Source: a virus. From it: a DNA stretch of 33,525 bases. Below are positions 1-33,525 of this stretch, one piece after another. The stretch spans positions 1 to 33,525 of the IMG/VR virus record IMGVR_UViG_3300009425_002477. The stretch is one strand, 5' to 3'. Every line of letters begins with the position of its first letter. The stretch's first letter is position 1. A program made the position numbers and the translations under genes. The notes under the pieces were generated by a model, which was not told where the DNA came from, searched no databases, and saw nothing but the letters and a program-made list of their open reading frames with translations.

Positions 1-222
1 GAAGAGACTGTCGAAGAAACTGTCGAAGAAACTGTCGAATCTTCAATACAGCAGATTAATATTGTTAAGTTTGAGACAATAAAAATGATGTTAGAGGTAG
101 TATTAACTGAAAGAGAAGAAATAGATAATAATTTAGGGGTTGTAACCTCAAAAAATTTAAGTATTCCCTTTAGGATGGCATTTAATACCTTATTAAGACA
201 TGGAATTATAAAATATATTTAA
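1..222 (+). CDS. 3' end of an unknown protein with EETV tandem repeats
   Basis: The window opens inside a reading frame that runs 74 codons to a TAA at 220-222. The first 36 bases are three copies of a 12-bp unit encoding EETV, so the upstream part may hold a longer acidic repeat linker. The remaining ~60 residues are non-repetitive and look like a small folded domain (about residues 16-73, with helix-forming stretches and a basic end, RHGIIKYI). I do not recognise the family. The next gene starts 3 nt after the stop, so it belongs to the same plus-strand operon as the glycosyltransferases and sigma factor. The start codon lies outside the window. Confidence 0.75.
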   Translation, partial: EETVEETVEETVESSIQQINIVKFETIKMMLEVVLTEREEIDNNLGVVTSKNLSIPFRMAFNTLLRHGIIKYI

Positions 223-225
223 ATT

Positions 226-1293
226 ATGAAAACAGAATTATTAAATAAAGTAGAACTATCAGTTCAAAAATTAAAAGATAAATCAGTTAGGATTTATTTC
301 CTAACACAGGACACTAAGGGTAATGCTAAAGCTTCGGTAAGACAAACTTACGAAACCGCATTAGCCCTTAAAAATAACGGATTTAATCCTATCATCATTC
401 ATGAAACTAAGGAATATACTGGAGTATCAGAATGGTTAGGTGATAAATATATGGAATTACCCCATGAATCTATCGATGGAGATGAGTTAAAAATATCTCC
501 TGAAGACTTTATTGTTGTTCCTGAAATTTATGGTCACGTATTAGAACAAGTTTCTAAATTGTCATGTGGTAAAATCATATCTTGTCAAGCATATGACCAT
601 ATGTTAGAAACACTACAACCAGGGACTACTTGGTCTCAATATGGATTTTTAACCGCGATTACTACAAGTGAAAAACAAAAAGAGTATGTTAAAGAAATTA
701 TAAAAAATGTTAAATTTAATATAATTGAACCTTTTATATCTAATGATTTTAAATCAAAGACTATACCTTCTAAACCTATTATCTCTATTCATACTCGCGA
801 CCAAAGAGATACAATGAAAATAATTAAAACCTTTTATCTAAAATTCCCTCAATTTCGATGGATTACATTTAGAGATATGAGAGGACTTAACCAAGAGCAA
901 TTTTCAGAATACTTACAAGATGCATTTGTATCTGTATGGGTAGACGATACTTCGGCATTTGGGACTTTTCCTATTGAATCGATGGCAAGTAGAACTCCTG
1001 TTATTGGTAAGGTCCCTAATATGAAACCTGATTGGATGAAAGAAGATAATGGAATATGGACTTACGAATTAAATCAAATGCCAGACATTATTGCAGAATT
1101 CATTCAAAACTGGTTAGAAGATAATATAAATGAAACATTATATACCTTAGGTTTAGAGACGGCATCTAAATTTCAAAATAGGGAATTATTTGAAGGAAAG
1201 GTAGTCTCAGTATTTGAGAATTACTTAAACAGTAGAAAAGAGGTATTTATATCTCAATTAGATAAACTTAAAGTGGTAGAAGAAAATAAATAA
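226..1293 (+). CDS. GT-B type glycosyltransferase-like protein
   Basis: A 355-residue protein with the two-domain look of a GT-B glycosyltransferase. The N-terminal half (about 20-180) alternates strands and helices; the C-terminal half (about 182-300) is the likely nucleotide-sugar domain. The best motif is at about residues 245-262, FGTFPIESMASRTPVIGK, which resembles the acidic donor-binding loop of GT4-type enzymes (Glu251, then a turn and a hydrophobic strand). No signal peptide or membrane segment is seen, so it should act in the cytoplasm. It begins 3 nt after the previous stop and ends 2 nt before a GT-A type enzyme, so the two probably work together. Substrate is unknown; modification of virion glycoproteins, host glycans or DNA bases are all possible. 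Fold assignment is fairly secure, acceptor is not. Confidence 0.7.
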   Translation: MKTELLNKVELSVQKLKDKSVRIYFLTQDTKGNAKASVRQTYETALALKNNGFNPIIIHETKEYTGVSEWLGDKYMELPHESIDGDELKISPEDFIVVPEIYGHVLEQVSKLSCGKIISCQAYDHMLETLQPGTTWSQYGFLTAITTSEKQKEYVKEIIKNVKFNIIEPFISNDFKSKTIPSKPIISIHTRDQRDTMKIIKTFYLKFPQFRWITFRDMRGLNQEQFSEYLQDAFVSVWVDDTSAFGTFPIESMASRTPVIGKVPNMKPDWMKEDNGIWTYELNQMPDIIAEFIQNWLEDNINETLYTLGLETASKFQNRELFEGKVVSVFENYLNSRKEVFISQLDKLKVVEENK

Positions 1294-1295
1294 TT

Positions 1296-2102
1296 ATGGA
1301 AAATAAATTAAACGTATCGGTAATATTACCAATAAATTCATCTAAAAATAAAAACTTTGAGGAGTATTTTAGTAGTTGTATTCTTTCAATTAAAAAACAA
1401 ACAACTGAGATTGATGAGTTAGTGATTGTACATAGTGATGAAGAATCATTAAAATTAATAGTAACTAATTTTGACTATAGCGGATTGACCGTTAATTTAG
1501 TTGAAAATAAAGGTGATGTGGATTTTTCCACTCAAGTAAATTTAGGTATTGAAAAGGCAAAAAATGAATGGATTTCATTATTAGAGTTTGATGATGAATA
1601 TGCTTCTATATGGTTTAAAAACGTAAAAAGATATATCAAAGCGTATCCGAATGTCTCAGGGTTTTTACCTTTAGTCATCGATGTTGATGATAAAGGTGTT
1701 TTTGCTGGATTCACTAATGAGGCCACATTTGCAGCTAACATGAATACTGAAATTGGTTATTTAACTAATGAAGTATTACTAAATTATCAAAATTTCCAAA
1801 CTAGTGGTATTGTGATTAAAAAATCCGTGTTTAATGACTTCGGTGGATTTAAAAAATCAATGAAACTAACGTTTGTATACGAACTTCTATTAAGATTGAG
1901 TCATAATTCAGTAGATATTATGACTATTCCAAGAATAGGATACAAACACATAAATATGAGAGAAGGTTCTATCTTCTGGAACTATAAGTTCGGGGAAAAT
2001 AAAATAACTGAAGATGAAGTCGCTTTTTGGATTAGCACGGCAAAGAAAGAATATTTTTTTATTGAAGATAGGAACATAAACTACCAACCGATGGATGTTT
2101 AA
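1296..2102 (+). CDS. GT-A family 2-like glycosyltransferase
   Basis: A 268-residue protein that opens with the family 2 glycosyltransferase pattern: strand NVSVILPIN at 6-14, helix with SSCILSIKKQT at 26-36, strand ELVIVHSD at 41-48, and a metal-binding acidic cluster EFDDEY at 97-102 in the DxD position after EWISLL. The second half (about 150-230) has the helix-rich acceptor side usual for this fold. It follows the GT-B enzyme after 2 nt and its last base is the first base of the sigma-factor ATG, so all three are translationally coupled. The role is probably transfer of a sugar onto a phage or host acceptor; the sequence does not show which. Confidence 0.75.
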   Translation: MENKLNVSVILPINSSKNKNFEEYFSSCILSIKKQTTEIDELVIVHSDEESLKLIVTNFDYSGLTVNLVENKGDVDFSTQVNLGIEKAKNEWISLLEFDDEYASIWFKNVKRYIKAYPNVSGFLPLVIDVDDKGVFAGFTNEATFAANMNTEIGYLTNEVLLNYQNFQTSGIVIKKSVFNDFGGFKKSMKLTFVYELLLRLSHNSVDIMTIPRIGYKHINMREGSIFWNYKFGENKITEDEVAFWISTAKKEYFFIEDRNINYQPMDV

Positions 2103-2941
2103 TGTCTCTAAAATCATTAACAGCAACGACTAATAATTTAGAACAGTCCGAAATGGAACTGTCTATCCCTGAATATTCAGGGCTAACTGAACTTAATCTG
2201 TCAGGACAAACTGAGACAGAAATCGATGAAGCTAAGAAAAGAGGTAGAAAACCTACCGTTAATAATTACTTTGCGGAAAGGGAGGAGAGAGCAGTTAGAT
2301 TATTTTTAACAGCTTCTACTTATACTGAAAAAAATGAGATTTATAATGAATTTCTAAAGGCTCCTTTAGATAAAATGATAGAATCAATAATAAGACGTTA
2401 TAAGTTATATAGAAAAGGAATGGATTTTCGTGAAATTCACCATGATACTCATTCCTTTCTAATTACTAAAGTCGAAAAGTTTAAACCTGAAAGGAATAAA
2501 AAGGCTTATTCATATTTTGGTACAATATGTAAGAATTACCTAATGGGTATGATTATAAAGGACCAAAAGGAACAAAATAGAAAAATTTCATATGAGGACG
2601 TAACCAGTAAAATAGAAAGTAGACCTGATATGATTTATTTTCTTGAACATGAAAAAATTGACGCAACTGATGTTATTAAAAGATTTACAAAGGAACTTGA
2701 AGATTTTATTACTGAAAGTGATTTAAATAATAACGAATTAAAATTAGGTTACGCCCTTATAGAGTTATTTGAGAACTATAGTAACATATTTATAGGTACC
2801 AATAATAATAAATTCAATAAGAATATAATCCTTTTATCTTTAAGAGAAATGACCAATATGTCGACTAAGGAAATAAGAACATCAATGAGAAAATATAAGA
2901 AACTATATTACGAACTAACAAATAAGTTATATAACCTCTAA
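2102..2941 (+). CDS. T4 gp55-like late RNA polymerase sigma factor
   Basis: A 279-residue protein whose centre resembles sigma region 2 as kept in the phage late sigma factor gp55 of T4: helices at about 80-115 (KAPLDKMIESIIRRYKLYRK), then KAYSYFGTICKNYLMGMI at 134-151, the pattern used for core binding and -10 recognition. No convincing region 4 follows, as in gp55, which depends on a co-activator and sliding clamp rather than a -35 element. Residues 45-51 (KKRGRKP) match an AT-hook core, an uncommon addition that could help DNA binding. It overlaps the preceding glycosyltransferase by one base. Many virion genes here carry a position-fixed AT octamer in front of the start codon, the likely target. 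It is the only sigma-like protein in the window. The family call is by pattern, without an alignment. Confidence 0.72.
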   Translation: MSLKSLTATTNNLEQSEMELSIPEYSGLTELNLSGQTETEIDEAKKRGRKPTVNNYFAEREERAVRLFLTASTYTEKNEIYNEFLKAPLDKMIESIIRRYKLYRKGMDFREIHHDTHSFLITKVEKFKPERNKKAYSYFGTICKNYLMGMIIKDQKEQNRKISYEDVTSKIESRPDMIYFLEHEKIDATDVIKRFTKELEDFITESDLNNNELKLGYALIELFENYSNIFIGTNNNKFNKNIILLSLREMTNMSTKEIRTSMRKYKKLYYELTNKLYNL

Positions 2942-2951
2942 AAAATTTTTC

Positions 2952-2965
2952 TATAAATATTTATA
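2952..2965 (+). promoter_or_regulatory. Candidate late promoter, AT palindrome
   Basis: TATAAATATTTATA, a perfect 14-bp palindrome that holds both the T4 late element (TATAAATA, 2952-2959) and its reverse complement (2958-2965). It ends 5 nt before the ATG at 2971; its first half ends 11 nt before it. Other genes in the window carry TATTTATA at 11-13 nt, so which half is functional here is uncertain. Confidence 0.5.
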
Positions 2966-2970
2966 GTATT

Positions 2971-3342
2971 ATGGCTAGACCGAAAAAAAAGGAAATATCG
3001 TTAAATAAGGACTCAGTACTTGCCCTTATGCAAGAAATATACAATGAACTTGTAGAACAGAGAGCGACTGCTATTAGAATCCAAAACAAAATGTTGGCTA
3101 TGTTAAAAGACCCTGAAGACATGACCGTTATTGGTCCTGTAATTAAGGAACAACAAAAAATCGTAAATGACACGATAGAAAAAAAACTATCATTATCTAA
3201 ACTACAATCGAGTATATGGGAAAAGTCAAGTAACAATAATAGTGAAGATTTTAATATGGCAGATATCGATGATGAGACATTACAAACATTAATACATCAA
3301 GATTTGGGTAATGACGATAAAAAAGGTTACGACCTAAAGTAA
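2971..3342 (+). CDS. Unknown 123-aa protein, basic N-terminus, coiled-coil
   Basis: Starts MARPKKKEISL, a basic tail, followed by a long helical stretch (about residues 15-80) rich in Glu, Gln and Lys and likely coiled-coil, then an acidic end (ADIDDETLQTL...DLGNDDKKGYDLK). I do not recognise the family. It has its own candidate late promoter just upstream and lies directly after the gp55-like sigma factor and before a large virion protein. Size, position and acidic C-terminus would suit either a small terminase-type or head/tail assembly protein or a late-transcription co-activator like T4 gp33 (112 aa); neither is shown by sequence. Confidence 0.7.
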   Translation: MARPKKKEISLNKDSVLALMQEIYNELVEQRATAIRIQNKMLAMLKDPEDMTVIGPVIKEQQKIVNDTIEKKLSLSKLQSSIWEKSSNNNSEDFNMADIDDETLQTLIHQDLGNDDKKGYDLK

Positions 3343-3355
3343 ATTTTAATTAATT

Positions 3356-5317
3356 ATGCCAATTAAAAATGATTTTAAGAAAATAGGGGGTAAGATTGAC
3401 GCGTTTAACTCCACTACACAGACTAGAGCAGATGAGTTAGAAATTAAGAAACAAGCTCTTGGTGATAACTTTGAGAAATCTAAAAGTGCGGCTTTAAAAC
3501 AACTTAATGCTATGGGTGACATCCAACAAAGAGGACAACAGCAAGTTGATACCGTTTTTGATGAATTAACCAAATTATTTAAAAAATCTGCACCACCTAA
3601 ATTAGGTAGTTTAAAATCTAGTTCATCCACAGGTAACTTTCTTATAAAACAACTATTACTCGCTAGTGAAAATACTAAGGCTCGATTAAATGAAATTGTT
3701 ATTGATGAGGTTTTAAAAGTTGCTGGATGTTCTGAAGAGCAAGAATTTAATACTCAAAAAATATATATTAATGTTGAGGATGTTGACATTAGGGAGTTAT
3801 TAAAGAATGACCCTTCATCTGACCCATGGAAATTAAGATATGAGAAAAATCCCATCTCGATAGGTTCACAACCATTTTCAATGGATAAAGAACTATATCA
3901 TAGACTTCAAAATGAAGGAGTTTCATTTAGTAATGAGTATGGTTCGTCCTATAAAGGTTCTTCAGGTGCGGGTCTATTTAACCTTAATTATGTAACTAGT
4001 TATATTCAGGATGGCACAACATATTATGGTGATTTCTATGAAGTTACCTTAGAAAATAGGATGACGGGTAATCGAATTGGTGATTTTTTAAAGGACTATT
4101 ATAGTTCAATAGAGTTAATAAACTTTCAAGGGATTTCAGTAGAAATTATGAATCAGTTAACCAATATTATTGACATCTCAGGTGGAATATCGGTCGAACA
4201 AAAAAGTGCGCAAAGTAAATTTGAAATAATTCTTCAAAGAATATTAGGATTATGTTTCGATAGTAATAAAGAAATTGATGTCCAAGGAACTGCAAAATTA
4301 GGTCAATTAGATAATATTGACCAGTCATTTTATGAAATGTCACCTACTGATTTAAAAAATATTGAAACTGAAGTCAATAATATGATTCAAGGAGTAACGG
4401 AATTTACTGATTGTAATAATTTAAAATTACCCGTAAATACAGAATCACTATTATCCTCAATGACACGATTAATAGATAATAATAGTGATAACCCTGAACA
4501 AAATGTGGATAGCCTTATTAGTTTAGTTGATGATATGTCTAAAGATGAGAATTGGAAACTTAACATACCTTCAGGTATTAATTTAAATCTAAATGTGGCA
4601 GTAAATGCCGACTTTCTAAAAATAATACCTAAAGGGGTAATGTTTTCAGTATTAACGCCAAAAATGTTACTAGGTCTTCGAATCGTATTAAAGTCTGTTA
4701 ATCAAAATTTTGCAACTATACTCGGAACAGATTCATTAGACTCCTTCATTAAAACATTTGGTAAGTTTATGGTTAGTATGATGAGTAAAATAGCCGCCAT
4801 TTTCATTGAAGAATTATTTAAGTTATTAAAAAAAAATTTAAGACTATTAGTTGAAACTTTAATGATAGAAATCATTAAAGAATCTAAGGATAAAAGAGCT
4901 ACAATGATTTCATCTATTTTATTTTTATTAATGCAATTAATATCCGGATTCATTGATTATAGAGAATGTAAAAGTTTAGTTGATGAAATATTAAAGTTAC
5001 TTAATTTAGGTGCCACAGCATTAGGTGTCTCTATGCCATCGTTTGCCCTTGCTGCTAGTTCAATATTAGGTGGGTTTTCACCTACAAGAGCAATGACTGA
5101 GGTGACTGAACGACTTCAATCATTAGGTATACCGACAGGTGACTTACCAAGTGGAGCCTCTAATATTGCGTTACCTGCTGTATTTCAACAAATCAAAGGA
5201 ACATATCAAGAACAATTATCTAATGGTAAAGTAGAGGTATGGGTACCTCAATTAGCCGTACCACCGGTAGTTGGAGGTTCGACTGCACCATCTAAAGCAT
5301 CAGGAAAATATTTTTAA
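3356..5317 (+). CDS. Putative virion (tail/baseplate) structural protein, 653 aa
   Basis: A large protein starting 13 nt after the previous stop. The N-terminal 90 residues are helical and Gln/Lys/Ala-rich (coiled-coil). The middle (about 110-330) is mixed alpha/beta with a Ser/Gly/Tyr-rich part near 185-225. Residues ~415-570 hold hydrophobic helices, including LVETLMIEIIKE and MISSILFLLMQLISGFI, which could be packed helices or membrane-active segments. The C-terminus (about 600-653) is low-complexity with Pro, Ala, Gly and Ser. I do not recognise a named domain. Its place directly before the hub-like gene and the absence of a signal peptide favour a baseplate or tail-interior role, possibly a component that interacts with the host membrane on injection. 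That role is inferred from context only. Confidence 0.65.
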   Translation: MPIKNDFKKIGGKIDAFNSTTQTRADELEIKKQALGDNFEKSKSAALKQLNAMGDIQQRGQQQVDTVFDELTKLFKKSAPPKLGSLKSSSSTGNFLIKQLLLASENTKARLNEIVIDEVLKVAGCSEEQEFNTQKIYINVEDVDIRELLKNDPSSDPWKLRYEKNPISIGSQPFSMDKELYHRLQNEGVSFSNEYGSSYKGSSGAGLFNLNYVTSYIQDGTTYYGDFYEVTLENRMTGNRIGDFLKDYYSSIELINFQGISVEIMNQLTNIIDISGGISVEQKSAQSKFEIILQRILGLCFDSNKEIDVQGTAKLGQLDNIDQSFYEMSPTDLKNIETEVNNMIQGVTEFTDCNNLKLPVNTESLLSSMTRLIDNNSDNPEQNVDSLISLVDDMSKDENWKLNIPSGINLNLNVAVNADFLKIIPKGVMFSVLTPKMLLGLRIVLKSVNQNFATILGTDSLDSFIKTFGKFMVSMMSKIAAIFIEELFKLLKKNLRLLVETLMIEIIKESKDKRATMISSILFLLMQLISGFIDYRECKSLVDEILKLLNLGATALGVSMPSFALAASSILGGFSPTRAMTEVTERLQSLGIPTGDLPSGASNIALPAVFQQIKGTYQEQLSNGKVEVWVPQLAVPPVVGGSTAPSKASGKYF

Positions 5318-5318
5318 A

Positions 5319-5516
5319 ATGCAAGAAGAGAATATAAAAAATTTAATATTAGAGTATAAAACTATACCGAATAAAGATTTAGTTGAAGTTATGGATTTCC
5401 TACAAAAAGACTATGAAGACACTAAAAAACATATAATTAGCCTTACACATCATCTAGATAAAAGTGAAATGGTTTATAATAGAATTTTAAAAGAATATAA
5501 AGAAAGAACTAAATAA
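5319..5516 (+). CDS. Small helical protein between virion genes
   Basis: A 65-residue protein, start chosen at the ATG 1 nt after the upstream stop. A longer in-frame start at 5271 would overlap the previous gene by 47 nt and is unlikely. The protein is almost entirely charged helix (MQEENIKNLILEYKT ... YNRILKEYKERTK), probably a coiled-coil. Its last base is the first base of the next ATG, so it is coupled to the hub gene. Possible roles are a chaperone or a small baseplate component; nothing in the sequence decides this. Confidence 0.7.
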   Translation: MQEENIKNLILEYKTIPNKDLVEVMDFLQKDYEDTKKHIISLTHHLDKSEMVYNRILKEYKERTK

Positions 5517-7072
5517 TGAATAAAGAACTATATAACGATAGAATCATCTTTATTGGTGAATGTATAGATAATAATGACCCTATGGGTTTAGGTCGTATTC
5601 GTGCAGTATTGAAAACAGAAAATACTTTAGATAGGGAAAAAAGTGTTAGTGAATCTATTGGTGTCGTAGAAAAATGGTCCTCAAAAGACCCCTTTGTTGT
5701 TCGACCTCTTTTACCTCTTTTTATTAATACATCACCTAAAGAAACTGAATTTGTACATCTCATATATTCTAATTCTGATGATAAATCTAACAAGGATAAG
5801 TTTTATATCTCTGGAGTATTTTCATCATTAACTAATATTAACCAAGAACCATATGATTCTGCGGTTAGTCAAAGTAATTTAGGTAGTCGTAACACTAGTC
5901 CCAAAAAATTAAGAAACCCTGAGACTGGTGAAGAATTTAACAAAAATAATCAGGGAGTGTATTCATTACCTGAAGATATTTCAATAGATGGTCGAGGAAG
6001 TGCGGATATTATAGTTAAGAATGATTCTGTAATATTAAGAGCCGGTAAATACAATGGTACTCCAACACCTAATGTCTATCCAATTGGTAATGATAGTAGG
6101 TCATTCTTACAACTTAGTAAATTTAATAAAAAAACGTTATATGGTGAACCTGAACAACTATATAAGTTCAATTATAAACATAAACCAATTAAGATGTTAG
6201 TGGAATATAATGTAATTAATCCTGATAATAACTCAAATGCATATACAGGAGGAATATATCTTTATAATTTAAAGCCAAGTGAAAGAACTGGTACCCAAAG
6301 TTTTGGATTAGTTAGTAATGTTGAAAGCGAAAAAACTCTATTTTCAAAATTTGATTTTGTGGGTATCACAACTAATGAATTATCATCATTAGTTAGTACA
6401 ATAGTAAGAAGTTTATCAGAAGAAGTGATACCTGATTTATCAAATATTACTACCTCAGTAACACCTATTGGTCCAATTAGGTTAAGTGGTGGAACAAGAC
6501 AAGTATTTCCATATTATTTTAGACCACAGAGAAGTTTATACGATAAATTAAATTCAGATACTTCACAAACTAATGAACGATTATTTGTTGCTAATCTAAT
6601 GGGTGGTATAAAGGTAATTGATTCTGATTTGACGGGTGGATATGGTTTAGTTTATGACCAATCTAAACGTGGAGATGTTCCATTTACTCCCGAAAAAAAT
6701 GTAATAATACCTGAAACTGAAGTGGTATTAAATAACACTGCATCAATATTAGGTGGTGATTATGTTTATTTATTATCCCATAAATCTAATAAATCTAGTA
6801 CAGGTAAAATTAATTTATCCGACACCCTTTATGGTATTGAGGAATATGTATTATCCGATGAAATAGAACCTAAAACGTCATCAACTGTAAGAGGTGAAGA
6901 GTTAATTGAATTATTAAACTTAGTTGTTCAATTCGTTATCGGTCATGTTCACCCTTATCATGGTATGTCGCCCGATAGTACTTCTGTAAATGGTGTCACT
7001 GCAGATAAACTATTAGAGGAACTTAGAAATGCGAATGAAAAGATTCTAAATCGGTATATTCGTATAAACTAA
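5516..7072 (+). CDS. gp5-like baseplate hub/spike protein (OB-fold), no lysozyme domain
   Basis: A 518-residue protein. Residues 8-95 match the N-terminal OB-fold of T4 gp5/VgrG-type hub proteins: RIIFIGECIDNNDPMGLGRIRAVL carries the typical DPxGxGRIRV turn, followed by a Pro-rich PLLPLFIN segment and TEFVHLIY, as in the loop where the tail tube docks. The middle is beta-rich with Gly/Asn turns, and the end has GHVHPYHGMSPDS (about 478-490), a His-rich turn seen in some hub/spike proteins. I see no lysozyme-like segment and no triple-stranded needle repeats, so the peptidoglycan-cutting or tip function must lie elsewhere. The gene is coupled to the small upstream gene and followed by a late promoter-like octamer. 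The start at 5516 gives the OB-fold its first strand. Confidence 0.7.
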   Translation: MNKELYNDRIIFIGECIDNNDPMGLGRIRAVLKTENTLDREKSVSESIGVVEKWSSKDPFVVRPLLPLFINTSPKETEFVHLIYSNSDDKSNKDKFYISGVFSSLTNINQEPYDSAVSQSNLGSRNTSPKKLRNPETGEEFNKNNQGVYSLPEDISIDGRGSADIIVKNDSVILRAGKYNGTPTPNVYPIGNDSRSFLQLSKFNKKTLYGEPEQLYKFNYKHKPIKMLVEYNVINPDNNSNAYTGGIYLYNLKPSERTGTQSFGLVSNVESEKTLFSKFDFVGITTNELSSLVSTIVRSLSEEVIPDLSNITTSVTPIGPIRLSGGTRQVFPYYFRPQRSLYDKLNSDTSQTNERLFVANLMGGIKVIDSDLTGGYGLVYDQSKRGDVPFTPEKNVIIPETEVVLNNTASILGGDYVYLLSHKSNKSSTGKINLSDTLYGIEEYVLSDEIEPKTSSTVRGEELIELLNLVVQFVIGHVHPYHGMSPDSTSVNGVTADKLLEELRNANEKILNRYIRIN

Positions 7073-7073
7073 G

Positions 7074-7081
7074 TATTTATA
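7074..7081 (+). promoter_or_regulatory. Candidate late promoter TATTTATA
   Basis: TATTTATA, 12 nt before the ATG at 7094 and directly after the stop of the hub gene. The bases that follow (TTAAAACA) also follow the octamer in front of the minus-strand gene ending at 19612. If this is the -10 element, the mRNA leader is only about 5-7 nt. Confidence 0.6.
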
Positions 7082-7093
7082 TTAAAACAATAT

Positions 7094-8554
7094 ATGTCAG
7101 TTTATAAATCATATTTTAATAGAAATAATACTATAGTATCTAATTCCTACTCAAACACAGGAAGAAATCCTATTACTGAATTATTTTTTGGGAGAGTCAA
7201 TAATGTTATAACACCTAAGGGTTATAGTCGTTTTTTATTTAATATAAACTTAAGTGGATTAGAAAGTAAAATCCAAAAAGGTATTATTTCTACAGGTTGT
7301 TCTAAAAGTATGAAACATGTTTTAAACATGACTAATACTTCATCATTTGATACTGAATTATTAAACGATACATGGTCAAATGGTAGACGAAGAGCGACAT
7401 CATTTGATTTAGTTCTTTTCCGTTTACCTGAGAATTCCGTTAGTCTTACACCCCAATTATGGGATGAAGGTGTTGGGTATGATTATTATGATTTTACCGA
7501 ATTACCTACAGATAAATCATATTCAAGTAGACCTTCTAATTGGTTTGAGGCTCAGACCATTTCTGATTGGTCATCACCCGGAGTATACGATAATGAAAAT
7601 AATAATATAGTCTCGGGACTTAATTTTTCTGGATTAACGATTGTTGATACCCAACATTTTGAGTTTGGTAATGAAGATATTAGTTTCGATATGACTAATG
7701 AAATTAATGGTATTCTTACAGGTGCAACCACCGGTGTTACAGGATGGGGAGTAGCATTTTACCCTCAAGTTGAAAATATTACAGGATTAACTGAAAATTA
7801 CTCTGTAGGGTTTTTTACGAGACATACTCAAACATTCTATGACCCATATTTACAAACAACGTATGACGATTTAATTAAAGATGACCGAAACATCTTTTAT
7901 ACTGAGAAAGAAAACAGATTATATCTCTATAGTTACAGTTTTGGGAATCCTCAAAGTTTCGACAGTAATCCTACTGTGGACATTAAAAATAGTGATGGTA
8001 CCGTAATTAAAACAGACTTACCTACTTGTCAGATAACTGAAGGTGTGTATGAGGTGGTAATATCAGGGTTAACTTCGTCAACATTACCTTGTATGTTTTA
8101 TGATGAATGGAAAGGGTTAGTAGTTAATAATATTCCCGTTACTAATGTGACCACTGAATTTGTGGTAAATGATATATCAGGATATTATCAGATTGGTTCA
8201 ACTACTAATGAACCGTCTTTATATGGTTTTGATTTTTACGGAATTAAACAAGATGAGAAAATTTTAGGTCCTGATACTCGTAAGGTTAATGTCATCATAA
8301 AGAAAGCTTATACCACTAATGAAATAATTAATAAAGTAGATGCCTATTATAGAGTTTATGTTAGAGAAGGTAAAACCGAAGTTCAAGTTCAAGATTGGAC
8401 AAAATTAAATCGTACACCCGATAGTCACTATTTTATTTTCTATACTGAAGATAAAATACCTAATGAGTACTATATTGATATTAAAGTCGTTACCGATAGA
8501 GAGATTAACACATATAAGAGAGAACTTAAATTTCAAATCGTTAATCGAAAATAA
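7094..8554 (+). CDS. Putative baseplate/tail structural protein, 486 aa
   Basis: The N-terminus (MSVYKSYFNRNNTIVSNS...NPITELFFG, about 1-33) is the type of anchor that starts many phage tail-tip and baseplate proteins. The rest is beta-rich: Asn, Thr, Ser, Gly and aromatic residues alternate throughout, with segments resembling stacked or jelly-roll domains at about 150-300 (TQHFEFGNEDISFDMTNEI, FYPQVENITGL) and an immunoglobulin-like C-terminal region (about 380-486). This suits a baseplate wedge or fibre-attachment protein. It has its own late-type octamer and no downstream partner on this strand, so it closes the plus-strand virion operon. No named domain is recognised and receptor binding is not shown. 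Confidence 0.65.
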   Translation: MSVYKSYFNRNNTIVSNSYSNTGRNPITELFFGRVNNVITPKGYSRFLFNINLSGLESKIQKGIISTGCSKSMKHVLNMTNTSSFDTELLNDTWSNGRRRATSFDLVLFRLPENSVSLTPQLWDEGVGYDYYDFTELPTDKSYSSRPSNWFEAQTISDWSSPGVYDNENNNIVSGLNFSGLTIVDTQHFEFGNEDISFDMTNEINGILTGATTGVTGWGVAFYPQVENITGLTENYSVGFFTRHTQTFYDPYLQTTYDDLIKDDRNIFYTEKENRLYLYSYSFGNPQSFDSNPTVDIKNSDGTVIKTDLPTCQITEGVYEVVISGLTSSTLPCMFYDEWKGLVVNNIPVTNVTTEFVVNDISGYYQIGSTTNEPSLYGFDFYGIKQDEKILGPDTRKVNVIIKKAYTTNEIINKVDAYYRVYVREGKTEVQVQDWTKLNRTPDSHYFIFYTEDKIPNEYYIDIKVVTDREINTYKRELKFQIVNRK

Positions 8555-8573
8555 AATATTATTTCATAAAAAT

Positions 8574-8605
8574 ATTGTTAAGTTAAAAAATAAACCTTAT
8601 ATTTG
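8574..8605 (+). promoter_or_regulatory. Bacteroidetes host-type promoter
   Basis: ATTG at 8574-8577, 20-nt spacer, TATATTTG at 8598-8605. This fits the Bacteroidetes primary-sigma consensus TTTG, 17-23 nt, TAnnTTTG, with one mismatch in the -33 box. It lies 19 nt before the ATG at 8625. It suggests early expression by unmodified host RNA polymerase, unlike the neighbouring virion genes. Confidence 0.7.
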
Positions 8606-8624
8606 TTATTAAATTATTTAAATC

Positions 8625-8822
8625 ATGGTAAGACACTCAACATATCAACTAAATAAAATCACTAATAAAGTCAATAAAATTATTCTTGAAACTGAAGCGG
8701 CCAGTCTTGATAGGGCTCTCGATTATTTTTATCTTACGATTCCAGAATCATACTCTAATAAAGATTATACGATAAGTATCAAACAGGGGAATTACCATAC
8801 TTTAGCGTATGACTGGCGTTAG
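8625..8822 (+). CDS. Unknown 65-aa early-type protein
   Basis: A short basic protein (MVRHSTYQLNKITNKVNKI...) with an N-terminal helix and a possible C-terminal hairpin (KDYTISIKQGNYHTLAYDWR). No family is recognised. It has a clear host-type promoter, which supports a real, early-expressed gene rather than a chance frame, and early phage genes of this size often modify host functions. It converges with a minus-strand gene: its TAG (8820-8822) overlaps the other gene's TAA (8819-8821), leaving no room for a terminator between them. Confidence 0.65.
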   Translation: MVRHSTYQLNKITNKVNKIILETEAASLDRALDYFYLTIPESYSNKDYTISIKQGNYHTLAYDWR

Positions 8823-9373
8823 ATAGATTTAGACATCACCCAATTACGTCCTATATCTCCTCCATTTAATAACCATTTAACGTACTTCTTGTCTTTTTCG
8901 GGTTTACCTTTACATGACTCATTTAAAGTGATTATTTCTTTAGTATTATCAAAAAATGTTTTAATTTTATTTAAATCATTTTTATGTATTACTTTATTTT
9001 CTACAATTTTCTCAATAAATCTATTAATTTCACCACCCTTTTTAGTGTACACTAAACCCTTTTTCATTTGTTTCGTAACGGGAGACGGAACTCTAATATA
9101 ATCATTATCCTCTATTATAACTATTTTAAGGTCACCAGAGCCCTTAATTACTCTGTGGTATGTCTCTTTATTAATGGAGTATTTTTGTCCAACCCTAAGG
9201 TCCTGAGGTAGTTCCTCGTCCATTTGTAGCTTCCAACCGTTACTTGATTCCACAAATATAATACGGTCATATTCGTCTTGATGCCATTTTAACTCATTTG
9301 AGTCAATAGATTCATTAAAAACTCTTCGTTTTTTATTGTGTGATATTTTTGTGTCTGAATATATCATTACCAA
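8819..9373 (-). CDS. Cupin-like phage protein, 184 aa
   Basis: Residues ~15-95 read like a small beta-barrel: RRVFNESIDSNELKWHQDEYDR, then NGWKLQMDEELP, SINKETYHRVIKG, DLKIVIIE. The W-H-x-D...R and Y-H-R pattern is what cupin-type barrels show, with H31 and the later YHR as possible metal or ligand contacts. I recall similar short proteins in marine T4-like phages but know no function. The C-terminal half (about 100-184) is helical and basic. Its start overlaps the stop of the upstream minus-strand gene by 7 nt, so it is co-transcribed with it. The first Met is used; a second Met at residue 3 is also possible. Confidence 0.65.
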   Translation of the reverse strand: MVMIYSDTKISHNKKRRVFNESIDSNELKWHQDEYDRIIFVESSNGWKLQMDEELPQDLRVGQKYSINKETYHRVIKGSGDLKIVIIEDNDYIRVPSPVTKQMKKGLVYTKKGGEINRFIEKIVENKVIHKNDLNKIKTFFDNTKEIITLNESCKGKPEKDKKYVKWLLNGGDIGRNWVMSKSI

Positions 9374-10995
9374 AATCTTCCTGATACGTTTTTACCAAAA
9401 TCTTTATGTGCTCTACAAGCCCAATAACCTGCTTTAGTCTTATCTTTCTTCATATGACATCTATGTCGAGCAGCGAATGATTTACGGGCTGCTGAGTCAT
9501 TCCATTTAGCTTTCATAACAGGTGAACCATAAGATACTTTGATTACTTTACCTGTCTTAGGGTTTTTAACATAAACGTACCATTTCTTAGGTCCTCCTGA
9601 TTTAGGTTTGTTTAGACTTACATTTTTACCTTTATAGTCACTCTCACTAAGTGTTTTTAGACTTGCACCTAATTTCTCAAGTGATGATAATGATTCGTTA
9701 GGTAACTCACTAACCAACTTCTCAACAGTGCTCTTAGCCGCTTCCGCGGGTACTGATAATGTCATAGGGGTTTTATTATTTCTTAAATCTAAATAATACA
9801 TTTTTAATTCCTTAAGTGCACCTATTAGGTTTATATCTTTATTTGACTCCGCCCATGAAGATTTGGACATCTCCATAGCGTACCCAAGTAAGACATTATA
9901 ATTTAAATTATCAATATTTTCATTAATTTCATTAGCATATGTACCATCCCAACTAAATCCTTGCTCATTAATCATTGGAAAATCAAACGGTAATTTCTCA
10001 CCTTTGTATATAAAGAATCTACCTCTATCAGACTCTAATAATTCTATTTCCTCTTCCGACCACTTATTAAATCCATCATCATATAACTTACGTGCTTCGT
10101 TAATCACATCAAAGTATTTTGGACTACCGTATCTAAAAACGTTTTCCGTCAATGAAAGACCATTATCAATATGATATTGTAGTTCTTCAGATATTAATGG
10201 TTTTTCTTTAGTATATGATTTTAAAACAGACTCAATTAATCCCGTATCAATTAAGTCAGGTTCATCCTGACTATCGTCAGATGATTCATCATCTGAATTA
10301 TCTAAAGGTAATTGGACATCATCGAAAGAATCTAAACGTTTTGGTTGTAATGGTGGGTCCAATAAAAATCGTTGATTTATCCAACTTCTTAATTCATTTT
10401 CAACAAAAAATTCAGGCACTGGTTCATAGTCAGGTTGTGTCGACGCAATTTCAGATATATGATAAGCAAATTTTAATTTATTTTCACTATTCATTAAATT
10501 CATTAGACCATCACTTATAAAGAATATTTTACTAAAAGGGTCAGATGGATTTATATCTCCTTCAGCGAAACTAAACATTTTCATGATTGCTTTCGCCCAC
10601 CAAGATTTATATGATGGGGTTTCCTTTAATGTTGGTCCAAATAACTTATTTGCGGCTCTCATTGCTGAGGTAAACATTCCTGCGAGGGCAATTTGTGGTA
10701 TAAACCAAGGCATTAAACGTATAAAAGCTTTAAATCCACCTTCACCGATATGTTTCGCTAATCTTTTATTCTTTGCCGCTTTTACAATACTTCTTAGTTG
10801 ACCAAAAGTAATTGGTCCTTGTGCGTTACAGAATTTTTTAGCATCACAAATACTTTTTACTACATTTCCAGAAACTTTTACCGTTTTATCGTCCTCTAAA
10901 ACTAAGTTAATTAAATGAACAGTATTTTCGTTATGTCTTTTCTTTTTCTTTTCAAACCAAATTAATAGCTCTTCTGATAAAATATATTCATCCAT
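9367..10995 (-). CDS. Large unknown phage protein with Cys/His C-terminal domain
   Basis: A 542-residue protein in several parts. Residues ~1-115 are helical and basic with a hydrophobic patch (FIRLMPWFIPQIALAGMFTSAM, about 88-109). Residues ~115-220 are a further helical domain, ~228-250 an acidic Asp/Ser linker, ~250-430 helical. The last ~65 residues form a compact basic domain (KKWYVYVKNPKTGKVIKVSYGSP, then AARKSFAARHRCHMKKDKTKAGYWACRAHKDFG). The ARHRC...KDKT..GYWACR signature recurs, as I recall, as a short domain in many large marine phages and viruses; spaced Cys and His suggest zinc binding, but no function is known to me. A candidate promoter lies in the divergent gap upstream. A virion or DNA-packaging role is possible. 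Confidence 0.7.
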   Translation of the reverse strand: MDEYILSEELLIWFEKKKKRHNENTVHLINLVLEDDKTVKVSGNVVKSICDAKKFCNAQGPITFGQLRSIVKAAKNKRLAKHIGEGGFKAFIRLMPWFIPQIALAGMFTSAMRAANKLFGPTLKETPSYKSWWAKAIMKMFSFAEGDINPSDPFSKIFFISDGLMNLMNSENKLKFAYHISEIASTQPDYEPVPEFFVENELRSWINQRFLLDPPLQPKRLDSFDDVQLPLDNSDDESSDDSQDEPDLIDTGLIESVLKSYTKEKPLISEELQYHIDNGLSLTENVFRYGSPKYFDVINEARKLYDDGFNKWSEEEIELLESDRGRFFIYKGEKLPFDFPMINEQGFSWDGTYANEINENIDNLNYNVLLGYAMEMSKSSWAESNKDINLIGALKELKMYYLDLRNNKTPMTLSVPAEAAKSTVEKLVSELPNESLSSLEKLGASLKTLSESDYKGKNVSLNKPKSGGPKKWYVYVKNPKTGKVIKVSYGSPVMKAKWNDSAARKSFAARHRCHMKKDKTKAGYWACRAHKDFGKNVSGRFW

Positions 10996-11073
10996 ACTTG
11001 ATTATTCTGTTTTTTTTATTATATATTAGATAAATATAAGTATATATAAACTTTTACCTTAAATAGAAAAAAA
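10996..11073. promoter_or_regulatory. Divergent promoter region
   Basis: A 78-nt, almost pure AT gap between divergent genes. On the plus strand TATATATA (11041-11048) lies 25 nt before the ATG at 11074. On the minus strand TATTTATC (11029-11036, one mismatch to the octamer TATTTATA) lies 33 nt before the start at 10995. Both are plausible late-type promoters but with longer leaders than the best cases, so the calls are weak. Confidence 0.35.
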
Positions 11074-11457
11074 ATGACTGTAGCAAAAAAAATAAAGTCA
11101 AAACAACCAACAAAGAGAACTACAAGAGCAAAGAAGGTTAACACCGAACCTACTGTTGAAGAGATAGTTAATAAAGAGTTAGATACTCCTCAACCCACGG
11201 AAGATGCTCCGAAACCAATTGGGTCATTATTCGACACCATTAACTATAATAATGTTGCCGACTTAGACCGTTTTGTACAGGACTTAACAAGGGACCAAGC
11301 GTTGTACTGTGTAATACAATCTGCCAGAGTAGGACATAAAAGGGGTACTTTCAATATAGAAGAGTCTGAAGTTATCTCAAAAGCAATTAGAATACTGACT
11401 ACACCCCCTCAAGATAAAGAAAATACGGTTCCTGAACCTGAAGTTCACAAAGCTTAA
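11074..11457 (+). CDS. Unknown 127-aa protein with Lys-rich tail
   Basis: The first ~22 residues are very basic (MTVAKKIKSKQPTKRTTRAKK), followed by an acidic, Pro-containing linker to about 48 and a globular part (GSLFDTINYNNVADLDRFVQDLTRDQALYCVIQSARVGHKRGTFNIEESEVISKAIRILTT, about 50-110). The C-terminus is acidic. The family is not recognised. The disordered basic tail could bind DNA or RNA. It has a strong intrinsic terminator 14 nt after its stop and an AT-rich upstream gap, so it forms a single-gene transcription unit. It sits opposite the end of the capsid gene. Confidence 0.7.
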   Translation: MTVAKKIKSKQPTKRTTRAKKVNTEPTVEEIVNKELDTPQPTEDAPKPIGSLFDTINYNNVADLDRFVQDLTRDQALYCVIQSARVGHKRGTFNIEESEVISKAIRILTTPPQDKENTVPEPEVHKA

Positions 11458-11470
11458 TAGTTGATTATTA

Positions 11471-11494
11471 AAAGGGACCTTAGTCCCTTTTTTT
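11471..11494 (+). terminator. Intrinsic terminator after 11074 gene
   Basis: Stem AAAGGGAC / GTCCCTTT (11471-11478 with 11483-11490), loop CTTA, followed by TTTT. An 8-bp perfect stem with a U tract is a clear rho-independent terminator. Confidence 0.85.
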
Positions 11495-11512
11495 ATGCTT
11501 AAAATTATCATC

Positions 11513-11698
11513 ATGACAAAACAAGATACATCTTCAAGAATAATATGGATAGAAACTACGATTATGAAAGCATTAAAAGAAGGTCATCAACCAAATACAG
11601 GAGATAAGTATCAAAGTCTTCGTATTGAGGCAGAAATTCTTAGATGTATATATTACGGTAATGATTCATCTAACTGTCGCAGAATATATACAAAATAG
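11513..11698 (+). CDS. Unknown 61-aa protein
   Basis: Start taken at the second in-frame ATG (MTKQDTSSRIIW). The first, at 11495, falls in the U tract of the preceding terminator and adds only MLKIII. The protein has an amphipathic helix (TTIMKALKEGHQ), a polar turn and a helix ending near two Cys residues (LRCIYYGNDSSNCRRIYTK). No family is recognised. I see no promoter of either class between the terminator and the start, so expression would depend on read-through or on a promoter I cannot identify. A strong hairpin follows. Confidence 0.5.
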   Translation: MTKQDTSSRIIWIETTIMKALKEGHQPNTGDKYQSLRIEAEILRCIYYGNDSSNCRRIYTK

Positions 11699-11716
11699 AA
11701 ATTATTTTTAAATAAA

Positions 11717-11740
11717 AAAGGGGACCGATTGGTCCCCTTT
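11717..11740 (-). terminator. Bidirectional terminator, mainly for the capsid gene
   Basis: Ten-bp perfect stem AAAGGGGACC / GGTCCCCTTT (11717-11726 with 11731-11740), loop GATT. Read on the minus strand it is followed by a T-rich run, so it ends capsid transcription 22 nt after the capsid stop. On the plus strand it can also end the 11513 gene, with a weaker U tract. Confidence 0.85.
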
Positions 11741-11761
11741 CTATTATCATATTAAGATATA

Positions 11762-13492
11762 TTATCTTAAAGAATTCAAATCAAACGTTCTTACACCATC
11801 AACAACAATTCTACCATAGAAACGGTTATTAACCATTTTCTTAGCGTATCTTGTCATTATACCCTTGATAGGTGTAAAGTTGAATGGATTGTACATCGTA
11901 GGTGTTAACTGTAGTGGTACATACGGTGCGTAAACGTACCCTGTATCCAATAAAGAAGAACCTTTATGACCCAATAACACAGTGTTAGGTGGGAAGTAAG
12001 GGTCACGGTAAACTTGATATCTACCTGATAATGTCCCTACTCTCTCAATACCCATATTGTATTGGTCTTGGTCAGGAGCCGCATTTGATACGTGGAAGTA
12101 TTCCAAGTCGTCAAAAATAGCTGAAATTTCCGAAGAAACAACAATCCAGTTAGCTCCACCTCTTAATGTAGATTTATGAATTTGAGCTGAGATTTGGTTA
12201 ATCGCAGTAATCAATGTTTGGTTCCAGTCTTTTTGGTTATAGTTGACTGAACCATTAGACACTCTCTTCCATCCGTTATAATCCCAACGTAATGTCCAAG
12301 CTGCTCCTTTTCTCAAATCTCTTAAGATTTCACGGTCAATTTCAGCTGCCACTTGTTCCGATAATAAAGCAGTTAATTCTGCTTCAGCATCGATGTTGTG
12401 GAATGCAGAAACATCTTGTGCTAATTCTGGAGACCATTGAGCTCTTAGTTTTCTTTCAGTTACCGATACGGTTACCGCATCAAGGTCAAAAGAAACCTCA
12501 CCAATTTTATCTTCGAATTCTAAATCTTTATAGATTCTATAAGTTGACGTAAATGTTGGTGCTGCCGTAAATGTTGTTCCTGTATAACCATCGATTGATG
12601 AACAAGTTGCACAAGTTCCAGCCGGTGTTGAAGTATCAACAGATAAATAAATAATTCCATTAGCAGTACAAATATCATCATATTTTCCACCTGGGAAAAC
12701 AGTAGATGTTTGTTTACCATACTCTACGATACCACTACCATATTTCTGAGTTACTACATTAAAGTTTAAGTACGAAGTACCATTCAACACCTGTAAAGAT
12801 GATAAAAACTCTTCAGTATCTTGTTCGTTACCTGTAGGTCCGATTAATTTACCTTGACCTGCAGAAGAGAAACCTGACAATGAAACAATAACAGTTCTTA
12901 CGTTACCTGTATATGCTGAAGCTGCAGCGACCACTAAAGCGTTACCTGACCATACCATTGGTACTAAAGTAGCTGTAACCGCTGAGAATTGTCCCTTAGA
13001 GTAATCATATAATCCTTCTGGATTATCATCGGGTGAAGAACCTTCATAGAATCTATCATACAAGTTTGTACCTGTATCGTAACCTTGGTTTGTACCACCT
13101 GTCATTCCGGGTGCTCCATAAGGTTGATAGTGACTATTTAAATCATCATCCTGTCTGTTCTGAATTTTAGGTACAAAGTAGAATAGCTTACCGATTGGTA
13201 AGTTCATCGCTTGTACTGATACTATATCATTTGCCAATAATTTAGAGAAAACTCTTCTAATGATTGGAAAAACAACTGTCTCAAATGAACCTGAGTTATC
13301 TGATGAAGATGCTTCGTTTATTAAGTGAGACGCTTGGTTTTCATATAATTGTGCCATGTTCTCTTTTACGTGACCGTTAAGTCCTTCTAGGAATCCTAAT
13401 TTATCCCATTTGTTAATTGTGTCTTCTTTGATAACCTTCAAGTGTTTTAAACCGATGTTACCAACAAGACCTGATTCTAATAATGCTCCCAT
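11762..13492 (-). CDS. Major capsid protein, T4 gp23-like
   Basis: A 576-residue protein with clear gp23 features. Near 360-395 it reads RKLRAQWSPELAQDVSAFHN and IDAEAELTALLSEQ, the segment that in T4 reads SRQLKAAYSIELAQDLRAVHG. Near the end are GRYQVYRDPYF and GYVYAPYVPLQLTP, matching the T4 P-domain strand and YYAPYVAL. The N-terminal 60 residues form a propeptide: LINE|A at 57-61 fits the (I/L)-x-E cleavage rule of the T4 prohead protease and aligns with T4 FLTE|A. The region ~115-330 is longer and Gly/Ser/Thr-rich compared with T4 (521 aa), a likely surface insertion. The gene follows the scaffold gene after 25 nt and ends at a strong terminator. I see no octamer promoter of its own, so it is probably read from the scaffold promoter. 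Confidence 0.93.
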   Translation of the reverse strand: MGALLESGLVGNIGLKHLKVIKEDTINKWDKLGFLEGLNGHVKENMAQLYENQASHLINEASSSDNSGSFETVVFPIIRRVFSKLLANDIVSVQAMNLPIGKLFYFVPKIQNRQDDDLNSHYQPYGAPGMTGGTNQGYDTGTNLYDRFYEGSSPDDNPEGLYDYSKGQFSAVTATLVPMVWSGNALVVAAASAYTGNVRTVIVSLSGFSSAGQGKLIGPTGNEQDTEEFLSSLQVLNGTSYLNFNVVTQKYGSGIVEYGKQTSTVFPGGKYDDICTANGIIYLSVDTSTPAGTCATCSSIDGYTGTTFTAAPTFTSTYRIYKDLEFEDKIGEVSFDLDAVTVSVTERKLRAQWSPELAQDVSAFHNIDAEAELTALLSEQVAAEIDREILRDLRKGAAWTLRWDYNGWKRVSNGSVNYNQKDWNQTLITAINQISAQIHKSTLRGGANWIVVSSEISAIFDDLEYFHVSNAAPDQDQYNMGIERVGTLSGRYQVYRDPYFPPNTVLLGHKGSSLLDTGYVYAPYVPLQLTPTMYNPFNFTPIKGIMTRYAKKMVNNRFYGRIVVDGVRTFDLNSLR

Positions 13493-13517
13493 TTTAGTAT
13501 TTGTTTTTTAGTAATTT

Positions 13518-14990
13518 TTATTTTTGAAGTTTACTCATTAAATCCTTCATTCTCATGAACTGAGGATTTTCGTAAGTTTTATTTTCGATAAGATTTGTCG
13601 CCGAACCTCTAGATGGAGATTTCTGAACTTTAGCTGCAACTGATTCAGTTACGACTGAAGAATTTCCTTTTGATTCTAAGTCTTCTTTAACTATTCTATA
13701 AAGACCTTTTGATTCTTTGATTGTATCCGCAGAATCGAAACGTCTTAAAATGTTTATTTTTTCTTGTTTTGTTGTCGAATGCTCAGTAAACAGTCGAGTT
13801 GCGTATGCTAGATTTGAATTAAAAACCGCGACTTCGTTAAGTTTTTCTTTAAAAATGTTAAGTGCTTTACGGTACTCTTCATTCTTCTCTCTTAACTGAC
13901 CCACTTCTTTTTGTAGTGTTGACTCGTTGTATCTTGACTTATTTGGAATAGCTGCTGGTTTCTTAAGACCTTTCGACTTTTGGGATGACGCTTTAGAACC
14001 GACCGCATGACTTCTAATCATACCTTCTTTAGCTTCTTCGTAATCCTTATAGTGTCCTTTTCTAACACCAGCTTTCTTTTCAACTCCGTCTACATCCTTA
14101 CGTCTGTATTCATGTTTGTCAGAACCCCATTCCTCACTTGCTTCAGTTTTCTCAGCGTCATCATCCATATCGATTTCTAAATCTCTAATATGAGCCGCGT
14201 CGTCCTTTTCAGCGTCGTGATATTTGTCATACTCCTCATCATCTTCTTCACCAAGTTCGATTTCGTAAACAACTTCGTCTCCTTCGTTAGATTCGTCATA
14301 TCCTTCATTTGATTCTTCATAATCCTTGTGGGATTTTGAATCGTCGCCTTTCTTACCTCCGTATCCTTCGTTAGACTCCTCATAGTCCTTATGAGATTTA
14401 GAGTCGTCTCCTTTCTTACCTCCGAATTCCTCCATTTGAATTTGATATTCAACGTCAGCCTCTTCGTCTTTAAGTGTGATTTCGTCACCGTCTTGTGTTA
14501 CAACGATTCCGTCTTCTTCACCCATAGCCTTGAAGACCTTAAGGATTTCTTCGTCAGATGCACCAGTTAAATCAAGCGGTAAAAGAATTTCTTCTTCATC
14601 ATCCACTTCAAATTCATCTCCTGGTAAATCCATCATAAGCATTTCATCAGATGCCATTTCAATTTCGTCCTCATCTTCATAAGATTCGTAATCCATTTCA
14701 ATTTCATCATCTACCTCCATGTCGTCTTCTATGTCAAGTTCATCTTGTTCCTTTGTTTCGTGTTTAACAGATTTCCCTGTATTTACACCTTTTTTCGGTT
14801 TTTCACTTTCCATTGTTTCGACAGACACTTCGTCTTCAATCTCATCAGATAGAGATTCTTTTACTAATTCACTGATTTCTTCCTTCATTGTAGAAGCAAG
14901 TATTCCTTTTGCATTCTCCGTAACGGCTTGTTCCAAATTCTTCATTTGTAATAGCGCTTCTTCGACTAAATTTTGTTTTTTCTCTGCCAT
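13518..14990 (-). CDS. Prohead core scaffolding protein, T4 gp22-like
   Basis: A 490-residue, very acidic protein directly before the capsid gene, the T4 gene 22-23 order. Residues ~1-50 are helical; ~80-300 are dominated by Asp/Glu, including two tandem copies of a 21-residue unit (GGKKGDDSKSHKDYEESNEGY). The C-terminal third (about 350-450) is a coiled-coil ending in NSNLAYATRLFTEHSTTKQEKINILRRFD, the part most like gp22 and related scaffolds, where a conserved helix contacts the capsid protein. The protein should fill the prohead and be degraded by the prohead protease before packaging. The leader is about 40 nt and holds a late-type octamer at its far end. Opposite-strand frames over this gene are Ser-rich mirrors of the acidic codons. 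Confidence 0.85.
   Translation of the reverse strand: MAEKKQNLVEEALLQMKNLEQAVTENAKGILASTMKEEISELVKESLSDEIEDEVSVETMESEKPKKGVNTGKSVKHETKEQDELDIEDDMEVDDEIEMDYESYEDEDEIEMASDEMLMMDLPGDEFEVDDEEEILLPLDLTGASDEEILKVFKAMGEEDGIVVTQDGDEITLKDEEADVEYQIQMEEFGGKKGDDSKSHKDYEESNEGYGGKKGDDSKSHKDYEESNEGYDESNEGDEVVYEIELGEEDDEEYDKYHDAEKDDAAHIRDLEIDMDDDAEKTEASEEWGSDKHEYRRKDVDGVEKKAGVRKGHYKDYEEAKEGMIRSHAVGSKASSQKSKGLKKPAAIPNKSRYNESTLQKEVGQLREKNEEYRKALNIFKEKLNEVAVFNSNLAYATRLFTEHSTTKQEKINILRRFDSADTIKESKGLYRIVKEDLESKGNSSVVTESVAAKVQKSPSRGSATNLIENKTYENPQFMRMKDLMSKLQK
14301..14426 (-). repeat. Tandem 63-bp coding repeat in scaffold gene
   Basis: Two adjacent 63-bp units (14301-14363 and 14364-14426) encode the same 21 residues except the last (Tyr or Phe). 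By eye they differ at 11 of 63 bases, nearly all silent, so the duplication is old and the protein sequence has been kept. Confidence 0.9.
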
Positions 14991-15030
14991 TTTAGTTTTA
15001 TTTTTGCAAAATATTTATTTATAGTTTTAT

Positions 15031-15038
15031 TATAAATA
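15031..15038 (-). promoter_or_regulatory. Candidate late promoter for scaffold-capsid operon
   Basis: TATTTATA on the minus strand, followed by ATAAAAC as at other late octamers, 40 nt before the scaffold start at 14990. A second AT element (minus-strand TATAAATA within 15016-15026) lies closer. This is the start of a module repeated at 18146. Confidence 0.5.
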
Positions 15039-15078
15039 TACGTGAATTGAAAAAAATACGTTTTATTCTACATATAGC

Positions 15079-15105
15079 AAAAAAAAATCGAGGTTTACCA
15101 CAATT
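15079..15105 (-). terminator. Probable terminator of the T9SS cargo operon
   Basis: On the minus strand AATTGTGG and CCTCGATT (15105-15098 with 15093-15086) pair at 7 of 8 positions (one G-T, one mismatch) around loop TAAA, followed by nine T. It is weaker than copy B at 18195-18220 and looks partly decayed. Confidence 0.6.
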
Positions 15106-15146
15106 CTTGTTTTTAAATATGTTATATTATACGACCTAAATAATCG

Positions 15147-16793
15147 TTATCTAAATACTGTTACGTATCCCTGAATCTCAGTAGCACCCCCTGATTGGGT
15201 GGCTTTTATCTTCCATACATATACTCCGTCTGGAACTAACCAATGTCCACTTCTACTTTGTCCTTCCCAAAAATCATTTACTAAGCTAGTCTCCCATACG
15301 ATACCACCCCAACGATTATAGATTTGTAAGTTCCATGTTAACCAGCAGACTGAATCGGTTACTGCATAGAAGGTATCATTAACACCATCATTGTTTGGTG
15401 TAAAGGTGTTTGGTACAAAAATTGAGTTATCTGTACAGCCTATTATTCCATCACATGGCTCACCAGTCTCACAATCGATGTATTGTGTTATATACTCAGT
15501 GATTGTAATTGTATCTGTTAAGTAAATGTAGTTATCGACTAATATTTCTATAGTATCTGTGATATAGATGTACTCAATAGTTTCTACATATATAGTATCA
15601 TAGATATACTCAGTTAACCATAACGTATCTATTACGTCTACATATTCTATAATTTCTATTGTATCAGTCTCATAGATAGTATCTACGACATCTACATAGA
15701 TAGTATCTGTGATATAAATTAGGATATCCACATATTCTATAATAGTATCTGGAGGTAGTTCAATATATAAAGTATCAATAATATTTACGTAGATAGTATC
15801 GATTACCTCCACATAAAGAGTATCTGTAATATTGATATATTCTATAATAGTATCACTTTCACATTCTATAGGACAGTCTAATAATTCAGGAAAGAAAACT
15901 GTAGTAATGTTATTTCCCGTTATTATCTCATCGTTAACATCACTTACTTCAATAACGAAAAATCCACCTTCGTTCCAAGGACCTTGGAGTGGGGAGGATG
16001 TAAATGTTTGACCAAATCCTGGAGGTATTCCTAAATTACCATCCCCTGATGAGTCGGAATCGTAACAATCATATACATCTTCATTCCATATTTCTACACA
16101 ATAATCAGTTATTATATCTTGACCATAATTCCAAATAATATATGTTACCTCGTAGTACGCATCATCCCCTATACATCCAGTTTCAAACTCAACATTTCCT
16201 ATCACGGCATCAGGTGCGTCAGGTGGAGGACAACTTGATATCGAATTATTAAATATATTTACATCAGGATAGTTTTGTGTTTGTAAGGCACCACCTCCAT
16301 TAACTGCCCAACCTCCTTCGTCTACTGAGGATGTACGAGATAAGTTAATCTGCCATACAACAATCTCAGTACACAAAGTATCATTAGATAGTATCTCAGC
16401 CCAGCAATCACTCGCTAAAGAAGTATCATATACATTTGCACTCCAAGTATCCCCACTCTCTAATTCCTGATTCCCAAATAAAGTGAAAGTCTTAAACGTC
16501 CAACCAGGATGGTTAACAGTTCCAGTACAACCCCAATTATAATCTAACCCAGGGGAGTGTAGTCCTAAAACTATATGACTAACAGTTGTGTTGTTATTTA
16601 CGAAAGGACTGCCGCTATTCTCACACGTATTTCCTTCTGTTGTAAATTCATTACATCCACAGTTTTCGCTATTGATAGCCTCAATAACAATATCGCCAGT
16701 AGTTGCATTCCAACTATTAATACTTAAGTCACATTGAGCAACTACACTAAAATGTATGAGTCCTATTAGGAGAGCAAATAATTTACTTTTCAT
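15147..16793 (-). CDS. T9SS type B-sorted secreted protein with DTIYV stalk
   Basis: A 548-residue exported protein. Residues 1-20 (MKSKLFALLIGLIHFSVVAQ) form a signal peptide. Residues ~21-190 are a Cys-rich beta domain; ~195-305 look like a CARDB/Ig-type domain. Residues ~313-437 are a low-complexity stalk built on repeats of DTIYV/DTLYI/DTIEI. Residues ~455-548 match the gliding-motility C-terminal (type B, CHU_C) T9SS sorting domain: FVPNTFTPNNDGVNDTF, then QIYNRWGGIVWE and DGVYVWKIKA. In Bacteroidetes such proteins cross the outer membrane through T9SS and stay on the surface or are released; adhesins are common. It starts 11 nt inside the end of the metalloprotease gene, so the two are coupled. 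I know no phage structural role for it; it is host-type cargo among head genes, lacking GATC like the rest. Confidence 0.85.
   Translation of the reverse strand: MKSKLFALLIGLIHFSVVAQCDLSINSWNATTGDIVIEAINSENCGCNEFTTEGNTCENSGSPFVNNNTTVSHIVLGLHSPGLDYNWGCTGTVNHPGWTFKTFTLFGNQELESGDTWSANVYDTSLASDCWAEILSNDTLCTEIVVWQINLSRTSSVDEGGWAVNGGGALQTQNYPDVNIFNNSISSCPPPDAPDAVIGNVEFETGCIGDDAYYEVTYIIWNYGQDIITDYCVEIWNEDVYDCYDSDSSGDGNLGIPPGFGQTFTSSPLQGPWNEGGFFVIEVSDVNDEIITGNNITTVFFPELLDCPIECESDTIIEYINITDTLYVEVIDTIYVNIIDTLYIELPPDTIIEYVDILIYITDTIYVDVVDTIYETDTIEIIEYVDVIDTLWLTEYIYDTIYVETIEYIYITDTIEILVDNYIYLTDTITITEYITQYIDCETGEPCDGIIGCTDNSIFVPNTFTPNNDGVNDTFYAVTDSVCWLTWNLQIYNRWGGIVWETSLVNDFWEGQSRSGHWLVPDGVYVWKIKATQSGGATEIQGYVTVFR
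15483..15857 (-). repeat. DTIYV-type repeat region in T9SS stalk
   Basis: Codes for residues ~313-437, with Asp-Thr followed by Ile/Leu and hydrophobic residues at intervals of 6-14 (D at about 314, 324, 332, 340, 349, 363, 371, 377, 389, 399, 413, 427). Such stretches occur in Bacteroidetes surface proteins as extended beta linkers. Confidence 0.75.
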
Positions 16794-18102
16794 TTTGATA
16801 AAATATTTTTTTTGTGGTGATAAAACCGTTTGACCATTCAGTCTTTATTATATAAAGGCCAGGTGATATTCTACTAACATCCGATATCACCCTACCATCT
16901 ATACCAATAATAGATGATTTAATTACTTCACTGATTGATTTTTCTATTATAGGTTGAGGTTTTGGCATATCAATAATACTTCCTGTAGTACAATCCATCC
17001 CATAATATTCAAGGAATGTCATTAATTCATCAACCCCAACACCATTAGTTCCATAATTAGATAGAAACACATTCAAATCAGAAACTCCAACAATACCATC
17101 CCCATCAAAATCATATGGGCAAGTATCTTCAACATCACAAACACTCCCATCAGTTATCAGTGAGGGTCTATAAACCAACATACCATGCATTCTATCTGAT
17201 TGTCCAGGTGTGAATCTTGTGCAACAAGGGTCGGCGTAGTAATCCATATAATTATCTAATAGAGGATTTAGTTCGGGACATGTAGGATTATTACAACTCC
17301 AATTTACTAAGGTGGGAGGGGTATCACATACATAATCCCCTTGTTGCAAGCAATTTACCTCTTCATCCACACTATCGCACGAAGCATTAATATTAAAAAT
17401 ATGGTATAACCCTAAATAATGACCCATCTCGTGAACTAAAGTCCTATTTAACCCAAAATTAGTACTTGATGTAAATCCAAAAGCATTAGTCCTTACATAC
17501 ACCCCATATGGGGCAGGAGGAGTGTAAGCGAATCCGAGTGGATTACCCGACCAAGGTACTACGTATATATTACAATAGTTAAATGACGCATAAGATAATG
17601 CGGAGTACATACTTAGATGAGTATTATATACATTATCAATATCCCCTAATCCCAAATCTCCCCAATCATAATAGCGAATACCATCAATATCATCACCCGA
17701 TGGTGATAGACCAGCAATACAAAAATCGATTTGGGTATTTGCGTCAGATAAATCAGAAAATACTCCTGCGAAATTCTCAGCAAGATTAGTAACTGTTTCC
17801 TTCACAAATTCCTCCGTCAAGTGAGAACCTACTCCATAATCCTCTCCCTCATGTATAACATGTACAATAACAGGTACAATAATAGGGTCAGGAGCCGTTC
17901 TTTGGATGTTTTTGTGAGAATTTTGATTAAATTTCAAAACTTTCATATAATCCCGTGAATATTCTGGGTCCTCCATAGCTCTTGTGTGGACTTCGTCAGT
18001 TCCACATTTTTCTACCTCTACCGAGCTGAAAACATGTTGGGTGCTTTGAGCTGATAAGAAAAAGGGTAGTAATATTAGAGGTACTATTAAAAATCGACAC
18101 AT
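16783..18102 (-). CDS. Secreted M43 (pappalysin-type) metalloprotease with dockerin-like repeat and T9SS type A domain
   Basis: A 439-residue exported enzyme. Residues 1-18 form the signal peptide (MCRFLIVPLILLPFFLSA). The catalytic domain (about 70-310) carries HEMGHYLGLYH at 224-234, the metzincin zinc motif HExxHxxGxxH, and NYMDYY at 284-289 with the Met-turn Met286. This pattern and the Cys-rich loop (CNNPTCPELNP) fit family M43, whose bacterial members cut extracellular or surface proteins. Residues 331-347 (DFDGDGIVGVSDLNVFL) are a calcium-binding dockerin-like EF loop. Residues ~388-439 (SSIIGIDGRVISDV...GLYIIKTEWSNGF) fit the type A T9SS sorting domain. It is followed by, and overlaps, the type B cargo gene. 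The context is the phage head cluster, so it is best read as a moron acting outside the infected cell. Confidence 0.88.
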   Translation of the reverse strand: MCRFLIVPLILLPFFLSAQSTQHVFSSVEVEKCGTDEVHTRAMEDPEYSRDYMKVLKFNQNSHKNIQRTAPDPIIVPVIVHVIHEGEDYGVGSHLTEEFVKETVTNLAENFAGVFSDLSDANTQIDFCIAGLSPSGDDIDGIRYYDWGDLGLGDIDNVYNTHLSMYSALSYASFNYCNIYVVPWSGNPLGFAYTPPAPYGVYVRTNAFGFTSSTNFGLNRTLVHEMGHYLGLYHIFNINASCDSVDEEVNCLQQGDYVCDTPPTLVNWSCNNPTCPELNPLLDNYMDYYADPCCTRFTPGQSDRMHGMLVYRPSLITDGSVCDVEDTCPYDFDGDGIVGVSDLNVFLSNYGTNGVGVDELMTFLEYYGMDCTTGSIIDMPKPQPIIEKSISEVIKSSIIGIDGRVISDVSRISPGLYIIKTEWSNGFITTKKIFYQNEK

Positions 18103-18109
18103 CTAAGGG

Positions 18110-18154
18110 TATATATAAGCGTTTGTAATAATATATTATTATCCCTTATAAATA
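18110..18154 (-). promoter_or_regulatory. Candidate promoter(s) of the T9SS cargo operon
   Basis: Minus-strand TATTTATA at 18147-18154, 44 nt before the metalloprotease start, at almost the same distance as in the related module A (40 nt). A second element, TATATATA at 18110-18117, is 7 nt from the start. Either could drive late expression. Confidence 0.45.
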
Positions 18155-18230
18155 TCTGTTAATTTAAAAAAGATAACTTTATTCATTATAAGGCAAAAAA
18201 AAATCGGGGGTATCCCGATTCTTATTTTTT
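18146..18230 (-). repeat. Promoter/terminator module, copy B
   Basis: Partner of 15030-15115. Shared landmarks are TTATAAATAT, AATT, AAAAA, TTTATTC and GC followed by nine A and TCG, all at equal spacing, then ATTCTT and a T run. It separates the DUF4494-like gene (terminator) from the cargo operon (promoter). Confidence 0.6.
18195..18220 (-). terminator. Intrinsic terminator after the prohead protease operon
   Basis: Stem AATCGGG / CCCGATT (18202-18208 with 18214-18220), loop GGTAT; on the minus strand followed by nine T. It lies 28 nt after the stop of the 18248-18466 gene. Confidence 0.8.
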
Positions 18231-18247
18231 TAATGTGTGATTTAATT

Positions 18248-18466
18248 TTACTCAAATACCTCATCAATTTTACTTTCAACACATGCGGTAATTCTCCAAT
18301 CATATGTGAATCCTTCAAAACTGTTAGTCACTTTAGATTCAACATCTGTTATACTAAAACCTTTAACTAATTTTTCCTCTCTAATTTTCTTAATTTTACC
18401 TGTATTCTCATCAGGTAAATCATACTGTACTTTTGCTACAAAGTATTTGTCTTGCATTGTTTCCAT
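18248..18466 (-). CDS. DUF4494-like small protein
   Basis: A 72-residue protein: METMQDKYFVAKVQYDLP then KKIREEKLVKGFSITDVESKV and FEGFTYDWRITACVESKIDEVF. The strand-turn-strand opening with YFVAKVQY, the central LVKGFSITDVE and the acidic-aromatic end fit the DUF4494 pattern I know from Bacteroidetes and their phages; function is unknown. It follows the prohead protease gene after 21 nt, ends at a terminator, and has no late octamer directly upstream, so it is probably co-transcribed with the protease. The start at the first Met is used; Met4 is an alternative. Confidence 0.7.
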   Translation of the reverse strand: METMQDKYFVAKVQYDLPDENTGKIKKIREEKLVKGFSITDVESKVTNSFEGFTYDWRITACVESKIDEVFE

Positions 18467-18487
18467 AGTTTTCTTTTTTTATAATGT

Positions 18488-19210
18488 TTAATACCCTAAA
18501 TAATCGGATAATTTTTTCATTAAGTCAAGTGATTTTCCTAAACCTTTTTCAGGTTCTGTCATTGAACTCCTTTGTACGGTCTCCTCTTCAATATTCTCAT
18601 CATACTTCATTCTATCGTCTTGATTAAGGAATAAGTATGCTCCTGGTGTGGATGGAGATGAAACTAAATCAAAACATATTAACTCAAAGTCTTCCTGTAC
18701 CTCGTTTTTCTCACCCTTCTTAACCAATGAACCTACTCCACGAGACGATACTCCCATCGTAACCCCTTGTCTCATAAGATTCGCCGCTTGGTCTCCCGGA
18801 CAAGATACTATACCACTATCATGAAATCCTGGTGATGTTAATAATTTTATCTTACCCATTAATACGTTTCCTTCCCACCATATATCAGTAATTAAATGTG
18901 ATACACGGTCTAAATCAATTAAAGATGATTCAGGATGATTAAGTTCAGATATTGATAAACCTTTTTTTATGGCATCTTTATATTTCTCGCCTTCTCTTCT
19001 TAGTATTTTTTCGGGATATATTCTTCCATTCCTGTTCGGAGTATTATACTTTTGTAACACTGCGTAAAATTCAAATGGTTTAGAATGGTCTAATTTACCA
19101 TAAGATTCTTTTATAATGTCAGCATTACGCTTATCGTTTGGGTTTATAAACCCTGCATCCCACTCAATCAATATTCCTTTGCCGGTGTCGTTTGGTCCTA
19201 ATATTTTCAT
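18488..19210 (-). CDS. Prohead core protease, T4 gp21-like
   Basis: A 240-residue protein with the fold and motifs of the S77/U9-type prohead proteases of T4 relatives: FEFYAVLQKYNTPNRNGRIYP at 46-66, SELNHPESS at 88-96 holding the likely catalytic His92, and GVSSRGVGS at 153-161 with the likely catalytic Ser (155 or 156). The length is close to T4 gp21 (212 aa). It should self-activate inside the prohead and cut scaffold and capsid at (I/L)-x-E sites; the capsid here has such a site at residue 60. It has a late octamer 11 nt before the start and is followed by the DUF4494-like gene. The usual T4 neighbour, the scaffold gene, is displaced by the 3-kb T9SS cassette. Confidence 0.9.
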   Translation of the reverse strand: MKILGPNDTGKGILIEWDAGFINPNDKRNADIIKESYGKLDHSKPFEFYAVLQKYNTPNRNGRIYPEKILRREGEKYKDAIKKGLSISELNHPESSLIDLDRVSHLITDIWWEGNVLMGKIKLLTSPGFHDSGIVSCPGDQAANLMRQGVTMGVSSRGVGSLVKKGEKNEVQEDFELICFDLVSSPSTPGAYLFLNQDDRMKYDENIEEETVQRSSMTEPEKGLGKSLDLMKKLSDYLGY

Positions 19211-19221
19211 ATGTTTTATTT

Positions 19222-19229
19222 TATAAATA
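19222..19229 (-). promoter_or_regulatory. Candidate late promoter of the prohead protease
   Basis: Minus-strand TATTTATA, 11 nt before the start at 19210, followed by AAATAAAACAT. It lies in the 21-nt gap after the 126-aa gene. Confidence 0.6.
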
Positions 19230-19231
19230 TC

Positions 19232-19612
19232 TTATAAATGTAATTCTACATCCCATTCACTTATTTGAATTGGTGTTAATCTCAATATTTTTTCATTTAG
19301 TTTACTGGATAAAAACAATTTATACTCCATTGCTAATTGGGTATCTTCCATTTCTCCCGGCCATAAAGCCCAATTAACGGCAAACTCGGTCACGTCCTTC
19401 CCATTATATAGTACTTCATCGACATCCACGGCTAAAATCAAATTATCTTCCTCGTCTAAATTACCTTTTAAGAAAACACTTGATGGTTTTATGTAGACTT
19501 GTCCATGCTCCCAAATATAATCATTAATATTGATTAGGTTATTTAAATTATCCAATGCAGTATTTGACTCAAATAATCTTGTTGATTGATTTTCAGTAAT
19601 AACTATTTTCAT
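19232..19612 (-). CDS. Unknown 126-aa protein
   Basis: Begins MKIVITENQSTRLFES, an opening I have seen in small Bacteroidetes phage proteins, then a mixed alpha/beta body with VYIKPSSVFLKG, LILAVDVDEVLYNGKDV and an aromatic stretch (FAVNWALWPGEMED). No catalytic pattern is clear and no membrane segment is present. It lies between the 145-aa gene and the prohead protease, in the part of the head cluster where T4 has gp67/gp68, and has one of the best late octamers. A head-assembly role is inferred from position only. Confidence 0.7.
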   Translation of the reverse strand: MKIVITENQSTRLFESNTALDNLNNLININDYIWEHGQVYIKPSSVFLKGNLDEEDNLILAVDVDEVLYNGKDVTEFAVNWALWPGEMEDTQLAMEYKLFLSSKLNEKILRLTPIQISEWDVELHL

Positions 19613-19625
19613 TTAAATGTTTTAA

Positions 19626-19633
19626 TATAAATA
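19626..19633 (-). promoter_or_regulatory. Candidate late promoter TATTTATA
   Basis: Minus-strand TATTTATA 13 nt before the start at 19612, followed by TTAAAACA, the same bases that follow the octamer at 7074. Confidence 0.6.
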
Positions 19634-19635
19634 TA

Positions 19636-20073
19636 TCAGATTGTTTGTTTCTTAGTTTTATGTAGAATGAAATGTTTCGACTTAGTTAATGGATAACCGT
19701 AAACCGTATTTACAATTTGTCTTACTCTATCTCTTAATATTAACGATTTAAAGTCAATATGTTCTTTTACAAACAATGTCATCTCTAAATTCATAAAACT
19801 TCTCTTACCTAATTGTATACCACTACTCCTTAAATCTAAATCAACTATATTGTGTTTTTCAAATATTATTGGGTCAACTACATCTAATAAATGATGTCTA
19901 ATATTTCTTTCTAACATTCCTGTAACTCTTGACCAATTTTCTACAGTCGTAGTTGGCTCAACCCAACTTTGGATGATTATGTAAACTGACTTTAATTTTT
20001 TTGAATCAACTGTGCCATAACTACACTTTGCATTTTTGTATCCCGTTAACTGAGAGGTTTTTCCTTTTTTCAT
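19636..20073 (-). CDS. Unknown 145-aa protein
   Basis: A basic protein (MKKGKTSQLTGYKNAKCSYG...) with a central strand KSVYIIIQSWVEP, a middle part VVDPIIFEKHNIVDLDLRSSGIQLGKRSFMNLEMTLFVKEH and a Lys/His-rich end. This suggests a small alpha/beta fold. The ILRDRVRQIVNTVYGYPLTKSKHF segment near the C-terminus is basic and helical. No family is recognised. It sits alone between the divergent bS21 gene and the 126-aa gene. Upstream AT sequence holds TATATTGAAAATAAACATT-type elements but no clean octamer. A head-completion or neck protein is possible from position. Confidence 0.65.
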   Translation of the reverse strand: MKKGKTSQLTGYKNAKCSYGTVDSKKLKSVYIIIQSWVEPTTTVENWSRVTGMLERNIRHHLLDVVDPIIFEKHNIVDLDLRSSGIQLGKRSFMNLEMTLFVKEHIDFKSLILRDRVRQIVNTVYGYPLTKSKHFILHKTKKQTI

Positions 20074-20160
20074 ATATTTTCATAATGTTCTAATGTTTAT
20101 TTTCAATATAAAATGTAACCATAAAAATATCGATTGTCAAAGGATTGGTAAATACTTGGA

Positions 20161-20168
20161 TATTTATT
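20161..20168 (+). promoter_or_regulatory. Octamer-like element before bS21 gene
   Basis: TATTTATT on the plus strand, one mismatch from the late octamer, 16 nt before the bS21 ATG at 20185. There is no Shine-Dalgarno sequence next to the ATG; the only AAAGGA (20138-20143) is about 40 nt upstream. Confidence 0.4.
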
Positions 20169-20184
20169 AATGATAACAATAAAT

Positions 20185-20376
20185 ATGATAATAATAAAAG
20201 TAGGTAAAAACGAAAATATAGAAAAGGTACTAAAAAGGTACAAGAATAAAGTCTATAAAACTAAACTTTTGATAAAAGTTCGAGAGTATAAGGAATATAC
20301 TAAAAAATCGGAAGTAAAACGAAAAGAGAAGTTAAAGTCCATTTATGTGCAAAAAATAAAGGGTATAGAAAACTAA
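20185..20376 (+). CDS. rpsU: Ribosomal protein bS21 homologue
   Basis: A 63-residue basic protein that reads as bS21 along its whole length: MIIIKVGKNENIEKVLKRYKNKVYKT at the start (cellular bS21: MIIIPVKEGENIDRALKRYKRKF), then KSEVKRKEKLKSIYVQK at 41-57, the end typical of Bacteroidetes bS21. The ATG at 20185 is chosen because it gives exactly this start; an in-frame ATG at 20170 would add MITIN. Tyr54 falls where I recall Bacteroidetes bS21 having the aromatic residue that helps bury the 16S anti-Shine-Dalgarno. Phage bS21 genes are known; they are thought to enter host ribosomes and favour phage mRNA. The gene is a lone plus-strand unit inside the minus-strand head cluster, and its stop codon lies in the loop of a hairpin. 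Confidence 0.9.
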   Translation: MIIIKVGKNENIEKVLKRYKNKVYKTKLLIKVREYKEYTKKSEVKRKEKLKSIYVQKIKGIEN

Positions 20377-20385
20377 ACCCTTTAT
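20356..20385. terminator. Shared terminator of bS21 and 20416 genes
   Basis: Nine-bp stem ATAAAGGGT / ACCCTTTAT (20356-20364 with 20377-20385) around a 12-nt loop that includes the bS21 stop. On the minus strand it is followed by T-rich sequence, so it should also end the convergent gene at 20416. Confidence 0.7.
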
Positions 20386-20415
20386 TAAGTATATTATTAT
20401 ATTTCTTTTAAACCT

Positions 20416-21150
20416 CTATAGTCCCTGTTCTAATTGTTTCAACTTATATAATGAAGTCAATGAAACATCCGATTCATTAATCTTTTCAATAGTCTTTTTA
20501 ACTTGGTCATTTAATTCAATATCTTTAGACTCGTTTATCTTTTCAGATAATTTAGATAAAACCACTTTTTTAGATTTAATTATCTCTTCAGATAATTCAC
20601 TTTTATTTAAAGATAAAAGACTTTTTAATTCCTTTTGTTCTTCCTCACTAATATTATCATATTCTTTATTAAAGGTATTTGTCGCGATACTAATCATTGA
20701 ACTTATTGGAATATTAAATGACTCTAAAACATTTTCCGATTTAATGGATTTTCCTAATAATTTTTTAATATTATTTTTACATTCTAATACTTTCTCTAAA
20801 TGCTTAATAGATTTATTATAAACAATAGTATCTATATCATTATATGAGTTAGTTACCGATTTACTCAAATTTTCAGAAATCCACATATCGACTTCCTTTA
20901 TTTTACTTTTTTCACTTACAACAATTTTCTTAATGATTTCAATACTTTCGTTAATATAATCATCTAAAATATCATTAGACAGTCCTTTATTTTTAGATAA
21001 CTCATCATATAAAAAATACGCTTCAGCAAGTTTTGCATTATCTATTATATTTTTTTTGAAAGATATTGTATTACTCTTAAAAGAGTTTTTACTATACGAT
21101 TCCACCATTAAAGATTCTATATTTGATTTTATTTGTCCGAATTTACTCAT
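20416..21150 (-). CDS. Helical protein next to portal, possible prohead core protein
   Basis: A 244-residue, almost wholly helical protein rich in Lys, Ser, Glu, Ile and Asn, with long coiled-coil stretches (ISEEEQKELKSLLSLNKSELSEEIIKSKKVVLSKLSEKIN, about 165-205, shown here only as its trend of charged heptads). There is no Cys/His cluster or catalytic motif. It follows the portal gene after a 20-nt gap with a clean late octamer. In T4 the genes between portal and prohead protease encode small prohead core proteins (gp67, gp68); the position suggests an equivalent, but the sequence itself does not show homology. Confidence 0.65.
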   Translation of the reverse strand: MSKFGQIKSNIESLMVESYSKNSFKSNTISFKKNIIDNAKLAEAYFLYDELSKNKGLSNDILDDYINESIEIIKKIVVSEKSKIKEVDMWISENLSKSVTNSYNDIDTIVYNKSIKHLEKVLECKNNIKKLLGKSIKSENVLESFNIPISSMISIATNTFNKEYDNISEEEQKELKSLLSLNKSELSEEIIKSKKVVLSKLSEKINESKDIELNDQVKKTIEKINESDVSLTSLYKLKQLEQGL

Positions 21151-21162
21151 AATCTTTTTTAT

Positions 21163-21170
21163 TATAAATA
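21163..21170 (-). promoter_or_regulatory. Candidate late promoter TATTTATA
   Basis: Minus-strand TATTTATA, 12 nt before the start at 21150 and touching the portal stop codon, followed by ATAAAAAAG. Confidence 0.6.
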
Positions 21171-23024
21171 TTACTTATGTAGTAATGTTTTCAATTTATC
21201 TTCGATTTCCCCTAAAGACTTTCTACCTCTAGATAAATCTATTTGTGAAATACCTGTTATCATATTATCTTCTAATACAATATTTAAGTCTTTTCCATTA
21301 AATCCTTCAGGAGTAATCTCTTCACCTCCACCACCTATATCTGTACCGGTATCTCCTAAGGCACCACCTAAGTCACCACCTAAGTCACCACCTAAGTCAC
21401 CACCAAATCCTGAGTCTCCTCCAAATCCTGTATCAGAAGGTTCAGTAACTTCACCTTCGGGAGCACCTCCCTCACCAGGTTTATCGCCATATAGTTTATC
21501 GATATTCGCGAATATACCTGTTTTAGAAATTGTTTCTGATGTTTTTTCAAGTTCAGCACCAACTGCCCTTTCAATTCTTTGTTGTTGTAAATCTAACTTA
21601 ATTTCTTCATCTGAAAAACCAAGTATATGTTTTTTAGCCCATGAAGATGAAACGGGTTGAATTCCGTTTCCTGGGTCTGAAACCGAGTCTCGATAGAGAG
21701 CTACTTTTTGTTGCCATTGCTCTACTTTAAGAAGGTCTGCTTGTGTTGATGGGTTAGTAAGTCCTAATGTGAAGTTACTTAATTCATCTTCAAACCCTAA
21801 TAAATATAAGTGAATAATAGCTACCTTATTTAATTCCTGAATCATAGATTTTTGAATTCTATTAATTGTACGAGCAAATCTAATATCTTGTAACGCTAAG
21901 TTCTTACCGTCACCCACAACAGATTCGAAACCTAAAAATGTTTTAGGAACACGAAGTGCCGTTAAAAGTTTCTTTTGGATATACTCAATATCTGCAATTT
22001 CAGATAAATTTTGAGCCCCTGGTAATGTATCAATTGGATTCGGTGCATTAGCGTCTCGAACAGGTATGAAATAATCTTGGTCTACGGCCATTTGATTGTA
22101 TCTTAAATCAACGTTACCATTTTCTGAATCAACAATTTGGTCTCTTTTAAACTTATTAGCCACTCTTTGAACATATGCTTCGACATCTTTATCGTCCATA
22201 TTACCAACAAAGACTTTAAATACCCTTCTTTCAGGAGCCCTTGATGTTCTATATATTAACATTGCATCCTCAGAAAGGATAAGTTGTTTCCATATTCTTC
22301 TACCTTTTTCTAACATAGAAGTACCATATGGTAATTTACGGTCATCACCTAATAATCTAAAATGTGCAACTTCCCAAGTATTGAATACGACATCCTTAGT
22401 TTGCCATAAAAATTTAAGTGAGTCATTATCAGTATCAGTACTATTTCTTTCAGGTTTAATTTTCATACCCCTTTCCTGACGAGTAATTTCAATATTAGGA
22501 AGTTGTTGAACTCCCATCACACCTCTTTCAGGGTCTAATTTTAAATAAACAAAATTATCACCGTATTTACAAGTATTTCTTGTCCACATAGGTAAATTAG
22601 TGCTAATGTCCAATCTATTATTAAATAGGTCACCTAATACCGATTTAATTCTTTTACTTTCTGAATAAATTTGTAATATAAATCCATCCTCATTTGAAGT
22701 TGTCGATTCTTCAGCATAGATATCTAATGCCGCTGAAATCTCAGGAGTATACTCCATACTTTCATAATCGTAGAAAGACGCTAATCGGGTTGGTTCGTAA
22801 TATACTGCTTGAGTATATAAGTTATTTTCAATCTTTTGCCATTGTTGACCAAGATATAAAGTCTGTTGTGCTTGAAGTTTTTCTCTTTCATACTCCTTCT
22901 TATCTGGAGTCTTTAAAAGTTCTTTTTTATCAAACTTAAACACAGGCGCTTGTTGGTCCAATGTAGAATCAGGACCAAATACCTTAGTAAGTCTTTGCCA
23001 TACTGTATAATTTTGTTGTGCCAT
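21171..23024 (-). CDS. Portal protein, T4 gp20-like
   Basis: A 617-residue protein with gp20 features: YEPTRLASFYDYESMEYTPEISAALDIYAEE (about 75-106), MWTRNTCKYGDNFVYLKLDP, VAHFRLLGDDRKLPYGTSML and WKQLILSEDAMLIYRTSRAPERRVF (about 245-270), DTLPGAQNLSEIADIEYIQKKLLTALRVPKTFLGF (about 335-370) and LALQDIRFARTINRIQK. These are the strongest conserved blocks of T4-type portals. It forms the dodecameric vertex through which DNA enters and leaves and to which the terminase docks. Beyond ~500 the protein has a Gly/Asp tail with GGDL repeats (12-bp DNA units near 21363-21404) that gp20 lacks. The gene lies 48 nt after the terminase gene, with a one-mismatch octamer in the gap. Confidence 0.92.
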   Translation of the reverse strand: MAQQNYTVWQRLTKVFGPDSTLDQQAPVFKFDKKELLKTPDKKEYEREKLQAQQTLYLGQQWQKIENNLYTQAVYYEPTRLASFYDYESMEYTPEISAALDIYAEESTTSNEDGFILQIYSESKRIKSVLGDLFNNRLDISTNLPMWTRNTCKYGDNFVYLKLDPERGVMGVQQLPNIEITRQERGMKIKPERNSTDTDNDSLKFLWQTKDVVFNTWEVAHFRLLGDDRKLPYGTSMLEKGRRIWKQLILSEDAMLIYRTSRAPERRVFKVFVGNMDDKDVEAYVQRVANKFKRDQIVDSENGNVDLRYNQMAVDQDYFIPVRDANAPNPIDTLPGAQNLSEIADIEYIQKKLLTALRVPKTFLGFESVVGDGKNLALQDIRFARTINRIQKSMIQELNKVAIIHLYLLGFEDELSNFTLGLTNPSTQADLLKVEQWQQKVALYRDSVSDPGNGIQPVSSSWAKKHILGFSDEEIKLDLQQQRIERAVGAELEKTSETISKTGIFANIDKLYGDKPGEGGAPEGEVTEPSDTGFGGDSGFGGDLGGDLGGDLGGALGDTGTDIGGGGEEITPEGFNGKDLNIVLEDNMITGISQIDLSRGRKSLGEIEDKLKTLLHK

Positions 23025-23036
23025 ATGTTCTTTTTA

Positions 23037-23044
23037 CATAAATA
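23037..23044 (-). promoter_or_regulatory. Late promoter-like element before portal
   Basis: Minus-strand TATTTATG (one mismatch from TATTTATA), 12 nt before the start at 23024, followed by TAAAAAGAACAT. Confidence 0.5.
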
Positions 23045-23072
23045 GTAAGGTTATTTGAATTAAACTAAATGT

Positions 23073-24845
23073 TTAAATTCTTCCAAATAACCAAGAATTG
23101 TTTTGATAGTCTTGTTTTGTTGCTTCTTGACCCATTCTTTGGTGGTTTATTCCCATTCCTGTAGAGGTCAATGCGGGATTAAAATTTCTAGTACTACTCT
23201 TTACTGGAGTCTCATTTACCATCCAACTATCCATCATCGCCTTTGTATGTTCAGTAACTCGCTCTAATTGAGTAAATGAGTTCTCACCGACATATATAGC
23301 CATTGCAATAGCCATTATTAAATCATCATGTTGACCTTTTTGGTGGTCAGGTCTACCATTGATATAGATGAATGTTTTTAACTCGTTTAACAGTCGTGTT
23401 GAACGTATCGCAAAATCATGTCTAAGAGACTCCTCAAAGGTCGATACGATTTGTACACGTTTATTATTAAAGTTTAGTCCCGGTATCTTATCTATAGTGG
23501 ATGGATTATATTTCCATTTATCGGCAACATTTACCCCCTCAACATATAAATTCTTATATCCTAACTCTTGTAGTTTTCTTGAAGTAGCAACACCCATACC
23601 TCCAGTAATGTCAATAACCACAAAAGCAGAGTACATAGTAGCCCATTTAAATGCTATTTCAGCAGCAACATCAGGAGGTATTTTACCTAAATATTCTAAA
23701 ACTTGTTCCCTTTCTTCAAAATCGATAATAGTAAAGGTTGTAAAATCCTCACTATCACCACGAGAAACATCAATACCCATTATATATTTATGTCCCTCTA
23801 CCGGCTCTTTCCATTGCCATAAGGCACCTCCCATGAATTTATTTTCAGGTTCCTTTATAGACTTTTCTTTAATGATTTCAATCGTTTCACTTGGAATAAC
23901 ATTATCTCCTGAACCCAAGAAGTTACACTCTAATTCTTGAGATATCTTTCTTCGGTCGAATTTAAGTTTCTTAGCCATACCTTCAAACCATGAAGAATAA
24001 ACTTTATATCCGTCTAATAAATTACGTTTAATTTTATCGTTATCCCTTTTACGTGGATGTATGTGTGAATAATCGATAATGATTTTACTATCATCATATT
24101 CATTACGATTTAACATATAATGAATTATATCCTTACATTTAATAAGTTTTAAGTCACTAGCATATCTTGGGTCACGATACCAATACATTTCAGTTATCTT
24201 AAAGTCGTTCATCCCTCTAACTGCTTGGTCATAGATAGTATAATATATTGGGTCAAAACCGTTAGGTGTTGATATCACAATTACTTTACCACCTGTAGAT
24301 AATGAAGCCATACAAGCAGACCAAAAATCACCATCGGCATCGATAAACGCGGCTTCATCAAAAATAAGTATAGTTGGAGTATACCCACGAAGAGCATCTT
24401 TAGATGTTGCTACTGCCTTAACTTCACACCCATTACTTAATTTAAAATGTCTTTGTGAATTTTTTTCAGCCGAAAATGTGACTCCGAACCATAATGGCCA
24501 TTGGTCAACAAATCCTCTTACCTTATTAGCGAACTCCATAGACGTATCTAGTTTATTCGCAATAATCAATACTTTTTCAGGTTTCTTTTTAGATGCGGTA
24601 ATAACTTTCTTAGATGCCCATGCTGCGGTTACTGTTGAAACACCAGCTTGTCTGTATTTTAGAGCAATATTCTCTTCGTGTTCATCATAATCACGAATAA
24701 GTGTATCTTGGTCAGGAAATAATTCTAAAGGTACGTATTTAGATTGGGTATTATCGTAAGTTTGTAGATAGGTTTTTAATGCGTAAGAAGTGTCTTTTAC
24801 ACATTTTGAGTATTCCAATAAAACTTGCTCTCTTGATAGTCCCAT
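23073..24845 (-). CDS. Terminase large subunit, T4 gp17-like
   Basis: A 590-residue packaging motor and nuclease. ATPase part: adenine-binding region with Gln46, deviant Walker A RQAGVST at 65-71, Walker B ILIFDEAAF at 159-167, coupling motif STPNG at 192-196. Nuclease part (RNase H fold): MGIDVSRGDSEDFTTFTI with Asp359, VIDITGGMG with Asp412, and QHDDLIMAIAMA with Asp507/508. In the Walker A the usual Lys before Ser/Thr is Val; such variants (RQxGxST) are known among terminases, with an upstream basic residue taking over. The gene follows an acidic 423-aa gene after 20 nt and precedes the portal. No small terminase subunit is recognised in the window. Confidence 0.94.
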   Translation of the reverse strand: MGLSREQVLLEYSKCVKDTSYALKTYLQTYDNTQSKYVPLELFPDQDTLIRDYDEHEENIALKYRQAGVSTVTAAWASKKVITASKKKPEKVLIIANKLDTSMEFANKVRGFVDQWPLWFGVTFSAEKNSQRHFKLSNGCEVKAVATSKDALRGYTPTILIFDEAAFIDADGDFWSACMASLSTGGKVIVISTPNGFDPIYYTIYDQAVRGMNDFKITEMYWYRDPRYASDLKLIKCKDIIHYMLNRNEYDDSKIIIDYSHIHPRKRDNDKIKRNLLDGYKVYSSWFEGMAKKLKFDRRKISQELECNFLGSGDNVIPSETIEIIKEKSIKEPENKFMGGALWQWKEPVEGHKYIMGIDVSRGDSEDFTTFTIIDFEEREQVLEYLGKIPPDVAAEIAFKWATMYSAFVVIDITGGMGVATSRKLQELGYKNLYVEGVNVADKWKYNPSTIDKIPGLNFNNKRVQIVSTFEESLRHDFAIRSTRLLNELKTFIYINGRPDHQKGQHDDLIMAIAMAIYVGENSFTQLERVTEHTKAMMDSWMVNETPVKSSTRNFNPALTSTGMGINHQRMGQEATKQDYQNNSWLFGRI

Positions 24846-24865
24846 CTATACATAATAAGTTTTTT

Positions 24866-26137
24866 TTATGATAAAGAAATACCTAAGTCACCTAGTAAAT
24901 CCGAAAGACCACCATCATCATCTTCATCATCATCAGAGTATTGGTCCATCGCGTCTTCATATTCTTGAGATTGTAACTCTTCAATAATTTCATCAACCAT
25001 CTTAGATACAATTTTTTTACCATCATCAGAACCAGACATAATCATTTTTGCCACATCAAAAAATTCGTCAGTCGTTAAAGATGAGAATCTTGAAAATAAG
25101 TAATTTTGTATTTCTCTTAAATCGTCATCATATAATTTTTCAGGATAAGCTTCCATAAATTTTTCCCAAATAACTGGACCTAATCTTAAATCCCACACCT
25201 CATATGGTAAAGTATCTTGTGAATTCATAACCATTTCAGCGGCTTTAGGTTCATCAGGTAATCCTTGAGTACCTAGTACCTCGTAAACTCCTTTAATTAA
25301 CTCGTGTACTAATATCGGGAAAAATAACCCTTTAGCCTTAATAGTTGGTGGGTCAGTAGTATCATCTACCTCTTCTTTACCTTCCATACCCTCTCCACTC
25401 TCTGCTGCCTTCATAACCATTTCATCAGGTAAAATCCAATATAATAAGTCGTTAACTGACATTATAACCCCGTAAAGATTTAATAGTTTAGGGTCAATCT
25501 TATTTAATTCTTCAGATACTAAATGAAACATATAGTGTCCTTTTTTAGAAGCTCCCTGAATAAGAGAATTAATAAAACGTCTCTTAGACTTTTCTAAGTC
25601 AAACTTTTCAAAAGCGGCCATAAAATTTTCTAAGTCGTCCTCTGCATCATCTTCACTAACACCAAATTGGTCAATAACGTCCTCATCTTCAGGTTCTTCG
25701 GAGTCTTTTTTCATTCCAGACATATCAATCTGACCAGGCATTGAAGTTAACTCAACATCAAACTGAAAGGCATTTTCAGGTAATGACATCTCTTGTTTTA
25801 CCAATGTAACCGCAAGTTGTTCTAAATATCCTTCGTTATTTGATTCTATTTGTTTAACCTCTTGTACGGCTTTCATCATCATACCCTGTAGATTCATTAA
25901 TTGATTTTGAGTCACATCGGGTACCCCTGTATAACTCTTAACTTTCTCAATAACATCACGAAATCTTTTAGATGCAATTAATTGCTCAAAAGAGTTGTCA
26001 AGTTCATCGTCATCCTTTCTAGGTAATGCCGGATTATCAGACATCGGGGTATCTCCCGTTTCCAACTTAGACTGTATTCCTTGGTCCATTCTTTCAGGTC
26101 CATCGTATTCAATTTGTTCTTTTATTCTCTTACTCAT
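24866..26137 (-). CDS. Unknown 423-aa acidic phage protein
   Basis: N-terminal ~45 residues are charged and disordered. A helical part follows (about 48-120), then an acidic linker (about 148-170), a larger helical domain (about 175-400) with WILPDEMVMKAAE, FPILVHELIKGVYEVLG and LPYEVWDLRLGPVIWEKFMEAYPEKLY, and an Asp-rich C-terminus (DDDEDDDGGLSDLLGDLG). I do not recognise a named family, though the well-defined Trp/Tyr-rich helical core suggests a conserved virion or head protein. It starts 8 nt inside the end of the upstream gene and ends 20 nt before terminase, so it is made with the packaging genes. Confidence 0.7.
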   Translation of the reverse strand: MSKRIKEQIEYDGPERMDQGIQSKLETGDTPMSDNPALPRKDDDELDNSFEQLIASKRFRDVIEKVKSYTGVPDVTQNQLMNLQGMMMKAVQEVKQIESNNEGYLEQLAVTLVKQEMSLPENAFQFDVELTSMPGQIDMSGMKKDSEEPEDEDVIDQFGVSEDDAEDDLENFMAAFEKFDLEKSKRRFINSLIQGASKKGHYMFHLVSEELNKIDPKLLNLYGVIMSVNDLLYWILPDEMVMKAAESGEGMEGKEEVDDTTDPPTIKAKGLFFPILVHELIKGVYEVLGTQGLPDEPKAAEMVMNSQDTLPYEVWDLRLGPVIWEKFMEAYPEKLYDDDLREIQNYLFSRFSSLTTDEFFDVAKMIMSGSDDGKKIVSKMVDEIIEELQSQEYEDAMDQYSDDDEDDDGGLSDLLGDLGISLS

Positions 26138-27401
26138 CTTTAAATGTGATATTTAAACTATTAAATTTAAGGAATTCAGGTAAATCTGAATTAGTTTTAG
26201 CTTTAGGTGCCGGTTTATGTTTCGGCTTATAAGGAGATTTTCTATCCGGTTTAGTACGTGTAGGTGATTTAGTAGGTGCTTCTTTTGTACCTGGAGAATC
26301 TTTTATATCCGGTGATTGTTCGATAATATCTATTAAATCTTTTTTAGTCATAGTAGGTTTGTTAATGTCTTTAATCAAAGATACGATATTTTCTTCAATC
26401 TGTCTAACTTTATCACTATGTTCTTTAAGGTCTTTCGATACTTGACTAACACATGCATCAAACTTCTTCTCAGCGTTTTTCTTCCATGTTTTTTTAGGGC
26501 CATACTTAGATTGTATACTATCCATACAAATCGCATATTCATTATCTTCTTCAAACATACCTAATGATGTAGGTGCTTCTGGAGCTTCCGCCCCTTTTGG
26601 ACCTCCCTTTGGTTTAAAAGTAAAATATTTACCAATAGGTTTATTCATTTTCATATTACCAACTAAATCCTTGGCAATTCCTTTTTTCATCTTTCCTCTT
26701 ATAATACTATTCTCTCCCATTGCCTTTCTATCGTTATCTGAATCATCATCCATACCGTCAGGCGCCATATCATCTTCATCATGTGGCATTTCTTGACCCG
26801 TAGCCGTTTGCATCGCGACATCACCTAAAGCATTTGAAGAATCAATCTCTTCATCTACGGGGATTTCAAAGGTTGTGGATTGTTCGTTATCACCTAATTC
26901 TATATCAACATCATATGACTCTCTATCTTTAGCTGGTTCAAACATTTTCATTAACATATTAAAGTCATCTTTAAAATAACGTCTTAAATATAGTCTTTTG
27001 GCATTATCGATTAAACCCTGTCTATCTGTTTGATATTCCTCCCAATCATCCCACCAATGGTCAACTGCAGACTCGGCCGCAGATTCTAAATCAGAACTAA
27101 ATGGACTTGGCATATCTTCAGGTTCACCTAACTCATCATGAATTGATTTATTAAAGTATGACTGGTCTGAACTTCCCCATTCATTTAATTCTTCTTCTCC
27201 TAATTCTTTAGTTAGTTGTTGTGCAAATTGATTTGCTTGAGCTAAATCAGACTTTATTTTGTCTACTTTAGTAGGGGTATCCCCTTGTTCTTTCACTATT
27301 TTTTTATGTAAAAGATTGATTTGTTTTTCACTAAGTCGTTTAAGAGTCTTTACCTTAAACCCTTCTTTAAGTAATTCTATTATGTTATTTTTTGTATTCA
27401 T
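26130..27401 (-). CDS. Unknown 423-aa protein with Pro/Lys-rich C-terminus
   Basis: Opens MNTKNNIIELLKEGFKVKTLKRLSEKQINLLHKKI, a basic helical head. Next come a part rich in Trp, Asp and Glu (AVDHWWDDWEEYQTD, about 112-126), a long acidic section (about 160-225) and a small domain with two Cys (YAICMDSIQSKYG...FDACVSQVSKDL, about 290-325). The tail is a Pro/Lys/Thr-rich disordered run (about 365-410). No family is recognised. It overlaps the previous gene by 17 nt and the next by 8 nt, so the four genes 29018-24866 form one tight operon leading into terminase. The mixed charge blocks suit an internal head or assembly protein, by inference only. Confidence 0.7.
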   Translation of the reverse strand: MNTKNNIIELLKEGFKVKTLKRLSEKQINLLHKKIVKEQGDTPTKVDKIKSDLAQANQFAQQLTKELGEEELNEWGSSDQSYFNKSIHDELGEPEDMPSPFSSDLESAAESAVDHWWDDWEEYQTDRQGLIDNAKRLYLRRYFKDDFNMLMKMFEPAKDRESYDVDIELGDNEQSTTFEIPVDEEIDSSNALGDVAMQTATGQEMPHDEDDMAPDGMDDDSDNDRKAMGENSIIRGKMKKGIAKDLVGNMKMNKPIGKYFTFKPKGGPKGAEAPEAPTSLGMFEEDNEYAICMDSIQSKYGPKKTWKKNAEKKFDACVSQVSKDLKEHSDKVRQIEENIVSLIKDINKPTMTKKDLIDIIEQSPDIKDSPGTKEAPTKSPTRTKPDRKSPYKPKHKPAPKAKTNSDLPEFLKFNSLNITFKDE

Positions 27402-27801
27402 CTTCCATAAAACTTTTTTCGTAGCTCAATACGATATCTCTTTCGTAAAGTTTATCCTCAACAGATTTAACACTGTCTCCATAATGAAAAACTAATCTTT
27501 TAAATTTTTCATTTAAAATGGCTTCACTATCTTCATTTTCCCAAGCTAAGGATATTACCCTATCGATTGCATCATATACACCGAAAAAATCTGAGTTTTG
27601 TATTAAATGTAAATCTATACCGACATTTCGTAGTACGCCCACTTTTTTTATAAACTTAATTTGAGGCGGTGAAGGGTTACCATTTGCCGGTTGTGTATCC
27701 CATTCATCGCCCCATACATCGTCCATATCGGAAAATATAAATTCATATATATTATCCCCTTTATAGTTGGGTCCTAGTTCATTAACATAAACTAATTTCA
27801 T
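27385..27801 (-). CDS. Unknown conserved-looking 138-aa phage protein
   Basis: Compact alpha/beta protein: MKLVYVNELGPNYKGDNIYEFIFSD, then VWGDEWDTQPANGNPSPPQIKFIKKVGVLRN, VGIDLHLIQNSDFFGVYDAIDRVISLAWEN and a helical end. The dense, well-ordered sequence and the Trp/Gly/Pro turn suggest a conserved fold; I recall similar openings in other T4-like marine phages but no function. It shares the 4-base ATGA overlap with the gene before it, so translation is coupled, and overlaps the gene after it by 17 nt. Confidence 0.72.
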   Translation of the reverse strand: MKLVYVNELGPNYKGDNIYEFIFSDMDDVWGDEWDTQPANGNPSPPQIKFIKKVGVLRNVGIDLHLIQNSDFFGVYDAIDRVISLAWENEDSEAILNEKFKRLVFHYGDSVKSVEDKLYERDIVLSYEKSFMEDEYKK

Positions 27802-29018
27802 ATTAATACCCCTTTAGTGGATACTTTAAGTTGTTTACCTTCAGATTCAAATACTAGATTACCTTTATTAGTTTTACCTAAAAATATAATATTATTATTT
27901 TCTTTAACTAAGAACTCAGAAGTCAATTCTTGTTCAACAGTTTTCGATAATCTTTTTATTTCTTTTTTTACTGAAATGTTTTTAACTTTTTCTGATAAGA
28001 ATTTTTTAATGTTTTTTGATTTAATAGTACTTTTCTCATTTTCATTAATTACAAAGTATTTTTTTAGTACCTTATCTACTTTAGATTCGGTAAATATTTC
28101 ATCAACAAATGAAGTCATCGAATCTTGTTCAGATAACTCATCGTCAACTATTGGTTCTTCTAAATCTAAATCTAAATCTAAATCTTCATCTTCAGCGTCA
28201 ATATCAATATCGGTATCATCCATACCATAATCGACATCTTCTTCTTCAAAATTAGCTAAGATATCTTCCTTATCCTCTTCAGATAATTTTTCTAATGAAA
28301 CCGCAGAAATAATTGAGTTTATAACATATTTAATATCCTCAGAAGATAACCCCTGATTTTTATCATAAGTTCTCAACTTCTGACCTATTTTACCGGTTAG
28401 TTTTTGAATTACTTTAAATGAACTTTCATCGTCCTCTTCACCGTCTATAGTGTCTTCAATATCTAAATCTAATTCCTCATCTTCTATAGAAGTCTCCGTA
28501 TCCATATCTAAGTCCATATCTAAGTCCATTGACTCGTCATCTAACTGTGTATCAGGTAAATCCGAACCTAAGTCTAAATCAACAGAAGGTTCCCCTAATG
28601 GCTCTTCAATGTCAAGCTCAACATCCACTTCAGGTTTTGGTGTTTTAAGAACAAACTTTTTTTGTTCACCAATAATATTAACTCCTTCAACATTTTCAAA
28701 GAGTCGGTTAAGTTCACCAGCAATAAGATTAATCTTTTTCATCGCTTGAGAGAAAGACCTATAATGTTTACGGTTTTGCATTGGTTCAGCGTAATCAAGT
28801 TCTGATTCGTTAATTCCTTTTTTAATTATGTACCCTGTTTTTTCTTTAACGATACCATAATGTTTTCCATCCGCCAATTGTATTGAGTACTCGGATGTAG
28901 AGCTTTTGTTTTCACTAATAGTTGACGGTTTTGACCCGTAATTAGCCATTTCAAGAATTCTATTTATTTGTTCTTGACCTGATAATTTTTCACTACCTAG
29001 AGGTTTTAAATCTGACAT
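27798..29018 (-). CDS. Acidic 406-aa phage protein with DLDLD repeats
   Basis: N-terminal ~130 residues form a folded part (YSIQLADGKHYGIVKEKTGYIIKKGINESE, SFSQAMKKINLIAGELNRLFENV). A long acidic section (about 133-200 and 265-295) is built from Asp-Leu alternation, DNA 6-mers such as AAATCT near 28159-28186. A helical domain sits between them and a basic C-terminal domain (about 310-406) ends in FLGKTNKGNLVFESEGKQLKVSTKGVLI, which looks like a small beta barrel. No family is recognised. The mix of folded ends and acidic middle resembles scaffold-like or internal head proteins. It follows the 51-aa gene after 28 nt, and no separate octamer is seen. Confidence 0.7.
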   Translation of the reverse strand: MSDLKPLGSEKLSGQEQINRILEMANYGSKPSTISENKSSTSEYSIQLADGKHYGIVKEKTGYIIKKGINESELDYAEPMQNRKHYRSFSQAMKKINLIAGELNRLFENVEGVNIIGEQKKFVLKTPKPEVDVELDIEEPLGEPSVDLDLGSDLPDTQLDDESMDLDMDLDMDTETSIEDEELDLDIEDTIDGEEDDESSFKVIQKLTGKIGQKLRTYDKNQGLSSEDIKYVINSIISAVSLEKLSEEDKEDILANFEEEDVDYGMDDTDIDIDAEDEDLDLDLDLEEPIVDDELSEQDSMTSFVDEIFTESKVDKVLKKYFVINENEKSTIKSKNIKKFLSEKVKNISVKKEIKRLSKTVEQELTSEFLVKENNNIIFLGKTNKGNLVFESEGKQLKVSTKGVLI

Positions 29019-29046
29019 ATCTTAATTGTTTTGTATTTTTTTTAAT

Positions 29047-29202
29047 TTAACTGTTTAAACCAGCACCACCTAGCAGTACCGTATTACATTGTACGACAGA
29101 CTCTCCAAGACCATTAATATATGTTGCGTGTGTTGGGGTAAATCCTGTAGTTCCGCTTAAGGGAATTATGTATTGTGAGCTTGTACATCCGGTTTGTGCC
29201 AT
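29047..29202 (-). CDS. 51-aa Cys-containing protein with its own late promoter
   Basis: A short frame, MAQTGCTSSQYIIPLSGTTG then FTPTHATYINGLGESVVQCN and TVLLGGAGLNS. It is rich in Gly, Thr, Ser and Ala with only one acidic and no basic residue apart from His, and has Cys at 6 and 39. The composition is that of an extended beta structural peptide, unlike the charged neighbours. A perfect late octamer lies 13 nt before the ATG at 29202, with the usual A-rich bases between, which supports real and probably strong expression. It could be a head decoration or tail-tip component; a small secreted or membrane role is less likely because no hydrophobic helix is present. No family recognised. Confidence 0.7.
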   Translation of the reverse strand: MAQTGCTSSQYIIPLSGTTGFTPTHATYINGLGESVVQCNTVLLGGAGLNS

Positions 29203-29215
29203 AATAGTTTTTTAT

Positions 29216-29223
29216 TATAAATA
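29216..29223 (-). promoter_or_regulatory. Candidate late promoter TATTTATA
   Basis: Minus-strand TATTTATA, 13 nt before the start at 29202, followed by ATAAAAAAC; nearly identical to the elements at 21163 and 15031. Confidence 0.65.
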
Positions 29224-29275
29224 TACCATAAGTTAAGAATTTCCATTTTTTCTTATCTCACGATACAATTATAGT

Positions 29276-30028
29276 TTATTTTTGTTCAGATAAAGAGAGT
29301 TTTTTATCAATTAAACCGTTTTGAAAATCAAATAATTTTTGAATATAACCATTTCTTCTTAAGAATTTAAATACTAAATTTTCGTAGGAATATTCACCTT
29401 CCTTTTCTAATCCACATCCTCGATATTTCTTTAACCTATCTTTTACTTTATCAATTTTTAATAATGAAGACTCTAAGTCCTCATTATTATTTTCAAGGTC
29501 ATCAATTAATGCATCTATAATGTCTTCCCATTGATTAACTTTATCTTTAATTATTTTCTTATTAATCTCAATATCTTCTTTAGATGGTTCAATAATCCAC
29601 TCTCCATATAATACAGAATAAACTCCTGTAGATATATGTTGCTCATTCGTGTCTTGGACATATACCTCCACCTCATAACCCTTTACGGTTATATCATGAG
29701 TAGAATTAAATAAGGTCTTCTTTAACTTAAACAGGTCTTGGTATAATTCCTTCTCTTCTCCCGACTCATTAAAGTCATACATAATATGTAAATCGATATC
29801 TGAGTATTCAGACCAATTATAATTCGATAAAGAACCTGTCATTGTAATATCCTGTATGAATATATCATACCCTAAATGTTCAATAAACTTATTTGATATC
29901 TCAATTAACCGCAGACGGATATCTTCATGTAGTCTTGCATCTGAAGGACTATTTGGGTTTTCCCATATTACTGGGTTTAACTCATCTTTCACATTAAAAC
30001 TATTAATTATATTATTAAAATTTTCCAT
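29276..30028 (-). CDS. Nucleotidyltransferase-fold protein
   Basis: A 250-residue protein with the active-site signature of the polymerase-beta-type nucleotidyltransferase superfamily: MTGSLSNYNWSEYSDIDLHIM at 63-83, giving Gly65-Ser66, the metal-binding pair Asp77 and Asp79, and a third carboxylate in EVEVYVQD at 119-126. The N-terminal helices (about 33-56) and the helical C-terminal half (about 150-240) fit a minimal enzyme with a substrate-binding tail. Such enzymes move NMP onto RNA ends, antibiotics or proteins; nothing here identifies the acceptor. It stands between the KTSC gene and the 51-aa gene with only an imperfect octamer (TATTTATT, 4 nt from the start). There is no neighbouring antitoxin-like partner, so a toxin-antitoxin reading is not favoured. 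Confidence 0.78.
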   Translation of the reverse strand: MENFNNIINSFNVKDELNPVIWENPNSPSDARLHEDIRLRLIEISNKFIEHLGYDIFIQDITMTGSLSNYNWSEYSDIDLHIMYDFNESGEEKELYQDLFKLKKTLFNSTHDITVKGYEVEVYVQDTNEQHISTGVYSVLYGEWIIEPSKEDIEINKKIIKDKVNQWEDIIDALIDDLENNNEDLESSLLKIDKVKDRLKKYRGCGLEKEGEYSYENLVFKFLRRNGYIQKLFDFQNGLIDKKLSLSEQK

Positions 30029-30050
30029 TAATAATAAATAGTCAAAGTAA

Positions 30051-30299
30051 TTACTTTGTTATTTTTTTATATTTGAATTTCCTACCTATCTCCTTATTAA
30101 AGAATGTTCCTTGAGATTCGGCCATTCTAAATTTTGTATATATTGAGTGTGGTACCTTCTCATATTCGTATTTCATACCATTTTTAAACGATACCGTTAA
30201 TTTTTCTTCACCTGTATCGTAAATTGTTTTTGTTAAGTTCGAAGATACTATCTCATTGATAATTAATTTACCCTCTATTTTTTCACTTTTAATTCCCAT
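30051..30299 (-). CDS. KTSC domain protein
   Basis: An 82-residue protein in which residues ~19-72 match the KTSC domain: SSNLTKTIYDTG, KLTVSFKNGMKYEYEKVPHSIYTKF, AESQGTFFNKEIGRKF. The pattern of a strand with a short hairpin, YxYxxVP, then F..A.S.G.FFN..I is distinctive. KTSC domains occur alone or fused to lysyl-tRNA synthetase, and phages carry many; their function is unknown (possibly nucleic-acid binding). The start is 13 nt after a one-mismatch octamer at 30313-30320. It precedes the nucleotidyltransferase gene by 22 nt and may be co-transcribed with it. Confidence 0.85.
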   Translation of the reverse strand: MGIKSEKIEGKLIINEIVSSNLTKTIYDTGEEKLTVSFKNGMKYEYEKVPHSIYTKFRMAESQGTFFNKEIGRKFKYKKITK

Positions 30300-30312
30300 A
30301 GTTAACTTTTTA

Positions 30313-30320
30313 AATAAATA
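30313..30320 (-). promoter_or_regulatory. Late promoter-like element before KTSC gene
   Basis: Minus-strand TATTTATT (one mismatch), 13 nt before the start at 30299, followed by TAAAAAG. It lies just after the terminator at 30341-30364. Confidence 0.5.
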
Positions 30321-30340
30321 TACGAATAGTTTTTAAATAA

Positions 30341-30364
30341 AAAACCCTCCTATTGGAGGGTTTT
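30341..30364 (-). terminator. Intrinsic terminator after UVR-motif gene
   Basis: Ten-bp perfect stem AAAACCCTCC / GGAGGGTTTT (30341-30350 with 30355-30364), loop TATT, T-rich on the minus strand. It ends the 30367-30738 transcript and insulates the late genes beyond. Confidence 0.88.
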
Positions 30365-30366
30365 CA

Positions 30367-30738
30367 TTAATTTGATAATTCTTTGATTTTATCTCTAAGT
30401 TCTATAGAGTATTCAAAGTTCTCTTCAGTAATTGATTTTTTCAGTTCTATTTCAAGTTCACTTATTTTCTCTCCGTTCTCTTCTAAAGACTTAATCATGT
30501 CTCTAAGTTTAACCGCAGTCTCAAAGTCCTGATTAACTACTGATTCATTTAACTTATTTTTTAAGTCGTCAACCTTACTTGACGATTCTTCAGTATTACC
30601 ATTCTTATAATAATACATATAACCGTTAGGTCCCATTTTATAAAATAATGGTTTAGTCTCATTAAAGAAGGTATCTAGTTCATTGAACATAGAGTCAAAA
30701 TCACTGAATGGGTTATTAAATTTTCTTTTTCCGAACAT
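30367..30738 (-). CDS. UVR-motif protein (McsA/UvrB-like repeats), divergent from clpC
   Basis: A 123-residue protein. Residues 1-50 are aromatic and Asn/Asp-rich (MFGKRKFNNPFSDFDSMFNE). Two tandem UVR motifs follow at about 57-86 (DDLKNKLNESVVNQDFETAVKLRDMI) and 94-122 (ELEIELKKSITEENFEYSIELRDKI), given here as their pattern L..L..A/S...F E.A..LRD.I. UVR motifs mediate contacts in UvrB/UvrC, ClpC and the ClpC adaptor McsA. The zinc-finger cysteines of McsA are absent. The gene is transcribed away from a phage ClpC whose own middle domain carries a UVR motif, so an adaptor or regulator role for that unfoldase is plausible. A promoter of the TAnnTTTG class is not clear on this strand. Confidence 0.8.
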   Translation of the reverse strand: MFGKRKFNNPFSDFDSMFNELDTFFNETKPLFYKMGPNGYMYYYKNGNTEESSSKVDDLKNKLNESVVNQDFETAVKLRDMIKSLEENGEKISELEIELKKSITEENFEYSIELRDKIKELSN

Positions 30739-30832
30739 AATGTTAGTTTTTCTTAATTAATTGTTTATCTTTGTATTAACGATAAGTAATAAACGTGCCA
30801 ACACAAGTATGGTATGTAGTAAAGTAATTATA

Positions 30833-30877
30833 ATGTCAAAGTGACATGTAAAATAAACTTAATATGACAAAATGTCA
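30833..30877. promoter_or_regulatory. Twin inverted repeats, candidate operator of clpC
   Basis: ATGTCA-AAG-TGACAT (30833-30847) and TGACA-AAA-TGTCA (30865-30877). Both are perfect dyads built from the same half-site TGTCA/TGACA, in opposite arrangements. Their centres are 31 bp apart, about three helical turns, and the second ends 3 nt before the -33 box of the clpC promoter. This is what a binding site for a dimeric regulator would look like; no regulator gene is in the window. The rest of the 197-nt gap is AT-rich, with an extra plus-strand TATCTTTG at 30766-30773. Confidence 0.6.
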
Positions 30878-30880
30878 GTA

Positions 30881-30911
30881 TTTGATAAATGCATAACTTT
30901 TGTTATGTTTG
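30881..30911 (+). promoter_or_regulatory. Bacteroidetes host-type promoter of clpC-like gene
   Basis: TTTG (30881-30884), 19-nt spacer, TATGTTTG (30904-30911): an exact match to the Bacteroidetes primary-sigma consensus. It lies 24 nt before the ATG at 30936 and suggests early or middle expression by host polymerase. Confidence 0.8.
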
Positions 30912-30935
30912 TAATAATAAATTAAATAATATAAT

Positions 30936-32954
30936 ATGATAGAATCAGTAGACCCTAATGAAAAGGGAGGACGTAAACCCAAAGAAATTAATAACTCTAG
31001 AACTCCCGTTTTAGATAATTTTTCTCGTGACTTAATTAAGTATGCCGAAATGGGTAAACTTGACCCAGTAGTTGGACGTGAACGAGAGATTAATCGAATA
31101 GCCCAGATTCTTTCTCGAAGAAAGAAGAATAACCCAATTATTGTTGGGGAGCCTGGTGCGGGTAAGACGGCAATTGTCGAAGGATTAGCAATGAAGATAT
31201 TTGAAGGGGACTGTCCTCAAAATTTATCAGATAAAAGAATAGTATCTTTAGATATGACTTCAATTGTAGCTGGAACTAAATACCGTGGACAATTCGAAGA
31301 GAGATTAAAGGTCATCTTAGATGAGTTAAATGAAAATTCAGATATTATAATTTTTATTGATGAGATACACACAATTATAGGTGCTGGTAACTCATCAGGT
31401 TCTTTAGATGCCTCTAACATCTTTAAACCTGCATTAGCTAGAGGTGAACTACAATGTATTGGGGCAACGACTCTTGATGAATACCGTGAAAACATTGAAA
31501 AGGATGGAGCTCTTGAGCGTCGTTTCCAAAAGGTTATTGTTGACGGGTCAACACCCGAAGAAACTTTAATCATTCTCGATAACTTAAAATCTCGTTATGA
31601 AGAACACCATAAAGTGACGTATACCCCCGAGTCGTTAAAGGCCTGTGTGACATTAGCGGATAGATATATTACTAACCGTGAATTTCCGGATAAGGCGATT
31701 GATATTATGGATGAGGTAGGAGCAAAGGCACAGATTAATGTTAAACTTCCTGAGGTTATTGAAAAACTTAGGTCACGTGCAATTAATATAAAAGAGGAGA
31801 AAATACGGGTAGTTAAATCTCAACAATATGAAAAGGCAGCAGAATTAAGAGATAAAGAAAGAAAAATTCTTAAAAAATTAGATAACGAAAAGGTAAAGTT
31901 TGAGGTGTCAAAAAATAACACACGTAAACCTATTACCGAAGATATGGTTTATGAAGTAGTATCTACTATGACTAAAATACCTGTAACGAAGTTAAATAAA
32001 GATGATAAAGAATCTTTATTGGGTCTCGAGAATAGTCTCAACCGTTCGGTAATTGGTCAAGAATTTGCCGTTGAAAAGATATCAAAGGCAATACGTAGAA
32101 ATCGTATCGGAATTAAAGACCCTAACCGACCTATAGGTTCTTTTATCTTTTTAGGTTCGACAGGTGTAGGTAAGACACATTTAGCTAAACAATTAGCTAA
32201 AGAAATTTTTGGTAGCGAAGACTCACTTATTAGAATGGATATGTCAGAATACCAAGAGAAGTACTCAATGTCGAGATTAATTGGTTCTCCTCCAGGATAT
32301 GTCGGTCATGACCAAGGAGGTCAATTAACTGAAGCAGTTAAAAACAAACCATATTCTGTAGTTTTATTCGATGAGATTGAAAAGGCGAATAAAGATATTT
32401 TCTCATTGTTACTTCAAATGATGGATGATGGACACTTAACTGATAGTTTCGGTCGTAAGATTAACTTTAAAAATTGCTTAATCATTATGACATCAAACTT
32501 AGGGGTTAAAAAAATTCAAGACTTTGGAGTAGGTGTTGGGTTTGACACTAAGAATAGAATGTCCAATAATGAAGACATGAAAAAGACAATTCTTCAAAAA
32601 GAGTTAAAGAACCATTTTACCCCTGAATTCTTAAATCGTGTTGATGAGGTAGTAGTTTTCAATCCACTAAAAGAGAAAGAAGTTGTTAAGATTGTAGATA
32701 TCGAGTTACTAAAACTTACGAAACGTTTATTTGAGATGAAGTATGAAATGACTATAACTGAGTCAGTTAAAGAATACATCGCTAAGGTAGGTTTTGACGA
32801 GAAGTATGGTGCACGTCCAATTAATCGAGCTATTCAAGAAAAAATTGAGGATTTAATTTCTGAGGAAATACTACGAGGTAACATAAATGAGAATGAACCA
32901 TTTATTATTGATATGAAGGACGATGAAGAATTAATCATTAAGAAAGATAATTAA
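30936..32954 (+). CDS. clpC: ClpC-like AAA+ unfoldase lacking the N domain
   Basis: A 672-residue class I Hsp100 protein. The first AAA+ module has Walker A GEPGAGKT at 71-78, Walker B IIIFIDE at 137-143 and the sensor/arginine region GALERRFQKV. A short middle region (about 280-315) carries a UVR motif (QQYEKAAELRDKERK), as in ClpC rather than ClpB. The second module has Walker A GSTGVGKT at 407-414, pore loop near GYVGHDQGG at 454-462 and Walker B VVLFDE at 475-480. VGF at 534-536 fits the ClpP-docking loop of ClpC. The usual N-terminal adaptor domain (about 150 residues) is missing; the protein begins with a short polar tail, MIESVDPNEKGGRKPKE. No phage ClpP is seen, so it may use host ClpP. 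It has a host-type promoter and candidate operators. A peptidase gene follows on the same strand. Confidence 0.92.
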   Translation: MIESVDPNEKGGRKPKEINNSRTPVLDNFSRDLIKYAEMGKLDPVVGREREINRIAQILSRRKKNNPIIVGEPGAGKTAIVEGLAMKIFEGDCPQNLSDKRIVSLDMTSIVAGTKYRGQFEERLKVILDELNENSDIIIFIDEIHTIIGAGNSSGSLDASNIFKPALARGELQCIGATTLDEYRENIEKDGALERRFQKVIVDGSTPEETLIILDNLKSRYEEHHKVTYTPESLKACVTLADRYITNREFPDKAIDIMDEVGAKAQINVKLPEVIEKLRSRAINIKEEKIRVVKSQQYEKAAELRDKERKILKKLDNEKVKFEVSKNNTRKPITEDMVYEVVSTMTKIPVTKLNKDDKESLLGLENSLNRSVIGQEFAVEKISKAIRRNRIGIKDPNRPIGSFIFLGSTGVGKTHLAKQLAKEIFGSEDSLIRMDMSEYQEKYSMSRLIGSPPGYVGHDQGGQLTEAVKNKPYSVVLFDEIEKANKDIFSLLLQMMDDGHLTDSFGRKINFKNCLIIMTSNLGVKKIQDFGVGVGFDTKNRMSNNEDMKKTILQKELKNHFTPEFLNRVDEVVVFNPLKEKEVVKIVDIELLKLTKRLFEMKYEMTITESVKEYIAKVGFDEKYGARPINRAIQEKIEDLISEEILRGNINENEPFIIDMKDDEELIIKKDN

Positions 32955-32967
32955 TTTTCCTTTTCTT

Positions 32968-32999
32968 TTGGTTTATTCCAATATTAACCTTATATTCGT
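32968..32999 (+). promoter_or_regulatory. Host-type promoter of peptidase gene
   Basis: TTTG (32968-32971), 20-nt spacer, TATATTCG (32992-32999), one mismatch to TAnnTTTG, 17 nt before the ATG at 33017. No terminator is seen between it and the clpC stop, so read-through from clpC is also likely. Confidence 0.6.
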
Positions 33000-33016
33000 A
33001 TTCTAAAACATATATC

Positions 33017-33525
33017 ATGGACAATAAACGACTCAATAGACTAAAGGAAGTACTATCAATACCTACTAAAACGTATCAGGAAGATGATATGGTACAGTAC
33101 TTATGTGGTGTAATGGACTCAATGCCAAATGTTAAGTACTATACTGATGATATGAATAATGTTTATGCTACTAAAGGTATATTAGATGAGGGAGAGTTTT
33201 ATCCAATGTTTATTGCTCATACTGATACGGTACATTCACTGGTCGATAAAATCATTGTTAAAGAAGAGTCACTTATCAAACCTCATACCTTTGGTCATAC
33301 ATATGATAATGAAGAGTTCTTATCCCTGAAAGGGTATACCGAAGACGGTAAACCGACAGGTATTGGAGGAGATGATAAGTGTGGAGTGTTTATTGCCCTT
33401 GAACTTCTAAATGACCTTCCTAAAGTAAAAATAGGGTTATTTGTATCTGAAGAAACAGGGTGTCACGGTTCAAGTAAGTGTGATACTAACTTTTTGACTG
33501 ATGTAGGATATGCGGTACAATTTGA
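33017..33525 (+). CDS. M20-type (peptidase T-like) zinc peptidase, 5' part
   Basis: The first ~169 residues of a metallopeptidase, cut by the window end. Motifs of the M20 fold are in place: MFIAHTDTV at 64-72 (zinc ligand His68, catalytic-site Asp70), GIGGDDKCGVFIALELL at 115-131 (bridging Asp120), FVSEETGCHGS at 142-152 (catalytic Glu145, zinc ligand Glu146). This is closest to tripeptidase T and related aminopeptidases, which finish the breakdown of short peptides in the cytoplasm; no signal peptide is present. It follows the ClpC-like gene by 62 nt with a host-type promoter, so it may recycle peptides made by ClpCP. Related M20 amidohydrolases cannot be excluded without the C-terminus. 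Confidence 0.82.
   Translation, partial: MDNKRLNRLKEVLSIPTKTYQEDDMVQYLCGVMDSMPNVKYYTDDMNNVYATKGILDEGEFYPMFIAHTDTVHSLVDKIIVKEESLIKPHTFGHTYDNEEFLSLKGYTEDGKPTGIGGDDKCGVFIALELLNDLPKVKIGLFVSEETGCHGSSKCDTNFLTDVGYAVQF

Follow-up and report, generated by a model that had tools for sequence, protein, structure and literature searches.

A metalloprotease and a type B T9SS stalk protein encoded in the head cluster of a T4-like phage: a candidate surface complex

Analysis of a viral stretch of 33,525 nt (IMG/VR record IMGVR_UViG_3300009425_002477, positions 1 to 33,525; hereafter the window) revealed a gene pair that may specify a surface complex, made late in infection, which cuts or masks host surface proteins and is carried by a moron-like insert in a T4-like phage. 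Judged from sequence, we assign this reading a probability of about 0.5. The pair consists of an M43/pappalysin-type metalloprotease gene (16783..18102, 439 aa) and a gene for a type B T9SS stalk protein (15147..16793, 548 aa), both on the minus strand, as are all cassette and spacer features given below.

Both reading frames proved to be real and overlap by 11 nt, in line with the original prediction of two coupled genes. The proposed T4-like setting was likewise recovered, with matches to Gp23 capsid (245 bits), S77 prohead protease (83 bits), portal (264 bits) and terminase (48 bits). While the placement in a T4-like head cluster thereby stands, the neighbouring gene previously called a scaffold (13518-14990) owes this name to position alone and showed no Pfam or PHROG family match. 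A chimeric contig was rejected because two further IMG/VR contigs share parts of the cassette arrangement: L001 is 99.79% identical to the window over 12,916 nt, both cassette junctions included, and L015 is 99.79% identical over 4,782 nt running from the stalk through the scaffold-position gene to the capsid. The host is probably a member of the Bacteroidota; in a comparison among named phages, the capsid was also found near that of a Microcystis phage. PHROGs yielded no family for either the protease or the stalk (E 0.01), and PADLOC gave no match for four proteins.

A 72-aa gene and the scaffold-position gene border the pair, and relatives have neither of its genes there; none of 47 related head clusters carries it at this site. 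The upstream spacer (18103..18247) resembles the one before the scaffold gene (77% over 86 nt), and this downstream spacer (14991..15146) matches the one spacer of L083 and L085, two relatives whose site is empty, at 80-81% over 133-134 nt. Both spacers bear a putative terminator, the upstream one including a terminator-like hairpin of 10 pairs with a T run (18199..18223), and a 14-mer occurs in exactly two exact copies in the window, one on either side of the cassette (18193..18206 and 15077..15090). Because the pair is missing from all of these relatives and is flanked by similar terminator-bearing spacers, it looks like a moron. Promoter-like sites were about as frequent as expected by chance (29, against 27.4 in shuffled sequence), and the T4-late-like motif TATAAATAA gave no signal, with 64 matches against 66 expected. 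The location among head genes would also suit a structural role in which both proteins end on virions, a role we consider very improbable in view of the signal peptides, the high cysteine content (31 of 987 residues in protease and stalk versus 43 of 9,239 in 27 other ORFs of the window) and the absence of the pair from the site in all 47 clusters.

The N-terminal signal peptides described originally were found on both proteins in signal-peptide-like form, with Gln at the expected place, using our own rule (a hydrophobic stretch plus an A|Q junction) rather than SignalP. The same pattern is present in 62 of 63 proteins of the stalk cluster, three M43 proteases included, and in 35/35 sequences of C1, a protein of ~120 aa that is exported by this signal pattern and commonly accompanies the stalk. 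Among other ORFs, the same loose rule was satisfied by 142/966.

Assignment of the protease to the M43 type was confirmed by PF05572 (46.0 bits, cut-off 23) and by comparison with the PDB, in which mirolysin (E 1.2e-18) and ulilysin (E 1.4e-18) were matched. The zinc site HEMGHYLGLYH (aa 224-234; 17401..17433) and the Met-turn NYMDY (aa 284-288; 17239..17253) are both in place, and the active site is complete. Cys33 of the CGTD motif (18004..18006) is, by alignment, the predicted cysteine-switch residue of a zymogen: C33-G34 aligns with the CG of ulilysin (8cd8), and C and G are invariant in six of six aligned M43 proteins. Among 14 viral M43 proteins listed, CGxD is present in nine and absent from L233, L245, L260, L277 and L280. 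The preceding residues 1-32 (18007..18102) combine the signal peptide (A18/Q19 by eye) with a QHVFSSVxxEK stretch common to C1; aa 2-33 scored 13.6 bits against the C1 profile and shared 59% over 32 aa with the C1 of L007 by blastp. Such a C1-like N-terminal end was found only in the window type (L222) among 82 M43 ORFs searched.

The dockerin-like Ca loop noted earlier was recovered by regular expression at aa 331, within a region (aa 322-372; 16987..17139) that scored 28.9 bits against the C1 profile and was 71% identical over 28 aa to the C1 of L006. A C1-like loop match is present in 77 of the 82 M43 ORFs, whether or not a stalk accompanies them, and the loop is therefore weak evidence for docking; as proof of docking or of descent from C1 it is weakened accordingly. 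A type A sorting domain on the protease had also been claimed, and this assignment was not upheld: TIGR04183 gave 12.0 bits for the whole protein and 16.4 for the tail alone, under the cut-off of 23. The segment at aa 390-439 (16786..16935) is thus described here as a short tail that resembles those of T9SS cargo but stays under the type A threshold. TIGR04183 matched six of eight related tails at E up to 1, a profile of eight tails found the T9SS tail 8glk_D as its best PDB match (E 0.07), and when profiles were compared, two viral type A tails were matched with a probability of 35% (E 4e-4, for that one comparison). What remains of the predicted effector pair is a phage-encoded protease with an export signal next to a T9SS type B protein in the head cluster, while a T9SS tag of the protease's own has become less probable.

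The type B (CHU_C) tail of the stalk (15150..15431) was verified with PF13585 at 64.7 bits (cut-off 27), while TIGR04131 was barely passed (35.8 versus 35). Its fold resembled 8glk_D (Z 8.9, rmsd 1.9, 73 aligned residues), PorZ (Z 8.8) and PorU (Z 8.7), with streptococcal serine protease domains outscoring these T9SS tails (Z 10.0-10.2). Judged by its tail and signal peptide (16737..16793; A19/Q20 by eye, Q-rule pattern), the stalk is a predicted T9SS type B substrate, whose secretion would depend on the T9SS. The remainder comprises a Cys-rich N-domain (16224..16736; NCGCNEF ... WQINLS ... QTQNYPD in an alignment, A1, of 24 sequences), a beta domain (15870..16223) and DTIYV-type repeats (15474..15869), with the N-domain and the repeats poorly modelled (AF2 pLDDT about 28 for the repeats). 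VIA-align placed the beta domain (pLDDT about 70, no Pfam match) at Z 8.2 to CARDB 3idu, a score exceeded by several beta domains of no relation; since Z values of 8-9 are common for such domains in that list, CARDB identity was rejected and fold likeness only is retained. The Pfam scan of the stalk found no cohesin, the domain that a cellulosome-like dockerin/cohesin pair would require, and its sequence gave one low-complexity match among solved structures.

The type B model was passed by all six stalk-type proteins tested (the window, L002, L004, L009, L058 and the fused L072), as would be expected if the stalk jammed the type B route, depriving the host of adhesins or gliding proteins that may serve as receptors, with the protease being secondary. 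We regard such jamming as quite unlikely, as it leaves the conserved N-domain and the partner gene unexplained.

A survey of related phages revealed stalk relatives in 81 IMG/VR loci (61 distinct ORF sequences), in both T4-like and podovirus-like phages, with M43 genes adjoining or fused in some. M43 relatives are encoded by 123 viral stretches, and for both reasons "unusual", as the cassette had been called, is too strong a word. Within a 'phages' collection of 50,697 records, the stalk matched three records, in the tail region only, an M43 relative was found in one, and C1 had no match. Of 84,980 cellular genomes, a single one contained the N-domain, and the contig in question was phage-like; the stalk family is associated with viruses. 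This distribution bears on the unlikely alternative that the pair is an auxiliary, host-benefit cargo that nourishes or anchors the infected cell in a slow infection through proteolysis or adhesion outside the cell. M43 relatives are indeed carried by plasmids of several bacteria (34.5% over 53% of the protein for the best, from Haliscomenobacter) and mirolysin is described as a secreted bacterial protease (PMC6949598), but the stalk, given its near absence from cellular genomes, does not have the appearance of a function taken over from a host, and the cassette sits among head genes.

C1 accompanies the stalk in 55 of the 81 loci, whereas in the window M43 occupies its place, and a six-frame search of the window found no separate C1 gene over the inclusion threshold. 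The two were never found together in 57 evaluable stalk loci, of which 45 have C1 alone, 5 have M43 alone and 7 have neither (p=1.9e-4, uncorrected for relatedness); when identical stalks are collapsed, 45 loci comprise 36 with C1 only, 5 with M43 only and 4 with neither. M43 lies immediately upstream of a homologue of the stalk in the window and L001, L002, L078, L223-225, L233, L277 and L280, and is fused to the stalk in three contigs (L072, L074 and L075). The M43-stalk overlap measures 11 nt versus 10 or 13 nt for C1-stalk, a different frame register. M43 does not need the stalk, as in 68 of 80 M43 loci the retrieved piece, sometimes incomplete, contained nothing that matched the stalk. 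The C1 model (pLDDT 58) was too poor for a structure search.

Genes near the stalk also raise the possibility that protease and stalk act beside lysis genes as release helpers, loosening the outer surface layer or matrix for virion escape, an option that we consider less likely. Near neighbours by Pfam, among the families listed, were two M15 peptidases, two Amidase_2 and one DUF5675; by our own reading of the sequences, M15 lies in L233 and L071 and one amidase in L277, and DUF5675-type genes stand between C1 and stalk in six loci (L011, L035, L036, L041, L042 and L053). However, the function of DUF5675 is unknown, scans of the window (20 ORFs against PHROGs, 10 of these against Pfam) turned up no lysis gene, and the excess is not significant among the families listed (5/72 near versus 2/91 far, p=0.24; a PG_binding_1 member, left out of the tally, may be one of the five). 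The association with lysis genes was dropped for lack of significance.

For the surface complex that we favour, both proteins would be made late in infection and cross the inner membrane by Sec, after which the stalk would pass through the host T9SS to be presented at the cell surface. The protease, still latent, would arrive there by its own weak T9SS-like tail or in company with the stalk, and, once activated, would cut or shield host surface proteins, serving to exclude superinfection or to ease release. Progeny and rival phages would then re-adsorb less often to the dying cell, a benefit amounting, by analogy, to the effect of a viral receptor-destroying enzyme. More broadly, and more doubtfully, the stalk family could represent a modular, virus-specific surface machine common to unrelated Bacteroidota phages, in which a T9SS-displayed stalk and an exchangeable exported partner act late as a receptor-destroying or masking coat; partners would be C1, the latent pappalysin protease or cargo lying between (DUF285 repeats, DUF5675). 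The wide occurrence of the Ca loop among M43 ORFs led us to lower our estimate for this generalization slightly.

New here are the virus-associated stalk family, the insertion site, the partner exchange and the M43-stalk fusion. The presence of the cassette in unrelated phages, seemingly borrowing the host T9SS, suggests that infected cells acquire a virus-specified surface, and viruses with stalk relatives may thus remodel the surface of the cells they infect. A named gene set is now available for studying superinfection exclusion and the release of progeny by these phages, on which the literature, as far as available, offers suggestions only. Among the matches listed from open-access titles and opening lines of abstracts, nothing concerned the cassette or an M43 protease paired with a T9SS partner in a phage.

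Phage-borne T9SS cargo is known from earlier reports (Bellas 2020, PMC7468147; de Jonge 2019, PMC6949934). 'Cryophage' (Bellas et al. 2020, PMC7468147) shares with the window phage genes bearing T9SS tails, but these tails are of type A and belong to endoglucanase, GH39 and PA14 proteins, and M43, a type B stalk and a partner gene are absent from the available part of that account. The crAss-BACON ORF (de Jonge et al. 2019, PMC6949934) is, as described there, likewise a T9SS-tagged protein near Bacteroidetes phage head genes, and differs in its BACON domains and its origin from gut phages. The best match of the stalk in a viral structure library was a gliding motility-associated C-terminal protein of Virus NIOZ-UU157 (A0A7S9STS8, 406 aa; Foldseek E 7.3e-21, 32% identity), with poor whole-model superposition (TM 0.23-0.30, rmsd 19); the accessible portions of two papers on this virus (PMC13037465 and PMC10537231) do not mention it. 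Mirolysin of Tannerella forsythia (PDB 6r7u, 6r7v) has the M43 catalytic domain and Cys-Gly cysteine switch in common with the window protease and is described (PMC6949598) as a secreted zymogen, as is predicted for the latter. It differs in being encoded by a cellular gene and scores about 70 bits to the window protein. To our knowledge, mirolysin has neither a C1-like N-terminal end nor a stalk partner. The metzincin pair of Listeria is reportedly set apart from the cassette by its Gram-positive background, a TIMP-like lipoprotein as partner and the lack of a T9SS. Like the cassette, this metzincin and TIMP-like pair is described as a secreted metalloprotease with an exported partner, encoded in a phage-derived locus (PMC8235301).

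In the window, an IMG/VR virus record of 33,525 bases, the two overlapping minus-strand reading frames, encoding a protease of 439 aa (16783-18102) and a stalk protein of 548 aa (15147-16793), are surrounded by a T4-like cluster comprising a Gp23 capsid, an S77 prohead protease, a portal and a terminase. As the best capsid matches among named phages span Rhodothermus phage RM378 (29%), Microcystis phage Mel-JY01 (43%) and Flavobacterium immuto phages (42%), the host cannot be told from this gene by itself; a Bacteroidota host is suggested by the signal peptides and the T9SS tail. The window also encodes a ClpB-like ATPase (30936-32954; PHROG 4871, 805 bits). At 15031, 18147, 19222, 19626 and 21163, the motif TATAAATAT (plus strand) precedes the starts of five minus-strand genes by 12-45 nt; the total count of the related motif is at chance level.

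Comparison with 80 capsid-selected relatives (of more than 600 matched), 47 of which carried both the prohead protease and the capsid gene, revealed a gap of 1.58-2.38 kb between these genes in 45 loci, whereas it measured 4,996 nt in the window. In the 45 loci this gap held a 68-72-aa gene and the scaffold-position gene (13518-14990 in the window, named by place only), with a 103-115-aa ORF also present in five, while larger gaps with other genes were found in L095 (8.97 kb) and L125 (3.97 kb). Neither M43 nor stalk was detected by tblastn between the two genes in any of the 47 loci; relative L089 does encode a stalk, but a divergent one (32%) located elsewhere. The two spacers that flank the cassette share 77% identity over 86 nt, and both resemble the single spacer of relatives L083 and L085, the downstream one with 80-81% over 133-134 nt and the upstream one with 76-77% over 91-104 nt; the comparison covered 14 of the 47 spacers, of which those other than L083/L085 matched over shorter or weaker stretches. 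A spacer 14-mer occurs exactly twice in the window, once per flanking spacer, and four times versus 0.8 expected if up to two mismatches are allowed. A hairpin followed by a T run (18223-18199, minus strand) is terminator-like. Such flanks would be expected from recombination at terminator spacers that resemble each other, and also if the cassette had arrived along with the spacer of a relative. The spacer before the scaffold-position gene may represent an insertion hotspot. An unrelated multi-gene island occupies the same site, between prohead protease and capsid genes, in L095.

The original prediction of an M43 protease was confirmed by PF05572 (46.0 bits; cut-off 23); PDB matches included mirolysin and ulilysin (E about 1e-18), and the motifs HEMGHYLGLYH, NYMDY and CGTD were found. 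The type A sorting domain also proposed for this protein stayed below the cut-off of 23, with 12.0 bits for the whole protein and 16.4 for the tail alone. Eight M43-type tails share a short pattern, and their profile gave the T9SS substrate tail 8glk_D as best PDB match, at an E of only 0.07. Since the signal of the T9SS substrate HBP35 was mapped to its last 22 residues (excerpt of PMC11285876), the short protease tail could serve as a T9SS signal. For the stalk, the predicted type B tail was borne out, CHU_C passing clearly and TIGR04131 just passing. In the AlphaFold model this tail (pLDDT 84-94 from aa 461) resembled the T9SS tails of NucA, PorZ and PorU (Z 8.7-8.9), which were outscored by streptococcal serine protease domains (Z 10.0-10.2); residues 190-305 are similar to many beta domains, including CARDB, and the DTIYV repeats reached a pLDDT of about 28. 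Protease and stalk contain 31 Cys in 987 residues, compared with 43 in 9,239 for the 27 other window ORFs examined.

An IMG/VR pattern search found stalk relatives in 84 of 85 matched stretches; 80 of these, plus two other loci less one duplicate, gave 81 stalk loci with 61 distinct stalk ORFs. Among 50 contigs examined, mostly longer ones, Gp23 exceeded the cut-off on 16, several being near copies of each other, and M43 occurred on six. T4-like loci numbered 16 of 81 by Gp23 and 10 by other T4-like neighbours, 35 had a different type of terminase or portal near the stalk (here termed podovirus-like), and 20 were assigned to neither. Representatives of the 35 match PHROG terminase and portal families, with portals about 30% identical to those of Flavobacterium elemo phages. 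A tree of the Cys-rich N-terminal stalk domain (54 rows, quick method) placed the window, as a long branch, in a clade of 33 rows (24 podovirus-like, 3 T4-like, 6 unassigned; SH-aLRT 99) and required at least four changes between the two types. In cellular genomes, scanned with two short patterns that distant relatives could escape, one of 36 matched stretches held a stalk relative, on contig L170 (WLWP01000006.1) of a 'Pseudomonadales' MAG; with C1, stalk and, by reading, GroEL-like and fibre-like genes, it probably belongs to a phage that infects Bacteroidota and was binned wrongly.

C1, a ~120-aa exported protein, accompanied 55 of the 81 stalk loci (54 by clustering, L071 by profile), and 26 of 36 distinct C1 sequences carry a dockerin-like Ca loop (strict regex). 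All 35 pairs with C1 directly upstream of the stalk overlap by 10 or 13 nt; the M43-stalk overlaps are 11 nt (window type), 4 nt (L002) and 10 nt (L078). A search with C1 returned 55 loci, many on contigs already found; of the 51 loci that were new, 48 matched the N-terminal stalk domain (three weakly, 31-35%), the exceptions being L188, L193 and L200. In Bacteroidetes, cleavage by signal peptidase I leaves most substrates with an N-terminal Gln (Q-rule; excerpt of PMC5837995), and a simple self-made rule for this fitted 62 of 63 unique stalk-cluster proteins, 35 of 35 unique C1 proteins and 142 of 966 other ORFs; the single stalk-cluster miss, in L071, has by reading an ORF start set too early.

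C1 and M43 never occurred together in the 57 evaluable loci (81 less 24 truncated), 45 having C1, five M43 and seven neither, or 36, five and four (n = 45) with identical stalks counted once. The window has no separate C1 gene, and its protease begins with a C1-like stretch (13.6 bits) absent from all others of 82 M43 ORFs and directly followed by Cys33, in the CGTD at which M43 relatives start. The Ca loop of this protease likewise resembles C1, with the highest score among M43 (28.9 bits); because 77 of the 82 ORFs match C1 there, only the N-terminal end argues that M43 replaced a C1 gene. In L072, L074 and L075, M43, N-terminal domain, repeats and CHU_C form a single ORF. An M43 profile search yielded 123 relatives in 328 stretches, and of 80 examined, eight had a stalk homologue directly downstream (L222 on the L001 contig, L223-225, L231 on the L002 contig, L233, L277, L280), three were fused to one, L232 had a type B-tailed protein further away and 68 had no stalk in the fetched piece. 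Thus, M43 proteases are common on viral contigs, with stalk coupling in only some cases. Many viral contigs among L238-L300 encode an M43 of ~330-480 aa whose Ca loop is C1-like, the fetched piece showing no stalk. The strict Ca loop was present in eight of nine separate M43 listed versus none of three fused ones, and M43 without a stalk also have a C1-like loop; docking through it is only a guess. DUF285/PARCEL repeat proteins and DUF5675 lie between C1 and stalk (L037:5461-7950, L170:6658-7947, L036:7516-7995), as if this slot took cargo. Further exported proteins of 667-712 aa are found at L032:15157-17160 and L047:2449-4587; the former, podovirus-like, has a type A T9SS tail above the cut-off (34.8 bits), and the latter, of unassigned phage type, is its relative with a similar tail.

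What the sequence itself shows is an inserted unit with signal peptides, a type B tail, an intact protease and an exchangeable partner. Protease and stalk would presumably be expressed late, exported through the T9SS and displayed at the cell surface, where, in company, they might cut or mask surface proteins and so reduce re-adsorption or superinfection. We found no description of the type B stalk family, the partner exchange or the coupled protease in the literature searched. As phage-encoded T9SS cargo (Bellas et al. 2020, PMC7468147), a BACON protein of a phage with a T9SS domain (de Jonge et al. 2019, PMC6949934) and Q-rule signal peptides in Porphyromonas phages have already been reported, it is these three features that appear new.
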